Shown here in pieces: positions 1 through 64,000 of a stretch of 64,000 nucleotides of DNA. The stretch spans positions 1 through 64,000 of the forward strand of contig NZ_JACSCH020000003.1 of NCBI RefSeq assembly GCF_014451325.2, read 5' to 3'. The notes below the pieces were generated by a model. That model did no database searches. It was not told the origin of the DNA and saw only the letters and a program-made list of their open reading frames with translations. The position numbers and the translations under genes are program-made. Origin of the DNA: Streptomyces sp. CB02980 (lineage in GTDB: Bacteria; Actinomycetota; Actinomycetes; Streptomycetales; Streptomycetaceae). Every line of letters begins with the position of its first letter. Within the stretch, counting starts at the first letter, position 1.

Positions 1-363
1 ACGCTTCCTTTGTACTCACCCTCTCGGGCTTTCCTCCGGGCTTCCCTTCGGTCTTGCGTTTCCGACTCTATCAGATCCTTTCGGCGTCTGATTCCCAGTC
101 AGCGGGATTTGTCTTTCCGGCTGTTGGGCCGTTCCGACGAGTGAGACTTTAGCGGATTCCCTGCCTCCGACGCTAATCGGGGGCTGCGCTCGGGTTTCGA
201 ACGCGGATTCCTCAATTCGCAAAAACGCACGGAAAGCAGAACGGCACGGCAAAGCACCATCAGCTTCTGTGGATCTTGCGGATTGGCTGTCCGGGGCCGA
301 CCGGGGTCGGTGCTCACGTCGGACAACTCGGAGAACCTTACGGATCCGTCAATCCCGTGTCAA
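1..363 (-). promoter_or_regulatory. rRNA operon upstream/leader region (16S lies beyond the left edge)
   Basis: Read on the minus strand, bases 80 to 1 contain the characteristic stretch GATAGAGTCGGAAACGCAAG and then GTGAGTACAAAGGAAGCG. I recognise this as the leader found just before 16S rRNA in Streptomyces rrn operons. The region has no convincing ORF and is less GC-rich than its surroundings. Several TANNNT hexamers (TAAAGT at 151-146, TAGAGT at 70-65) could be extra -10 boxes, since Streptomyces rrn operons usually carry multiple promoters. The mature 16S gene is not in the window, so the operon is inferred from the leader alone. Confidence 0.72.
335..363 (-). promoter_or_regulatory. Strong vegetative promoter of the rRNA operon
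   Basis: On the minus strand TTGACA (363-358) is followed after exactly 17 bp by TAAGGT (340-335). This is a consensus -35 and a good actinobacterial -10, reading leftwards into the rRNA leader. It is the best sigma-HrdB-type promoter match noticed in the window and is probably the most upstream rrn promoter. Confidence 0.7.
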
Positions 364-391
364 CCCGGGTCCTCGGGCGTAGCCTCTGCGT
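358..391 (+). promoter_or_regulatory. Putative trpS leader promoter
   Basis: TAGCCT (380-385) is a TANNNT -10 box placed 6 nt before the leader-peptide ATG at 392. Transcription would therefore begin at or next to that ATG, making the leader mRNA leaderless. The -35 position (358-363, TGTCAA) is a poor match and is simply the complement of the rrn -35, so the two divergent promoters would share this hexamer region. Confidence 0.45.
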
Positions 392-433
392 ATGACTACG
401 CGTGCGCACACCACCCAGTGGTGGGCCGCCTGA
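392..433 (+). CDS. trpS leader peptide with tandem Trp codons
   Basis: A 13-residue ORF, MTTRAHTTQWWAA, starts at ATG 392 and stops at TGA 431-433. Two adjacent TGG codons (419-424) lie inside the first arm of a long hairpin. This is the design of an attenuation leader peptide: scarcity of charged tRNA-Trp stalls the ribosome on the Trp codons and changes RNA folding downstream. No Shine-Dalgarno sequence is visible, consistent with a leaderless message. S. coelicolor trpRS1, which sits next to proC and ilvD relatives, is known from the literature (from memory) to be controlled by ribosome-mediated attenuation, so this is likely its equivalent. Confidence 0.8.
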   Translation: MTTRAHTTQWWAA

Positions 434-484
434 CGGCGGCCCACCACTCGCGCATGCAGCAAGCGGCCGCCGACTCGGCGGCCG
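417..484 (+). promoter_or_regulatory. Tryptophan-responsive transcription attenuator
   Basis: Three alternative pairings can be read directly. Arm 1 (417-430) pairs perfectly with arm 2 (435-448) over 14 bp around a TGAC loop that is the leader stop. Arm 3 (464-472) pairs perfectly with arm 4 (476-484) over 9 bp, followed by TTCGTGT, as the terminator. Arm 2 GGCGGCC (435-441) can instead pair with arm 3 GGCCGCC (465-471) as the antiterminator. A ribosome stalled on the Trp codons covers arm 1, frees arm 2 for arm 3 and prevents the terminator. The U-tract is weak, as is usual in Streptomyces. Confidence 0.75.
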
Positions 485-551
485 TTCGTGTATCCCCCTC
501 CGGGAACCGGCCGTCGGGTCGGCGCTCAGGAGAAGAGGGAGAACGAACGCG

Positions 552-1550
552 ATGACGAGGATCTTCAGCGGGGTCAAGCCGACCGGGCACCTGACGCTGG
601 GCAACTACCTCGGGGCCGTACGACGGTGGGTCGAGGTCGATCAGCACCGGGCGGAGGCGCTGTTCAGCGTCGTCGATCTGCACGCGCTGACCGTGGAGCA
701 CGATCCGGCGCGGGTGCGGCGGCTCAGTCGGCAGGCGGCCACGCTGTTGCTGGCGGCGGGGCTCGATCCGAAACGGTGCACCTTGTTCGTACAGAGTCAT
801 GTGGACGAGCACGCGCGGCTGTCGTATCTGCTCGAGTGCACCGCCACGGACGGCGAGCTGCGGCGGATGATCCAGTACAAGGAGAAGAGCGTCCGGGCGC
901 GGGCCGCCGGCCAGAGCGTGCGGCTGTCGCTGCTGACGTATCCGGTGCTGATGGCGGCGGACATCCTGGCCTACGGGGCCGACGAGGTGCCGGTGGGTGA
1001 GGACCAGATGCAGCACGTGGAGCTCACCCGGGATCTGGCGGTGCGGTTCAACCAGCGGTACGGCCACACGTTCACGGTGCCGCGGGCGACGCGGCCCGAG
1101 GTGGCGGCGCGGGTCATGGACCTTCAGGACCCCACGTCGAAGATGGGGAAGTCGCACGCGAACGGGGCCGGGATCGTCTATCTCCTCGACGACGCGGAGA
1201 CCGTGCGGCGGAAGATCATGCGGGCCGTGACCGACAGCGGGCGGGATGTGGAGTACGACCGGGAGGGCAGGCCCGGCGTGGCGAATCTCCTCGATCTGAT
1301 GGCCGCCGCGACGGGTGGGAACCCCGAGGCGCTGGCCGGTGTATATGAAACGTACGGATCGTTGAAGAACGACACGGCGGACGCGGTCGTCGAGCTGCTG
1401 AGGCCCCTGCGGGAGCGGCATGCCGAGCTCGCGGCGGACCCCGGATTTGTGGATCAGGTGCTACGGGACGGGGCCCTGCGGGCCCGGGAGACGGCGCGGC
1501 CCCTGGTGGACCGGTCCTATCGGGCGATCGGGCTGTTGCCCGCCGGGTGA
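552..1550 (+). CDS. trpS: Tryptophanyl-tRNA synthetase (auxiliary, attenuator-controlled)
   Basis: This class I aminoacyl-tRNA synthetase of 332 residues charges tRNA-Trp in the cytoplasm. The N-terminus MTRIFSGVKPTGHLTLGN carries the HIGH-like element, and SKMGKS (about residue 195) is the KMSKS loop that binds ATP. The length is typical for the family. ATG 552 was chosen over upstream in-frame codons because it precedes the family N-terminus and has a purine-rich GGAGAAGAGGGAG ribosome site. Its mRNA leader carries a Trp-Trp peptide and attenuator, so expression should rise when charged tRNA-Trp is scarce. In S. coelicolor the gene at this locus is the indolmycin-resistant second TrpRS; whether this enzyme is resistant cannot be read here. 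The 3' end overlaps the convergent GlxA-type gene by 34 bp. Confidence 0.95.
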   Translation: MTRIFSGVKPTGHLTLGNYLGAVRRWVEVDQHRAEALFSVVDLHALTVEHDPARVRRLSRQAATLLLAAGLDPKRCTLFVQSHVDEHARLSYLLECTATDGELRRMIQYKEKSVRARAAGQSVRLSLLTYPVLMAADILAYGADEVPVGEDQMQHVELTRDLAVRFNQRYGHTFTVPRATRPEVAARVMDLQDPTSKMGKSHANGAGIVYLLDDAETVRRKIMRAVTDSGRDVEYDREGRPGVANLLDLMAAATGGNPEALAGVYETYGSLKNDTADAVVELLRPLRERHAELAADPGFVDQVLRDGALRARETARPLVDRSYRAIGLLPAG

Positions 1551-2569
1551 CGGAACGCGTTGCGGTAGTCGCGTGGGCTGGTGGCGAGGTGCGAGGCGAA
1601 GTGCTGGCGCATCGTGACCTCGCTGCCGAAGCCCGCGCGGCGGGCCACCTCGGGGAGGGGGTGGTCGGTGAGTTCGAGGAGTTTCTGGGCGGCGGCGACG
1701 CGCTGGGTGATGAGCCAGTGCAGGGGGGTGGTTCCGGTGGTGGCCTGGAAGTGGCGGGCGAAGGAGCGGGGCGACATGCCGGCGCGGGCGGCCAGGGTCG
1801 CGACGGTGTGGGGCTCGTCGAGGTGGGCGAGGGCGTGGGCGCGGATGTCGGCGAGGGCGTCGGCGTCGCGGTCGGCGCGGGGGGTGGGGTGCTCGATGAA
1901 CTGGGCCTGGGTGCCGGTGCGGAAGGGGGCGGTGACCATGGCGCGGGCGATGGCGGCGGCTGCTTCGGCTCCGTGGGCGGTGCGGACGAGGTGGAGGCAG
2001 AGGTCGATACCGGCGGCGGTGCCGGCGGAGGTCCAGACGCCGGTGTCCTCGACGAAGAGGGCGTCGGGTTCGACCTGGATCGCGGGGTGGCGGTCGGCGA
2101 GCGTCGTGGCCAGGTGCCAGTGGGTGACGGCGCGGCGGCCGTCGAGGAGTCCGGCGCGGGCGAGGACGAACGCGCCGGCGCAGAGCGAGGCGACCGGGGT
2201 GCCCGCGGTGTGGGCGCGGCGGAGGGCGTCGAGCACCGGGGTCGGGACGTCGGTGTCGGGGTCCTCGATGCCGGGGACGAGGACCAGGTCGGTGGGGGTG
2301 AGGTCGTCGAGCCAGGTGAGCGGGCGGTCGGGGGTGAGGGAGAGACCGCCGCGCAGTGGGATGGGGGTGTCCGGGTCGGTGGCTGCCCTGCGGAGTTCGA
2401 AGGGAGGGACGCCGCGGAGGGTGCGGTCGCTGCCCCAGACCTCGGTGATGACGGAGACGTCGAAGGCGCGGATGCCCGGGAAGGAGAGGAGCGCGATGCG
2501 CTGGGGGCGGGGCGCGGGGGTCTGCGGCATGGGCGGCATGAGTGGCAGTAAATCATCGATCGCTGTCAT
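1517..2569 (-). CDS. GlxA-type transcriptional regulator (DJ-1/PfpI plus AraC HTH)
   Basis: The 350-residue protein has an N-terminal glutamine-amidotransferase-like fold (about residues 20-190) with the nucleophile-elbow motif SLCAGAF, and a C-terminal AraC-type double helix-turn-helix (about 225-335, containing ARAGMSPRSFARHFQ and ARRAGFGSEVTMRQHF). This is the GlxA/FtrA architecture, in which the amidotransferase domain acts as a ligand or redox sensor rather than an enzyme. The start ATG follows AGAGGGGTGA, a strong ribosome site. It is transcribed divergently from the isochorismatase-fold hydrolase at 2615 across about 45 bp, so that hydrolase is the likely regulatory target. Its end overlaps trpS tail to tail. 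Confidence 0.9.
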   Translation of the reverse strand: MTAIDDLLPLMPPMPQTPAPRPQRIALLSFPGIRAFDVSVITEVWGSDRTLRGVPPFELRRAATDPDTPIPLRGGLSLTPDRPLTWLDDLTPTDLVLVPGIEDPDTDVPTPVLDALRRAHTAGTPVASLCAGAFVLARAGLLDGRRAVTHWHLATTLADRHPAIQVEPDALFVEDTGVWTSAGTAAGIDLCLHLVRTAHGAEAAAAIARAMVTAPFRTGTQAQFIEHPTPRADRDADALADIRAHALAHLDEPHTVATLAARAGMSPRSFARHFQATTGTTPLHWLITQRVAAAQKLLELTDHPLPEVARRAGFGSEVTMRQHFASHLATSPRDYRNAFRHPAGNSPIAR

Positions 2570-2614
2570 TCACCCCTCTGGGAGAGGGCCTCGGCCGGCG
2601 GCAGGATCGTGGGC

Positions 2615-3211
2615 ATGGAGATCACGGAGAACACAGCGCTGGTTGTCATCGACGTACAGAAGGGCTTCGAGGAGGAGTTCTGGGGGAAGCGGAACAACCC
2701 GGCCGCCGAGGAGAACATCGCGGCTCTGATCGACCTGTGGCAGGAGACGGGGCGGCCGGTCGTGTTCGTGCGGCACGACTCGGTGGAGGGCTCGCGCTCG
2801 CCGCTGCGGGTCGGGTACGAGGGGAACGCGTTCAAGGACTTCGTCGAGGAGCGGCGCGGGAAGGGCAGTGGTCCTGAGCTGCTGGTGACGAAGAGCGTGA
2901 ACTCCGCCTTCTACGGGGAGCCGTCGCTGGACGCGTGGCTGTCCGGGCGGGAGATCGGGCAGATCGTGATCGTCGGGATCCAGACGAACATGTGCAACGA
3001 GACCACGGCGCGGATGGGCGGGAACCTCGGGTACGAGGTGGTGTTCCCGCTGGACGCGATGCACACGTTCGATCTGGAGGGGCCGTTCGGCTGGTCCCGG
3101 AGCGCGGACGAGCTGTCGCAGGCGACGGCCGTGTCCCTGCACGGGGGACGGTTCGCGAAGGTCGTGACGACGGAGGAGGTGGTGAAGGGGGCGTCCGTCG
3201 GGGTCCGGTGA
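2615..3211 (+). CDS. Isochorismatase-family cysteine hydrolase
   Basis: The 198-residue protein has the isochorismatase/nicotinamidase fold. The probable catalytic triad is visible: Asp in VVIDVQKGF, Lys in LVTKSVNSAF and Cys in QTNMCNETTARMG. Members hydrolyse amides or vinyl ethers (nicotinamide, N-carbamoyl compounds, isochorismate); the substrate here cannot be told from sequence. ATG 2615 is preferred to the in-frame GTG 2609 because GCAGGA lies 8 nt upstream of the ATG but only 2 nt from the GTG. It is divergent from a GlxA-type regulator and followed by convergent proC, so it is monocistronic. Confidence 0.88.
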   Translation: MEITENTALVVIDVQKGFEEEFWGKRNNPAAEENIAALIDLWQETGRPVVFVRHDSVEGSRSPLRVGYEGNAFKDFVEERRGKGSGPELLVTKSVNSAFYGEPSLDAWLSGREIGQIVIVGIQTNMCNETTARMGGNLGYEVVFPLDAMHTFDLEGPFGWSRSADELSQATAVSLHGGRFAKVVTTEEVVKGASVGVR

Positions 3212-3220
3212 CCTCGGGGG

Positions 3221-4030
3221 TCAGCTGTTGCCGGAGGCGAGTTCGCGGCTGCGGTCGCGGGCGGCTTCGAGGGCGGCGATGAGGGCGGCGCGGACGCCGT
3301 GGTTCTCGAGCTCTCGGATGGCGCTGATGGTGGTGCCGGCCGGGGAGGTGACGGCCTCGCGGAGCTTGACGGGGTGTTCGCCGCTGTCGCGGAGCATCAC
3401 GGCGGCGCCGATGGCGGCCTGGACGATCAGGTCGTGGGCCTGGGCGCGGGGCAGGCCGAGGAGGATGCCGGCGTCGGTCATGGCCTCGACGAGGAAGTAG
3501 AAGTACGCCGGGCCGGAGCCGGAGAGGGCGGTGGCCGCGTCCTGCTGGGACTCGGGGACGCGGAGGGTCTTGCCGACGCCGCCGAAGATCTCCTCGGTGT
3601 GGGCGAGGTGCGCGGGGGTGGCGTGGCTGCCGGCCGAGATGACGGACATGCCTTCGTCGACCAGGACGGGGGTGTTGGGCATGACGCGGACGACGGGGGT
3701 GCCGGTGGTGAGGCGGTCCTCGATGAAGGAGGTGGGGATACCGGCGGCGGCGCTGATGATCAGGCGGTCGGCGGCGACGTGGGGGGCCAGCTCGTCGAGG
3801 AGGCGGCCCATGTCCTGGGGCTTGACGGCCAGGATGAGGGTGTCGGCGCGCTTGGCGGCCTCGGCGTTGGTGACGGTCTCGACGCCGTAGCGGGCGTGGA
3901 GCTCCTCGGCGCGTTCGGAGCGGCGGGCGGTGACCAGGAGGTTCGCGGGGCGCCAGCCGGCGCGGATCATGCCGCTGAGGAGCGCTTCACCGATCTTGCC
4001 GGTGCCGAGGACTGCGACGGTCTGGGTCAT
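3221..4030 (-). CDS. proC: Pyrroline-5-carboxylate reductase
   Basis: The enzyme reduces 1-pyrroline-5-carboxylate to L-proline with NAD(P)H, the last step of proline synthesis. The 269-residue protein begins MTQTVAVLGTGKIGEALLSG, a Rossmann dinucleotide-binding glycine motif. The C-terminal half contains GSGPAYFYFLVEAM and SPAGTTISAIRELE, the dimerisation/active-site helices typical of ProC. ATG 4030 is preferred to the in-frame GTG at 4042 because GAGG lies about 11 nt before the ATG and directly abuts the GTG. The gene is single, between the hydrolase (convergent, 9 bp gap) and the ABC exporter genes. Confidence 0.95.
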   Translation of the reverse strand: MTQTVAVLGTGKIGEALLSGMIRAGWRPANLLVTARRSERAEELHARYGVETVTNAEAAKRADTLILAVKPQDMGRLLDELAPHVAADRLIISAAAGIPTSFIEDRLTTGTPVVRVMPNTPVLVDEGMSVISAGSHATPAHLAHTEEIFGGVGKTLRVPESQQDAATALSGSGPAYFYFLVEAMTDAGILLGLPRAQAHDLIVQAAIGAAVMLRDSGEHPVKLREAVTSPAGTTISAIRELENHGVRAALIAALEAARDRSRELASGNS

Positions 4031-4115
4031 GGCTCTGTTCACCTCGCCGGAGGGGGGTACGTGTGGTCATCCTCGCACCGGCGGGCCGGGTGGTGTGCGG
4101 GTGTCCGAGGGGCGG

Positions 4116-4853
4116 TCACGCGGTGCGGCGGCGGAGGGTGGCTGCGCCGAGGCCGAGGACGAGGAGGGCGCAACCCGCGACGACGAGGGCGTCGCGGACG
4201 AAGTCGCCGGTGACGTCGGGGTGTCGGAGGACCTGGTTCATGCCGTCGACGGCGTACGACATGGGCAGGACGTCGGAGATCGCTTCGAGGGCGGGGGCCA
4301 TGCGGTCGCGTGGGGTGAAGAGTCCGCAGAGGAGCAGCTGGGGGAAGATCACGGCCGGCATGAACTGGACTGCCTGGAACTCGGAGGCGGCGAAGGCGGA
4401 GACGAAGAGGCCGAGGGCGGTGCCGAGGAGGGCGTCGAGGAGGGCGACCAGGAGGAGGAGCCAGGGGGAGCCGATGACGTCGAGGCCGAGGAACCAGACG
4501 GCGAGGCCGGTGGCGAGGGCGGACTGGACGACGGCGAGGAGTCCGAAGGCGAGGGCGTAGCCGGCGATGAGGTCGGCCTTGCCGAGGGGCATGGCGAGGA
4601 GGCGTTCGAGGGTGCCGGAGGTGCGTTCGCGGAGGGTCGCGATGGAGGTCACCAGGAACATGGTGATGAGCGGGAAGATGCCGAGCAGTGAGGCGCCGAT
4701 GTTGTCGAAGGTGCCCGGGCTTCCGTCGAAGACGAACCTCAGCAGGAAGAGCATCACGCAGGGCACGAGGAGCATCAGGGCGATCGAGCGCGGGTCGTGG
4801 CGCAGCTGACGCAGGACGCGGGCGGCGGTGGCGAGGGTGCGGGCGGGGCTCAT
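4116..4853 (-). CDS. ABC-2 type exporter permease
   Basis: The 245-residue integral membrane protein has about six hydrophobic segments (for example SIALMLLVPCVMLFLLRFVF, the GIFPLITMFLVTSIATL region and ALVVAGCALLVLGLGA). The cytoplasmic loop LRERTSGTLERLLAMPLGKADLIAGY is the conserved signature of ABC-2 membrane proteins of the DrrB/NodJ type. Its ATG overlaps the stop of the upstream ATPase in ATGA (4853-4850), so the two are translationally coupled and form one exporter. The transported compound is unknown; drugs or lipids are typical for the family. Confidence 0.9.
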   Translation of the reverse strand: MSPARTLATAARVLRQLRHDPRSIALMLLVPCVMLFLLRFVFDGSPGTFDNIGASLLGIFPLITMFLVTSIATLRERTSGTLERLLAMPLGKADLIAGYALAFGLLAVVQSALATGLAVWFLGLDVIGSPWLLLLVALLDALLGTALGLFVSAFAASEFQAVQFMPAVIFPQLLLCGLFTPRDRMAPALEAISDVLPMSYAVDGMNQVLRHPDVTGDFVRDALVVAGCALLVLGLGAATLRRRTA

Positions 4854-5707
4854 GACCGGGGCTCCTCGTGGGCGGCTCGGGCGGCGGCGGCGTCGACGAG
4901 GCGGAGGAAGGCTTCTTCGACGGTGGCGGTGTCGTTGCGGCGGCGGAGGGCCTCGGGGGTGTCGTCGGCGAGGATCTCGCCCTCGCGCATGAGGAGGAGG
5001 CGGTGGCAGCGTTCGGCCTCGTCCATCACGTGGGAGGAGACGAGGAGGGTCGTGCCGCGGTCGGCGGCGATCTGGTGGAAGAGGTTCCACAGGTCGCGGC
5101 GGAGGACGGGGTCGAGGCCGACGGTGGGTTCGTCGAGGACGAGGAGTTCCGGGGTGCCGAGGAGGGCGACGGCGAGGGAGACGCGGCTGCGCTGGCCGCC
5201 GGAGAGCCGGCCGGCGAGGGAGTCGGCGTGCGTGGCGAGGTCGACGTCGTCGATGGCCCGGTCGACGGTGGCGCGGCGTTCCCGGCGGTGGGCGCGGCCG
5301 GGGAACAGGACGGCGGCGAAGTAGTCGAGGTTCTGGCGGACGGTGAGGTCGTCGTAGACGGAGGGGGCCTGGGTGACGTAGCCGATGCGGGAGCGGAGGG
5401 TGGGGTCGCCGGCGAGGAGGCCGAGGACCTGGAGGGTGCCGCCGACCTTGGCCTGGGTGCCGACGATCGCGCGCATCAGGGTGGTCTTTCCGCAGCCCGA
5501 GGGGCCGAGGAGGCCGGTGATGCGGCCGGCCTGGACGGTGAAGTCGAGGCCGCGCAGGACGGTGCGCTCGCCTCGGACGGTGGTGAGTCCGTGCGCGGCG
5601 ATCGCTGCGGCGGGCGGGTGGGCCGGGGGTGAACCGGGCGTGGCGACGGTGGTGTCGGACCTGGCTGCGGCCTGGTCGGCGGCCTCACCCGCCGGGTAAT
5701 TCATCAT
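4850..5707 (-). CDS. ABC exporter ATP-binding protein
   Basis: The 285-residue ATPase carries all nucleotide-binding motifs: Walker A GPSGCGKTT, Q-loop YVTQAPSVYDDLT, signature LSGGQRSR, Walker B LLVLDEPTVGLDP and switch histidine in LLVSSHVMDEAERC. The C-terminal extension ending AAARAAHEEPRS is usual for DrrA-type drug exporters. The start is placed at ATG 5707 (MMNYPAGEA), about 12 nt downstream of GGGAGG; a TTG at 5743 is in frame but less likely. It is coupled by a 4-bp overlap to the permease. The first 40 residues are low-complexity and not part of the ATPase fold. Confidence 0.92.
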   Translation of the reverse strand: MMNYPAGEAADQAAARSDTTVATPGSPPAHPPAAAIAAHGLTTVRGERTVLRGLDFTVQAGRITGLLGPSGCGKTTLMRAIVGTQAKVGGTLQVLGLLAGDPTLRSRIGYVTQAPSVYDDLTVRQNLDYFAAVLFPGRAHRRERRATVDRAIDDVDLATHADSLAGRLSGGQRSRVSLAVALLGTPELLVLDEPTVGLDPVLRRDLWNLFHQIAADRGTTLLVSSHVMDEAERCHRLLLMREGEILADDTPEALRRRNDTATVEEAFLRLVDAAAARAAHEEPRS

Positions 5708-5797
5708 GCGATGAATAGTCCTCCCGGCGGTCCTGGCCGTCAAGCACCCGGCGGGCTCCGGCGTTCGGTCGTGGTGGGCCCCGGGAGGGAACGACGA

Positions 5798-5828
5798 AGC
5801 CCCCGCGAGAAGGGATCTCGCGGGGGCT
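5798..5828. terminator. Bidirectional hairpin terminator
   Basis: A perfect 13-bp inverted repeat (5798-5810 and 5816-5828, AGCCCCCGCGAGA) with loop AGGGA lies 12 bp after the stop of the minus-strand gene at 5841 and before the ABC exporter genes. No U-tract is seen, as is common in high-GC actinobacteria. Confidence 0.75.
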
Positions 5829-5840
5829 GTCGCCGGCTGA

Positions 5841-6380
5841 CTACTTGCGCTTGGGCTTCTTGCGGGCGGCCGGGTTGCCCGTACGGGTGCCGCGGCGCTT
5901 CTCGTACTGGGCGCGGGCCGTGTCGTACTCGGCGCGGCGGAGCTTCTCGCCCGGGGCCTCGACGAAGCAGCGGGCGCAGTAGGCGAGGAGCGAGCCGATG
6001 AAGCCGATCGCCTTCAGGCTGCGCAGCGACTCCTCGCGGGCCGGGTCGGTGGGCCTGCGGACGAAGCCCTCCCAGGTCTTGCGGAAGGCGATGGCGCTGC
6101 AGACCGCGAACATGAGGACGACCAGCATGTTGACGATGCCGCCGACGTCCGCGATCTCCAGGCCCTGGTACGCGAAGCGCAGCACGAAGCAGGCCGCGAC
6201 GGCGGCGGCCAGCGAGCCGACGGCCAGGCCGATGCGGCGCAGCGTGTAATTGCCGCTGTGGTCGACCCAGGTCGTGCCGAAGAAACGGATCTCTTCGGGC
6301 TGAGGCCCGGCAGGAGTCCCGCCGGTCGGGCCGCCGGTCGCGCCACCGGTGGTGCTGGGGGTCTGCTCGTCGTCGCTCAC
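5841..6380 (-). CDS. Conserved membrane protein of unknown function
   Basis: The 179-residue protein has a Thr/Gly/Pro-rich cytoplasmic N-terminus (about 1-30) and then EIRFFGTTWVDHSGNYTLRR. Two transmembrane helices follow (about 47-68 and 80-100), then a possible third near LKAIGFIGSLLAYCARCF and a Lys/Arg-rich tail ending RKKPKRK. I do not recognise a catalytic motif. GTG 6380 is the likely start. GATAAT lies 7 nt upstream, so the message may be leaderless, which fits the absence of a ribosome site. A hairpin terminator follows. The function is unknown. Confidence 0.75.
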   Translation of the reverse strand: MSDDEQTPSTTGGATGGPTGGTPAGPQPEEIRFFGTTWVDHSGNYTLRRIGLAVGSLAAAVAACFVLRFAYQGLEIADVGGIVNMLVVLMFAVCSAIAFRKTWEGFVRRPTDPAREESLRSLKAIGFIGSLLAYCARCFVEAPGEKLRRAEYDTARAQYEKRRGTRTGNPAARKKPKRK

Positions 6381-6415
6381 AATGTCGATTATCCCCGGGG
6401 CGACGGACGAGGGCC

Positions 6416-6706
6416 TCAGGCGCAGCGCGGTGCGACGAACCCGTCGCTGCCCGTGCGGACGTACGCGTCGGAGATGTACTCGCCCGGCGCGATGTTGTCC
6501 CAGATCCTCGTGGTGCCGTACGGGCCGTTGATCCACTCGCCGTACTTCTGGCAGGAGATCGCCACCGTGACGCCGAGCGGCAGCGCCCGGACGATCGGGT
6601 ACTGGGTGCTCGGGCCCGAGCGCACATTGACCCGGTAGCCGGGCGCGACCGCGTAGCGGGTGGCCGTGCTCGCCGTCGTCGTCGTCTTGTTCTCGTCCGT
6701 GTTCAT
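6416..6706 (-). CDS. Small SH3-domain protein
   Basis: This 96-residue protein is mostly one bacterial SH3 (SH3_3) domain: YRVNVRSGPSTQYPIVRALPLG is the classic VRSGPSTxY pattern, followed by GEWINGPYGTTRIW. Such domains bind peptidoglycan or proteins. No clear signal peptide is present, so it is probably cytoplasmic or exported non-classically. Two cysteines (SCQKYG and APRCA) could form a disulfide. ATG 6706 has GGGAGA 6 nt upstream, and a TAGCCT -10 candidate lies at 6769-6764. Its neighbour downstream is an unknown membrane protein 35 bp away, possibly cotranscribed. Confidence 0.8.
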   Translation of the reverse strand: MNTDENKTTTTASTATRYAVAPGYRVNVRSGPSTQYPIVRALPLGVTVAISCQKYGEWINGPYGTTRIWDNIAPGEYISDAYVRTGSDGFVAPRCA

Positions 6707-6863
6707 GGTGTTCTCCCCCTTGGCGCAAAAGCGCTCCGCCGAGTTTCACTCTCCGCGACGCGCAGGCTAGCAAGCCCCACCGACTTCGTGGGGGCCATGG
6801 ACTAGGCTCCGTCGGGTTCGCGCGGGTGCGCGCGAGTGACGGGGAACCACACGGGGGTGGGCG

Positions 6864-9050
6864 ATGCCGCCGTTGCGCAATACCGGTGCAGACCGGAATG
6901 CGGAGCAGCCCGAGTACGCGGGCGACTACCGCCTCCAGGCATGCCTGGGCGCCGGCGGCATGGGCGTCGTGCACCTCGCGGCCTCCGCCTCCGGGCTGCG
7001 GCTCGCGGTCAAGGTCGTGCACGCACGGTATGCGGAGGACCCCGAGTTCAGGGCGCGTTTCCGCCAGGAGGTCGCGGCCGCCCGCCGGGTCAGCGGGGCC
7101 TTCACCGCGCCGGTCGTCGACGCCGACCCCGATGCCGTACGCCCCTGGATGGCCACCCTCTACGTCCCCGGGCCCACCCTCGCCGACCAGGTGAAGCGGA
7201 ACGGCCCGCTGGCCCCGGCCGAACTGCGCCGGCTCACCGCCGGGCTCGCCGAGGCCCTGCGCGACATCCACCGAGCCGGTGTCGTCCACCGCGACCTCAA
7301 GCCCAGCAACGTCCTGCTCACCGACACCGGCCCCAAGGTCATCGACTTCGGCATCTCGCGGCCCGTCGACAGCGATCTGCACACCGAGACGGGCAAGCTC
7401 ATCGGCTCGCCGCCGTTCATGGCGCCCGAGCAGTTCCAGCGGCCGCGGGAGGTCGGGCCCGCCGCGGACGTCTTCGCGCTCGGCGCGGTCCTCGTCCACG
7501 CGGCCACCGGGCACGGCCCGTTCGACTCCGACAGCCCGTACATCGTGGCGTACCAGGTCGTCCACGACGAGCCCGATCTGTCGGGTGTGCCGGCGGAGCT
7601 GGCGCCGCTCGTCGCGCGCTGCCTCGCCAAGGAGCCCGGCGAGCGCCCGACTCCGGCCCAGATCATGTCGGCGCTGCTGCCTCCCTCGTACGCGGCGGAG
7701 GCCTTCATACCGGCGCAGCGGCGCCGGCCCGCGCTGCCGTACGGCGAGGAGCGTGCCCACGGCGAGCCCGGCCCCGCGCCCGCGTGGGACGCGGACACGC
7801 CCGTACGGGCCACCGCGCCGGCCCCGCCCCGCCGCGGCCCGCGCCTCGGCCGGGTGCGGCTCAGGCCGCGTCTCACGCTCGCCGTCGCCGCCACGCTCGC
7901 GCTCACCGGGGCCGGTCTGTACGCGGCCATGAGTCCGCCGGCCGGCGGCGGATCCGAGCGCGCCGCCCGCCCCGACGAGGTGGCCACCGCCTTCACCGGC
8001 TGGCACACCACCCTCCAGATGCACGGCCCCACCGCCGCGCCCGCGTGCACCCACGGCGGGGGCGCGCTGTACTGCGCGGCCCGCGGCATCGGCCTCGCCC
8101 GGCTCGACCCCGTCACGGGGAAGGTCGCCTGGTCGCGCACCGGGCCCGTCGAGGCGGAGTCCCCGGTCGCGCCCTTCCTCCTTGCCGACGGTCTGGTCGG
8201 CGCGGCTGCCCCGGCGGACCCGCTGCGGGCACACGCGGCCGCCGACGGCGCCCCCGGCTGGACCGCCGGACCGGCGAAGCCCCCCGAGCGGTACGTTCCG
8301 GCCGGCTCCGCCGTCGTCCTGACCGACGGGCGGGGCGGGGTACGAGCCGTCGGCAGCCGCGACGGGAAGGAACTCTGGCGGCACGGCCTGGCCGGCTTCG
8401 AGGTCCCGCGCCCGGGACCGTACGACGCCCCGTCCGGTCTCCTCGCCGTCTCCGAGACCTCGGCCGACGGGACGCACACGCGCGTGGCCGAGATCCACCC
8501 CAGGACCGGCGAGCAGGCCTGGCAGCGGAACATGCCGGGCGACCTCGACCCGCTGGGCCGCACCGGCGACGGCGCGCTGCTCCTCGCCTCCCGCTACCAG
8601 GACTCGCTCTTCGACCGGCTGATCGTGCTCGACCCCGGCAGCGGCTCCGTGCGCGAGCTGCCCCTGCCCCACCGGATCGACGTCCGGGGCGTCGCCGTGC
8701 GCGGCGCCGTCGTCCACATCCTCGGCGCCGACGGACACCTGACCGCCTTCGACACCGCGGCGCCCAAGGGGCGGGTGCTGTGGGAGCTGGAGACGGGCGC
8801 GGGGAACGTGTCCACGCCGGTCACGGGCCCCGGCGACCGGCTCTACTTCTCCGTCCAGGACGGGCGGCTGCTCGCCGTCGACACCGTACGCGGGGCGCTG
8901 ATCGGCCAGACCAGGCCGCGGCTGCTCAACGGCCGGCTCGAGTACGCGCCCCTGGTGCCGTCGCCGGTGGTCGCCGGTGACCGGGTGTTCGGCACGGCCC
9001 CGGACGGCTCGGTGTTCGCGGTGGACGCGCGCGACCCCGCCTCCTGGTGA
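6864..9050 (+). CDS. Membrane Ser/Thr protein kinase with PQQ-type beta-propeller sensor
   Basis: The 728-residue Hanks-type kinase has the glycine loop GAGGMGVVHLA (about 29-39), catalytic Lys50 in AVKVV, H142-R-D-L-K-P-S-N catalytic loop, D161-F-G and APEQ activation-segment end. After a Pro/Arg-rich juxtamembrane linker a single transmembrane helix follows (about 337-355, LTLAVAATLALTGAGLYAA). The extracellular part (about 370-728) contains repeated strands such as RLDPVTGKVAWSRTG and AVGSRDGKELWRHG, the pattern of PQQ/quinoprotein-like propeller blades. It therefore looks like a receptor kinase that senses an extracellular ligand and phosphorylates cytoplasmic targets. A TAGGCT -10 candidate lies at 6803-6808. 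A strong terminator follows. Confidence 0.93.
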   Translation: MPPLRNTGADRNAEQPEYAGDYRLQACLGAGGMGVVHLAASASGLRLAVKVVHARYAEDPEFRARFRQEVAAARRVSGAFTAPVVDADPDAVRPWMATLYVPGPTLADQVKRNGPLAPAELRRLTAGLAEALRDIHRAGVVHRDLKPSNVLLTDTGPKVIDFGISRPVDSDLHTETGKLIGSPPFMAPEQFQRPREVGPAADVFALGAVLVHAATGHGPFDSDSPYIVAYQVVHDEPDLSGVPAELAPLVARCLAKEPGERPTPAQIMSALLPPSYAAEAFIPAQRRRPALPYGEERAHGEPGPAPAWDADTPVRATAPAPPRRGPRLGRVRLRPRLTLAVAATLALTGAGLYAAMSPPAGGGSERAARPDEVATAFTGWHTTLQMHGPTAAPACTHGGGALYCAARGIGLARLDPVTGKVAWSRTGPVEAESPVAPFLLADGLVGAAAPADPLRAHAAADGAPGWTAGPAKPPERYVPAGSAVVLTDGRGGVRAVGSRDGKELWRHGLAGFEVPRPGPYDAPSGLLAVSETSADGTHTRVAEIHPRTGEQAWQRNMPGDLDPLGRTGDGALLLASRYQDSLFDRLIVLDPGSGSVRELPLPHRIDVRGVAVRGAVVHILGADGHLTAFDTAAPKGRVLWELETGAGNVSTPVTGPGDRLYFSVQDGRLLAVDTVRGALIGQTRPRLLNGRLEYAPLVPSPVVAGDRVFGTAPDGSVFAVDARDPASW

Positions 9051-9066
9051 ACCGCGGCTGAGGAAG

Positions 9067-9106
9067 GACGGCGGGGAGCGGGCGTCGCCGCCCGCTCCCC
9101 GCCGTC
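9067..9106. terminator. Long bidirectional hairpin terminator
   Basis: A perfect 18-bp stem (9067-9084 with 9089-9106) closed by a TCGC loop lies between the convergent kinase gene and ilvD, and so can serve both. Confidence 0.85.
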
Positions 9107-9127
9107 TCAGGTCCTACCGCGCCGGGT

Positions 9128-10981
9128 TCAGCCGAGCTTCGACACGTCCCGGACCGCGCCCTTGTCGGCGCTCGTCGCCATCGCCGCGTACGCGCGCAGC
9201 GCCGCCGACACCTTGCGCTGCCGGTTCTTCGGCTCGTACACGCCGTTCAGCGCCTCACGGCGGGCGGCCAGGGTGGCCTCGTCGACGAGGAGCTCGATCG
9301 AGCGGTTCGGGATGTCGATACGGATCCGGTCGCCGTCCTCGACGAGGGCGATCGTGCCGCCCGAGGCCGCCTCCGGCGACGCGTGGCCGATGGACAGGCC
9401 GGACGTACCGCCCGAGAAGCGTCCGTCGGTGACCAGCGCGCAGGTCTTGCCCAGGCCCCGGCCCTTGAGGAAGGAGGTCGGGTACAGCATCTCCTGCATA
9501 CCGGGGCCGCCGCGCGGGCCCTCGTAGCGGATGACGACCACGTCGCCGTCCGTGACCTGCTTGTTCAGGATCTTCTCGACGGCCTCGTCCTGCGACTCGC
9601 AGACCACGGCCGGGCCCTCGAAGGTCCAGATCGACTCGTCGACGCCGGCCGTCTTCACGACGCAGCCGTCGGCGGCGAGGTTGCCGCGCAGAACGGCGAG
9701 GCCGCCGTCCTTCGAGTACGCGTGGGCCGCGTCGCGGATGCAGCCGCCGGCCGCGTCCACGTCGAGCGCCTCCCAGCGCTCGGACTGCGAGAAGGCGGTC
9801 GCCGAGCGGACGCAGCCGGGGGCCGCGTGCCACATCTCGACGGCCTCGTCGGACGGGGAGCCGCCGCGCACGTCCCAGGCGTCCAGCCACTCCTTGATGG
9901 AGCGGGAGTGGACGGAGTGGACGTCCTCGTTGAGGAGACCGGCGCGGTAGAGCTCACCGAGGATGGCCGGGATGCCGCCCGCCCGGTGCACGTCCTCCAT
10001 GTAGTACGTGCGGTCCTTGGCGACGTTCGGGGCGACCTTGGCCAGGCACGGCACGCGGCGCGAGACCTCGTCCATGTCGGCCAGGCCGTAGTCGAGCTCG
10101 GCCTCCTGGGCGGCGGCGAGCAGGTGCAGGATCGTGTTGGTCGAGCCGCCCATGGCGATGTCGAGGGCCATGGCGTTCTCGAAGGCCGCGCGGGTCGCGA
10201 TCGAGCGCGGCAGGACGGAGTCGTCGTCCTCGCCGTAGTAGCGCCGGGTGATGTCGACGACCGTGCGGGCGGCGTTCTCGTACAGCGCCTTGCGGGCGGT
10301 GTGGGTGGCGAGGACCGATCCGTTGCCGGGGAGGGAGAGGCCGATGGCCTCGGTCAGGCAGTTCATCGAGTTGGCGGTGAACATGCCGGAACAGGACCCG
10401 CAGGTCGGGCAGGCGTTCTCCTCGATCCGGAGCATGTCCTCGTCCGAGATCTTCGGGTTCACGGCGTCGGACATCGCGTCGACCAGGTCGAGCGTGCGGA
10501 CCGTGCCGTCGACCAGGGTCGCCCGGCCGGACTCCATCGGGCCGCCGGAGACGAAGACCGTCGGGATGTTGAGGCGCAGGGCGGCCATCAGCATGCCGGG
10601 GGTGATCTTGTCGCAGTTGGAGATGCAGATCAGGGCGTCGGCGCAGTGCGCCTCGACCATGTACTCCACGCTGTCCGCGATCAGGTCTCGGGAGGGCAGC
10701 GAGTAGAGCATGCCGCCGTGGCCCATGGCGATGCCGTCGTCGACGGCGATCGTGTTGAACTCGCGCGGGATGGCACCGGCGGCCGTGATGGCCTCGGAGA
10801 CGATCCGGCCGACGGGCTGCAGGTGGGTGTGGCCCGGGACGAACTCCGTGAAGGAGTTGGCGACCGCGATGATCGGCTTCCGGCCGATGTCCGCGCCGGG
10901 TACACCGGAGGCGCGCATAAGGGCGCGTGCGCCCGCCATGTTGCGGCCGTGGGTGACTGTGCGGGACCTCAGCTCGGGCAT
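9128..10981 (-). CDS. ilvD: Dihydroxy-acid dehydratase
   Basis: IlvD dehydrates 2,3-dihydroxy-isovalerate and 2,3-dihydroxy-methylvalerate in valine, isoleucine and (via ketoisovalerate) leucine and pantothenate synthesis. The 617-residue protein matches the usual IlvD length. It has the Fe-S cysteines in [13 protein letters not shown] and [12 protein letters not shown], and the conserved [12 protein letters not shown] near the C-terminus. The start [20 protein letters not shown] is at ATG 10981 with GAGGAG about 9 nt upstream; an upstream extension to 11038 lacks family similarity. It is monocistronic, and a TetR-family gene follows upstream on the same strand after a 125-bp gap. Confidence 0.97.
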
Positions 10982-11106
10982 CGTCGCTCGCTCCTCGTGA
11001 TGGGGGTGCTTGCTTTCGAGCGTACGCCGATGGACCAAGATCTGGACAGCGCGTCCGCATGGCGGACTGGCTGTTCAGCTTTCGGTCAACGGCCGCCCGG
11101 TGGGGG

Positions 11107-11718
11107 TCAGGCCTCGGTCAGGTAGCGCTGGAGGGTCGGGGCCACCATGGCCACGATCTCCTCCGGGTCCACCGAGGCCATCGGCTCGACCTGGATCACG
11201 TACCGCAGGATCGCGATCCCGATCATGTGGGAGGCGGCAAGCTCCGCGCGGAACTTGGGGTCCGGTACGTCGAGCTCGTCCGCGATCCGCTCCAGGAGCC
11301 GCCGCAGCACGAAGGTCCTGAGCACCTTGGCCGCCGCCTCGTGGGTGAGCGCGGAGCGGACGATCGCGAGGAGCGGGGCGCGGCTGACCGGGTTCTCCCA
11401 GACGCCGATGAAGAACCGGGCGAGCCGTTCCCCGATGGTCTCGCGCGGGCCGCCGACGATCGCCGGGACGACCGCCGCGGGCTCGAAGGAGACCTCGATC
11501 GCCGCCGCGAAGACCTCGTCCTTCGTACCGAAGTAGTGGTGGACGAGGGCCGCGTCGACGCCGGCCGCCTTGGCGATGCCGCGTACCGAGGTCTTGTCGT
11601 AGCCCCGCTCCGCGAACTGGGCGCGGGCCGCCTCCAGGATCCGTTCCCGCGCGCCCGGTCCGCTCTCCTCCTCGGTACGGGACGGGCGGCCGCGCCTGCG
11701 GGGGGCCGGTTCGGTCAC
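11107..11718 (-). CDS. TetR-family transcriptional regulator
   Basis: The 203-residue protein has an N-terminal TetR helix-turn-helix ([40 protein letters not shown], about 24-65, described by its ends ERIL and HYFG) and a ligand-binding all-helical C-terminal domain. The N-terminal [14 protein letters not shown] is a basic arm. Its GTG start overlaps the stop of the upstream sugar-isomerase-like gene in GTGA (11718-11715), so the two are translationally coupled. The regulator may therefore control that metabolic gene or its own operon. The ligand is unknown. Confidence 0.9.
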
Positions 11719-12551
11719 GGGCGCGGAACCCGGGACGGGCGGGTGGCCGCGGAGGCGAGGTGGAGCCGGGTGAAGGCCAGGGCCTCGGCGAGGTCGGCCT
11801 CGCGTTCGGCGGCTGACATCGCGCGGCGGGTGTTGACCTCGATGACGACATGGCCGTCGAAGCCGGTGTGCGCGAGGCGCTCAAGGAGCTCGGCGCAGGG
11901 CTGCGTGCCGCGCCCCGGGACCAGGTGCTCGTCCTTGGCGGAGCCCTTGCCGTCGGCGAGGTGGACGTGGCCGAGCCGGTCGCCCATGCGGTCGATCATC
12001 GCGAGGGCGTCGGTGCGGGCGGTCGCGGTGTGCGAGAGGTCGACGGTGAAGTGCCGGTAGTCGTCCTTGGTGACGTCCCACTCGGGGGCGTACGCGAGCA
12101 TCTCGCGGTCCTTGTACCGCCACGGGTACATGTTCTCGACGGCGAACCGCACGTCGGTCTCGTCCGCCATCCGCCAGATGCCGGTGACGAAGTCCTTGGC
12201 GTACTGGCGCTGCCAGCGGAACGGCGGGTGCACGACGACCGTCGACGCGCCGAGGCGCTCGGCCGCGGCCTGGGCCCGCTGGAGCTTGACCCACGGATCG
12301 GTGGACCAGACGCGCTGGGTGATCAGGAGGCAGGGGGCGTGCACGGCCAGGATCGGGACCTGGTGGTAGTCGGAGAGCCGGCGCAGTGCCTCGACGTCCT
12401 GGCTGACCGGATCGGTCCACACCATGACCTCGACACCGTCGTAACCGAGGCGCGCGGCGATCTCGAAGGCCGTCGCCGTCGACTCCGGATAGACCGAGGC
12501 CGTCGACAGGGCGACCTTCGCATCCGGGATGCGCACCACTGGTTCTGCCAC
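11715..12551 (-). CDS. Sugar phosphate isomerase/epimerase-like TIM barrel protein
   Basis: The 278-residue protein belongs to the xylose-isomerase-like TIM-barrel superfamily (AP endonuclease 2 fold). Visible signatures are [63 protein letters not shown] and VVIEVNTRR, which supply the metal-binding Glu/His/Asp ladder. The exact substrate is not deducible. GTG 12551 is chosen because TACCCT (12563-12558) lies 6 nt upstream, giving a leaderless start, and the upstream in-frame Arg/Pro-rich stretch looks non-coding. It is coupled to the TetR gene. Confidence 0.86.
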
Positions 12552-12717
12552 GGAGACAGGGTACGGGGCCCGTCGGGGGGCCGGGGGGTGGTTCCGGTCA
12601 CGCCGGGGCGGGGCACGCGCGCGTGAGCGGGGGTACGGACGGCGCGCGGTGGGGGCGCTCCCCCGCACGTCCCTGCCCTGTAGGTCCCTGCCCCGTACGC
12701 CCCCTTCCCCGTACGTC

Positions 12718-13650
12718 CTACTGCTCCGGCAGGTGGTCCAGGCGGCGCAGGATGACGCCCTCGCGCAGGGCCCACGGACAGATCTCCAGCTCCTCCACGC
12801 CGAGGAGGTCCATCGCGCCCTCCGCCACCATCGCGCCCGCGAGGAGCTGTCCGGCGCGGCCCTCCGAGACGCCCGGCAGCGCGGCGCGCTCGGGAACGGT
12901 CATGCCGGCGAGGCGCGGGACCCACTCCTCCAGGGACGCGCGGGTCAGGATCCGCTGGACGTAGAGGCCGTCCCCCGAGCCGGGGGCGCCGGCGATCCTC
13001 GCCAGCTGCTTGAAGGTCTTGGAGGTGGCCACGACGTGGTCGGGCCGCCCGGCGCGGCTGAACTCGCCGACCGTACGGGCGATCTGCGCGCGCACATGGC
13101 GGCGGAGCGCCTTCACGTCGGTGGAGTCGGCCGGGTCGCCCGGCAGCCAGCCGGCGGTCAGCCGGCCCGCGCCGAGCGGCAGGGAGACCGCCGTGTCGGG
13201 GTCCTCGTCGATGCCGTACGCGACTTCGAGGGAGCCGCCCCCGATGTCGAGGAGGAGCAGCTTGCCCGCGGACCAGCCGAACCAGCGGCGGGCCGCGAGG
13301 AAAGTGAGCCGGGCCTCCTCCTCACCGGTGAGGACCTGGAGGTCGACGCCCGTCTCGTCCTTCACGCGCGCGAGGACGGCGTCCGCGTTGGTCGCCTCGC
13401 GGACCGCGGAGGTCGCGAACGGGAGCACCTCCTCGCAGCCCTTGTCCTCGGCGGCGAGCAGCGCGTCCCGGACGGTCGCGATGAGCCGCTCGACGCCGAA
13501 GGGCGCGATCGCACCCCGTTCGTCGAGAAGTTCGGCGAGCCGGAGCTCCGCCTTGTGGGAATGGGCGGGCAGCGGCCGGGCGCCGGGGTGGGCGTCCACC
13601 ACCAGGAAGTGCACTGTGTTCGAACCGACGTCGAGGACTCCGAGTCTCAT
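12718..13650 (-). CDS. Ppx/GppA phosphatase family protein
   Basis: The 310-residue protein has the actin-like ASKHA phosphate loops [19 protein letters not shown] at the N-terminus and [16 protein letters not shown] (about 150). These are the signatures of exopolyphosphatase/guanosine pentaphosphate phosphatase, which hydrolyse terminal phosphates of polyphosphate or pppGpp. It is short (one catalytic module, no HD domain), as in actinobacterial Ppx paralogues. ATG 13650 is the family start. TAGCGT (13663-13658) stands 7 nt upstream, so the mRNA is probably leaderless. It is divergent from the Cys-rich gene at 13692 across only 41 bp. Confidence 0.9.
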
Positions 13651-13657
13651 GGGCGGA

Positions 13658-13684
13658 ACGCTACTGCGCCGACCCGCATACGCT
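13658..13684. promoter_or_regulatory. Back-to-back leaderless promoters
   Basis: TAGCGT on the minus strand (13663-13658) serves the Ppx gene and TACGCT on the plus strand (13679-13684) serves the gene at 13692. Each is 7 nt from its start codon. The two -10 boxes are only 15 bp apart, so both polymerases cannot bind together. Confidence 0.55.
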
Positions 13685-13691
13685 TGGACTT

Positions 13692-14519
13692 GTGCCAAAG
13701 ACGAAAAAGGCGAAACCGGGCAAAGACAGTGCGGTCAAAAGCGCCAAGAAGCAGGGTAAGAGCGTGGAGCCGGACGAGAAGGGCCTCGACTTCGCGCGCG
13801 CGTGGGTCGAGTTTCCCGACCCGTCCGACGAGGAGCAGATCTTCCGCTGCGACCTGACCTGGCTCACCTCGCGCTGGTCGTGCGTCTTCGGCAGCGGCTG
13901 CCAGGGGATCCAGGCGGGCCGGGCCGACGACGGCTGCTGCACGCTGGGCGCGCACTTCTCCGACGAGGACGACGAGAAGCGGGTCGCGACGCACGTGGCA
14001 CGCCTCACGCCGGAGCTGTGGCAGTTCCACGACGTCGGTACGGACTCGGGCTGGACCCAGCTCGACGAGGACGGCGACCGGCAGACCCGCCGCTGGGAGG
14101 GCTCCTGCATCTTCCAGAACCGTCCGGGGTTCGCGGGCGGCGCGGGCTGCTCGCTGCACATCCTGGCCCTGAAGGAGGGCAAGGAGCCGCTGGAGACCAA
14201 GCCGGACGTCTGCTGGCAGCTGCCGGTGCGGCGCACGTACGACTGGATCGAACGGCCCGACGACACGAAGGTCCTCCAGGTGTCGATCGGTGAGTACGAC
14301 CGGCGGGGCTGGGGTCCGGGCGGTCACGACCTGCACTGGTGGTGCACGTCGGCGACGTCGGCGCACGGGGCCGGTGAGCCGGTCTACGTCACGTACCGGC
14401 CCGAGCTCACCGAGATGATGGGCAAGGAGGCGTACGAGGTCCTGGTCGGGCTGTGCGAGGCGCGGCTCTCCTCACAGCTGCCGCTGGTGGCTCCGCACCC
14501 GGCCGACCCGCAGCGCTAG
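13692..14519 (+). CDS. Cys-rich conserved protein, possible metal-binding
   Basis: The 275-residue protein has a Lys-rich N-terminal tail (about 1-30, [12 protein letters not shown]) that may bind nucleic acid or be disordered. A globular region follows with clustered cysteines: [45 protein letters not shown] and HWWCTS. The CXGSGC...CC spacing is reminiscent of YkgJ/DUF3109 zinc- or iron-binding proteins, but I cannot confirm the family. GTG 13692 is favoured because TACGCT lies 7 nt upstream (leaderless). The last codons and the TAG stop fall inside a 41-bp tandem duplication. Confidence 0.8.
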
Positions 14520-14585
14520 CGCCGGGCCGGGGTTCACATCCGGCCGACCCGCAGCGCTAGCGCCGGGCCGGGGTTCACATCCGGC
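14499..14585. repeat. 41-bp tandem duplication spanning a gene terminus
   Basis: The sequence from 14499 repeats perfectly with a period of 41 bp (second copy from 14540) for just over two units. The first copy holds the final codons and TAG of the Cys-rich gene, and the second duplicates them outside the gene. Confidence 0.9.
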
Positions 14586-14654
14586 GCGGGCTCGCCTCGC
14601 GCCCCGCTGGACGTCCCCGCCCGGCTCGCCTCGCGTCCGAAACCCGGTCGGGGC

Positions 14655-16457
14655 TCAGGACGACGGCGGCGGGGGTGGTTCCTCCGTCGTCGGGGGCGGG
14701 GTGGTCGGTTCCGACGGGCCCGGGTCCGTCGTCGTCGGCGGCGGTTCCTCCGTGGTCGGCGGCGGGGTGGTCGGCTCCGTGGTCGGCGGGCTCGTCGGCG
14801 GCTCGGTCGGCTCGGTCGTCGGGGGCGGTTCCTCCGTCGTCGGCGGCGGCGTGGTCGGCTCCGTCGTGGGCGGGCTCGTCGGCGGCGTGGTGGGCTCGGT
14901 CGTCGTCGGCGGGGGTGTCACCGGGTCGACGACGACCGGCGGCGGCGCGGTCTGTCCGCGTCCGTCGATCCTGACCACCGCGCCGGAGGGGTTCACCCCG
15001 ATCCGGGCGCTCCACGCGCCCCGCGGTTCACGGCCGTGGTCGACGCGGACGGTGACCGTGATCGTCTCGCCCGGGCGGAGGGTGCCGGAGGCCCGGCTCA
15101 CGTACAGCCAGGGCGCGTCCGTCCACAGCGACCAGTCGACGGGGGAACCGCCGGAGGCGGTGAGCGTGAGCAGCGTCAGATCGCCGTGGCCGCGCGCGGA
15201 GACCGTGATCCAGCCGGCGGCGGGCTCTCCCGGTGCGCCGGGGCCCGCGGGGCCGGTGGGACCGCCGGGGCTGAGCACCTCGACGGAGACGTCGGGGGCG
15301 CGGCTGCCCCGGGTGAAGCGCGGCTCGGGGGTGGTGCGGGCGTTGCCCGCGTTCTCGTAGTGGTCGTACGGGCGGCTGTCGGGGCCGTCCGGTTCGTCCG
15401 CCTCGCGCGCGCTGATCCGTGATCCGTCGTGGGCGCTCGTGTCGGCGACCGGGGTGCCCCGGTAGGAGGTCCACAGGGCGAGGACGGGCGCGGCGACCAC
15501 GGCAGCGACGACGGTGGTCGTCACCGCGCGGGCCCGCAGCCGGTCGCGGCGGGCCACATGGTCCTTCGGGTCCATCGGGAAGCCGGTCGGCGAGAAGCGC
15601 GGGGCGCCGGCACGCGCGCGGGGGACGTGCAGCATCGCCATGTACGCGGCGGCCCGGGGCGCCTCGACGAGCGGCAGCCGGGCCTGCGGCAGCGCTCCGG
15701 CGCCGGGCCAGGGGCCGGCGGCACCCACGCGCTCGGCGGCCTTCCGGCAGCGGGGGCAGTCGTCGACGTGCCGGACGAGTTCCGCGCGCAGGGCGGCCGA
15801 GAGCAGCACCTGGTGGTCGCCGGTGAGCCGGGCCACGGTGGGGCAGCTGCCGGTCTCGACGACGGCGAGGGCGGCGCGGGTGCGTTCGACCTCGCAGCCG
15901 GCGGTGGCGAGGAGCTCGCGGGCGGCGGGCGGGTCGAGGGAGAGCACGGCGGCGACCTGACGGTGGCTGAGACCGTGCCGTACGGCCAGCTCCAGGGCCT
16001 CGCGCTGCTCGGGTGTGGTGCCGGCGGCCTCGGGCCAGGCGAGCCGGGCGAGTTCGGCGCGGCGCCGCTCGGCGGTCTCCTCGGGGACCCGGGGCGGCTC
16101 GGGGGCGGTGACGGCGGGACGCCCCGTGTGGGCGCCCTGGCGTTTGCGGCGCTGCTCGCCGAGGCTGCGCAGGCACGCCCAGCGGGCGAGGGCGTACAGC
16201 CAGGCCGTACGGCCGTCCTCGTCCGAGGGGCAGCGGCCGTGGTGGCGCTCGGCGACGGCGAGGAGGTCGCCGAGGACGGCGGTGGCCGTGTCGTGGTCGC
16301 AGAGCACGGAGAGGCAGTACGTGAAGAGACCGTCGAGGGCGGCCTCGTAACGGGCGGGGGGCCTCCGGCCGAGCGTGCGCGGTCCCCGGTCCTCGGCGCG
16401 GTGCGCCCGGTGTGCGCCGGTGGTGCGTGCGGGGGAATCCAGCCTGCTGCTCGTCAC
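14655..16457 (-). CDS. Sigma-factor-like membrane protein with BACON domain and Pro/Thr tail
   Basis: The 600-residue protein has an unusual order of parts. The N-terminal region (about 30-110) resembles sigma-70 region 2 of ECF factors (YEAALDGLFTYCLSVLCDHDTATAVLGDLL). A region-4-like helix-turn-helix follows (TPEQREALELAVRHGLSHRQVAAVLSLD), then a zinc-finger-like HVDDCPRCRKAAERV and a transmembrane helix (VVAAVVAAPVLALW, about 315). The extracellular domain contains the BACON-type pattern LTASGGSPVDWSLWTDAPWL...SGTLRPGETITVTV. The tail repeats TPPPTTEEPPPTT and related units. It may link transcription to the envelope, or the sigma part may be degenerate. GTG 16457 follows TACGGT by 6 nt (leaderless). 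It is divergent from radA. Confidence 0.82.
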   Translation of the reverse strand: MTSSRLDSPARTTGAHRAHRAEDRGPRTLGRRPPARYEAALDGLFTYCLSVLCDHDTATAVLGDLLAVAERHHGRCPSDEDGRTAWLYALARWACLRSLGEQRRKRQGAHTGRPAVTAPEPPRVPEETAERRRAELARLAWPEAAGTTPEQREALELAVRHGLSHRQVAAVLSLDPPAARELLATAGCEVERTRAALAVVETGSCPTVARLTGDHQVLLSAALRAELVRHVDDCPRCRKAAERVGAAGPWPGAGALPQARLPLVEAPRAAAYMAMLHVPRARAGAPRFSPTGFPMDPKDHVARRDRLRARAVTTTVVAAVVAAPVLALWTSYRGTPVADTSAHDGSRISAREADEPDGPDSRPYDHYENAGNARTTPEPRFTRGSRAPDVSVEVLSPGGPTGPAGPGAPGEPAAGWITVSARGHGDLTLLTLTASGGSPVDWSLWTDAPWLYVSRASGTLRPGETITVTVRVDHGREPRGAWSARIGVNPSGAVVRIDGRGQTAPPPVVVDPVTPPPTTTEPTTPPTSPPTTEPTTPPPTTEEPPPTTEPTEPPTSPPTTEPTTPPPTTEEPPPTTTDPGPSEPTTPPPTTEEPPPPPSS

Positions 16458-16617
16458 CGGTCGACCGTAGGCAGCACAGGGGGCGCTTTTCGTACCAGTT
16501 GTGTTGTTCTCATTCTTACGGGTGAAGGTATCGCTCGAAAGGGGACAGGAATCTGACATTCCGGGGGCCTGTGGAGACTCGGCGTCGGCTGTCGGTGGGT
16601 GCCGCTACGGTGGCGAC

Positions 16618-18030
16618 ATGGCTGCCCGTACGAAATCGACCAAGGACCGGCCGTCCTACCGCTGCACCGAGTGCGGCTGGCAGACGGCCAAGTGGCTCGG
16701 CCGCTGCCCCGAGTGCCAGGCCTGGGGGACGGTCGAGGAGTACGGCGCGCCCGCCGTCCGGACGACCGCGGCCGGCCGGGTCTCCACCGCAGCCGTGCCC
16801 ATCGGGCAGGTCGACGGCCGGCAGGCGACCGCCCGCTCCACCGGCGTCGACGAGCTGGACCGGGTCCTCGGCGGCGGTCTGGTGCCCGGAGCCGTCGTGC
16901 TGCTCGCGGGCGAGCCGGGCGTCGGCAAGTCCACGCTCCTCCTCGACGTGGCGGCCAAGGCGGCCAGCGACGAGCACCGCACGCTCTACGTCACCGGCGA
17001 GGAGTCCGCGAGTCAGGTCCGGCTGCGCGCCGACCGGATCAACGCCCTCAGCGACCACCTGTACCTCGCCGCCGAGACCGACCTGTCGGCCGTCCTCGGA
17101 CACCTCGACGCCGTGAAGCCCTCGCTGCTGATCATGGACTCGGTGCAGACCGTCGCCTCCCCCGAGATCGACGGCGCGCCCGGCGGCATGGCCCAGGTCC
17201 GCGAGGTCGCCGGCGCGCTCATCCGGGCCTCCAAGGACCGCGGCATGTCCACGCTCCTCGTCGGCCATGTCACCAAGGACGGGGCGATCGCCGGCCCCCG
17301 GCTCCTGGAGCACCTGGTCGACGTCGTGCTGAGCTTCGAGGGCGACCGGCACGCGCGCCTGCGGCTGGTCCGGGGCGTGAAGAACCGGTACGGGGCGACC
17401 GACGAGGTCGGCTGCTTCGAACTCCACGACGAGGGCATCACGGGCCTGGCCGACCCTTCCGGGCTCTTCCTGACCCGGCGTGACGTGGCCGTGCCGGGCA
17501 CCTGTCTGACGGTCACCCTGGAGGGCCGCCGTCCGCTGGTCGCCGAGGTCCAGTCGCTGACCGTGGACAGCCAGATCCCGTCGCCGCGCCGGACCGTCTC
17601 CGGCCTGGAGACCTCCCGGGTCTCGATGATGCTGGCGGTCCTGGAGCAGCGCGGCCGGATCAGCGCGCTGGGCAAGCGGGACATCTACAGCGCGACCGTG
17701 GGAGGCGTGAGGCTCACCGAGCCCGCCGCCGACCTGGCGATCGCGCTCGCGCTCGCCTCCGCGGCGAGCGACACCCCGCTGCCGAAGAACCTGGTGGCGA
17801 TCGGCGAGGTCGGCCTCGCCGGCGAGGTCCGGCGGGTGACCGGCGTCCAGCGCCGGCTCGCCGAGGCGCACCGGCTGGGCTTCACGCACGCGCTGGTCCC
17901 CTCGGACCCGGGCAAGGTGCCGCCCGGCATGAAGGTGACGGAGGTCGCGGACATGGGCGACGCGCTGCGGGTGCTCCCGCGCAGCCGACGCGCGAAGGCC
18001 CCCGAGGGGGCGGAGAAGACGGAGAAGTAG
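16618..18030 (+). CDS. radA: DNA repair protein RadA (Sms)
   Basis: RadA is a hexameric DnaB-like ATPase that promotes branch migration during homologous recombination and repair. The 470-residue protein shows the N-terminal C4 zinc finger (Cys16, 19, 30, 33: CTECG...CPEC), Walker A GEPGVGKST (98-106), the RadA-specific K255-N-R-Y-G motif and a C-terminal Lon-protease-like domain (about 370-455). ATG 16618 has TACGGT 6 nt upstream, giving a leaderless message. It precedes disA, as in many actinobacteria, although a 539-bp gap here suggests a separate disA promoter. Confidence 0.97.
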   Translation: MAARTKSTKDRPSYRCTECGWQTAKWLGRCPECQAWGTVEEYGAPAVRTTAAGRVSTAAVPIGQVDGRQATARSTGVDELDRVLGGGLVPGAVVLLAGEPGVGKSTLLLDVAAKAASDEHRTLYVTGEESASQVRLRADRINALSDHLYLAAETDLSAVLGHLDAVKPSLLIMDSVQTVASPEIDGAPGGMAQVREVAGALIRASKDRGMSTLLVGHVTKDGAIAGPRLLEHLVDVVLSFEGDRHARLRLVRGVKNRYGATDEVGCFELHDEGITGLADPSGLFLTRRDVAVPGTCLTVTLEGRRPLVAEVQSLTVDSQIPSPRRTVSGLETSRVSMMLAVLEQRGRISALGKRDIYSATVGGVRLTEPAADLAIALALASAASDTPLPKNLVAIGEVGLAGEVRRVTGVQRRLAEAHRLGFTHALVPSDPGKVPPGMKVTEVADMGDALRVLPRSRRAKAPEGAEKTEK

Positions 18031-18569
18031 CGGGGGGCTCGCACTCGCCGCGCCGGGAGTGCGGGCCGGGCGGGCTTGAGCGGGCAGCCCGCGTCGGGCG
18101 CGGCAGCCGACTCGCGCGGGAAACGGAGCAGCCGATCCGCCTGGGAAAGGGCGGCCGGTCCACCCGCGAAAGGAGCGGCCGGTCCACCCGGGACAGTGCC
18201 GGCCCGGCCGGTTCGACCCGCCCTGCGGCGGCTCGACGGGCGGCTCCCCGCGGCGGCTCGGACGGGCGGCTCGACCCGTCCCCGGGAAGGCTCGGACGGC
18301 CGGTTCGCCCCGTCCCCGGGAGGCTTGGACGGGCGGCTCGACCCGTCGTCGGATGACCCGGCCGGAGGGACCCGGAGCGGTCGACGCCGAATGTTCACAC
18401 CGTGCGGACGGTTCGCTCCGTACGCTTCGCAAAGACGCGGAGGGTTAGGTCCGTGTCGGGGCGGGGACGCCTTTCGGACCACCGTGATCGGTCGGGGGCG
18501 GAGGGCGGCGGGGTGGTGTCGCTAGACTTTGCCCTGGTCTCGCCCATCCGTACGAGCCGGAGGAGTGCA
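18031..18569 (+). other. radA-disA intergenic region
   Basis: This stretch holds no convincing gene. It contains degenerate 33-34 bp repeats (18255-18353). A possible disA -10 box, TAGACT (18523-18528), would give a transcript with a leader of about 35 nt. Confidence 0.55.
18255..18353. repeat. Three degenerate 33-34 bp tandem repeats
   Basis: Units start at 18255, 18289 and 18322. Each contains a version of GGACGGGCGGCTCGACCCGT and they differ at a few positions. They lie in the radA-disA gap and are flanked by looser relatives. Confidence 0.75.
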
Positions 18570-19694
18570 GTGGCAGCCAAGGACGGGGCAGCAGCTCCTG
18601 GAAAGTCCGGCGCGGGCTCCGGCAACGAAGCGCTGATGCGCGCCGCCCTGAGCGCCGTCGCGCCGGGCACCGCGCTGCGTGACGGCCTGGAGCGGATCCT
18701 CCGCGGCAACACGGGCGGTCTCATCGTGCTCGGCCTCGACAAGACGGTCGATTCGATGTGCACCGGCGGTTTCGTGCTGGATGTCGAGTTCGCCGCCACG
18801 CGCCTGCGTGAGCTGTGCAAGCTCGACGGCGCGCTCGTCCTCGACAAGGACATCACCAAGATCCACCGCGCGGGCGTGCAGCTCGTTCCGGACGCCTCCA
18901 TCCCCACCGAGGAGACCGGCACCCGGCACCGCACGGCGGACCGGGTCTCGAAGCAGTGCAACTTCCCGGTCGTCTCCGTCTCCCAGTCGATGCGGCTGAT
19001 CGCGCTGTACGTGGACGGTGAGCGCCGGGTCCTGGAGGAGTCGGGCACCATCCTGTCCCGCGCCAACCAGGCGCTCGCGACCCTGGAGCGGTACAAGCTC
19101 CGGCTCGACGAGGTGGCCGGCACGCTCTCCGCGCTGGAGATCGAGGACCTGGTCACGGTCCGGGACGTCACCGCCGTCGCACAGCGGCTCGAGATGGTCC
19201 GCCGGATCGCCACCGAGATCGCCGAGTACGTGGTCGAGCTCGGCACGGACGGGCGGCTCCTCTCGCTCCAGCTGGACGAGTTGATCGCGGGCGTGGAGCC
19301 GGAGCGCGAGCTGGTCATCCGGGACTACGTGCCGGAGCCGACGGCCAAGCGCTCGCGGACGGTCGCGGAGGCGCTCACCGAGCTGGACGCGCTGACCCAC
19401 ACCGAGCTGCTCGAACTGCCGGTCGTGGCGCGGGCACTGGGCTACAGCGGCTCGCCCGAGACCCTCGACTCGGCCGTCTCGCCGCGTGGATACCGGCTCC
19501 TCGCCAAGGTGCCGCGGCTGCCGGGCGCGATCATCGAGCGGCTCGTGGAGCACTTCGGCGGGCTGCAGAAGCTGCTCGCCGCCAGTGTGGACGACCTCCA
19601 GACCGTGGACGGCGTCGGCGAGGCCCGCGCCCGCAGCGTGCGCGAGGGCCTGTCCCGGCTGGCGGAGTCCTCGATCCTCGAGCGGTACGTCTAG
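18570..19694 (+). CDS. disA: Diadenylate cyclase DisA with DNA-scanning domain
   Basis: DisA makes cyclic di-AMP from two ATP and scans DNA for branched structures. The 374-residue protein has the DAC catalytic motifs D86-G-A and R119-H-R in GTRHRTADR, a central helical spine and a C-terminal helix-hairpin-helix domain ([19 protein letters not shown], about 345-365). GTG 18570 with GGAGGAG upstream was chosen; the protein then starts [14 protein letters not shown], a flexible N-terminus typical of Streptomyces DisA. c-di-AMP controls potassium transport and cell-wall enzymes in this genus. The last 30 bp of the gene are duplicated downstream and form its terminator. Confidence 0.96.
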
Positions 19695-19749
19695 GACGTG
19701 CTCCTCGATCCTTGAGCGGTACGTCCAGGACGTACCACTCAAGGATCGA
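19668..19749. terminator. disA terminator built from a duplicated gene end
   Basis: Bases 19668-19699 (the final disA codons and stop) recur at 19702-19733 with two mismatches. The second copy continues into an inverted repeat: 19705-19725 pairs with 19729-19749 over 21 bp with one mismatch around a CAG loop. It lies between convergent disA and the gene ending at 19769. Confidence 0.8.
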
Positions 19750-19768
19750 AGGCCTTCCTCCCGGCCGA

Positions 19769-20629
19769 TCAGTCCTTGGCGAGCGTGAACGAGGCCGGGA
19801 GCACCTTCGTGCCCGGCATCGTCGCCTCCACGAGGTAGGTGCCGGGATGGGCCTGGCCCGCCGGGGCGGTGGCGCACTGCGGGGCGCTGCGCCCGCGGTC
19901 CCACTCCACGGTGTGGGTGACGGTGGCGCCCGCGGGGACGCGCAGCAGGATCGGGTTCCCGGGGCTCGGGCAGTCCGCGGAGGACCAGACCTCGTCGTCC
20001 TGCTTGTCACTGATCGTCAGAACCGCGGCGCGGGGCCCGAAGTCGGCCTTGCAGGCGGCCTTCGAGGTGTTCTTGGCGACGAGGTGGAAGCGGGGCCTCT
20101 CCCCCGTCTCGTAGCTGACCTTGGCGCTGCGGAGCGTCAACTGCAGCGCTCCGGCAGGGCAGTTCGGGAGCGGGGAACCGGCCGGGACCTGCTGCCCCGC
20201 TCCGGTGCCCGCGCCTCCGTCGCCGCCCGCGCCGTCGGTGTCGCCGTTCTTGCCGCCGCCGTCGGTTCCGGCGGCCGTACCCGCGTCCGTACCTGCATCG
20301 GTGCCCGATCCCGGATCCGTACCGGAGCCGCCCGGGCCGCCGTCGCCGCCGGTGGTGTCACCACTGTCGCCGGAGTCGCCCGACTCGTCGCGTCCGCCGG
20401 GCTGTTGGCTGATCGCCTCCCCGGTGCCCGAGGGGCCCGGGGTGATGGAGGGAGGGGTGGGAGAGGCGCCGTTGGACCCGTCGTTCGTCTTCTTCCCACC
20501 CCCGTCACCGGAGGTGACGGCCCAGACGGCGAGGAGCGCGAGAAGCGCCACCAGGCACGCCGCCACCGCCCTCCGTCGCCAGTAGATGGTGGAGGGAAGC
20601 GGCCCGACCGGATTGCGCAAAGATCCCAC
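19769..20629 (-). CDS. Membrane-anchored protein with low-complexity linker and Ig-like C-terminus
   Basis: The 286-residue protein has a short cytoplasmic N-terminus and one transmembrane helix (about 22-40, AVAACLVALLALLAVWAV). A long Gly/Asp/Thr/Ser linker (about 45-155) with GTDAGTDAGTAAGTD repeats follows. The globular C-terminal domain (about 160-286) has four cysteines, and LRSAKVSYETGERPRFHL and ATVTHTVEWDRG look like beta-sandwich strands. No enzyme motif is seen. GTG 20629 is preferred over GTG 20671 because TAAGGT (20642-20637) is 7 nt upstream. It is probably an exposed envelope protein. The function is unknown. Confidence 0.78.
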   Translation of the reverse strand: MGSLRNPVGPLPSTIYWRRRAVAACLVALLALLAVWAVTSGDGGGKKTNDGSNGASPTPPSITPGPSGTGEAISQQPGGRDESGDSGDSGDTTGGDGGPGGSGTDPGSGTDAGTDAGTAAGTDGGGKNGDTDGAGGDGGAGTGAGQQVPAGSPLPNCPAGALQLTLRSAKVSYETGERPRFHLVAKNTSKAACKADFGPRAAVLTISDKQDDEVWSSADCPSPGNPILLRVPAGATVTHTVEWDRGRSAPQCATAPAGQAHPGTYLVEATMPGTKVLPASFTLAKD

Positions 20630-20876
20630 GACCCGAACCTTACGAGAGATCCGGGCCAACTCCCGCCCCACCCGCCGCCCGAGACATCAAGTTTTGCCGA
20701 TGATCACATCCGTCGGTTCCGGGAACTTTTCCGGAACGGTGCTCCGGAGCTCGCGCGCCCCCGCCCGAAACCGGCGGGAACCGGAGCGAATCGCGAGAAC
20801 CCCCACTTTCGTCGGGGGTCGTTCTGGCCGTTGGCCCGGGGCGACGGACTCCGGATTCCGGTTAGCGTCTTTCACC

Positions 20877-21548
20877 ATGAACACCCTCCTCGACCTCTCC
20901 GACCGGCTCTATCTCGATGTCGCCGACTTCGCCCACGCGACCCCCCACTGGTTCCAGTGGCTCGCCGAGGTCTGGACCGAGGCCGGACTGCTGTTGTTCG
21001 GCGCGCTGTTCCTGGCCGGCTGGTGGCGCTCCCGCGAAGGTTCGAGCCGGGCGATGGCGCTCGCGCTGCTCGCCCCGCTCGCCACGGCCTTCGGGTACGT
21101 GGTGAGCGAGTCGCTGAAGTCGCTGGTCGACGAGGACCGTCCGTGCCGTGCCGTCCTCGGGGCGCCCGACTCGCTCATCACCTGCCCGCCGTACGGCGAC
21201 TGGTCCTTCCCCAGCAACCACTCGGCCATCGCCGGCGCGGCCGCGATCGCGCTCGCCCTCTCCTGGCGCGGGATCGTCTGGCTGACCGTGCCGATGGCGC
21301 TGCTCATGGCGTTCTCCCGGGTCTTCGTCGGCGTGCACTACCCGCACGACGTGACCGTCGGTCTGCTCCTCGGCGGTCTGTTCGCCTTCCTCGTCATGCG
21401 GGCGGCGGTGCGGCCGGTGGGCGCCCTGGTGGAGACGGCCCGGTCGAGCCGGAGCTCGGCCGTGGTGTGGTGCGCGGGGCGCGGACCCCGGGCTCACGCC
21501 CCCGCGCGCGCCGAGGACCCCCCGCGCGCCCGCCACGGCGCGTACTGA
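20877..21548 (+). CDS. PAP2-family membrane phosphatase
   Basis: The 223-residue protein has about five transmembrane helices and all three PAP2 motifs: KSLVDEDRP, SFPSNHSA and SRVFVGVHYPHD. Such enzymes dephosphorylate undecaprenyl pyrophosphate or phosphatidic acid at the membrane, so a role in recycling the cell-wall lipid carrier is plausible but not proven. The C-terminal 45 residues are Ala/Arg/Pro-rich. ATG 20877 lies 8 nt after TAGCGT (20863-20868), so the message is nearly leaderless. mutY follows 33 bp later with its own ribosome site. Confidence 0.92.
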   Translation: MNTLLDLSDRLYLDVADFAHATPHWFQWLAEVWTEAGLLLFGALFLAGWWRSREGSSRAMALALLAPLATAFGYVVSESLKSLVDEDRPCRAVLGAPDSLITCPPYGDWSFPSNHSAIAGAAAIALALSWRGIVWLTVPMALLMAFSRVFVGVHYPHDVTVGLLLGGLFAFLVMRAAVRPVGALVETARSSRSSAVVWCAGRGPRAHAPARAEDPPRARHGAY

Positions 21549-21581
21549 TCGCGTCGGGGACGTGCCAGGATCGGAGGTGCC

Positions 21582-22580
21582 ATGACTTCCATCGACGCTC
21601 CTCTCACGCCTGCCGCCTCCGCCGCCGCCGAAGCTCCGGGGGCCCTGGATGACGCCGAGGCCCTCGCGGCCTCCGCGGCCTTCGAGGCCCCCGCCCTCCC
21701 CACGCCCCCCGCCGAGCTGCACGGGCCCGTCCTCGCCTGGTTCGACCGGCACGCCCGCGACCTGCCCTGGCGCCACCCCGAGGCCGGGGCCTGGGGTGTC
21801 ATGGTCAGCGAGTTCATGCTCCAGCAGACGCCCGTCGTCCGGGTGCTACCGGTGTACGAGCAGTGGCTCGCGCGCTGGCCGCGCCCCGCCGATCTGGCCG
21901 CCGACGCCCCCGGTGAGGCGGTCCGCGCCTGGGGCCGGCTCGGTTATCCGCGCCGGGCCCTGCGGCTGCACGCGGCGGCCGTGGCCATAAAGGAACGGCA
22001 CGGCGGCGACGTACCGAGCGATCACGGGCAGCTGCTCGCGCTGCCCGGCATCGGCGAGTACACGGCGGCCGCGGTGGCCTCCTTCGCGTACGGGCAGCGG
22101 CACGCCGTCCTGGACACCAATGTGCGCCGGGTCTTCGCGCGGGCGGCGACAGGTGTCCAGTACCCGCCGAACGCGACGACGGCCGCGGAGCGGCGGCTCG
22201 CCCGCGCGCTGCTGCCGGCGGACGAGGCGACGGCCTCCCGCTGGGCCGCCGCCTCGATGGAACTGGGCGCGCTCGTCTGCACGGCGAGGAACGAGGACTG
22301 CGGGCGCTGCCCGATCTCCGGGCAGTGCGCCTGGCGGCTCTCGGGGAAGCCCGCGCACGACGGCCCGCCGCGCCGCGGCCAGACGTACGCCGGGACCGAC
22401 CGGCAGGTCCGGGGCCGGCTCCTGGCGGTGCTGCGGGAGTCGACCGAACCGGTGGCACAGGCGGTCCTGGACAAGGTCTGGGACGAGCCGGTGCAGCGGG
22501 CCAGGGCCCTGGACGGCCTGGTCGCCGACGGCCTGGTCGAACCGCTGGACGACGGGCGCTACCGGCTGCCCGTGGCCTGA
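21582..22580 (+). CDS. mutY: A/G-specific adenine DNA glycosylase
   Basis: MutY removes adenine mispaired with 8-oxoguanine. The 332-residue protein has the helix-hairpin-helix LLALPGIGEYTAAAVASFA, the catalytic Asp in AVLDTNVRRVF and the C-X6-C-X2-C-X5-C iron-sulfur loop in CTARNEDCGRCPISGQC. The first 45 residues are an Ala/Pro-rich extension. The C-terminus ends in a short helical region and lacks an obvious full NUDIX-like recognition domain. The start ATG has GGAGG with about 4-7 nt spacing. It is likely cotranscribed with the PAP2 gene. Confidence 0.94.
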   Translation: MTSIDAPLTPAASAAAEAPGALDDAEALAASAAFEAPALPTPPAELHGPVLAWFDRHARDLPWRHPEAGAWGVMVSEFMLQQTPVVRVLPVYEQWLARWPRPADLAADAPGEAVRAWGRLGYPRRALRLHAAAVAIKERHGGDVPSDHGQLLALPGIGEYTAAAVASFAYGQRHAVLDTNVRRVFARAATGVQYPPNATTAAERRLARALLPADEATASRWAAASMELGALVCTARNEDCGRCPISGQCAWRLSGKPAHDGPPRRGQTYAGTDRQVRGRLLAVLRESTEPVAQAVLDKVWDEPVQRARALDGLVADGLVEPLDDGRYRLPVA

Positions 22581-22680
22581 GCCGGACGCCCGCCCGCCCC
22601 TCATCCCGCTGTTACACAACCGATGGGTAGCCGTGCGTCCACCGACGGCTGCCCCGCACAGCCCCGTGACAACCGCTCCG

Positions 22681-22686
22681 TAGCGT
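22681..22686 (+). promoter_or_regulatory. Candidate sigE -10 box
   Basis: TAGCGT stands 51 nt upstream of the sigE start. No good -35 is visible at 17-18 bp, which would fit activator-dependent transcription by the response regulator encoded in the same operon. Confidence 0.4.
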
Positions 22687-22737
22687 CATCGACGACACGA
22701 GGAACGAAGCAGGTCACGGGGTTCGGAGGCGGTTCGG

Positions 22738-23310
22738 ATGAGGCATGGCGAGGTGCTCGATTTCGAGGAGTACGTACGCACGCGGCAGGACGCGCTGCTG
22801 CGCAGCGCACGTCGTCTCGTGGCCGACCCCGTCGACGCCCAGGACCTCCTGCAGACGGCCCTCGCCCGTACGTACGGCCGCTGGGACGGCATCGCCGACA
22901 AGTCCCTGGCCGACGCCTACCTCCGCCGGGTCATGATCAACACCCGGACCGAGTGGTGGCGCTCCCGCAAGCTCGAAGAGGTGCCCACCGAGCAGCTGCC
23001 CGACGCCTGCGTCGACGACCCGACCGAGCAGCACGCCGACCGGGCCCTCCTCATGGACATCCTGAAGGTCCTCGCGCCGAAGCAGCGCAGCGTCGTCGTC
23101 CTGCGGCACTGGGAACAGATGAGCACCGAGGAGACGGCGGCGGCGCTCGGCATGTCGACCGGTACGGTGAAGTCGACGCTCCACCGGGCGCTCGCCCGGC
23201 TCCGCCAGGAGCTGGAGAGCCGTGATCTCGACGCCCGCGCCCTGGGGCGGACCGGAGAGCGGACGACCGTACGAGGCGACGAGCGGGGGCGGGAGCGGTG
23301 CGCGGCCTAG
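22738..23310 (+). CDS. sigE: ECF sigma factor SigE (cell-envelope stress)
   Basis: The 190-residue ECF sigma factor has region 2 (FEEYVRTRQDALLRSARRL...DLLQTAL, about 9-75) and region 4 (PKQRSVVVLRHWEQMSTEETAAALGMSTGTVKSTLHRAL, about 112-155, named here by its ends PKQR and HRAL). With cseA, cseB and cseC directly downstream, this is the Streptomyces SigE envelope-stress operon. SigE directs genes for peptidoglycan and teichoic acid maintenance after wall damage. The family has no anti-sigma factor; control is at transcription by CseB/CseC. The start has GGAGG 8 nt upstream. It overlaps cseA by 13 bp. Confidence 0.96.
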   Translation: MRHGEVLDFEEYVRTRQDALLRSARRLVADPVDAQDLLQTALARTYGRWDGIADKSLADAYLRRVMINTRTEWWRSRKLEEVPTEQLPDACVDDPTEQHADRALLMDILKVLAPKQRSVVVLRHWEQMSTEETAAALGMSTGTVKSTLHRALARLRQELESRDLDARALGRTGERTTVRGDERGRERCAA

Positions 23311-24056
23311 ACGGCGAAGCCGACAGAAGACACGACGGCGAAGGCGGCATCGACAGCGGTGGCGGCCCCGGCGGCGACGACCGGTACGGAACCGGGCGGC
23401 GCCGCCGGCGCCGTACCGCCAAGGCGGCGAGCATCACGGCGACGGCCGGGCTCGTCGCCGTCGGGCTGTCCATGGCCGCCTGCTCCACCGGCGGCACCGG
23501 CTCCCGGGACGAGGGCGCGGCCGCCACCAGGGACGTGGCCGCGGCGGCGCCCACCCCCTCGCCCTCGGCCGACGGCGACCTCCGGTCCGCCGAGCGGGTC
23601 GATCCGATCGAGCTGCTGAAGGCCGATCCGAAGATCGAGGAGCGGTTCAAGACCGATCTGAAGCCCTGCGTCGCGGACGCGTACCCGGTGGACGCCTCGT
23701 ACGGGAACCTCACGAACGCGCCCGCGCCCGACGTCGTCGTCAACGTGATGACCTGTGGTGATGCCGTCGGCATCGGCACGTACGTCTACCGCCGGCAGAG
23801 CGACAAGTACGAGAACGTGTTCATGGCGGAGGACGCCGCCGTCTACGCCACGATCGACCGGGGCGAGCTCGTCGTCACCAAGCAGGTGTACGCGAAGGGC
23901 GACCCGGTCGCGTACCCCTCGGGCGAGGACGTGATCACGTACCGCTGGTCGGGGAACAGGTTCACCCAGCACGACTGGGTGCACAACGACTACAGCCGGG
24001 CCGTCGGCGACGGCGAGGTCGTCGAGCCCGCGCCGAGCGAGCCCCCCGCCAACTGA
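23298..24056 (+). CDS. cseA: Lipoprotein CseA, negative modulator of the SigE system
   Basis: The 252-residue precursor has an Arg-rich cytoplasmic start, a hydrophobic stretch (about 46-60, ITATAGLVAVGLSM) and the lipobox-like MAAC with the acylated Cys followed by STGGTGS. The mature domain carries a pair of cysteines (KPCVADAY and VMTCGDAV) and a Pro/Glu tail. In S. coelicolor CseA dampens sigE expression from outside the membrane (known for the family). The GTG start lies inside the sigE end, so translation is coupled. The N-terminus before the signal is long and could include an upstream-start artefact. Confidence 0.9.
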   Translation: MRGLDGEADRRHDGEGGIDSGGGPGGDDRYGTGRRRRRRTAKAASITATAGLVAVGLSMAACSTGGTGSRDEGAAATRDVAAAAPTPSPSADGDLRSAERVDPIELLKADPKIEERFKTDLKPCVADAYPVDASYGNLTNAPAPDVVVNVMTCGDAVGIGTYVYRRQSDKYENVFMAEDAAVYATIDRGELVVTKQVYAKGDPVAYPSGEDVITYRWSGNRFTQHDWVHNDYSRAVGDGEVVEPAPSEPPAN

Positions 24057-24099
24057 GCCGTACACCCCCACCCGCAGAGAGATCCGAAGGGCACGCACG

Positions 24100-24804
24100 A
24101 TGGCCGAAACCCATGTCCTGTTCGTCGAGGACGACGACGTCATCCGGGAGGCCACCCAGCTCGCCCTCGAGCGGGACGGCTTCCGGGTCACCGCCATGCC
24201 CGACGGACTCTCCGGCCTGGACGCCTTCCGGGCGCAGCGGCCGGACATCGCCCTGCTCGACGTGATGCTGCCGGGCATGGACGGGGTCAGCCTCTGCCGC
24301 CGGATCCGCGACGAGTCGACGGTGCCGGTGATCATGCTGTCGGCGCGCGCCGACTCGATCGACGTCGTCCTCGGTCTGGAGGCCGGGGCCGACGACTACG
24401 TCACCAAGCCCTTCGACGGCTCCGTGCTCATGGCCCGGATCCGCGCCGTCCTCCGCCGCTTCGGGCACGCGGGCGGTCCCGGCGCCGGCGAACGCGGGGA
24501 GGAGGGGCCGGACGGCGGCGGACTCCTCGCCTTCGGCGATCTGGAGGTCGACACCGACGGCATGGAGGTCCGCAAGGGCGGGACCCCGGTCGGGCTCACG
24601 CCGACCGAGATGCGGCTGCTCCTGGAGTTCTCGTCGGCGCCGGGCACCGTGCTGTCCCGGGACAAGCTCCTGGAGCGGGTCTGGGACTACGGCTGGGGCG
24701 GCGACACCCGGGTCGTGGACGTCCACGTCCAGCGGCTGCGCGCCAAGATCGGCCAGGACAGGATCGAGACGGTCCGCGGCTTCGGCTACAAGCTCAAGAG
24801 CTAG
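24100..24804 (+). CDS. cseB: Response regulator CseB
   Basis: The 234-residue OmpR/PhoB-type regulator has a receiver domain with the acidic pair ED-D (residues 10-12), phospho-acceptor Asp54 in ALLDVMLPG and Lys in VTKPFDG. The winged-helix DNA-binding domain (about 140-234) ends RGFGYKLKS. An Ala/Gly/Glu-rich linker (about 122-140) joins the two. It activates the sigE promoter when phosphorylated by CseC. It lies 43 bp after cseA. Confidence 0.95.
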   Translation: MAETHVLFVEDDDVIREATQLALERDGFRVTAMPDGLSGLDAFRAQRPDIALLDVMLPGMDGVSLCRRIRDESTVPVIMLSARADSIDVVLGLEAGADDYVTKPFDGSVLMARIRAVLRRFGHAGGPGAGERGEEGPDGGGLLAFGDLEVDTDGMEVRKGGTPVGLTPTEMRLLLEFSSAPGTVLSRDKLLERVWDYGWGGDTRVVDVHVQRLRAKIGQDRIETVRGFGYKLKS

Positions 24805-24848
24805 GGCGGCATGATCCACACGACACCCCCCGAGACGGGCACGTACCG

Positions 24849-26165
24849 GTGAAGCCGTTCCCCCTCCGTACCGGCGTCCGCTGGAAGATCGCCGTGGCCA
24901 TCGCGGCGGTCGGCGCGCTGATCGCGGTCACCCTGAGCATCGTCGTGCACAACGCCGCCCGGATCTCGATGCTCGACAACGCGCGCGAGGTGCAGATGGA
25001 GCGGTTGCTCTTCGCGCAGCGGATGTACGAGACGTCGAAGCCGAAGGAGCCGCGCTTCGGCACCAAGATCAACGACCCGTCGCTGCCCAGCCAGCTCGAC
25101 CAGCTGATGCGGGACAAGCGGCGCGGTACGTACGTGCAGGAGCACCGGCACGGCGGGCCGCCCGACGTGTGGGCGGCGGTGCCGCTCGCCAACGGCGACG
25201 TGCTCTCGCTGCACATCCCCTTCGCCGACCGCAGCGCGACGATCATGAACGATCTGGACCGTGCCCTCGTCATCGGCTCGGTCTCGGTGGTCTTCGGCGG
25301 CTGCGCCCTCGGCGTGCTCATCGGCGGCCAGCTCTCACGGCGGCTGCGGAAGGCCGCCGTCGCGGCCGGACGGGTCGCCCAGGGGAACACGGACGTCCGG
25401 GTCAGGGAGGCCGTCGGCGGGGTCGTACGGGACGAGACCGACGACCTGGCGTGGGCGGTCGACGCCCTCACCGACGCCCTCAACGAGCGGATCGAGGCCG
25501 AGCGCCGGGTCACCGCGGACATCGCGCACGAGCTGCGCACCCCGGTGACCGGGCTGCTCACGGCGGCCGAGCTGCTGCCGCCGGGGCGTCCGACCGAGCT
25601 CGTACGGGACCGGGCGCAGGCGATGCGGACGCTGGTCGAGGACGTGCTGGAGGTGGCCCGGCTCGACAGTGCGTCGGAGCGGGCGGAGCTCCAGGAGATC
25701 GCGCTCGGGGAGTTCGTGGAACGGCGGGTGCGGGCGCTCGATCCCGAGGTGGTCGTCCGGGTCGTCCACGACTCCTGGGTGAACACCGACCCGCGGCGCC
25801 TGGAGCGCGTCCTCGGCAACCTCCTCGCGAACGCCGCCAAGCACGGCAAGCCGCCGGTGGAGGTCACCGTCGAGGGCCGCGTCGTGCGGGTCCGCGACCA
25901 CGGTCCCGGTTTCCCCGAGGCGCTGCTCAAGGAGGGCCCGAGCCGGTTCCGTACGGGGACGAGCGACCGCGCGGGCCAGGGCCACGGCCTGGGCCTGACG
26001 ATCGCGTCCGGCCAGGCGCGGGTCCTGGGCGCGCGGCTGACCTTCCGGAACGTGGCCTCCGAGGCGGCGCCGAACGGAGTGGGCGGGGCGATCGCGGTGC
26101 TGTGGCTGCCGGACCACGCGCCGACGAACACGGGCAGCTTCCCGATCCTGCGGCCGGCCGACTGA
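24849..26165 (+). CDS. cseC: Sensor histidine kinase CseC
   Basis: The 438-residue membrane kinase has transmembrane helices at about 14-34 and 138-158 flanking an extracytoplasmic sensor domain of about 100 residues, then HAMP, the H-box DIAHELRTP with His227, an N-box NLLANAAKHG and a G-box GHGLGLTIASG. It senses cell-wall damage, for example by antibiotics acting on lipid II, and phosphorylates CseB. The GTG start at 24849 lies 44 bp after cseB without overlap. The operon ends in a strong hairpin. Confidence 0.95.
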   Translation: MKPFPLRTGVRWKIAVAIAAVGALIAVTLSIVVHNAARISMLDNAREVQMERLLFAQRMYETSKPKEPRFGTKINDPSLPSQLDQLMRDKRRGTYVQEHRHGGPPDVWAAVPLANGDVLSLHIPFADRSATIMNDLDRALVIGSVSVVFGGCALGVLIGGQLSRRLRKAAVAAGRVAQGNTDVRVREAVGGVVRDETDDLAWAVDALTDALNERIEAERRVTADIAHELRTPVTGLLTAAELLPPGRPTELVRDRAQAMRTLVEDVLEVARLDSASERAELQEIALGEFVERRVRALDPEVVVRVVHDSWVNTDPRRLERVLGNLLANAAKHGKPPVEVTVEGRVVRVRDHGPGFPEALLKEGPSRFRTGTSDRAGQGHGLGLTIASGQARVLGARLTFRNVASEAAPNGVGGAIAVLWLPDHAPTNTGSFPILRPAD

Positions 26166-26178
26166 GCCTTCGTACTGC

Positions 26179-26225
26179 TACGGCGGTGGGGCCGGCCCTG
26201 ACACGGGACCGGCCCCACCGCCGTA
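26179..26225. terminator. Terminator after the sigE-cse operon
   Basis: A perfect 17-bp stem, 26179-26195 with 26209-26225, begins TACGGCGGTGGGG. It lies between the convergent cseC and MFS genes. Confidence 0.85.
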
Positions 26226-26248
26226 CGCACGCACCTCTCACGGGGTGA

Positions 26249-27841
<1,593 letters not shown>

Positions 27842-27908
27842 TTACTTGCCGCCCGGCTAGTTACTACACTGGGGACGGTAGACCCGTAACTTGCCGGTCG
27901 TCAAGTAA
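27842..27908. promoter_or_regulatory. TetR/MFS divergent operator region
   Basis: The inverted repeat ACTTG (27889-27893) N8 CAAGT (27902-27906) lies 28 bp before the regulator start. The half-site ACTTGCCG occurs again at 27844-27851, close to the MFS start. This is the layout of a TetR operator that covers both promoters. Confidence 0.65.
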
Positions 27909-27933
27909 GTTCTTTGGAAAATGGAGGGCAGTC

Positions 27934-28491
27934 ATGGCCCGAGGCAACACCCGCCAGCGCATCCAGGACGAGGCCCTCGATCTCTTCGCCGAGCAGGGCT
28001 ACGAGAAGACCTCACTGCGCGAGATCGCGGAACGCCTCGACGTCACGAAGGCGGCGCTCTACTACCACTTCAAGACCAAGGAAGACATCCTCATCGGGAT
28101 CTTCGAGGACCTGACCCGGCCCATGGACGACCTGATCACCTGGGCCCAGGAGCAGCCCCGGACCCTGGAGACCCGGCAGGAGGTGCTGCGCCGCTACCAG
28201 GAGGCACTGCGCGCGGCGGCCCCGCTCTTCCGCTTCATGCAGGAGAACCAGGCGACGGTCCGCGAGCTGAGCGTCGGCCTCACCTTCAAGGAGCGGATGC
28301 TCGCGCTGACCGGGCTGATCCAGGAGCCGGACTTCGCGATGGTGGACCAGGTGCGCTGCGTCAGCGCGATCTTCACGCTGCACGCGGGCACGTTCTTCAT
28401 GCAGAACCTCGAGGGCGACCCCGAGGAGAAGCACAGGGCCACCCTCGAGGTCGCCCTCGATCTGCTCAATCAGGCCCACCGGGCCTCATGA
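27934..28491 (+). CDS. TetR-family repressor of the adjacent MFS pump
   Basis: The 185-residue regulator has an N-terminal helix-turn-helix (TSLREIAERLDVTKAALYYHF, about 28-48, named by its ends TSLR and YYHF) and a C-terminal ligand-binding domain with FMQENQATVRELS. ATG 27934 has GGAGGG 5 nt upstream. It is divergent from the DHA2 exporter, the typical partner of such a repressor. The target and autoregulation are inferred from the shared intergenic palindrome. It is followed closely by the convergent M23 peptidase gene. Confidence 0.92.
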   Translation: MARGNTRQRIQDEALDLFAEQGYEKTSLREIAERLDVTKAALYYHFKTKEDILIGIFEDLTRPMDDLITWAQEQPRTLETRQEVLRRYQEALRAAAPLFRFMQENQATVRELSVGLTFKERMLALTGLIQEPDFAMVDQVRCVSAIFTLHAGTFFMQNLEGDPEEKHRATLEVALDLLNQAHRAS

Positions 28492-28507
28492 GGTCTGTTC
28501 GTACGGC

Positions 28508-29215
28508 TCAGATGGAGACGCCGTGGGACCGCAGGAAGGCGGCCGGGTTCACGGCGGAGCCGTAGTTCGGGGTCGTACGGATCTCGAAGTGCAGGTGGGG
28601 GCCGGAGGAGTTGCCGGTGTTGCCCGAGAGGGCGATCTGCTGACCGGCGAGGACCTTCTGGCCGATGTGCACCTTGATCTTCGACAGGTGGGCGTACTGC
28701 GAGTACGTGCCGTTGGCGTGCTTGACGACGATCGCGTTGCCGTACGCGGGGCCGTCGCCGCCGCCGTTCGGGCCGGCCTTCACGACGGTGCCGGTGCCCG
28801 CGGCCTTGACCGGGGTGCCGACCGGAACGGCGAAGTCCTGGCCGGAGTGCTTGTGGGCCCACATGGCGCCGCCCTGGTTGTAGCTGGCGGTCAGCGTGTA
28901 CGCGGCGACCGGCTTGACCCAGGACGGGGCCTTCTTGGCGGCGACCGGCTTCACGGTGACGGCCTTCTTGACCGCGGCGGCCTTCTTGACGGCCGTGGCC
29001 TTCGCGGCGGCGGCCTTCACCTGGGCGGCGACGTGCGCCTGGGCGTCGGCCTGAGCGGCGACGGCGGCGGACGTGGTGACCGCGACCGGCGCGGTGACGG
29101 CCTTGCCCTCGGCGGCGAAGGCGGACCCAGCTCCGGTCACCATCGTCGCCCCCAGGCCGGCGGCGGCAAGAGCGACGACGGTGACACGGGCGGCGGGGTT
29201 CATGCGCTTCGACAT
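28508..29215 (-). CDS. Secreted M23-family peptidase (LytM-like)
   Basis: The 235-residue precursor has a Sec signal (about 1-35, VTVVALAAAGLGATMVTGAG before AFA|AEG), an Ala/Lys-rich linker with repeats of AAAVKKAVTVKPVAAKK (about 60-100) and a LytM domain. The zinc ligands are in HSGQDFA (His and Asp) and HLHFEI (HxH). Such enzymes cut peptidoglycan cross-bridges, and catalytic residues look intact. ATG 29215 has GGAGG about 10 nt upstream. It sits downstream of a 660-bp region without genes. Confidence 0.93.
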   Translation of the reverse strand: MSKRMNPAARVTVVALAAAGLGATMVTGAGSAFAAEGKAVTAPVAVTTSAAVAAQADAQAHVAAQVKAAAAKATAVKKAAAVKKAVTVKPVAAKKAPSWVKPVAAYTLTASYNQGGAMWAHKHSGQDFAVPVGTPVKAAGTGTVVKAGPNGGGDGPAYGNAIVVKHANGTYSQYAHLSKIKVHIGQKVLAGQQIALSGNTGNSSGPHLHFEIRTTPNYGSAVNPAAFLRSHGVSI

Positions 29216-29876
29216 ACGGGGGAAACCTCCGGGAAGTACGGGACCCGACGCGAACGGTGCTCTGCGTCGGGCTTGCTCATCCTTGGTAACCCGGACCCCC
29301 AGCCATCCCAAAACACCCCATCTACGACATCGGGTCGTAGCGATCTCCGGGGAAGTTCAGCTCTTGACGCCCCTCGGGGCCGCCTTCGAAATCGGACATA
29401 CCGGCACAAGAGAACCGGTTTATCCGCATGTCACGGAGACCGGAACCGCGCAAAACGCCGTCTGGCGTCCGGTTCGGGACCCTCGGGGACCAAAGTCCTG
29501 GCGGTTCACTCCTGAACGTCCCGAATCGACACCAAAGGTCGCCACTATTCCGGTTAGTACCCCTCAAAACCCCTGTGCGCCTTGTCACCAGGCACCGGCC
29601 GCCAATGGGACCTGGGTCACGCAACCGAGCCGTCCGGAAGGCCGTCCCGCACCACGCCGACCGCTTCGGGGACGCACGGGGGGACACCCATGGGGCCGGC
29701 ACTCATCGACACGCGCCCCACCTCGGCCGCGATCGGTCCGATCCTGGTAAAACTGCAGGTCAGCGGCGATCCAGGGGTGGATCCTGGCCCCTGGCGCCCG
29801 GCTCGCCGGCGTCGTCCGCCATCGAAATCCGCATATGGGCTGACCGCCCTCCCCCTCCCCCGCTACGTTCACCGTC
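29216..29876. other. Long intergenic region before the M23 and trypco2 genes
   Basis: No convincing gene of usual size is present. On the minus strand a 25-codon ORF (29398-29324) reads MSDFEGGPEGRQELNFPGDR and ends at a 7-bp perfect hairpin CTACGAC-CCGAT-GTCGTAG (29340-29322). On the plus strand near the trypco2 promoter are nested inverted repeats (GATCCA-GGGG-TGGATC at 29768-29783; CCAGGGG/CCCCTGG at 29771-29794). I looked for a ydaO c-di-AMP riboswitch before the M23 gene and did not find its conserved blocks. Confidence 0.5.
29840..29869 (+). promoter_or_regulatory. Promoter of the trypco2-NACHT operon
   Basis: CTGACC (29840-29845), an 18-bp spacer and TACGTT (29864-29869) form a reasonable vegetative-type promoter. 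The -10 stands 7 nt before ATG 29877, so the transcript is likely leaderless. Confidence 0.55.
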
Positions 29877-30242
29877 ATGACCGACATCGAGCTCGCCGAC
29901 GCCATCGAGTCCGTACGCGATCAACTCGTCGAGGCGGCCGGCCGCGCCACCGGCAAGCCCGTCACCTTCGAAGTGGGCGACATCGAGATGGAGTTCACGA
30001 TCGAGCTCCGCAAGGAGGTGAAGGGCGGGGCCAAGGTCAAGGCCTGGGTCGTCGAGGCCAGCACCGACGCCTCCCGCACCCGGGGCGACACCCACCGCGT
30101 CTCCTTCACCCTCAAGCCGCGGAACGCCACGACGAACGGACCCTGGCTCGTCGGCAACGACGACGCCGGGGACACCTCCGCGTTCGGCGACACCTTCGAC
30201 CACGGCTCCGAGTCCGGCTCCGCCGACGGGCCCGCGCGTTGA
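29877..30242 (+). CDS. Trypco2 (trypsin-co-occurring domain 2) protein
   Basis: The 121-residue protein matches the trypco2 pattern: an N-terminal helix IELADAIESVRDQLVEAA, then strands GKPVTFEVGDIEMEFTIEL and GGAKVKAWVVEAS, and THRVSFTLKP. The C-terminal 25 residues are acidic and disordered. Trypco domains are named for being encoded beside trypsin-like proteases in NTP-dependent conflict systems; their biochemical role is unsettled. That is the situation here: the next gene, 2 bp away, is a trypsin-NACHT protein. The two are surely cotranscribed, and the small protein may be the sensor, adaptor or regulated substrate of the protease. Confidence 0.85.
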   Translation: MTDIELADAIESVRDQLVEAAGRATGKPVTFEVGDIEMEFTIELRKEVKGGAKVKAWVVEASTDASRTRGDTHRVSFTLKPRNATTNGPWLVGNDDAGDTSAFGDTFDHGSESGSADGPAR

Positions 30243-30244
30243 CG

Positions 30245-33100
30245 ATGCCCCTGCCGAGCCCCTCCGTACGCCTCCCCGTCGTCGTCCACTCCGAGCAGCA
30301 CGGACAGCAGGGCAGCGGTGTCCTGCTCACCGCCGACACCGTCCTCACCTGCGCGCATGTACTGGGGAACGCCTACACGGCCTGGGTGGCCGTGCCCGGC
30401 CGTGCCGAGCGCGTCCTCTGCCAGGTGATCTGGTCGGACCAGCGGCTCGACGCCGCACTGCTCGAGGCGCCGGAGAGCCTGGTCCTGCCCCGCGGCGACC
30501 AGTACCGGGCCAGAATCAGCCTGCTCGCCACCGACCGGCCCGTGCCCGACTGCGAGATCCTCGGCTACCCGCGGGTGCAGCGGTACGGCAACGGGCACGT
30601 CGAGAGCGATCAGTACCGGGGCACGCTCCTCCCCGTCGCCGGACTCGTCCGGCGCACGATGGTCGTCGAGCTCGACGCGCCCCCGGCCACCGAACCCGCC
30701 GACGGGAGCTCGCCCCTCGCCGGTCTCTCGGGCGGGCCCGTCGTCGCGGGCGACGGGCTGCTCGGCATCGTCCGGGAGATCCCGCGCGGTCGCGGCCACC
30801 GGCGGGTCGAGTGCGTTCCCCTGCGCGCCATCGCCGCCGACGCCCACTTCCTCGTGGCCTTCACGCAGGCCACCGGTCGGGGCTTCCCCTCGCTCACCGC
30901 CCTCACCCGGCACAGCTCGGCCGACTCCCCGTACGAGCAGGAGTACGGGGAGGCCATCGGCGCCGCCTACCGCCGCACGCGAGTCTTCGGCCTCGACGAG
31001 CTCGGCAGACGCGCGGCCGAGTGGGACCTGGACACCGCATATCTGTCCCTGGAGGCCGCGTCGAAGGACCATGACACGACGCCCGTCCCCCGCCCCCGCC
31101 GTGTCGACGAACTCCTCGCCTCCCGCCCCCGTGTCCTCCTCCGCGGTGACGCGGGCGCCGGCAAGACCACCCTGGTCTGGTGGCTCGCCGCCCACGCGGC
31201 CGCCGGGACCCTCGGCCCGCAACTCGCCGAGCTGAACGGCCTCGTCCCCCTGGTCGTCCCGCTCCGGACACTCCGGGGTCGCGGCTCCAGGTTCCCCTCG
31301 CCGGCCGAGCTCCCCGGAACGGCCGGCCTGATGGTCGACTCCCCGCCCGACGGCTGGGCCGGTCGGGTCCTGTCCGGCGGACGGGCACTGCTGCTGGTCG
31401 ACGGCCTCGACGAGGTGTCCCCGGAGGACCGGGAGGCGGCACACGCCTGGCTCTCGGGGCTCCTCGCCCGCTTCCCCCTGACCCGCTGCGTGGCGACCGT
31501 GCGGCCGCTCGCCGTGGGGCCCGAGTGGCTGGCCGGCGAAGGCTTCGAGGAGCTGACCCTCCTGCCCATGCGCGACCAGGACATCCAGGCCTTCGTCACC
31601 GCCTGGCACGATGCCGCCCGCCTCGACGGCGAGGACCCTGAGGCGCTGACCGGCCTCGAACAGGATCTGCTCCAGCAGTTCCGGCACAACCCGACGCTCT
31701 CCGACCTGGCCCGCACCCCGCTCCTCTGCGCGGTCATCTGCGCGCTCCACCGGTTACGGGACGGCTTCCTGCCGGAGACCCGCTGGGCGCTGTACGACTC
31801 CGCCCTGCAGATGCTCCTCGGCGCCCGCGACGACCGGCGCCGGATCGACGCCCCCGACGGCATCCGGATGTCGGTGGAGGAGCACCGGCAGCTCCTCCAG
31901 CGGCTGGCGGCCTGGCTGGTCCGGACCGGCCAGACGGAGTTCACCCGGGAACAGGCGCTGCACCGGCTGAACCGCGCACTGCCAGGGATGCCGCAGGTCG
32001 CCGCACAGGGGACACCCGAAGAGATCCTCACCCACCTGCTCAACCGCAGCGGCCTGCTCCAGGAGCGGACGGACGACGTCTTCCAGTTCGCACACCGCAC
32101 GTTCCAGGACTTCCTCGCGGCGAAGGAGTGCGTGGAGGACGACCTCGTGGCGGAGCTCCTGCGCCACGCGTGGGAGGAGCAGTGGCACGACGTCCTCCTG
32201 CTCGCGGCCGGCCACTGCTCGCGCCGTGAGCTGCCCGTCCTCGTCGAGGGTCTGCTCGCGGCGGCGGGCTCGACCACCTCGGACCGGGACCTGAGAACCA
32301 CGCTGTACGTGCTGGCGGCGCTGTGCGCCCAGCACGCGGCGTGGCTGTCCGAACCCGTTCGCGACCGCGTACGGGACGGGGTGGCGTCGGTGCTGCCGCC
32401 ACGGAGTCCGGAGCAGGTGTCCGAGCTGGCCCGGCTCGGCCCGTACGTGCTGCCGCTGCTGCCCGGCCCCCACCCGGACGGCCGGTTCGACGAGAACGTG
32501 ATCGAGGTGATCTGCGCGGTCGGAGGCGCGGAGGCCGTCCCGTACGCCCGCGGTTTCGTCCCTTCGCAGTTTGACTACCGGCTGGCCTTCCACTGGCGTT
32601 CCTTCCCCCTCGCGGACTACGCACGCGAGGTCCTGGCCCACCTCGACTTCGCCACGACCCCTCTGCCCGTCTCGACCCGGGCGGAACTCGCCCACCTGGA
32701 CCTGCTCGGCCGCGTCGCACACGTGGGCTTCTTCGGCGACTTCACCGGCGAGGATCTCGCCCGGGCCATCGACTGTGTGCGTCCCGACCGGGTCGAGATC
32801 TTCAGCAGCACGGTTCTGGACGGCGTGGAATGGCTCCGGGACTGCTCGGTGAGGCCCCGGAGCCTCACCGTCAAGGACTGCCCCGGCGTGACCAGTCTGC
32901 TCCCGCTCACCGAGCTGGAGGGCCTCGAGGTCATCCAGCTCCAGGAACTTGCCCTGCGGCCCAACGACGTGCGCGCCCTCGTCGCCATGCCGGGGCTGCG
33001 GATCCTCAGCCTCCCGGCCGTCCCGACCGGCCGGCCTGGCGCGCTCGACCTGGCGACCCTGCGGGCCTCGCGGCCCGACCTCGACCTCCGGACCCTCTGA
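30245..33100 (+). CDS. Trypsin-NACHT-leucine-rich STAND protein (bacterial NLR-like)
   Basis: The 951-residue protein starts with a trypsin-like serine protease domain (about 1-215) having His38 in TCAHVLG, Asp69 in RLDAALLEA and Ser162 in GLSGGPVV, so the triad looks complete. A NACHT NTPase follows, with Walker A GDAGAGKTT (301-309) and Walker B LLLVDGLDE (382-390) showing the NACHT-type second acidic pair. Then come helical winged-helix-like segments (NPTLSDLARTPLLCAVICAL; FQFAHRTFQDFLAAKE). A C-terminal leucine-rich region (about 800-951) contains VTSLLPLTELEGLEVIQLQEL and VRALVAMPGLRILSLP. This resembles animal NLRs with an N-terminal protease effector. Bacterial NACHT proteins include proven antiphage factors; this one is untested. 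Confidence 0.88.
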   Translation: MPLPSPSVRLPVVVHSEQHGQQGSGVLLTADTVLTCAHVLGNAYTAWVAVPGRAERVLCQVIWSDQRLDAALLEAPESLVLPRGDQYRARISLLATDRPVPDCEILGYPRVQRYGNGHVESDQYRGTLLPVAGLVRRTMVVELDAPPATEPADGSSPLAGLSGGPVVAGDGLLGIVREIPRGRGHRRVECVPLRAIAADAHFLVAFTQATGRGFPSLTALTRHSSADSPYEQEYGEAIGAAYRRTRVFGLDELGRRAAEWDLDTAYLSLEAASKDHDTTPVPRPRRVDELLASRPRVLLRGDAGAGKTTLVWWLAAHAAAGTLGPQLAELNGLVPLVVPLRTLRGRGSRFPSPAELPGTAGLMVDSPPDGWAGRVLSGGRALLLVDGLDEVSPEDREAAHAWLSGLLARFPLTRCVATVRPLAVGPEWLAGEGFEELTLLPMRDQDIQAFVTAWHDAARLDGEDPEALTGLEQDLLQQFRHNPTLSDLARTPLLCAVICALHRLRDGFLPETRWALYDSALQMLLGARDDRRRIDAPDGIRMSVEEHRQLLQRLAAWLVRTGQTEFTREQALHRLNRALPGMPQVAAQGTPEEILTHLLNRSGLLQERTDDVFQFAHRTFQDFLAAKECVEDDLVAELLRHAWEEQWHDVLLLAAGHCSRRELPVLVEGLLAAAGSTTSDRDLRTTLYVLAALCAQHAAWLSEPVRDRVRDGVASVLPPRSPEQVSELARLGPYVLPLLPGPHPDGRFDENVIEVICAVGGAEAVPYARGFVPSQFDYRLAFHWRSFPLADYAREVLAHLDFATTPLPVSTRAELAHLDLLGRVAHVGFFGDFTGEDLARAIDCVRPDRVEIFSSTVLDGVEWLRDCSVRPRSLTVKDCPGVTSLLPLTELEGLEVIQLQELALRPNDVRALVAMPGLRILSLPAVPTGRPGALDLATLRASRPDLDLRTL

Positions 33101-33110
33101 GGAACGCGCA

Positions 33111-33152
33111 AAGGGGCGGCCCCGGAACCAGTAGGTTCCGGGGCCGCCCCTT
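33111..33152. terminator. Strong bidirectional terminator
   Basis: A perfect 18-bp stem (33111-33128 with 33135-33152, beginning AAGGGGCGGCCCC) with loop CAGTAG separates the convergent NACHT and clpC genes. Confidence 0.9.
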
Positions 33153-33170
33153 GTGCTCAGGCGGTGAGCC

Positions 33171-35693
<2,523 letters not shown>

Positions 35694-36187
35694 CGTTAAT
35701 CGCTCCTCAGAGCGGTCAGTCAGTTAGGGGTCGATCCCCTCCCTGTCCTTCCGCAGCTTAGTCCCGCAAGCGGGGACCGCTCATTCCAACTGCCGACATC
35801 CGTCCGGATCACCCCACCTTCCGCGGGGAGACCTGCTGCCGAACAGCCGACAAATGCTCCAACCCGATGGTGCGAGACGATGTTCCCGCAGGCCAAGTAG
35901 TTACCCGCGCCATCAGTACGCCGATGGCGAACGTGAGACGCCGAAGCCCGCGAGTCGCCCCTCTCCACTAGGAATGTCTTACCCGTAAGGACGGACACTC
36001 CATGCGGCGCACCCCGGTTCCCTCCGCTACCAGCGAACACCCTTGCGCTGCCGAATGCACTCGTACGCCCCATCACGGACACCTTGTGCGTTCGGAGGGG
36101 GACCGTGCGTCACCGGGAACGGGGAGCCGGGCGGCCGTCGCGCCCTCTCGGGCGTAACCAACGCACCTCTCCGGGAGTTCCCCGGGC
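35694..36187. other. clpC upstream region
   Basis: This holds the clpC promoter region, including a ClgR-like operator at 35916-35932 and a long leader. A 120-codon minus-strand ORF across it (36082-35720) has no recognisable features. I see no other gene. Confidence 0.5.
35916..35932 (-). promoter_or_regulatory. ClgR-type operator upstream of clpC
   Basis: On the minus strand GTTCGC-CATCG-GCGTAC matches the described Streptomyces ClgR motif GTTCGC-N5-GCG. ClgR activates clp and lon genes, and the site is correctly oriented before clpC. A possible -10 (TAACTA) follows about 12 bp further on. Confidence 0.6.
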
Positions 36188-36778
36188 ATGCCCTTCACCG
36201 TCCCGCTTCCCCGTACGCCGATCGACGGCGGTCTCGCACGGTGGTACGAGCACGAGCTCGGCTGGGCGACGGTGGTCGGCCCGCCGGTGCAGCTGGTCAC
36301 GGGGCTGCGCTTCGACGTCCTGGAGCTGCCCGCCGCCGCCGGCCGCGGTGTACTGCGCAGGATGGGTCCGGCGACGGGTCCGGTGGCTCTGCTGGGGCGC
36401 CGGATGCGGTTGCTCGTGGCCGCGGGGAGCGCGGAGGAGCTGCCGGGACTGCTCGACTGGCTCGAGTGGGGCGGGATCTCGCTGGATCTCGCCGCGCTGG
36501 GCACCGACGGCCGGATGACCGCGCCCCTTCCCCCGGGGCGGGGCGGATCCGGCGCGCCGGGCGCCGCCGTGTGGCTGCGGGCCCCGGCACCGGGCCGCGA
36601 GGTCGAGTCCTCGCTGCCGGCGCTGCGGTCCGCGCCGTGGGGCGATGGGACCGCCCCGTGCCTGGTGCGCCTCGTGGCCGCCGCCGCCGCGGAGTGCCAC
36701 CGGGTGCGGCTGCTGAGTGCCCGGGCCCGGGGGCCGGTGGCTCAGCAGCTGTCGCCTCAGCGGTTCGCGTCCTCGTAG
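36188..36778 (+). CDS. Conserved protein resembling a primase-polymerase N-terminal fragment
   Basis: The 196-residue protein is located between clpC and lsr2, as in other Streptomyces. Segments WYEHELGWATVVGPPVQLVTGLRFDVLELPAAAG and LLVAAGSAEELPGLLDWLEWGG resemble the N-terminal module of actinobacterial bifunctional primase/polymerase proteins. However, I cannot see the catalytic acidic residues, so it may be a regulatory or decayed derivative. ATG 36188 follows GGGAG by about 11 nt. Its 3' end overlaps lsr2 tail to tail by 22 bp. No membrane segments are seen. Confidence 0.75.
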   Translation: MPFTVPLPRTPIDGGLARWYEHELGWATVVGPPVQLVTGLRFDVLELPAAAGRGVLRRMGPATGPVALLGRRMRLLVAAGSAEELPGLLDWLEWGGISLDLAALGTDGRMTAPLPPGRGGSGAPGAAVWLRAPAPGREVESSLPALRSAPWGDGTAPCLVRLVAAAAAECHRVRLLSARARGPVAQQLSPQRFASS

Positions 36779-37092
36779 GCAGCCTTGATGTCGGCGGGAA
36801 CGCGACCGCGGTCGTTCACGTTCATGCCGTTCTCCTTGGCCCACGCGCGGATCTTCGCGGTGTCCTGGCTACCCGTCGCCACGGCGCGGCCCTTGCCGCG
36901 TCCACCGGTGGTGCGACCACCGGTACGACGGCCACTCGTGGTGTACGGCTCGAGCAGGCCACGGAGCTTTTCCGCGTTGGCGGTGGTGAGGTCGATCTCG
37001 TAGGTCTTGCCGTCCAGCGCGAACGTCACGGTCTCGTCCGCCTCGACGCCGTCGAGGTCGTCGACAAGAAGGACCTGAACCTTCTGTGCCAC
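36757..37092 (-). CDS. lsr2: Nucleoid-associated xenogeneic silencer Lsr2
   Basis: Lsr2 binds AT-rich DNA and silences foreign genes in Actinobacteria. The 111-residue protein has the N-terminal oligomerisation strands (AQKVQVLLVDDLDG...VTFALDGKTYEIDL, about 2-40), a basic Gly/Arg/Thr linker (GRRTGGRTTGGRGKGR) and the C-terminal DNA-binding domain with IRAWAKENGMNVNDRGR, where RGR is the AT-hook-like contact. GTG 37092 has AGGA 7 nt upstream. The upstream 180 bp are unusually AT-rich for this genome and could be an autoregulatory site. Confidence 0.96.
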   Translation of the reverse strand: MAQKVQVLLVDDLDGVEADETVTFALDGKTYEIDLTTANAEKLRGLLEPYTTSGRRTGGRTTGGRGKGRAVATGSQDTAKIRAWAKENGMNVNDRGRVPADIKAAYEDANR

Positions 37093-37279
37093 CGGATTTC
37101 CTTTCATCGAAAATGCAGTACGCGGAAAGGAAACCGCTTTTCCCGGAAAAACACAAACCCCTGGCAGAGGTTCAGAACCCTGGCAACGCGGGAAACGTGC
37201 GCGATTCGGACATAGGGTTCCGTCGGGGTTCCCCGCGGGCTTCCGTCCGGCGTTCCACGGGGTTCCCCGGCGTTCCGTG

Positions 37280-37825
37280 TCACAGGTGCAGAAGCATCCG
37301 GCTGTTGCCCAAGGTGTTCGGCTTCACTCGTTCGAGACCGAGGAACTCGGCGACTCCCTCGTCATAGGAACGGAGGAGCTCGCTGTAGACATCTCCGTCG
37401 ACCGGGGTCTCGCCGATCTCGACGAAGCCGTGCTTCGCGAAGAAGTCGACTTCGAAGGTCAGGCAGAATACCCGCCGCACCCCGAGCCATCGGGCCGTGT
37501 GCAACAACTTGTCCAGCACCTGATGTCCTACGCCGGCGCCCTTGAAGTCGGGATCGACGGCGAGAGTACGGACTTCCGCGAGGTCTTCCCACATCACATG
37601 GAGAGCGCCGCAGCCGACGACGGTGGCGTCCTCGTCGCGTTCCGCCACCCAGAACTCCTGGATGGCCTCGTAAAGGGTGACGGTCGCCTTGTCGAGCAGG
37701 ATCCCGCGCTGGACGAAGGGATCGACGAGACGGCGGACCGCGGCGACATCTCCGGTACGCGCCCTGCGTACGGTGACGGCTTTGGCGGAGGCCGCGGAGG
37801 CGGCCGGGGAAGCGGACGGCGACAT
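37280..37825 (-). CDS. GNAT amino-acid N-acetyltransferase (ArgA-like)
   Basis: The 181-residue GNAT protein resembles the short mycobacterial glutamate N-acetyltransferase (Rv2747 type). It has VTVRRARTGDVAAVRRLVDPF, a DLAEVRTLAVDPDFKGAGVG acetyl-CoA loop, VFCLTFEVDFFAKHGFVEI and the C-terminal VKPNTLGNSRMLLHL. It could supply N-acetylglutamate for arginine synthesis, but no arg genes are near, so this is family-based. ATG 37825 has TAGCGT (37838-37833) 7 nt upstream, a leaderless arrangement. Confidence 0.88.
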   Translation of the reverse strand: MSPSASPAASAASAKAVTVRRARTGDVAAVRRLVDPFVQRGILLDKATVTLYEAIQEFWVAERDEDATVVGCGALHVMWEDLAEVRTLAVDPDFKGAGVGHQVLDKLLHTARWLGVRRVFCLTFEVDFFAKHGFVEIGETPVDGDVYSELLRSYDEGVAEFLGLERVKPNTLGNSRMLLHL

Positions 37826-37855
37826 GGGGGGGACGCTATCGCCCCCGGGGCGCGG

Positions 37856-38305
37856 TTATCGCTCCTGGGCCCCGGTTCCCCCGGTTCCTCCGGCCCTCCC
37901 GGTTCCCTCTTCGGGCGCGGCGGGGGCGGGGTCGGGAAGCGGGTTGTCGCGCTGGACGATACGGATGGCGTCGTTCAGGGCCTCGCGCTGGTCCTGCGAC
38001 ATCATCCCGAAGAAGGCGACGAGGGCGGCGGCGGGGTTGTCGCTCTGGGCCCATCCCTCGTTCATCAGCGCGGCCGCGTATGCGGCGCGGGTGGAGACGG
38101 CCGTATATCGATAGGCACGGCCTTCGACTTCTCTGCGGACCCAGCCCTTCTGATGGAGATTGTCCATGACCGTCATGACGGTGGTGTAGGCGATGGACCG
38201 TTCCTGCTGAAGGTCCTCGAGAACTTCCCGGACGGTCACCGGACGGTTCCATTGCCAGACGCGCGTCATGACGGCGTCTTCGAGCTCTCCCAATGGACGG
38301 GGCAC
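37856..38305 (-). CDS. BlaI/MecI/CopY-family transcriptional repressor
   Basis: The 149-residue winged-helix protein has LGELEDAVMTRVWQWNRPVTVREV at the start, the recognition helix in SIAYTTVMTVMDNLHQKGWV and a dimerisation region before a Pro/Gly-rich tail. No BlaR1-type protease gene is adjacent, so its inducer is unknown. GTG 38305 lies 6 nt after TAAAGT (leaderless), and this -10 is embedded in the palindrome CACTTTAGTG (38311-38320), which suggests autorepression. Confidence 0.92.
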   Translation of the reverse strand: MPRPLGELEDAVMTRVWQWNRPVTVREVLEDLQQERSIAYTTVMTVMDNLHQKGWVRREVEGRAYRYTAVSTRAAYAAALMNEGWAQSDNPAAALVAFFGMMSQDQREALNDAIRIVQRDNPLPDPAPAAPEEGTGRAGGTGGTGAQER

Positions 38306-38310
38306 AACGT

Positions 38311-38320
38311 CACTTTAGTG
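38311..38320. promoter_or_regulatory. Putative BlaI-type autoregulatory operator
   Basis: The inverted repeat CACT-TT-AGTG overlaps the -10 box and transcription start of the repressor gene. Confidence 0.5.
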
Positions 38321-38443
38321 CGCAAAGAGTCAATAACGGGCCATTGAGGGAAGGAAACGCAACAAAAAGGACGTACGACCTCGAAGGGTCGTACGTCCCG
38401 GGTACCGCGGTGGTCCGTTGTGGTCCGTGGTCCGTGTCGGACC

Positions 38444-38626
38444 TCAGTCCCTGCTGCCGTTGTCCGCCGACTGACGCACAGCCTCGGCGCGGGCGATCGC
38501 GGCGTCCACGATCGCGTCTTCCTTGGCCTTGTTCGGCCCGCCCTGGCTCTTGATGATGATGGCGACGACAGCGAAGAAGAAGACGGCCATCACGATGGGC
38601 GGCACGAGCGCGGATACGTAGTCCAT
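38444..38626 (-). CDS. Small single-pass membrane protein
   Basis: The 60-residue protein has one hydrophobic helix (about 6-26, ALVPPIVMAVFFFAVVAIII) and a charged, probably helical cytoplasmic tail rich in Ala, Asp and Glu (AKEDAIVDAAIARAEAVRQ). I do not recognise a function. ATG 38626 has TAGTCT (38639-38634) 7 nt upstream, so it has its own leaderless promoter located right at the end of the preceding gene. Confidence 0.8.
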   Translation of the reverse strand: MDYVSALVPPIVMAVFFFAVVAIIIKSQGGPNKAKEDAIVDAAIARAEAVRQSADNGSRD

Positions 38627-38640
38627 GGCGCCCAGACTAG

Positions 38641-39249
38641 CTATCCGGCGACCCGCTCCTCGGGCGGGGGCGGGGGTACGGGCCTCCGGCGTGGCGGGAA
38701 GACCTCGGACGGCTTGGGCACCGGACGCTCGGCCGGAGGCGGCGGCGTCGGCTTGGGCTCGCCGGCCGCCGCGCGCCCGCCGGGGAGGGCGAGCAGCCGG
38801 GCCCTGGGGGCCGAGGTGGCGGCCGCGGGGGTGGTGGTGGCCTGGGAGACCCGGGCCAGGCGCGCCCGTACCGAGCGCTCGGCGAGGGTCTGGCAGCGGG
38901 CGAGCAGTGCGGCGGCCGCGGGATTGCGGCGCAGCGCGCGCAGCGCGGCGAGGTCGTCGGCCGCGGGGTCGTACCCGGCGGCGAGGGCGTCCTGGAGGAG
39001 CTCCAGATAGCCGCCGAGCGACCCGGGCAGCGCCTCGCGGTAGCGGGTCAGGTCGTCGAGGAGGAAGGCGCGCAGTCGGCCGGCCTCGCGCACGGCCTCG
39101 TCCACGGATTCGGCCAGGAGCAGCGCGTCCTGGACGTCCTCGTCCTGGAGGGGGGCGGGGTGGAGGGCGACGGCGAGGGCACGGCGGAGCACACGCAGCT
39201 CGTCCGCGCTGAACGCCATGCCGCCGCGGGATCCGTATGGCGTGGGCAT
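38641..39249 (-). CDS. Conserved protein with helical N-terminus and Pro-rich tail
   Basis: The 202-residue protein has an all-helical region (about 12-135; LRVLRRALAVALHP, DVQDALLLAESVDEAVREAGRLRAFL, AALRALRRNPAAAALLARCQTLAERS). It ends in a Pro/Arg-rich tail (KPTPPPPAERPVPKPSEVFPPRRRP). No domain is recognised. ATG 39249 lies 6 nt after TATCGT (39261-39256), a leaderless start. Its stop is next to the promoter of the small membrane protein. Cytoplasmic location is likely. Confidence 0.78.
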   Translation of the reverse strand: MPTPYGSRGGMAFSADELRVLRRALAVALHPAPLQDEDVQDALLLAESVDEAVREAGRLRAFLLDDLTRYREALPGSLGGYLELLQDALAAGYDPAADDLAALRALRRNPAAAALLARCQTLAERSVRARLARVSQATTTPAAATSAPRARLLALPGGRAAAGEPKPTPPPPAERPVPKPSEVFPPRRRPVPPPPPEERVAG

Positions 39250-39380
39250 GGGCCGACGATACGCGCTAATCGGACAATTTTCTCTTAGCGATCATCCCGG
39301 CGCGCCGATGGCGGCCGGAGCGGGAGCCGGGGCCGGGGGCCAGCGGGCGGGCCAGGGCACGGGAGCTGGGGCCGGGGGCA

Positions 39381-39430
39381 GCGGGCCAGCGGGCCAGCGG
39401 CCAACGGGCCAACGGGCCAACGGGCCAACG
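39381..39430. repeat. 8-bp tandem repeats (GCGGGCCA/ACGGGCCA)
   Basis: About six consecutive 8-bp units drift from GCGGGCCA to ACGGGCCA. They are immediately upstream of the 29-bp minisatellite. Confidence 0.85.
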
Positions 39431-39475
39431 GCACGGGAGTCGGGACCGGGGCCGGAATGCCAGCGGGCCAGGGCA

Positions 39476-39671
39476 CGGGAGCGGGAGCGGGCGCCGGCGG
39501 GGCCGGAGACCGGGAACAGGCGCCGGCAGGGCCGGAGACCGGGAGCAGGGGCCGGCAGGGCCGGAGACCGGGAGCAGGGGCCGGCGGGGCCGGAGACCGG
39601 GAGCAGGGGCCGGCGGGGCCGGAGACCGGGAGCAGGGGCCGGCGGGGCCGGAGACCGGGGTCGGCGGGGCC
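39476..39671. repeat. 29-bp minisatellite, five full units plus partial ends
   Basis: GGAGACCGGGAGCAGGGGCC-type units start at 39505, 39534, 39563, 39592 and 39621, with a partial unit at 39650, all exactly 29 bp apart. The middle units are identical and the outer ones degenerate. They lie just downstream of the coaX stop. Confidence 0.92.
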
Positions 39672-39682
39672 GCCCCCGGCTC

Positions 39683-40489
39683 TCACATGCGGGAGACGTT
39701 CCGCTCGTACACCAGGCGCAGGCCGATCAGGGTCAGCCAGGGCTCGTGCTCGTCGATCTCCTTGGAGTCGGCGAGGACCATCGGCGCCAGGCCGCCGGTC
39801 GCGATCACCGTCACGTCCGACGGGTCGCCGCCGGGGCCGACGAGCTCCCGCTTCATGCGGGCGACGACGCCGTCGACCTGGCCCGCGTAGCCGTAGACGA
39901 TGCCGGACTGCATCGCCTCGACCGTGTTCTTGCCGATGACGCTGCGCGGCCGGGCCAGCTCGATCTTGCGGAGCATGGCCCCCTTGACCCCGAGCGCCTC
40001 GACCGAGATCTCGATGCCCGGCGCGATCGCCCCGCCCGCGTACTCCCCGCGCGCGGTGATCGCGTCGTACGTCGTCGCCGTACCGAAGTCGACGACGATC
40101 GCCGGGCCGCCGTAGAGCTCGACGGCGGCGACCGCGTTGATCACGCGGTCCGCGCCGACCTCCTTGGGGTTGTCCGTGAGGACCGGGACGCCCGTCTTGA
40201 CGCCGGGCTCCACCAGGACCGCCGGAACGTCCCCGTAGTACCGCCGCGTGACCTCGCGCAGCTCGTGCAGCACCGAGGGGACCGTCGCGCAGATGGCGAT
40301 CCCCTCGATGCCGTCGCTCAGCTCGACGCCGAGCAGCGGGTGCATGCCCATGAGGCCCTGGAGCAGGACCGCCATCTCGTCGGCGGTGCGGCTCGGATCG
40401 GTGGAGATCCGCCAGTGCTCGACGATCTCGTCACCGTCGAAGAGACCGAGGACCGTGTGCGTGTTGCCGACGTCGATGGTGAGCAGCAT
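39683..40489 (-). CDS. coaX: Type III pantothenate kinase
   Basis: CoaX phosphorylates pantothenate, the first committed step to coenzyme A, without the feedback of type I enzymes. The 268-residue ASKHA-fold protein begins MLLTIDVGNTHTVLGLFDG (phosphate loop) and has VVDFGTATTYDAI and YAGGAIAPGIEISVEAL. ATG 40489 shares one base with the nadC stop (TGATG), so translation is coupled. It closes a run that also holds panC, joining pantothenate synthesis and use. Confidence 0.96.
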   Translation of the reverse strand: MLLTIDVGNTHTVLGLFDGDEIVEHWRISTDPSRTADEMAVLLQGLMGMHPLLGVELSDGIEGIAICATVPSVLHELREVTRRYYGDVPAVLVEPGVKTGVPVLTDNPKEVGADRVINAVAAVELYGGPAIVVDFGTATTYDAITARGEYAGGAIAPGIEISVEALGVKGAMLRKIELARPRSVIGKNTVEAMQSGIVYGYAGQVDGVVARMKRELVGPGGDPSDVTVIATGGLAPMVLADSKEIDEHEPWLTLIGLRLVYERNVSRM

Positions 40490-41511
40490 CAGGCCCGCAC
40501 CTCGCGCAGGTCGAGGCCGATGTCGAGGATCGGGGAGGAGTGGGTGAGGCCGCCGACCGCCAGGTAGTCCACGCCGGTCGCGGCGTACGCGGCCGCGTTC
40601 TCCAGGGTCAGCCGGCCCGAGGACTCCAGGACGGCGCGGCCCGCGACGAGGGCGACGGCCTCCTCGGTCTCCGCCGGGGTGAAGTTGTCGAGCAGGATCA
40701 GGTCGGCGCCCGCGTCCAGGACCTCGCGGACCTGGTGCATCGTGTCGACCTCGACCTCGATGGGCAGCTCGGGGAACAGCTCGCGCACGGCCTTGAAGGC
40801 CTCGGCCACGCCGCCGGCCGCCACCACGTGGTTGTCCTTCACCAGGGCCGCGTCGGAGAGCGACATGCGGTGGTTGACGCCGCCGCCGCAGCGGACCGCG
40901 TACTTCTCCAGGGCGCGCAGCCCCGGCGTCGTCTTGCGGGTGTCGCGGACCTTGGCCTTCGTGCCCTCCAGGGCGTCCGCCCACGCGCGCGTGGCGGTGG
41001 CGATGCCGGAGAGACGGCACAGGATGTTGAGCGCGCTGCGCTCGCCGGTGAGCAGGTCGCGGGTGCGCGCGGTGACGCTGAGGAGCACCTGCCCGGCCTC
41101 GACGCGCTCGCCGTCCTCGACGTGCCGCTCGACCTCGAACTCGTCGTCGCAGACGATCGAGAGCACGGCCTCGGCCACGCGCAGACCGGCCACGACACCG
41201 GCCTCGCGGGCGGTGAAGTCGGCGGTGGCGACGGCGTCCTCGGGGACGGTCGCCACGGTCGTCACGTCGACGCCGCCGTCGAGGTCCTCGGCGATCGCGA
41301 GGTGGGCGATGTCCTCGACCTGTACGGGGTCGAGGCCGGCGTCCGCGAGGAGCTCGGCGAGCGCGGGGTCGAGCCCGCACTCGAACTCCTCGCCGCCGCC
41401 GCAGCCACAGCCGTCGCCGCAGCCACCGGCCTCCTCGTCGGAGGAGACCGAGTTGATCTGGATGAGAGGGACGTCCACGGGCTTCGGACGGGCTTCCTCG
41501 GGCGTGGTCAC
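40489..41511 (-). CDS. nadC: Nicotinate-nucleotide pyrophosphorylase with Cys/Gly-rich N-terminal extension
   Basis: NadC converts quinolinate and PRPP to nicotinate mononucleotide. The 340-residue protein has the catalytic core (about 55-340) with KVRDTRKTTPGLR, CGGGVNHRMSLSDA and EVEVDTMHQVREVLDAGAD. The first 50 residues are extra compared with the roughly 285-residue family: a linker and then GGCGDGCGCGGGEEFEC, four cysteines that could bind metal. GTG 41511 directly follows the nadB TAA and has GGAG upstream. It is coupled with coaX. Confidence 0.95.
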   Translation of the reverse strand: MTTPEEARPKPVDVPLIQINSVSSDEEAGGCGDGCGCGGGEEFECGLDPALAELLADAGLDPVQVEDIAHLAIAEDLDGGVDVTTVATVPEDAVATADFTAREAGVVAGLRVAEAVLSIVCDDEFEVERHVEDGERVEAGQVLLSVTARTRDLLTGERSALNILCRLSGIATATRAWADALEGTKAKVRDTRKTTPGLRALEKYAVRCGGGVNHRMSLSDAALVKDNHVVAAGGVAEAFKAVRELFPELPIEVEVDTMHQVREVLDAGADLILLDNFTPAETEEAVALVAGRAVLESSGRLTLENAAAYAATGVDYLAVGGLTHSSPILDIGLDLREVRA

Positions 41512-43206
41512 TTACGGCTCCCTTGGGGCTTCGGAGGTGGGGGGAAAGTCATGCGTGCCGGTCGTCCGGACGTCGAGGGTCCGCTCCGGGGTGAGGCGTA
41601 CGACGAGGTGCCGGCGCCAGTCCGTGTCGTCGCGGTCCGGGTGGTCCTCGCGCCAGTGGCAGCCGCGGGTCTCCTCGCGGCGGCGGGCGGCGGCGACCAG
41701 GACCCGGGAGACGCAGAGCAGGTTGGTGGTCTCCCAGGAGTCCACGCCCGGCTCGCCTGCCTTGGTGTCGTCGGTGCCGCCCGCGAGGGCGTCGCTGTGC
41801 AGCGCGTCGAGGGCCTCGGCGGCCTCCCGCAGGCTGGCCTCGGAGCGCAGCACGCCGGCGCCGGCCGTCATGATCCGCTGGATACGGGTCCGGGCGCCGG
41901 CCACGGGCAGCGGCAGGGTCACCGGGGTCGCGTGCGGCACCGGGACGCCCGGCGTGCGCGGGGCGGCGGCGATGATGTCGTCGGCGATCCGCTCGGCGAA
42001 GACCAGGCCTTCGAGGAGCGAGTTCGAGGCGAGCCGGTTGGCGCCGTGGACGCCCGTGCAGGCCACCTCACCGCACGCGTACAGGCCCGGGACGGTCGTC
42101 CGGCCCCGCAGGTCGGTGCGGACGCCGCCGGAGGCGTAGTGGGCGGCCGGGGCGACCGGGATGGGCTCCGTGATCGGGTCGATGCCGTGCGAGCGGCAGG
42201 CCGCGAGGATCGTGGGGAAGCGCTCCTCCCACATCGCGGCGCCGAAGTGGCGGGCGTCGAGGTACATGTTCTCGGTGCCGTGCTCCTGCATGCGGCGCGT
42301 GATCGCCTTGGCGACGATGTCCCGGGGCGCCAGCTCGGCCAGCTCGTGCTGCCCGAGCATGAAGCGGACCCCGTCGGCGTCGACCAGGTGGGCGCCCTCG
42401 CCCCGTACCGCCTCGGAGACCAGCGGCTGCTGGCCCTCGGAGCCCGCGCCGAGGAAGAGCACCGTGGGGTGGAACTGGACGAACTCCAGGTCGGAGACCT
42501 CGGCCCCGGCACGGAGCGCGAGCGCGACGCCGTCGCCGGTGGAGACCGCCGGGTTGGTGGTGGCGGAGAAGACCTGGCCCATGCCTCCGGTGGCGAGGAC
42601 CACCGCGGGCGCGTGGACGGCGCCGACGCCGTCGTGCTGGCCCTCGCCCATCACGTGCAGGGTCACGCCCGCCGTACGGCCCTCGGCGTCGGTCAGGAGG
42701 TCCAGGACGAGGGCGTGCTCGATGGTGCGCACGCCCCGGTCCCGTATCGCCTCGACCAGCGCGCGGGAGATCTCGGCGCCGGTCGCGTCCCCGCCCGCGT
42801 GCGCGATGCGGCGGCGGTGGTGGCCGCCCTCGCGGGTCAGCGCGATCTCGCCGTCGGCGGTCTTGTCGAAGTCGGCGCCGGTCGCGATCAGCCGGCGGAC
42901 GGCGTCGGGGCCCTCGGTGACGAGGGCGTGGACGGCCCGCTCGTCGCAGAGCCCGGCGCCGGCGACCAGGGTGTCGTCGAGGTGCTGCTCGGGGGTGTCG
43001 CCCTCGCCGAGGGCGGCGGCGATGCCGCCCTGGGCCCAGCGCGTGGAGCCGTCGTCGAGGCGTGCCTTGGTGACGACGACCGTACGGAGCCCGGCGGCGG
43101 TGCAGCGCAGGGCGGCGGTGAGGCCGGCGACGCCGGAGCCGACCACTACGACGTCGGCGTCGATGTCCCAGCCGGGGGCGGGGGCGTGCAGCCGTATTCC
43201 GGTCAC
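41512..43206 (-). CDS. nadB: L-aspartate oxidase
   Basis: NadB oxidises L-aspartate to iminoaspartate for NAD synthesis. The 564-residue flavoprotein has the FAD-binding [29 protein letters not shown], the [17 protein letters not shown] active-site region and [22 protein letters not shown] 43206 overlaps the panC stop in GTGA. nadA (quinolinate synthase), its obligate partner, is not in this window and must be elsewhere. Confidence 0.96.
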
Positions 43207-44282
43207 TGGGTGGCTCCGAACATGGTGGACATGGTGGCTCCGAGAAGGAGGGGGACGTTGTCGATCAGCCGCGTGGCGCCCACGCGCGCGGCGACGGCGA
43301 GGATCGCCTCCCCGTCGTGGTCGTGGGCGACCTCGGTGAAGTCGGCCGGGTCGACGAGGGCCAGGTAGTCGAGGACGAGCGGCGGCTCGGCCCTCGACGC
43401 GTCGTCGAGCACCGTGCGGGCCGCGGCGCGTACGGCCTCGGCGCAGCCCTCGGCGGCCTGCGCGACCGCGTGGGCGTCGGCGGCGGCCCGTGCCTCGCCG
43501 AGCCTGGAGAGGGCCTCGGCGCGGTCCTGGGTGCCGGGCAGCGCCGCGGCACGCGCGCGCAGCGCCTCCTGGGCGGCGAGCCGGTCACGGGCGGCGAACA
43601 GCGCGCCGGACAGCGCGAGGGCGGTGCGGCGCTCGTCGGCCGACAGGTAGCGGTTGCGGCTGGAGAGGGCGAGGCCGTCCGTCTCGCGGACCGTCGGCAC
43701 GCCGACGATCTCGACCGGGAAGTTCAGGTCGCGGACCATCCGGCGGATCAGGGCCAGCTGCTGGGCGTCCTTCTGGCCGAAGAAGGCCAGGTCGGGGGCG
43801 GTGAGATGGAGCAGCTTGGCGACGACGGTCAGCATCCCGTCGAAGTGGCCGGGCCGGGAGGCGCCTTCGAGGAGCTCGCCCATGGGGCCCGCGGTGATCC
43901 GGACCTGGGGCTCTCCGCCCGGATACACCTCGTCGACGGAGGGCGCGAAGACGGCGCTCGCGCCCGCCTCGAAGGCCACCTCCAGGTCGGCGTCGAGGGT
44001 GCGGGGGTAGCGGTCGAGGTCCTCGCCGGCGCCGAACTGGAGCGGGTTGACGAAGACCGTGACGACGACGAAGCCCTTGTCGCCGACGCGCTCGCGCGCG
44101 GCCCTGACCAGGGAGGCATGGCCTTCGTGGAGGGCGCCCATGGTCATGACCACGGCGTTCCCGCCGGGGGCCCCGAAATGGGCCACGGCGTCGTGGAGGT
44201 CCTCGGCCGTGCGCAGGAGCTCGGCCGGCTGGTGGGTGACTGGCCGGCCGCTCGCGGCGCGGTCACGGGCGAACAGGCTCAT
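43203..44282 (-). CDS. panC: Pantoate-beta-alanine ligase
   Basis: PanC joins pantoate and beta-alanine with ATP to form pantothenate. The protein of 359 residues is longer than usual (about 280-310) because of an N-terminal extension and an Ala-rich insertion (about 235-290, [20 protein letters not shown]). Catalytic motifs are clear: [15 protein letters not shown] (HIGH type), [19 protein letters not shown] and [11 protein letters not shown]. Its ATG overlaps the stop of the DUF2520 gene in ATGA and its end overlaps nadB, so the run is one transcription and translation unit. Confidence 0.96.
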
Positions 44283-45253
44283 CGGTCGTCTCCTTGCGGC
44301 CCGTCGGCCGCTCCGGCGGCTCCGGTGGTGCCGGTCGCGCCCGCCGGGGGGTCGGCGAGCACGCCCAGCAGGTCCTCGGCCAGCTCGGGCTTGAGCAGGC
44401 CGTGCGCGAGCGCGCGGTCGGCGGTCGTGCGGGCCATCGCCAGGTAGCCGGCGACGGTGCCGGGCGCGTGCTTGCGCAGCTCGGCGACGTGGGCGGCGAC
44501 CGTGCCGGCGTCACCGCGCGCGACGGGGCCGGTGAGGGCCGCGTCACCGGACCGCAGCGCGTTGTCCAGGGCGGCGCCGAGGAGCGGGCCCAGCATCCGG
44601 TCAGGGGCGGCGACCCCGGCCTTGTGCAGCAGCTCCATCGACTGGGCCACCAGGGTGACCAGGTGGTTCGCGCCGAGTGCCAGGGCCGCGTGGTAGAGCG
44701 GGCGGGCGTCCTCGGCGATCCACTCGGGCTCGCCGCCCATCTCGATCACCAGGGCCTCGGCCGCCAGCCGCAGCTCCTCCGGCGCGGTGACCCCGAAGGA
44801 GCAGCCGGCCAGCCGCTGGACGTCGACGGGGGTGCCGGTGAAGGTCATCGCGGGGTGCAGCGCGAGCGGCAGGGCGCCCGCGCGCCGTACGGGGTCCAGG
44901 ACCCGGGCCCCGTACCGCCCGGAGGTGTGCACGATCAGCTGTCCCGGCCGTACGGCTCCGGTGTCGGCGAGGCCCTCGACCAGACCGGGCAGCGCGTCGT
45001 CGGGCACGGTCAGCAGGACCAGGTCGGCCAGGGCGAGGACGCGCGCGGGCTCCACGACGGGGACGTCGGGCAGGAAATCCGCGGCGCGGCGCCGGGAGGC
45101 GTCGGAGACCGCCGAGACGGCGACGGGGCGGTGTCCGGCGAGCCGGAGGGCGGCGGCGAGGGCGGGGCCCACGCGGCCGGCGCCGACGACTCCTACGGTG
45201 AGCCGGGCGGGTCGGTCCTCGGCTCGGGGCTCTGGCGCTGCTGATGCGTTCAC
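44279..45253 (-). CDS. Rossmann-fold/DUF2520 oxidoreductase-like protein
   Basis: The 324-residue protein has an N-terminal NAD(P)-binding motif [23 protein letters not shown] and a helical DUF2520 domain (about 150-300) with [11 protein letters not shown] and [15 protein letters not shown]. It resembles ProC/ketopantoate-reductase-type enzymes. As the first gene in a coupled run with panC, it is a reasonable candidate for a non-orthologous ketopantoate reductase, but this is inference only. GTG 45253 is the start. Confidence 0.88.
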
Positions 45254-45378
45254 GGTGGGGACGGCCTTCCGTTCCAGTCCTCGGCGGGTACCGGACGATT
45301 TCTGGTCATGCTACGCCAGCGTTTCGTGGTGCTCCGTGGCTGTCCACAGGGTGTGGGCGGTGGTGTGATGATCGGTGC

Positions 45379-46536
45379 ATGAATCCTGTGGACCCTGTGG
45401 ACGAGGAAGCGGCCCGGCTCTACCGGGCGAAGGTCTGGGGCGGCGCCGACCGCACGCTGTGGCGCCCCCAGGTGGACGGCACGGTGGGCACGCGGCTGCG
45501 TGAACTCGCCGACTGGGCCGAGTCCTCCGGCCACGGCGAGGGGCCGCTCGACATCTACGGGGACGGGCTCGTCGAGGACCTGGAACGGCGCGTCGCCGAG
45601 GAGCTCGGCCTCCCCGCCGCCGTCTTCTTCCCCACCGGCACGATGGCGCAGCAGGTGGCCCTGCGCTGCTGGGCCGGGCGGACCGGCAGCCCCGTCGTCG
45701 CCCTCCACCCGCTCGCCCACCCCGAGGTCCACGAGAGCGGCGCGTTCGGGGCCGTCTCCGGGCTCCGTACCGTCCATCCGACCGACGCGCCCCGGCTGCC
45801 GACGGCCGAGGAGGTACGGGACCATCCGGAGCCCTTCGGGACGCTGATGCTGGAGCTGCCGCTGCGGGACGCCGGCTTCGTGCTGCCGTCCTGGGAGGAG
45901 CTGACCGCGGTGGTGGAGGCGGCCCGCGAGCGCGACGCCGTGGTCCATTTCGACGGGGCGCGGCTCTGGGAGTGCACGACGCATTTCGGCCGTCCGCTCG
46001 CGGAGATCGCGGGGCTCGCCGACAGCGTCTATCTCTCGTTCTACAAGTCGCTCGGCGGGCATTCCGGCGCCGTGCTCGCCGGACCCGAGGACGTCATGGC
46101 CGAGGCGAGGGTGTGGCGGCACCGGTACGGGGGCCAGGTCTTCCAGCAGTACCCGGCGGCCCTCTCCGCGCTCCGCGGCCTGGACGAGGAGCTGCCCCGG
46201 CTGCCCTCGTACGTGGCCCACGCGCGCGTGGTGGCCGACGCGGTCCGGGAGGCGCTCACGGAGGCGGACACCGGGTGGTTCCGGGTCCGCCCCGAGACCC
46301 CGCACACCCACCAGTTCCAGGTCTGGCTGCCGTACGACGCCGAGAGGCTGACGGCGGCGGCCCTCGCCCAGACCGAGGCCACCGGCACGGTCCTCTTCCG
46401 CCGCTGGTTCACCCCGGGCGCGGGCGGCCCGCCCGGGGTCGCCGTGACGGAGCTGACGGTGGCGGGACCGGGCCTGGAGTGGACGCCGGAGGACGTGAAG
46501 GCGGCGGTACGGGAGTTCTTGTCCCGGCTGGGCTGA
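45379..46536 (+). CDS. Threonine-aldolase-like PLP lyase
   Basis: The 385-residue PLP enzyme is of the beta-eliminating lyase/low-specificity L-threonine aldolase family (fold type I). Motifs are the start of the large domain AVFFPTGTMAQQVAL, the Asp in AVVHFDGARLWE and the PLP lysine in YLSFYKSLGGHSGAVLAG. Typical members cleave threonine to glycine and acetaldehyde; family divergence leaves the substrate open. ATG 45379 lies 6 nt after GATGAT, possibly leaderless. It is divergent from the DUF2520-pan-nad run. Confidence 0.92.
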   Translation: MNPVDPVDEEAARLYRAKVWGGADRTLWRPQVDGTVGTRLRELADWAESSGHGEGPLDIYGDGLVEDLERRVAEELGLPAAVFFPTGTMAQQVALRCWAGRTGSPVVALHPLAHPEVHESGAFGAVSGLRTVHPTDAPRLPTAEEVRDHPEPFGTLMLELPLRDAGFVLPSWEELTAVVEAARERDAVVHFDGARLWECTTHFGRPLAEIAGLADSVYLSFYKSLGGHSGAVLAGPEDVMAEARVWRHRYGGQVFQQYPAALSALRGLDEELPRLPSYVAHARVVADAVREALTEADTGWFRVRPETPHTHQFQVWLPYDAERLTAAALAQTEATGTVLFRRWFTPGAGGPPGVAVTELTVAGPGLEWTPEDVKAAVREFLSRLG

Positions 46537-46700
46537 GGCACGGGGGCACGGGGCACGGGGGCACGGGGGCACGCGGGCACGGGGGTACGCGGGCCTCAGG
46601 GGTACGCGGGCCTCAGGAGTTCGCCGGGCTTCAGGGGTGCCCGGGGATCAGGGCGTGCGCGGGCTTGAGGAGGGGCGCGGGGTTCAGGGCGTGCCCCGAG
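46537..46700. repeat. Degenerate GC-rich short repeats
   Basis: Imperfect repeats of CACGGGGG, then GGTACGCGGGCCTCAG and related units, lie between convergent genes. No gene is seen. Confidence 0.6.
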
Positions 46701-46701
46701 C

Positions 46702-46902
46702 TCAGGGCGTGCGCGGGCGCAGCCGGCGGCGCAGGGCGGCCCCGAGACCGCCCCGCGCCGGGCGTCCCGCCAGGACCCGCTCGAAGCGACGCCGGTCGCG
46801 GACCGACCGCAGGACGGCGACGTCATGGGTGCCGGGCGCCGGCGGCATCGGCTCACCGAGCCGGGCGGCGCGGTACGTGTCGAAGAGGTACTGATGCGTC
46901 AC
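46702..46902 (-). CDS. Small basic protein divergent from an ArsR-type regulator
   Basis: The 66-residue protein starts MTHQYLFDTYRAARLGEPMPPAPG. It continues with a basic region (SVRDRRRFERVLAGRP and LRRRLRPRTP). No domain is recognised. GTG 46902 is preferred to ATG 46908 since GAGG lies about 9 nt from the GTG but 2 nt from the ATG. Its position opposite an ArsR-type gene with paired operators between them suggests it is a regulated target. Short Arg-rich Streptomyces proteins of this kind are common and uncharacterised. Confidence 0.6.
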   Translation of the reverse strand: MTHQYLFDTYRAARLGEPMPPAPGTHDVAVLRSVRDRRRFERVLAGRPARGGLGAALRRRLRPRTP

Positions 46903-46948
46903 GTTCATGTCCTCACCGTGCGCCGCGCCCCGGAGCGTCGGCCCGTCG

Positions 46949-47012
46949 TTTGACGAGGGTCGTCAAATGGCGCCCGGAACCGCACAGGGCGTCGATTGAC
47001 GGCCCTCGTCAA
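46949..47012. promoter_or_regulatory. Two palindromic operators for the ArsR-type regulator
   Basis: Site 1 is TTTGACG-AGGGT-CGTCAAA (46949-46967). Site 2 is TTGACG-GCCCT-CGTCAA (46996-47012). Their centres are 46 bp apart, and they lie between the small gene and the regulator. Confidence 0.75.
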
Positions 47013-47060
47013 ACGACGCGACAGCGCCGCCGCCCGACCCCGCACCATAGGGGGGTGAGC

Positions 47061-48143
47061 GTGACCATCGACATCACCGGACTTCCGCACGAGCGGATCA
47101 CCTTCTGCCCCTCGCCGCTGGCGGAGCTCGGCAACGCCCTGCACGCCCTCGCCGAGCCCGCCCATCACGCCCGGCTGCACGCCTGGACGACCGCCACCTC
47201 CGCCGCCATGAAGCCCGAGCTCGCGGACCGGCTGCACGAGGCCGACTTCATGTGGCGGTCCACCCGCTCCGACTTCCTGCTGCCCGCGAGGCCGCGCGAG
47301 ACCCTCGCCGAGGAGCTGGACGACCTCGACCGCCTGGACGACGAGAAGTACGTCGGCGCGGCCCTGGAGATCTCCTGCAGCAGCCGCTACTCCGAGGGCA
47401 TCCCGTCCCCGCTGGTCGACGAGCAGTCCCGCCGCCGCGCCCTCGACCTGGCCTCCGCGCGCGGGCCGCGCCAGGCGGCCTTCGTGGAGCGGATGCTGGC
47501 CGAGCCGACCGCCACGCGCGCGTGGATCCGCCGGCTCCTGGAGGACTGCGACGACGCGTTCTTCGCCGACACCTGGCGCCGGGTCCGCGTCCAGCTCGCC
47601 GCCGACGCCCGCCACAAGACCGAGCTGCTGCGCCGCAAGGGCCTGGCCGAGGCCCTGACGGCCGCCTCGCCCGCGCTCGCCCTGGAGGACGGACCGCACG
47701 GCACCCGGATCGTCGTCGACAAGCTGGTGCACGGCCGGACGGAGGCGCAGGGCGCCGCCGTGACGCTGGTGCCGACGGCGTTCGGCTGGCCTCACCTCTT
47801 CGCCACGAGCGCCCCCGGCTGGCAGCCGGTGATCCAGTACCCGGCCGCCACCCGTGACGTCGGCGGCGCCGAGCCCGTCGAGACGGTCAAGCTGCGCCTG
47901 GAGGCCATCGCCCACCCGATGCGGATGCGGCTGTGCCGCAACCTGGCGCGCGGCTCGTACTCCACGAGCGAGCTGGCCGACGCGTACGGCATCACCGCGC
48001 CCGAGGTCTCCCGCCACCTCACCGTCCTGAAGAAGGCGGGCCTGCTCACCACACAGCGCCGCGGCCGGTACGTGCTGCACCAGCTCGACTTCTCCGTCGT
48101 CGCCCGCCTCGGCAGCGACTTCCTGGAGAGCGTGCTGCGGTAG
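47061..48143 (+). CDS. ArsR-type HTH regulator with large N-terminal domain (DUF5937-like)
   Basis: The 360-residue protein has a long N-terminal helical region of unknown function (about 1-260; LAELGNALHALAEPAHHARL, FLLPARPRETLAEELDDLDRL) that resembles DUF5937. Its C-terminal winged helix is ArsR-like (about 275-350; RLEAIAHPMRMRLCRNLARGSYSTSELADAYGITAPEVSRHLTVLKKAGLL, named by its ends RLEAI and AGLL). No metal-binding CxC motif is present, so it probably binds an organic ligand or a protein. GTG 47061 has GGGGG 5 nt upstream; GTG 47055 is an alternative. Confidence 0.88.
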   Translation: MTIDITGLPHERITFCPSPLAELGNALHALAEPAHHARLHAWTTATSAAMKPELADRLHEADFMWRSTRSDFLLPARPRETLAEELDDLDRLDDEKYVGAALEISCSSRYSEGIPSPLVDEQSRRRALDLASARGPRQAAFVERMLAEPTATRAWIRRLLEDCDDAFFADTWRRVRVQLAADARHKTELLRRKGLAEALTAASPALALEDGPHGTRIVVDKLVHGRTEAQGAAVTLVPTAFGWPHLFATSAPGWQPVIQYPAATRDVGGAEPVETVKLRLEAIAHPMRMRLCRNLARGSYSTSELADAYGITAPEVSRHLTVLKKAGLLTTQRRGRYVLHQLDFSVVARLGSDFLESVLR

Positions 48144-48164
48144 GACCCGGTCCCGGCCCGATGT

Positions 48165-48197
48165 GCCTGCCGGGCCGTCGACCGGGGCCCGGCAGGC
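48165..48197. terminator. Bidirectional hairpin terminator
   Basis: A perfect 12-bp stem GCCTGCCGGGCC/GGCCCGGCAGGC (48165-48176, 48186-48197) lies between convergent genes. Confidence 0.8.
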
Positions 48198-48198
48198 C

Positions 48199-48810
48199 TC
48201 AGTCGAAGCGGATGTGGGAGAGGCCCACCCGGAGCCGCCGCAGCCGGTGCCGCAACGACCCGTCCGTGTTCGGCTCGGGCCGCAGTCCGGCCAGCTCCGC
48301 GACCCGGTCGGCCGCCTCCGGGACCGTCAGCCGGTCCGTACGGAGGTGGTGGGCGAACTCGGGGGCCGCCAAGCGCTCCAGGCACTCGTCCAGCTTGGCC
48401 ACGGCGAAGCTCTCCCGCTTCAGTCCCCGCCCGAGGCCCCGCTCCACCAGCCGCCCCAGGACCGTCTCCCGCTCGGCGAGCAGCGCGACGTGACACACCC
48501 GGTCCGCGCCGTGGTCCGCGCGCAGCCTGCCGACGATCTCGGCGAAGTACGCCGGGTCGGTGAGCGTCATCGGCACGATCACGGGCCCGTGCCCGTACTC
48601 CCGCAGCGCCAGGTCCAGCACCTCGTGCACGCCCTGCCGCCAGGCCCGCAGGTCCTGGAAGTCACCTCTGAGCGCGGGCGGCAGCGTCCGGTGCAGCCCG
48701 AAGCCGATGTGCTCCGGGTCGCACACCACGCCGCCCGGCAGCCGGCGCCGGAGCTCGTACGCGGTCTGCGTCTTGCCCCCGCCGAAGGGACCGTTGATCC
48801 ACAGCAGCAT
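48199..48810 (-). CDS. TmrB-like P-loop ATP-binding protein
   Basis: The 203-residue protein begins MLLWINGPFGGGKTQTAYELRRRL, a Walker A loop at the extreme N-terminus. It also has VVCDPEHIGFGL, HGPVIVPMTLTDPAYFAEI and HVALLAERETVLGRLVERG. This matches the AAA/kinase-like family that includes Bacillus TmrB, a tunicamycin-resistance ATP-binding protein. Resistance function here is not established. It follows the NarL-type response regulator on the same strand after 17 bp and could be cotranscribed. Confidence 0.82.
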   Translation of the reverse strand: MLLWINGPFGGGKTQTAYELRRRLPGGVVCDPEHIGFGLHRTLPPALRGDFQDLRAWRQGVHEVLDLALREYGHGPVIVPMTLTDPAYFAEIVGRLRADHGADRVCHVALLAERETVLGRLVERGLGRGLKRESFAVAKLDECLERLAAPEFAHHLRTDRLTVPEAADRVAELAGLRPEPNTDGSLRHRLRRLRVGLSHIRFD

Positions 48811-48827
48811 CGAGGCGCCCTCCTCGC

Positions 48828-49505
48828 TCAGTTCGCCGCGCCGCCGCCCGCCCGGACCAGGCCCGTCTCGTACGCGAGGACGACGACCTGGACCCGGTCG
48901 CGCAGACCCAGCTTGGTCAGGATGCGGCCCACATGGGTCTTCACCGTCGCCTCGGAGAGGACGAGCCGGGCGGCGATCTCGCCGTTCGACAGGCCCTGCG
49001 CGACCAGCATCATCACCTCGCGCTCCCGGTCGGTGAGCCGTCCCAGCTCCTTGCGCTCGGGCTCCTTGCCCGACGACGGCAGCATCGGCGAGAAACGGTC
49101 GAGGAGCCGCCGGGTGGTCGAGGGCGCCACCACCGCGTCACCGCTGTGGACCGAGCGGATCGCGCCGAGCAGCTCCGCCGGCGGCACGTCCTTCAGCATG
49201 AAGCCGCTCGCGCCCGCCTTCAGCCCCGAGAACGCGTACTCGTCGAGGTCGAAGGTGGTCAGGATCAGCACCTTCGGCGCGTCCGGCTGGGAGCAGATCC
49301 GCCGGGTCGTCTCCACCCCGTCGAGCTTGGGCATGCGCACATCCATCAGCACGACGTCGACCGCCGTCGAACGCAGCACCTCAAGCGCCTCGACCCCGTC
49401 GCCCGCCTCCGCCACGACCTCCATGTCCGGCTGGGCGGCCAGCACCATACGGAAACCGGTGCGCAGCAGCACCTGGTCGTCGACAAGCATCACGCGGATG
49501 GACAT
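48828..49505 (-). CDS. NarL/LuxR-type response regulator
   Basis: The 225-residue regulator has a receiver with the Asp9-Asp10 pair, phospho-acceptor Asp55 (VVLMDVRMPK) and Lys in FMLKDVPP. A LuxR-type HTH follows (about 155-215; RLTDREREVMMLVAQGLSNGEIAARL). It pairs with the sensor kinase encoded 18 bp upstream. The regulated genes are unknown. Cotranscription with the TmrB-like gene makes an antibiotic- or envelope-related output possible. Confidence 0.95.
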   Translation of the reverse strand: MSIRVMLVDDQVLLRTGFRMVLAAQPDMEVVAEAGDGVEALEVLRSTAVDVVLMDVRMPKLDGVETTRRICSQPDAPKVLILTTFDLDEYAFSGLKAGASGFMLKDVPPAELLGAIRSVHSGDAVVAPSTTRRLLDRFSPMLPSSGKEPERKELGRLTDREREVMMLVAQGLSNGEIAARLVLSEATVKTHVGRILTKLGLRDRVQVVVLAYETGLVRAGGGAAN

Positions 49506-49523
49506 CAGATTCCTTCGGGGTCG

Positions 49524-50732
49524 TCAGTGAGCGGACTTGAGAGGGAGCAGGGCGCTGATCCGGAAGCCTCCACCGGGACGCGGGCCCGCGTCCAGCGTGC
49601 CGCCGACCATGCCGACCCGCTCCCGCATGCCGATCAGACCGTGGCCCCGGCCGTCGGCACCCCCGTCCTCGTACATCTCCTGCGGCGCTCCCCGGCCGTC
49701 GTCCTCGACGAGCAGTCCGAGGCCGTCGTCGAAGTACACCAGCCGGACGCTGGCCCCGACGTCAGGACCGCCGTGCTTGCGCGAGTTGGTGAGGGCCTCC
49801 TGCACGATCCGGTACGCGGTGAGCTCGACGCCGCTGGGCAGCGGGCGCGGGCTCCCCTCGATCGCGAAGTCCACGGTCAGACCGGCCCCCCGCACCTGCT
49901 CGACCAGGTCCTCGATCTGCTTCACGTCGGGCTGCGGCACGTACTCCCCGGCCTCCTGGTGCTCACCGGTCCGCAGGATGCCGAGCAGCCTGCGCATCTC
50001 GGCGAGCGCCTGCCGGCCGGTGGTGGAGATGGTGTCCAGGGCCTGCTTGGCGGTCTCCGGGGAGGAGTCCATGACGTACGCGGCGCCGTCGGCCTGCACC
50101 ACCATCACCGACACGTTGTGCGCGACGACGTCGTGCAGCTCGCGGGCGATCCGGGCCCGCTCGGCGGCGACCGCGACCTTGGCCTGCGCCTCGCGCTCCC
50201 GCTCCAGGCGGGAGGCCCGCTCCTCAAGCTGCGCGAAGTAGGCGCGGCGGGTGCGGAGCGAGTCGCCGAGGACCCAGGCGAGTGCGAACGGGACGGTCAT
50301 GATGACCGTGAAAAAGACCTTGGCCGCAGCGGACTCGGTCCCTTCCATGGGCCATCTCAGCTGGGAGAGCGTGGCGGCGCAGAGTCCGCCGGCCAGCGCG
50401 AGCCGGGACGCCCAGCGGGGTCCGTCGTGCGCGGCGACGGTGTAGATGATCACGAGCATGGCGAAGTCGGCCATGAACGGCGTCAGGCCGAAGGCGAGCT
50501 GCCCCAGCCCGAGGCCGACCGAGAGGACCAGCATCTTCTCCGGGGCGCGGCGCCTCAGGGCCACGACCAGGGAGAAGAGCACGGCGACGAGGGCGTACCC
50601 AACGGGATGGCCCTCCACCGTGCCCTGGCCGGCCGACACCACCCACAGCATGGAGAACCCCAGGAGGACGACCGCCCAGAAGGTGTCGACGCCCGTCGGG
50701 TGTCTGCGGATGAAGTCGTAAAGGCGCTGCAC
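49524..50732 (-). CDS. NarL-type sensor histidine kinase
   Basis: The 402-residue kinase has an N-terminal block of four to five transmembrane helices (about 15-150) with hardly any extracellular domain, a coiled-coil ([20 protein letters not shown]), the HisKA_3 motif [20 protein letters not shown] with His200, and a [19 protein letters not shown]-binding segment. Such kinases sense signals within or near the membrane. GTG 50732 lies 7 nt after TACTCT (50745-50740), giving a leaderless transcript. It is divergent from the methyltransferase at 50830. Confidence 0.94.
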
Positions 50733-50829
50733 GTCACCCAGAGTAGGGAAGGGAGATAGGTGCAGGGATCAACCGTGGGGTCGATCCTTGGCGCGGGACC
50801 CGTACTCCCCGAGGTGGAGACTGGGGCGC

Positions 50830-51942
50830 GTGACGGATGAGACGTGTCAGTGGCAGGGGTGGCGGCAGGCCACGGAACGGGCGCTGTACGGCCCGGGGGG
50901 CTTCTATCTGCGACCCGAGGGGCCGGCGGGACACTTCCGCACCTCGGTGCACGCCTCCCCGCTCTTCGCGGCGGCGGTGGCCCGGCTGCTCGCCGAGGTC
51001 GCGCAGGAGCTGGGAACGTCCGAGGTCGACCTCGTCGACGTGGGCGCGGGGCGGGGGGAGCTGCTCACGGGAGTACTCACCGCGATCGGGAGCGGCGACG
51101 GCGCCACGGGCCGCATCACGGGTGACGCCACGGGCGACGTCACAAGCGACATCCCGGGTGGCCTGACGGTCCGGGCGTACGCCGTCGAGCGCGCGGACCG
51201 GCCCGCCGGGCTCGATCCCCGGATCGAGTGGACCGACCGGCTGCCCCGGGGCGTGCGGGGGCTCGTCTTCGCGAACGAGTGGCTCGACAACGTGCCGGTG
51301 GACGTCGCCGAGGCGGACGCCGAGGGCACGGCCCGGTACGTCGAGGTCCGCCCGGACGGCACGGAACGGCTCGGCGATCCCGTCTCCGGCGCGGACGCGG
51401 AGTGGCTGGCCCGCTGGTGGCCGCTGCGGGAGCCGGGCGCGCGGGCCGAGATCGGCCGGCCGCGCGACGAGGCCTGGGCGTCGGCGGTGGCCTCGCTGTC
51501 GGCGGGCCGCGCGGTGGCCGTGGACTACGCGCACGTACGGGACGCCCGACCGCCCTTCGGCTCGCTGACCGGCTTCCGGGCGGGCCGCGAGGTCCCGCCG
51601 GTGCCGGACGGCAGCTGCGACCTGACGGCGCATGTGGCGCTGGACGCGTGCGCGGCGGCGGTCGGCGACGGTGGCGGTGGCGATGCCGGCGGCAGCGGCG
51701 AGGACGGGCCGCGCGTGGCCGAGCTGGTCACACAACGGGAGGCGCTCGGGCGGCTCGGGGTGTCCGGCGGGCGACCGCCGCTCGCCCTCGCCTCGACCGA
51801 CCCCGTCGCGTACGTCCGTGCCCTCTCCTCCGCCGGGGAGGCCGCCGAGCTCACCGCCCGCGGCGGTCTCGGCGACTTCCTCTGGCTGACCCGGCGGGTC
51901 CCGGGCGGGGCTACGAGGCCTCCGGGGGAGGGGGGATACTGA
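50830..51942 (+). CDS. MidA/NDUFAF7-like SAM-dependent methyltransferase
   Basis: The 370-residue protein has [25 protein letters not shown] near the start, the SAM motif [28 protein letters not shown] and [18 protein letters not shown]. The last is equivalent to the NE-x-x-D-x-x-PV signature of the PF02636 (MidA/NDUFAF7) family, of which the mitochondrial member methylates an arginine of the 49-kDa complex I subunit. The next gene, 4 bp away, encodes exactly that subunit type (NuoD). A low-complexity [11 protein letters not shown] insertion lies near residue 100. The GTG start is supported by the family N-terminus. Confidence 0.85.
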
Positions 51943-51946
51943 CCGC

Positions 51947-53089
51947 ATGACGGAGACGACGGTCGGCATCGGCGGCGCGGCGGAGAGCACCGACATGGTG
52001 CTGAACATCGGGCCGCAGCATCCCTCGACCCACGGTGTGCTCCGGCTGCGGCTCGTACTCGACGGCGAGGTCGTGCGGCAGGCCGAGCCGGTGATCGGCT
52101 ATATGCACCGCGGCGCCGAGAAGCTCTTCGAGGCGCGGGACTACCGGCAGATCATCATGCTGGCCAACCGACACGACTGGCTCTCCGCCTTCTCGAACGA
52201 GCTCGGCGTGGTCATGGCCGTCGAGCGGATGCTGGGCATGGAGGTCCCCGAGCGCGCGGTGTGGACCCGCACGCTCCTCGCCGAGCTGAACCGGGTCCTC
52301 AACCATTTGATGTTCCTCGGCTCGTACCCCCTCGAACTGGGCGGTATCACCCCGGTCTTCCACGCCTTCCGGGAGCGGGAGGAGCTCCAGGCCGTGATGG
52401 AGGAGGTCTCCGGCGGCCGGATGCACTACATGTTCAACCGGGTCGGGGGCCTCAAGGAGGACCTGCCCGCCGGCTGGCTGGGCCGGGCCCGCCAGGCGGT
52501 CGCCGACGTCCGCTCGCGGATGGACGTGTACGACCGGCTCGTCCTCGGCAACGAGATCTTCCGGGGCCGTACGCGGGGGGTCGGCGTGCTGTCCCCGGCG
52601 GCGGTCCACGCGTACGGGGTGTCGGGGCCCATCGCCCGCGCCTCGGGCGTCGACTTCGACCTGCGCCGCGACGAGCCGTACCTGGCCTACGGGGAGCTCC
52701 AGGACACCCTGCGGGTCGTGGTCCGCGAGGAGGGCGACTGCCTGGCCCGGTTCGAGTGCCTGCTGGAGCAGACGCACAACTCCCTGGACCTCGCGGACGC
52801 GTGCCTGGACCGGATGGCGGAGCTGGCGCCGGGGCCGATCAACCAGCGGCTGCCGAAGGTGCTCAAGGCGCCGGAGGGACACACGTACGCGTGGACCGAG
52901 AATCCGCTCGGTGTGAACGGCTACTACCTGGTGTCCAAGGGCGAGAAGACCCCGTACCGGCTGAAGCTGCGCTCGGCGTCGTTCAACAACATCCAGGCGC
53001 TGGTGGAACTGCTGCCGGGGACGCTTGTCGCGGACATGGTGGCGATCCTGGGCTCGCTGTTCTTCGTCGTCGGCGACATCGACAAGTAG
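51947..53089 (+). CDS. Orphan NADH-quinone oxidoreductase subunit D-like protein
   Basis: The 380-residue protein is a NuoD (49-kDa, NDUFS2-like) paralogue: [50 protein letters not shown] and the C-terminal [18 protein letters not shown] are all family marks. Other nuo genes are absent nearby, so it is not part of the main 14-gene operon and may serve an alternative complex or have a new role. Arg55 in MHRG corresponds to the arginine reported as methylated in mitochondrial NDUFS2 (alignment from memory). It is probably translationally linked to the methyltransferase. Confidence 0.9.
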
Positions 53090-53196
53090 CGAGGACCTGA
53101 CTGCGCCCCTGACCCGGGGCTTGGGGCTTGGGGCTTGGGGCGGTTGTCCCTGGCCCGGGGCCGGGGCTGTGCCCCTCAACCGGGGCCCGGCCGGTG

Positions 53197-53685
53197 TCAG
53201 CGCTCCCGGCGCATGACGACGTACTCCCGCTCCTCCTTGCCGGGGCGGCGCCGGTCCACCACCGCCCAGCCCCAGCGCGCGTACCGGTCCGTCAGTTCCG
53301 GTACGTCGAGGGTCATGAGCAGGGCCGGCCGGGGCGTCCCGGCCGCGAGCAGGGCGTCGTGGAGACCGCGGCCGATGCCACGTCCCTGGTGACCGGGGAC
53401 GACAACGAGCTCGGCGAGTTCGAAGGCGGTCTCACCGCCGGTCAGGACGGTGTCGGTCCAGCCGGCCGCGAACCCGAGCAGGGCCCCGTCGGCGTCGAGC
53501 GCGACCACCGCGGTGAAGTCGTCCCGCCGCGCGGCCGAGTCGAGCAGCCGGTCCACGGTGCGCACGGCACCGAGCGGCGGCTCGTGCCAGGGAGCACCGC
53601 AGAAGGCCTGGGCACTCAGGGCGAGCAGTTCGTCACGGTGCCCGGCGACCTCACCGGCCGGGAAGTCGGTGAGGCGGTACGTCAC
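53197..53685 (-). CDS. GNAT-family N-acetyltransferase
   Basis: The 162-residue GNAT protein has FELAELVVVPGHQGRGIGRGLHDALL (acetyl-CoA pyrophosphate loop Q/R-x-x-G-x-G/A) and RYARWGWAVVDRRRPGKEE at the C-terminus. The substrate is unknown. GTG 53685 overlaps the stop of the coiled-coil membrane gene upstream in GTGA, so the pair is coupled, although no functional link is obvious. Confidence 0.9.
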   Translation of the reverse strand: MTYRLTDFPAGEVAGHRDELLALSAQAFCGAPWHEPPLGAVRTVDRLLDSAARRDDFTAVVALDADGALLGFAAGWTDTVLTGGETAFELAELVVVPGHQGRGIGRGLHDALLAAGTPRPALLMTLDVPELTDRYARWGWAVVDRRRPGKEEREYVVMRRER

Positions 53686-54776
53686 GAGTTCACCGCACCG
53701 CGCAGTTCGGCCACATCGAGCTGCTCGGTCTCGTCGTGCGCCGTCAGGTCGATGACCTGGCCCACCGCCTGCACCTGCGCCTTCGTCTGCGCCGGCGCCA
53801 GCGGGTTCCCCGGCGTCCCCGTGGGGCTGACAGGGGTGAGCAGCGGGGCGCCGAGCGCCGCCTGCGTCGCCATGACCTCCTCCAGGACCTCTTCGCCCAC
53901 GACGTCGGCGAGGTCCGTGTGCTGCACCGCCTCGATCGCGGCCGCCGCCTTCTGCGTACCGAAGAAGTCGAAGTTGCCCTCGGGGCGCAGGACGGGCCTG
54001 CGGGCCGCGTACGGGACGATCGCGGACGCCGTCGGGACCGCAGGGACCTTCGTGGACGCGGGCGGAAGTGCGAGGGCGGGGGCGGCCGGTCGGCTGTGCT
54101 CGGTTCCGGCGGCCGCCGCGTGCTTCCCCTGCGGCTCCTCCGTCTCACGGGCCCGCTCGGCGAGGTCGCGCGCGCGGGCGGCCTCGGTGGTGCGGCGGGC
54201 CTGCTGGGCCGCGGCGTTGCGCGGGAGGTCGCGCAGCGCCTGGGCCGCGCGACGGTATGCCTCGGGCGTGGGCGTGGAGCCCCCGGCAGGCAGCGCCTTG
54301 GCGTCGCCGGCCGTACCGGTCGCCGACTCCAGCGCCAGGACACGGGCGCCTTCCAGCGCACTGGCCCGCTCGGTCTCGGCCGTGGCGTACCGGCGGAGCA
54401 GATCGGCGTGCTCGCCACGGAGCCCGGCCAGCTCCACCCGCTTGGCTCGGAGCTTCGCGTCGAGCCGCGAGCGAAGCGCGCGGGCCTCTTCGACGTCGGA
54501 CTCCAGCTCGGCGACCCGCTCCTCGGCCTTCCACTGGTCGGCGGTGCGGGCCCGGTCGAGCTCGGCGACCCGCAGTCCTGCGCCCCGGTCCCAACTGCGC
54601 ATGAGGACGGCACCGGTGACGGCGGCGGCCGCCGCGGCGGCCGCGAGCAGCCGTACGACGATCAGGTCACCGGGCAGCCAGGCGGCCGCGGCACACACGA
54701 CCGCGGCGCCGGCGACCGCGGAGGGCGGCAGCAGCTTGTGCAGAGGCGGGGAATGGCGGTGGCGTCCACGTGGCAT
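53682..54776 (-). CDS. Membrane protein with coiled coil and long low-complexity tail
   Basis: The 364-residue protein has a short basic start (MPRGRHRHSPPLHKL), two transmembrane helices (about 19-35 and 40-60), then a coiled coil (about 65-135; VAELDRARTADQWKAEERVAELESDVEEAR). A Pro/Ala-rich region follows, and an acidic C-terminus contains FDFFGTQKAAAAIEAVQHTDLADVVGEEVLEEVM. No enzyme motif is seen. It could be a scaffold at the membrane. ATG 54776 lies 7 nt after TAAATT (54789-54784), a leaderless start. It is coupled to the GNAT gene. Confidence 0.8.
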   Translation of the reverse strand: MPRGRHRHSPPLHKLLPPSAVAGAAVVCAAAAWLPGDLIVVRLLAAAAAAAAVTGAVLMRSWDRGAGLRVAELDRARTADQWKAEERVAELESDVEEARALRSRLDAKLRAKRVELAGLRGEHADLLRRYATAETERASALEGARVLALESATGTAGDAKALPAGGSTPTPEAYRRAAQALRDLPRNAAAQQARRTTEAARARDLAERARETEEPQGKHAAAAGTEHSRPAAPALALPPASTKVPAVPTASAIVPYAARRPVLRPEGNFDFFGTQKAAAAIEAVQHTDLADVVGEEVLEEVMATQAALGAPLLTPVSPTGTPGNPLAPAQTKAQVQAVGQVIDLTAHDETEQLDVAELRGAVNS

Positions 54777-54906
54777 GGCCTGAAATTTACCGTGCGTAGG
54801 CGCCGTGTGGGGTGTCGGCCCGGCAATCTCTTGGCCACTTCTCGTCACCAGAAGTGGATATCCACCGTTCCGGTTCCGTTTCGGGCCGACGCCCCTCACT
54901 CGACGC

Positions 54907-55914
54907 CTACTTGTTGAGCAGCCCCTTCGTCTCCAGATACGCCTTGGCGACGTCCTCCGGCTTCGCGCGCTCGGCGTCGACCTTGCGGTTGAGTTCGGCG
55001 AGATCCGCTGTGGTCAGCACCTTGGTGATCTTGTCCAGGGCGGCGGCTATCTCGGGGGAACCGGCGTCCTCGGCGTTCACCACGGGCAGCACGTTGTCGG
55101 CGTTCTGCAGCTTCTTGTCGTCCTCGAGGAAGACCAGGCCGTAGCTGTCGACGGTGGCGTCCGTGGTGGTCGTCAGGACCAGCTGGTCCACCCCGTCCTT
55201 CACCGCCTGCTTGGCCTGCGGGGTGCCGACGCCCTTGGGGTCGATCCCGGTCACGTCGATCCCGTACGTCTTCTTCAGGCCGGGCGCGCAGAACGGCCGC
55301 ACCGCGCATTCGTCGCCGGCGGCGATCTTCACCTTCAGCTTCGAACCGCCGAGATCGGAAAGCGTCTTCAGCTTGTTCTTCTCGGCGAATTCCTTCGTCA
55401 CCGCGAACGCGTTCTGATCGACCGCCTCACCGACCGCGAGAACCTTCAGGCCGCGCGGTTCGGCGAGCTTCCGCAGCGCCTCGACCGTGGCCGTCGCGTC
55501 ACCGGAGGCGACCGGCTTGTCCTCGGGCGCCTTCGGACCGTTCACCTTCGCGTTGAGGAATTCCGCGATGGTCGCCGCGTATTCGGGGACGACGTCGATC
55601 TCGCCCTTCTCCAGCGAGGGCTCGTACAGCTCGCGATTCTTCACGGTGGTGATGGATACGGAGTATCCGGCGTCCCGCAGCGCCTGGGCGTACAGCTCGG
55701 CGAGCACCTTGGCCTCGGTGAAGGCCGCCGCGCCGACGACCAGCGAGCCCTTCTTCGCGCCGCCGGAGTTCCCGGCGTCCCCGGAGCTTCCCGAGCCCTT
55801 CTTCTTGCCCTCCTCCAGGCTGTCACCGCCGCACGCGGCCAGCGCGACGGTCAGCGCCGCCGTCCCCAGCACCGCGCCCGCGATACGCGAGACCCTGTTC
55901 ACGAGATCACCCAT
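54907..55914 (-). CDS. OpuBC/ProX-type substrate-binding lipoprotein
   Basis: The 335-residue lipoprotein has signal and lipobox TVALAACGGDS, a Gly/Ser/Lys linker and a type II periplasmic-binding fold: VVGAAAFTEAKVLAELYAQAL, KGEIDVVPEYAATIAEFL, DQLVLTTTTDATVDSYGLVFLEDD. These are typical of glycine betaine/choline/carnitine-binding OpuC proteins. It supplies substrate to the two permeases and the ATPase around it. The annotated ATG 55914 is uncertain; a GTG at 55902 better fits a GGGTGAT ribosome site. Confidence 0.93.
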   Translation of the reverse strand: MGDLVNRVSRIAGAVLGTAALTVALAACGGDSLEEGKKKGSGSSGDAGNSGGAKKGSLVVGAAAFTEAKVLAELYAQALRDAGYSVSITTVKNRELYEPSLEKGEIDVVPEYAATIAEFLNAKVNGPKAPEDKPVASGDATATVEALRKLAEPRGLKVLAVGEAVDQNAFAVTKEFAEKNKLKTLSDLGGSKLKVKIAAGDECAVRPFCAPGLKKTYGIDVTGIDPKGVGTPQAKQAVKDGVDQLVLTTTTDATVDSYGLVFLEDDKKLQNADNVLPVVNAEDAGSPEIAAALDKITKVLTTADLAELNRKVDAERAKPEDVAKAYLETKGLLNK

Positions 55915-55920
55915 CCCCAG

Positions 55921-56622
55921 TCAGCGTTTGCTCAGTTGATCGAATCGTTGGTCGAGCCGTTGCTCGAAGCGTGGAAAGAGCAGCCGGTCCGCGCCCACCA
56001 GGACGCCCTCCACCAGGAGGGCGAGCAGGGCCACCAGGACCGCGCCCGCGACGACCTGCGCCGTGTCGTACGTGGCGAAGCCGGCCGTGATGATCCGGCC
56101 CAGGCCACCCTGGCCGACCATCGCCGCGACCGTCGCCGTGGCCACCACCTGGACCGCCGCCGAGCGCACCCCGGTCATCACCACCGGGCGGGCCAGCGGC
56201 AGTTCGACCTGCCGGAACAGCTGCCCGCCGGTCATCCCCATGCCCCGCGCGGCCCGTACCGCGGCCTGGTCCACCTCCCGCATCCCCACGTACGCGTTGG
56301 TGAGGAGCGGGGGTATCGCGAACAGCACGAGGGCCACGACGGTCGGCACATATCCGGCGTTCCGCAGGGGGGACACCATGAACAGGGCGAGGACCGCGAA
56401 GACGGGGATCGCCCGCCCCACGTTCGACACGTTCACCGCGAGGGCCCCGCCCCGGCCGAGGTGGCCGAGCCAGAGGCCCAGCGGCAGCGCGAGCGCCGCG
56501 GCGATCAGCAGCGCCGCCCCGCTCACGTACACGTGCTCGGCGAGCCGCTGTCCGATGCCCTCCTCGCCCGTCCAGTGCGCGCCGGTGGTGAGCCAGCCCC
56601 AGGCATCCGTCACTATGCCCAT
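55921..56622 (-). CDS. Betaine/choline ABC permease (second)
   Basis: The 233-residue permease has about six transmembrane helices and the EAA-loop RAARGMGMTGGQLFRQVELPLARPVVMTGVR of OpuBB/OpuBD. ATG 56622 lies one base after the stop of the upstream permease gene, with GGAGGT 7 nt before it. A GTG at 56631 is in frame but its ribosome site would be too close. The C-terminus ends FEQRLDQRFDQLSKR, a charged tail. Confidence 0.93.
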   Translation of the reverse strand: MGIVTDAWGWLTTGAHWTGEEGIGQRLAEHVYVSGAALLIAAALALPLGLWLGHLGRGGALAVNVSNVGRAIPVFAVLALFMVSPLRNAGYVPTVVALVLFAIPPLLTNAYVGMREVDQAAVRAARGMGMTGGQLFRQVELPLARPVVMTGVRSAAVQVVATATVAAMVGQGGLGRIITAGFATYDTAQVVAGAVLVALLALLVEGVLVGADRLLFPRFEQRLDQRFDQLSKR

Positions 56623-56623
56623 C

Positions 56624-57310
56624 TCACCCACCTCCCGGCGCGGTCCGTATCCGGGTCCACGGCGTGAGCAGCCGCTGGAGTCCCAGGAGCAACAGGTCGG
56701 CGGCGACGGCGAGCAGCACGCACAGCACCGAGGCGGCGAGCATCTGCGCCTTGAAGAAGGTGGGCAGCGCGTCCTCGATGAGATTGCCGAGACCGCCGCG
56801 GCCGACGACCGAACCGACCGTCGTCAGCGCGATCGTGGAGACGGTCGCCATCCGTATCCCCGCCATCAGAACCGGGAGCGCCAGCGGCAGCTCGACCTGC
56901 CACAGGAGGCGCATCGAGCCGTACCCCATGCCCCGGGCGGCCTCCCTGGTCTCGGCGGGCACGGCGGCGAGTCCCGCCAGCGTGTTCCGTACGAGGATCG
57001 TCAGCGCGTACAGCACGAGGCCGGTGACCACGAGCGCCGACGAGAGCCCGAAGAGGGGCAGCAGCAGGGAGAACATGGCGAGCGACGGCACCGTGTAGAG
57101 CAGGGTGGTCAGTCCGAGGACGGGGCCCGCGAAGCGGGGCCTGGCCCGGACGAGCAGGGCGAGCGGCACCGCGACGGCGAGCGCGATCAGCACGGACACG
57201 ACCGTGATTCCCACATGCTGGAGCGTGGCGTCGGTCAACTCCTGGGAGCGGGTGCGCAGATACTCACCGCAGATCCAGTCGTTCGTGACCAGACAGTTCG
57301 GTGCGCTCAT
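56624..57310 (-). CDS. Betaine/choline ABC permease (first)
   Basis: The 228-residue permease of the OpuB/ProW type has about six membrane helices and the EAA motif REAARGMGYGSMRLLWQVELPLALPVLMAGIR (named by its ends REAA and AGIR). ATG 57310 has a strong GGGAGGG ribosome site. A -10 candidate TAGGGT lies at 57362-57357. It is divergent from the ATPase at 57454 with 143 bp between, and heads the permease-permease-binding protein operon. Confidence 0.93.
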   Translation of the reverse strand: MSAPNCLVTNDWICGEYLRTRSQELTDATLQHVGITVVSVLIALAVAVPLALLVRARPRFAGPVLGLTTLLYTVPSLAMFSLLLPLFGLSSALVVTGLVLYALTILVRNTLAGLAAVPAETREAARGMGYGSMRLLWQVELPLALPVLMAGIRMATVSTIALTTVGSVVGRGGLGNLIEDALPTFFKAQMLAASVLCVLLAVAADLLLLGLQRLLTPWTRIRTAPGGG

Positions 57311-57453
57311 CCGTCCCTCCCCCCGGCTCGTCGATCTTCCGAACGCATGTCTGACGACCCTAACCCCCGCCACCGACAATCCCCGAGACCCGCCACAATG
57401 CGGCAACACGCCCTTCACACACCCCCGGCGTCCAGGGGCCAGAATGGGGACCC

Positions 57454-58455
<1,002 letters not shown>

Positions 58456-58462
58456 GCGGGGC

Positions 58463-59575
58463 TCAGGTCGCGCTGAGCTTGCCGCTCATCCAGACCAGCC
58501 CCGGCGGGATCTCGCGGTTCCACGTGTTGAAGTTGTGGCCGCCGCTCTTCAGCGTGATCGACGAGACCTTCGCCGGGCTCTTCACCTTCTTGATGAAGTC
58601 GAGCGTCGCCCGCCGGTTGCCCTCACCCCGCTTCGACGTCGACACCAGGAACGACGACGGGCCCTGCGGCCGGTGGTCCAGGCTCCACAGCAGGTCGCCC
58701 CGCTTGCGCAGGCTGTCGTCCCCGTGGAAGAGGTCGCCGGTCGTCACGTCCTCCGCCGCCCGGTAGTACGCGGACAGTCCCGCCCCGGCGGCGAACCGGT
58801 CGGGGTGGTGCAGGGCGATCTTCAACGCGCAGTACCCGCCGGTGGAGATCCCCATGAAGCCCCAGTTACGGGGCTTCGTGCCCACCCGGTACGTCTCCGA
58901 GACCGCCTTCGGCAGGTCCTCGGCGAAGAAGGTCTCCGTCTGCGGGCCACCCGGAATGTCCACGCACTCGGTGTCCCGCGGCGGCGCCACCGTCGGGCGG
59001 AGCATCACGAGGATCATCGGCTGCATCCTGCCCTCCTTCGCCTGGAGGTAGGCAGTCTTCGGGTACCTCAGCCCTTTGATCAGGTTCTCCGCCGTGCCGG
59101 GATACCCCGTCAGCACCACCGTGGCCGGGAAGGTGCGCTTGGCGTACTTCGCCTGGAAGTACTCCGGCGGCAGGTACACATAGGCCGGCGAGACGATCCC
59201 GGACCGCTCCCCCGCCACGACGACCTTCTGTATCTGGCCGGCGGTCGTCGGACGGCCGCCGCCCGGCACGTCGAGCCCCTGTCTCCCCACCACCTTGATG
59301 TCCTTCGAACCGGCCGCGTGGTCGACGACCACACCCATGTCCTGCTCCTGCCCGAGCAGGTCGGCCCACGAGCCGTAGAAGAGGAAGGAACGGTTCGCCC
59401 CCAGGCCCACCGCGGCGAACAGCGCCAATTGCGTCATCAGCAGCAGCCCGATCCGCCCCACCACCGCCCGCCAGCCGCGACGCGCGAGCCGCGGCCAGAG
59501 CCAGACCGTGGCGAGGAACAGCGCCACGGCCAGCACGACCGCCACCACGAGGACTTTGTTGCTGGTGAGACCCAT
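58463..59575 (-). CDS. Membrane-anchored esterase/alpha-beta hydrolase (PF00756-like)
   Basis: The 370-residue protein has two N-terminal transmembrane helices (about 8-26 and 42-60), then an extracytoplasmic alpha/beta-hydrolase domain with the nucleophile elbow GFMGISTGGYCALK, acid residue region LFHGDDSLR and His in SGGHNFNTW, as in the antigen-85/esterase D family. It is divergent from the lysyl-PG-synthase-like gene at 59741. Actinobacterial and enterococcal relatives next to such synthases hydrolyse aminoacyl-lipids, a plausible role here. ATG 59575 is the likely start; the ribosome site is weak. Confidence 0.87.
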   Translation of the reverse strand: MGLTSNKVLVVAVVLAVALFLATVWLWPRLARRGWRAVVGRIGLLLMTQLALFAAVGLGANRSFLFYGSWADLLGQEQDMGVVVDHAAGSKDIKVVGRQGLDVPGGGRPTTAGQIQKVVVAGERSGIVSPAYVYLPPEYFQAKYAKRTFPATVVLTGYPGTAENLIKGLRYPKTAYLQAKEGRMQPMILVMLRPTVAPPRDTECVDIPGGPQTETFFAEDLPKAVSETYRVGTKPRNWGFMGISTGGYCALKIALHHPDRFAAGAGLSAYYRAAEDVTTGDLFHGDDSLRKRGDLLWSLDHRPQGPSSFLVSTSKRGEGNRRATLDFIKKVKSPAKVSSITLKSGGHNFNTWNREIPPGLVWMSGKLSAT

Positions 59576-59740
59576 GGGGCGACCGAGCCTTCTTTCTGAG
59601 AATTTCCTGTGGACCGATGAACCCGATTCCGCACGGCTCCGTCCTAGAAGGCGCACCAGCCGGAACGGCCCGCCGAACGCGCCGCAGGGCCCGACCGGAG
59701 TCAAGGACCCTTCGCAGGACCACGGGAAGCACGGGAAGCC

Positions 59741-61585
59741 ATGTCTGTCACAGTAGATGGGGACAAATCAGGATTGGTTCCGGTTCGAGTACGCCGGATT
59801 CTCCGCGGCCCCCGCCCCGAGAAGGTCCCCGCGCTCGTCGGCACCGCCTGCACCCTGATCGGCCTCATCGACATCGCCGCCGGCGTCTTCCCCCGCTTCC
59901 GCGCAAGCCGGATGCACGCCGTGGCGGAGGTCCTCCCCGGCACCCTCGGCCCCCTCTCCGCCGCTCTCTCCCTGAGCGCCGGCGTCCTCCTGCTGCTCCT
60001 CGCCCACGGCCTCAAGCGGCACAAGCGCCGCGCCTGGCGCGCCGCCGTCGTCCTGCTCCCCCTCGGCGCCGCAGCCCAGTTCGTCTGGCGCCACTCCGTC
60101 CTCGGCGCCCTCCTCTCCCTCGTACTCCTCACGCTCCTCCTGCGCCACCGCGGCGAGTTCGCCTCCCTGCCCGACCCGCGCAGCCGCTGGCGCGCACTCG
60201 CCAACTTCGTCGTCATGGGCGCCGGATCCATCGCCCTCGGCCTCGTCATCGTCAGCGCCCACCCGCGCCGCGTCATCGGCAGCCCCAGCCTCGCCGACCG
60301 CCTCGAACACGTCCTGTACGGACTCTTCGGCGTCGAAGGCCCCGTCGGCTACAGCAACGGCGTCGACTGGACCGTCGGCTACTCCCTCGGCGCCCTCGGC
60401 ATGCTCACCGCCCTCACCACCATCTACCTCGCCTTCCGCCCCGAGCACCCCGCCGCCCGCCTCACCGACGAGGACGAGGTCCGGCTCCGCGCCCTCCTCG
60501 ACCAGCACGGCGGCCGCGACTCCCTCGGACACTTCGCGCTCCGCCGCGACAAGGGCGTCGTCTTCTCCCCCAGCGGAAAGGCCGCCGTCTGCTACCGCGT
60601 CGTCTCCGGCGTCATGCTCGCCAGCGGCGACCCCATCGGCGACGTCGAGGCCTGGCCCGGCGCCATCGAACGCTTCATGGACGAGGCCAAGGCCCACTCC
60701 TGGACCCCCGCCGTCATGGGCTGCTCCGAGACCGGCGGCCAGGTCTGGACCCGCGAGACCGGCCTCGACGCCCTCGAACTCGGCGACGAGGCGGTCGTCG
60801 ACGTCGCGGATTTCTCCCTCTCCGGACGGGCCATGCGCAACGTCCGCCAGATGGTCAAGCGCATCGAGCGCAACGGCTACACCACCCGGGTCCGCCGCGT
60901 CCGTGACCTCGACGACGCCGAACTCGAACAGGTCCGCCGCGCCGCCGCCGACTGGCGCGGCACCGACACCGAACGCGGCTTCTCCATGGCCCTCGGCCGC
61001 ATCGGCACCCCCGGCGACGGCGACGCCGTGATAGCGACCGCCCACAAGACCGACGCGGGCGACGACCCCGACTCCGTCTACGGCGACCTCAAGGCGATCA
61101 TCCACTTCGTCCCCTGGGGCCCGGACGGCATGTCCCTGGAACTCATGCGCCGCGACCGCTCCGCCGACCCCGGCATGAACGAGCTCCTCATCGTCGCCGC
61201 CCTCCAGGCCTCCCCCGGCCTCGGCATCGCGCGCGTGTCCCTCAACTTCGCCATGTTCCGCTCGGCCCTCGCCCGCGGCGAGAAGATCGGCGCCGGACCC
61301 GTCCTGCGCGTCTGGCGCGGACTCCTCGTCTTCCTCTCCCGCTGGTTCCAGATCGAGTCGCTGTACAAGTTCAACGCCAAGTTCCGGCCCCGCTGGGAAC
61401 CCCGCTTCGTCGTCTACCGCAAGAGCCGCGACCTCCCCCGCATCGGCTTCGCCGCCATGCAGGCCGAAGGCTTCGTGAACCTCGCGCTGCCCCGCCCCTT
61501 CACCCGCAGGCGTCCCGCCCCGGCCCCGCGCCCCTGCGCCCACATCGTCCCCGCCCCCGCCGAGCGCGAGGTCCGGGCGGCCTGA
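59741..61585 (+). CDS. Aminoacyl-phosphatidylglycerol synthase-like (MprF C-terminal) protein
   Basis: The 614-residue protein has about six N-terminal transmembrane helices (residues 30-240) and a cytoplasmic DUF2156 (GNAT-like) domain (about 255-560; GKAAVCYRVVSGVMLASGDPIGD, LSLSGRAMRNVRQMVKRIERNGYTTR, LIVAALQASPGLGIARVSLNFAMF, FNAKFRPRWEPRFVVYR). Such enzymes transfer an amino acid from tRNA to phosphatidylglycerol or another lipid, lowering the negative surface charge and sensitivity to cationic peptides. The full eight-helix flippase half of MprF is not present. A weak GGGAAG ribosome site precedes ATG 59741. Confidence 0.92.
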   Translation: MSVTVDGDKSGLVPVRVRRILRGPRPEKVPALVGTACTLIGLIDIAAGVFPRFRASRMHAVAEVLPGTLGPLSAALSLSAGVLLLLLAHGLKRHKRRAWRAAVVLLPLGAAAQFVWRHSVLGALLSLVLLTLLLRHRGEFASLPDPRSRWRALANFVVMGAGSIALGLVIVSAHPRRVIGSPSLADRLEHVLYGLFGVEGPVGYSNGVDWTVGYSLGALGMLTALTTIYLAFRPEHPAARLTDEDEVRLRALLDQHGGRDSLGHFALRRDKGVVFSPSGKAAVCYRVVSGVMLASGDPIGDVEAWPGAIERFMDEAKAHSWTPAVMGCSETGGQVWTRETGLDALELGDEAVVDVADFSLSGRAMRNVRQMVKRIERNGYTTRVRRVRDLDDAELEQVRRAAADWRGTDTERGFSMALGRIGTPGDGDAVIATAHKTDAGDDPDSVYGDLKAIIHFVPWGPDGMSLELMRRDRSADPGMNELLIVAALQASPGLGIARVSLNFAMFRSALARGEKIGAGPVLRVWRGLLVFLSRWFQIESLYKFNAKFRPRWEPRFVVYRKSRDLPRIGFAAMQAEGFVNLALPRPFTRRRPAPAPRPCAHIVPAPAEREVRAA

Positions 61586-61613
61586 TGCCACCCCTGGGCC
61601 CTACGCTGGACGC

Positions 61614-62474
61614 ATGAGTACGACGATCGACCGGGGTACGGCCCGGGGCCTGCCGGAGTGGGACCGCTGCGCGGTCATGGGCGTGGTCAACGTGACCCCC
61701 GACTCCTTCTCCGACGGCGGCCGCTGGTTCGACACCACGGCCGCCGTCAAACACGGCCTCGACCTCGTCGCCGAGGGCGCCGACCTCGTCGACGTCGGCG
61801 GCGAGTCCACCCGGCCCGGCGCCAGCCGCGTCGACGAGGAGGAGGAACTCCGCCGCGTCGTCCCCGTCGTCCGCGGCCTCGCCGCCGAAGGCGTCACCGT
61901 CTCCGTCGACACCATGCGCGCCCGCGTCGCCGCCCGCGCCGTCGAAGCCGGCGCCCTCCTCGTCAACGACGTGAGCGGCGGCCTCGCCGACCCCGGCATG
62001 GTCCCCGCCGTCGCCGCCGCCGAGGTCCCCTTCGTCGTCATGCACTGGCGCGGATTCAGCCAGGACATGAACAGCCTCGCCGTGTACGACGACGTCGTCA
62101 CCGAGGTCGTCGGCGAACTCCGCACCCGCCTCGAAGCCGTCATCGACGGCGGCATCGACCCCGAGCGCATCGTCGTCGACCCGGGCCTCGGCTTCGCCAA
62201 GCTCGCCCCCCACGACCTCGCCCTCGTCGCCCACCTCCCCGAACTCCGCGCCCTCGGCCGCCCCCTCCTCGTCGCCGCCTCCCGCAAGCGATTCCTCGGC
62301 CACGTCCTCGCCCGCGAGGGCGCCTCGCCGCCGCCCGCGCGCGAACGCGACGCCGCCACCGCCGCCGTCTCCGCCCTCGCCGCCCACGCGGGCGCGTGGG
62401 CCGTCCGCGTCCACGAGGTCCGGGCCACCGCCGACGCCGTACGGGTCGCCCGCGCCGTCGAGGGAGCCGCGTGA
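61614..62474 (+). CDS. folP: Dihydropteroate synthase
   Basis: FolP condenses dihydropterin pyrophosphate with p-aminobenzoate, the target of sulfonamides. The 286-residue TIM-barrel protein has VMGVVNVTPDSFSDGGR, LVDVGGESTRPGA, LLVNDVSGG, VVMHWRG, IVVDPGLGFAK and LVAASRKRFLG, all the catalytic loops. The start follows TACGCT by 6 nt (61602-61607), a leaderless transcript heading the folate operon. It overlaps the NTF2-like gene by 4 bp. Streptomyces often carry two FolP-like proteins; this one has the complete active site. Confidence 0.96.
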   Translation: MSTTIDRGTARGLPEWDRCAVMGVVNVTPDSFSDGGRWFDTTAAVKHGLDLVAEGADLVDVGGESTRPGASRVDEEEELRRVVPVVRGLAAEGVTVSVDTMRARVAARAVEAGALLVNDVSGGLADPGMVPAVAAAEVPFVVMHWRGFSQDMNSLAVYDDVVTEVVGELRTRLEAVIDGGIDPERIVVDPGLGFAKLAPHDLALVAHLPELRALGRPLLVAASRKRFLGHVLAREGASPPPARERDAATAAVSALAAHAGAWAVRVHEVRATADAVRVARAVEGAA

Positions 62475-62938
62475 GCCGCAGCGCCGACGAGGCGGCCGTC
62501 GAAGCCGCCAACACCGCCTTCTACGAGGCGATGGAGACCGGCGACTTCGAAGGCGTCTCGGCGCTCTGGCTCGACGACGGAGCCACCCCCATCACCTGCG
62601 TCCACCCCGGCTGGCCCGTCCTCACCGGACGCGGTGAGGTGCTCCGCTCGTACGCGCTGATCATGGCGAACACCGAGTACATCCAGTTCTTCCTCACCGA
62701 CCTCAAGATCTCCCTCGCCGGCCGGACCGCCGTCGTCACCTGCACCGAGAACATCCTCAGCGGCGGCCCCGCCGAGGACGGCGCCGAACTGGGACCCCTC
62801 GTCGGACAGCTCGTCGTCGCCACCAATGTGTTCCGCCACACACCCGACGGCTGGAGGATCTGGTCCCACCACGCCTCCCCGGTCCTCACGGACACCGAGG
62901 AAACAGCGGACGAGGAGCCCGGCGGCGACACCCCGTAA
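62471..62938 (+). CDS. NTF2/SnoaL-like protein in the folate operon
   Basis: The 155-residue protein has the cone-shaped NTF2-like fold pattern: an N-terminal helix AAVEAANTAFYEAMETGDFEGVSALW, DDGATPITCVHPGWPVLTGRGEVLRSYALI, and strands VVTCTENIL and HTPDGWRIWSHHASPV. Members act as small-molecule isomerases, hydrolases or scaffolds. GTG 62471 overlaps the folP stop in GTGA, so the protein is made together with FolP. A role in folate synthesis is possible but unproven. A 144-bp gap follows to folB. Confidence 0.88.
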   Translation: MSRSADEAAVEAANTAFYEAMETGDFEGVSALWLDDGATPITCVHPGWPVLTGRGEVLRSYALIMANTEYIQFFLTDLKISLAGRTAVVTCTENILSGGPAEDGAELGPLVGQLVVATNVFRHTPDGWRIWSHHASPVLTDTEETADEEPGGDTP

Positions 62939-63082
62939 CACCTCCGCCACCCGCCCCGCGGACCCGCCGACGGCCCCCACGGGCAAGCTCTGTCGGTCCC
63001 CGCAGGTAGATTCGATGCTGGACACCCGGCCGTCCGCACCCGGCTGCGTGGCCACCGAACTACGACAGCAGGAGTGATTCGC

Positions 63083-63442
63083 GTGGATCGTGTCGCGCTG
63101 CGCGGCCTCAAGGCCCGGGGCCACCACGGCGTCTTCCCCAAGGAGCGCGAGGAGGGCCAGACCTTCATCGTGGACCTGGTCCTCGGCCTGGACACCCGCC
63201 CGGCGGCCGCCGACGACGACCTGACGAAGACCGTGCACTACGGGATCGTCGCCGAAGAGGTCGTCGACGTCGTCCAGGGAGAACCCGTCGACCTCATCGA
63301 AACGCTCGCCGAGCGCATCGCCCAGCAATGCCTCAGCCACGCCGGGGTACAAGAGGTGGAGGTCGTCGTCCACAAACCGGACGCGCCCATCACCGTGCCG
63401 TTCGACGACGTGACCATCACGATCACCCGGAGCCGACGATGA
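63083..63442 (+). CDS. folB: Dihydroneopterin aldolase
   Basis: FolB converts dihydroneopterin to 6-hydroxymethyl-dihydropterin. The 119-residue tunnelling-fold protein has LRGLKARGHHGVFPKEREEGQTFIVDLVL, the conserved HHG-x-x-x-x-E active site, and VVVHKPDAPITVPFDDVTITITR. GTG 63083 was chosen because AGGAG stands 8 nt upstream; an in-frame GTG at 63074 lies inside that ribosome site. Its TGA overlaps the folK ATG. Confidence 0.95.
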   Translation: MDRVALRGLKARGHHGVFPKEREEGQTFIVDLVLGLDTRPAAADDDLTKTVHYGIVAEEVVDVVQGEPVDLIETLAERIAQQCLSHAGVQEVEVVVHKPDAPITVPFDDVTITITRSRR

Positions 63443-64000
63443 AGCCGACGCAGAGCGACCCCACCGTCCAGCCCGTACCGGCCTCCGTCGTCGCGACCGT
63501 CGACGCCGCCGACACCACGCTGTCCAACCCCCGCTGGGCCGTCGTGGCCCTCGGCGCCAACCTCGGCAACCGCCTGGAGACCCTCCAGGGGGCCGTCGAC
63601 GCCCTCGCGGACACCCCGGGCCTCCGGGTCAAGGCCGTCTCCCCCGTGTACGAGACGGAGCCCTGGGGCGTCGAGCCCGACACCCAGCCCTCCTACTTCA
63701 ACGCCGTCGCGCTCGTGAAGACGACGCTGCCGCCCTCCTCCCTCCTGGAGCGGGCCCACGCCGTCGAGGAGGCCTTCCACCGCGTCCGCGAGGAGCGCTG
63801 GGGCGCCCGCACCATCGACGTCGACATCGTCGCCTACGCGGACGTCGTCTCCGAGGACCCCGTCCTCACCCTCCCGCACCCCCGCGCCCACCAGCGCGCC
63901 TTCGTCCTCGCCCCCTGGCACGACGTGGACCCCGAGGCCCAGCTCCCCGGCCACGGCGCCGTCGCCGCGCTCCTCGCCACCCTCGGCGACGAAGGCATCG
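63439..64000 (+). CDS. folK: Hydroxymethyl-dihydropterin pyrophosphokinase (3' truncated by window)
   Basis: FolK transfers pyrophosphate from ATP to 6-hydroxymethyl-dihydropterin, giving the FolP substrate. The visible 187 residues include VVALGANLGNRLETLQGAVDAL, SPVYETEPWGV, FNAVALV and the active-site RWGARTIDVDIVAY, then LTLPHPRAHQRAFVLAPW. The first 30 residues are a non-conserved extension. ATG 63439 overlaps the folB stop in ATGA. The gene runs off the right edge, and its stop is not seen. Confidence 0.95.
   Translation, partial: MKPTQSDPTVQPVPASVVATVDAADTTLSNPRWAVVALGANLGNRLETLQGAVDALADTPGLRVKAVSPVYETEPWGVEPDTQPSYFNAVALVKTTLPPSSLLERAHAVEEAFHRVREERWGARTIDVDIVAYADVVSEDPVLTLPHPRAHQRAFVLAPWHDVDPEAQLPGHGAVAALLATLGDEGI

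Follow-up and report, generated by a model that had tools for sequence, protein, structure and literature searches.

What controls the auxiliary tryptophanyl-tRNA synthetase gene of Streptomyces sp. CB02980, and does the short open reading frame in front of it sense tryptophan? The window, i.e., the whole stretch of DNA that was analysed (64,000 nt, from the first position of contig NZ_JACSCH020000003.1), carries this trpS close to its beginning (Table 1). An initial annotation had read the region in front of the gene as a complete Trp-Trp attenuator, and this reading is supported by mutually exclusive pairings (1:2, 2:3 and 3:4), by a trpS located 118 nt downstream of the leader and by conservation in relatives. 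The element is a real, conserved Trp attenuator of an auxiliary trpS, known in kind and in orthologs, to which we add here a covarying outer stem, a 14-bp hairpin that turns out not to be general, a second leader class and a kinetic requirement.

The auxiliary trpS and its leader

The genome (9.07 Mb) contains two trpS genes, the second copy being located on another contig. The TrpS of the window has Lys at the residue aligned to position 9 of a structurally solved TrpRS, where that enzyme has Gln, and Gln was also read (by eye) at this position in the other copy. Position 9 of TrpRS is presumably linked to resistance. An auxiliary TrpRS is described as indolmycin-resistant in PMC9437257 and PMC6804068. 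At one of the related loci (L005) a complete 16S rRNA gene (131-1656) lies on the minus strand and begins about 685 nt upstream of the trpS leader, so that trpS and a ribosomal RNA operon are divergent there; no 16S rRNA gene was found in the 2.5 kb upstream at another locus (L035). Many contigs, that of the window included, begin just upstream of trpS, perhaps because of the rRNA operon.

Table 1. Features of the trpS leader region in the window (coordinates of the window).
Feature	Position	Strand	Basis
Conserved TGTCAA motif, -35-like	358..363	+	In 77/80 loci
-10-like element TAGCCT	380..385	+	Placement conserved across loci
Leader ORF MTTRAHTTQWWAA*	392..433	+	Sequence: 13 codons, ATG ... 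CAG TGG TGG GCC GCC TGA
Outer stem, 5' strand, within leader codons 3-6	400..407	+	Fold, covariation, partner swap
Arm 1 (conserved core 424-430)	417..430	+	Fold, 58-sequence alignment
Tandem regulatory Trp codons TGG TGG	419..424	+	Sequence; compared across 80 leaders
Arm 2 (conserved core 435-441; 434-441 is the antiterminator strand)	435..448	+	Fold, alignment
Outer stem, 3' strand, between arms 2 and 3	450..457	+	Fold, covariation, partner swap
Arm 3 (core 464-472)	462..472	+	Fold, alignment
Antiterminator partner of arm 2 (2:3 = 434-441:465-472)	465..472	+	Conservation, masked folding
Arm 4 (core 476-484), hairpin 3:4, terminator-like	476..486	+	Fold, alignment, cross-family covariation
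C/U-rich tract, possible pairing partner of the trpS gene-start region	493..502	+	Weak partner-specific signal
Likely trpS ribosome-binding site GAGGGAG	535..541	+	Sequence
trpS, tryptophan--tRNA ligase, auxiliary copy, 332 aa	552..1550	+	TIGR00233 307.2 bits, cut-off 176.75

The anatomy described by the initial annotation is correct down to the single base. The 13-codon ORF with its tandem TGG codons is there, and the two arms of hairpin 1:2 pair over 14 bp with zero mismatches around a loop TGAC (431-434) that consists of the leader stop plus one C. The alternative pairing of arm 2 with arm 3, given before as 435-441:465-471, extends to 8 bp. Arms 3 and 4 make up the terminator-like hairpin of 9 bp (464-472:476-484) with a 3-nt loop, which gains two pairs (462-463:485-486) in the fold, that is 11 bp. 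The region 392-488 (97 nt) folds at -66.8 kcal/mol vs -40.9 (sd 3.6) in dinucleotide shuffles, none of which (0/200) was as stable (z -7.2). This fold also contains an outer stem (400-407:450-457) that is absent from the initial annotation. A candidate extension of the terminator stem (454-458:489-493) was rejected, as its cells are paired in 77.9% of cases vs 77.3% in shuffles. The tail after 3:4 is TTCGTGTA, with 4 T of 8 (at least 5 T of 8 in 28/80 related leaders); in the window a clean U-run directly 3' of the terminator hairpin, as expected from an enterobacterial-type trp attenuator, is missing, and a terminator scan found no terminator.

The stretch upstream of the leader has its own conserved elements. 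In all 77 loci counted, a TANNNT motif has its first base 12 or 13 nt upstream of the leader start, and it does so at 13 nt also in the three loci that have no upstream TGTCAA and were left out of the 77. It is found at such a distance in 15/15 leaders of a second class and 9/14 distant leaders (see below), with a background in the window of 9/9,115 positions. This placement of the -10-like element fits a transcript that would begin at or adjoining the leader ATG, i.e., a leaderless one, even if a sigma-70 consensus scan of 200-700 did not find a promoter. A start downstream of the hairpins, one of the two refuting observations named by the initial annotation, is countered by the same placement and by the S. 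lividans ortholog, published as leaderless in the description of PMC8079986. The distances between TGTCAA and the -10-like element fall into two groups (15-18 and 27-28 nt), and therefore the role of TGTCAA as a -35 box is not certain; the spacing fits a factor-binding site at least as well. The two spacings differ by about one helical turn.

Conservation, covariation and distribution of the leader

A protein-guided scan yielded 462 related loci, of which the best 80 were kept (79 named Streptomyces and one Microtetraspora). Counting the window together with these best 80, trpS is preceded in 80/81 by a leader that has 13-14 codons and terminates in W[W/R] followed by two residues. The 81st sequence (L076), whose leader is 15 codons long and contains a single Trp, was excluded from later counts (n=80). 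The distance from leader stop to trpS, 118 nt in the window, ranges from 108 to 155 nt in the 80 leaders. Their length is 13 codons in 78 and 14 in two, so that the sole length change is one extra codon, a coding signature. Of the two paired codons, the first specifies Trp in every case, at codon 10 (codon 11 in the two 14-codon leaders), and the second is Trp in 74 (WW) and Arg in six (WR). The trpS frame is itself open from a GTG at 402 to 1550, overlapping the leader ORF in another frame, which is probably a high-GC coincidence.

The arms were compared in an alignment of 58 sequences sharing less than 90% identity, and in it the inner arms (GGCCGCC, GGCGGCC, CGGCCGCCG and CGGCGGCCG) are nearly invariant, as is the core of 1:2, whose seven inner pairs are kept in 56-58 of the 58 sequences. 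Beyond this core, a 3-bp piece (418-420:445-447) pairs in 44-48 of the 58, and the other outer pairs are kept much less often (417:448 in 25/58, 421:444 in 4/58, 422:443 in 19/58 and 423:442 in 14/58). The 14-bp hairpin of the initial annotation is then perfect in the window but not general, the inner 7 bp and the 3-bp piece being what is kept.

Covariation of arms 2, 3 and 4 had been put forward as a way to check the attenuator, and it can be answered in part. Pairing 2:3 is present in 98.5% of cells with zero double changes in the 58 sequences; since these arms are nearly invariant, covariation is silent and cannot test 2:3. Hairpin 3:4, on the other hand, covaries across families, with 13 double-change cells among 18 leaders from several families vs 4.2 in shuffles (0/500 as high). 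Within the genus the strongest covariation is that of the outer stem, paired in 93.1% of cells with 41 double-change cells vs 19.4 in shuffles, none of which was as high (0/500). Two of the five covariation measures for this stem, the pairs with a double change (5 vs 4.6) and the pair types (12 vs 11.7), do not exceed the shuffles. An alignment-free swap of partners showed that each strand fits its own partner far better, with z -8.0, -5.3 and -3.4 at redundancy cut-offs of 90, 75 and 65%, while unrelated pairings used as controls stayed flat (|z| at most 0.83).

A model of these leaders (R1, class 1) was searched in 150 genomes of the same genus and matched 99 at E <= 0.001, 95 of them at E <= 2e-12 (strong matches). 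All 95 genomes with a strong match have at least two trpS-family matches, the second counted irrespective of the family cut-off, and a strong leader was found in 0/18 genomes with a single trpS-family match. Fifty of the 51 same-genus leader loci fetched carry a trpS match. The remaining one (L090) has a strong leader and, within the stretch fetched, a TrpS match limited to the first 29 residues; its trpS is therefore possibly broken.

More than one trpS-family match without a strong R1 leader was found in 37 genomes (in several of them the additional matches score under the cut-off), from which 20 upstream stretches were fetched. A second leader class, e.g., MTSVPCRNWWRSS*, appeared in 15 of the 20 (L196 and L198-L211; 14 WW and one RW); the other five comprise one stretch without a leader, one inside a partial gene and three with N over much of their length. 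In these class-2 leaders the core arms differ in sequence and the plan 1:2/2:3/3:4 is kept. They precede auxiliary trpS genes of another type, scoring about 224-254 bits, which we take to encode the S. griseus-type enzyme. The class-2 model (R2) matches 24/150 same-genus genomes, and 118/150 have either a strong class-1 match or a class-2 one, one genome having both.

Outside the genus R1 gave weak matches. Twenty weak-match loci were fetched, 15 of them from other genera, where the leader stands before trpS in 12 and before trpD, coding for anthranilate phosphoribosyltransferase, in three that belong to other families of the taxonomic class (L143, L145 and L152, e.g., MIKRVDGWWPAS*). Among the five of the same genus, three are remnants without an adjoining trpS (L158, 563-645, minus strand; L160, 326-392, minus strand; L159, 309-412): two of them retain the GTGTCAAC motif and 3:4, and one has an intact WW leader with a decayed terminator. 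The other two (L161 and L162) have no Trp leader. A broader covariance model (R3), built from 18 such leaders, matches 132/394 genomes of the taxonomic class, in 12 of its family labels. Twenty further R3 loci carry tandem Trp codons in 19 cases and a single Trp in one, and are followed by trpS (6), by a gene similar to anthranilate synthase I (13, of which 12 score below the curated cut-offs) or by a chosen ORF without a match (1).

How ribosome position may set the switch

A way to follow the switch is to fold the 80 leaders with a ribosome footprint masked (12 nt upstream and 16 nt downstream of the first P-site base, assumed values), counting a pairing as formed at a mean probability >0.5. 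In a transcript ending after arm 3, 2:3 formed in 80/80 leaders with the ribosome waiting at Trp10, in 0/80 with the ribosome at the stop and in 8/80 without a ribosome, when 1:2 formed in 72/80. This is the order expected of an attenuator. The choice between 2:3 and 3:4 by ribosome position that is general to attenuators is predicted for a transcript of this length. A ribosome placed at the stop leaves the outer strand paired with the spacer between arms 2 and 3 in 80/80. When arm 4 is included, 3:4 prevails in all states, and with the ribosome at Trp10 it does so in 78/80 leaders; 3:4 beats 2:3 at equilibrium even with a stalled ribosome, and so the control must be kinetic, exerted before arm 4 is transcribed.

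Taken as a whole, the element is very probably a ribosome-mediated transcription attenuator of the auxiliary trpS, orthologous to the S. lividans trpL2-trpS leader. To the observed anatomy and predicted pairings the following model adds, by inference, actual termination, a Trp response, a kinetic ordering and a role of the outer stem. RNA polymerase would begin at the leader ATG or beside it, with a ribosome presumably loading on the leaderless 5' end. With ample charged tRNA-Trp it would reach the stop in the 1:2 loop and cover arm 2, the outer stem could close around it, and arm 3 would be left to arm 4, leading to termination. When charged tRNA-Trp is scarce, through starvation or under drugs like indolmycin, a ribosome waiting at Trp10/Trp11 would cover arm 1 together with part of the outer strand. 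Arm 2 would then find arm 3 while arm 4 has yet to be transcribed, 3:4 would be blocked and trpS transcribed. If no ribosome loads, 1:2 and the outer stem would form, and then 3:4.

It is conceivable, and we put it forward tentatively and with some doubt, that the outer stem, which pairs codons 3-6 with the spacer between arms 2 and 3, acts as a clamp reporting ribosome position in actinobacterial Trp attenuators, within a plan that both Streptomyces leader classes, each with its own kind of auxiliary trpS, have in common. The stem would be blocked while a ribosome waits on the Trp codons, and its closure around a ribosome at the stop might enclose arm 2 and commit the RNA to termination without a U-run.

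The missing U-run after 3:4 could also point to a leader that works chiefly at the level of translation. In that case the C/U-rich tract would hide the trpS ribosome-binding site, and 2:3 would free arm 4 to pair further downstream and open the site. The 18 nt after the terminator do prefer their own gene-start region over those of other species (z -2.7, 8/2,000 permutations as strong), but this signal fades when redundancy is removed, to z -1.9 (57/2,000) and then -1.4 (169/2,000). The ribosome-binding site is moreover unpaired to almost the same extent in either state of the switch (mean of 80 leaders 0.26 without a ribosome or with one at the stop vs 0.27 with 2:3 enforced), opening by >0.2 in nine leaders and closing by >0.2 in nine. 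RNAalifold on 53 sequences gave no stem between tract and gene start, finding downstream only 3:4 and a small hairpin with one doubly changed pair. We regard control at translation as improbable. A relay in which arm 4 and a fifth arm release the ribosome-binding site, suggested by individual folds, was rejected because the average accessibility is unchanged by the switch.

The leader ORF might instead boost trpS translation by ribosome reinitiation and have nothing to do with Trp sensing. PMC4833913 proposes reinitiation at leader genes of actinobacteria, with a peak at 10-11 bp between leader and gene; all the stop-to-trpS distances given above, 118 nt in the window included, are far beyond this, and a Trp is kept at codon 10 or 11 in all 80 leaders. 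We consider this role very improbable. T-boxes are known to control aminoacyl-tRNA synthetase genes in Firmicutes, as stated in PMC1262725, and one of them or another known riboswitch could in principle sit here, yet no Rfam family, T-box included, reaches its gathering score in the window, and we consider the idea extremely improbable. The sole weak match in 1-3000, to RcsR1 (26.5 bits vs a cut-off of 60, E 0.015), sits on the two GC hairpins and was taken as chance.

Ribosome-mediated attenuation thus stays the preferred reading, and the window element offers a clean example of how Streptomyces may turn on its spare tryptophanyl-tRNA synthetase if charging fails, e.g., under a TrpRS inhibitor. 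The comparative set (two leader classes, trpD/trpE-like relatives, leaderless-type promoters, a covarying outer stem and no U-run) makes termination without a U-run in high-GC actinobacteria a testable question, and likewise whether the outer stem sets the decision.

Relation to known attenuators

The initial annotation had placed the novelty in the exact architecture: the principle of attenuation is indeed known, but much of the exact architecture is in print as well. Vecchione and Sello reportedly described in 2010, going by the title of their work, an auxiliary antibiotic-resistant trpS under ribosome-mediated transcriptional attenuation. We take this system to be S. coelicolor trpRS1, and the window leader to be orthologous to the trpRS1 leader. 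Earlier, Seliverstov et al. (2005) predicted computationally attenuators before trp operons and a classical one before S. avermitilis trpS2 (PMC1262725). For the trp operons, that article gives complementary triples gGCC-rGCy-GGCC, to which our nearly invariant arms are comparable, and all the trp-operon terminators there are followed by poly-U tracts, in contrast to the terminator of the window. Among the works cited in PMC4833913 are one of 2010 on attenuation of bacterial amino-acid and aminoacyl-tRNA operons and one of 2015 on Trp attenuation in Actinobacteria.

Attenuators before trpE are also described in Streptomyces, in S. venezuelae (PMC1262725) and as trpL1 of S. lividans (PMC8079986), in the sections of these articles devoted to them. 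Leaders of this type are found by the same model R3 and differ from the trpS leader in being longer, in having three Trp codons and in the gene that follows. The genome studied here has one too, MYASQIQNWWWTAHPAAH, with three Trp codons before an anthranilate-synthase-like gene on contig C12 (L247, found with R3).

The closest system is trpL2 of S. lividans TK24, which in its description in PMC8079986 precedes trpS, is leaderless and has two hairpins and no U-rich stretch. The outer stem found here goes unmentioned in that description; we do not claim it as unpublished, the literature compared being open-licence only. As described there, trpL2 (MMTRTCTQLWRAA, 13 residues) has one Trp codon, whereas the leader of the window has two, and both share the length of 13 codons, the two hairpins, the lack of a U-run and the position before trpS. 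With 13 codons, a Trp at codon 10 and an auxiliary trpS downstream, the leader of the window belongs to the Streptomyces trpS (trpL2 / trpRS1) leader type.
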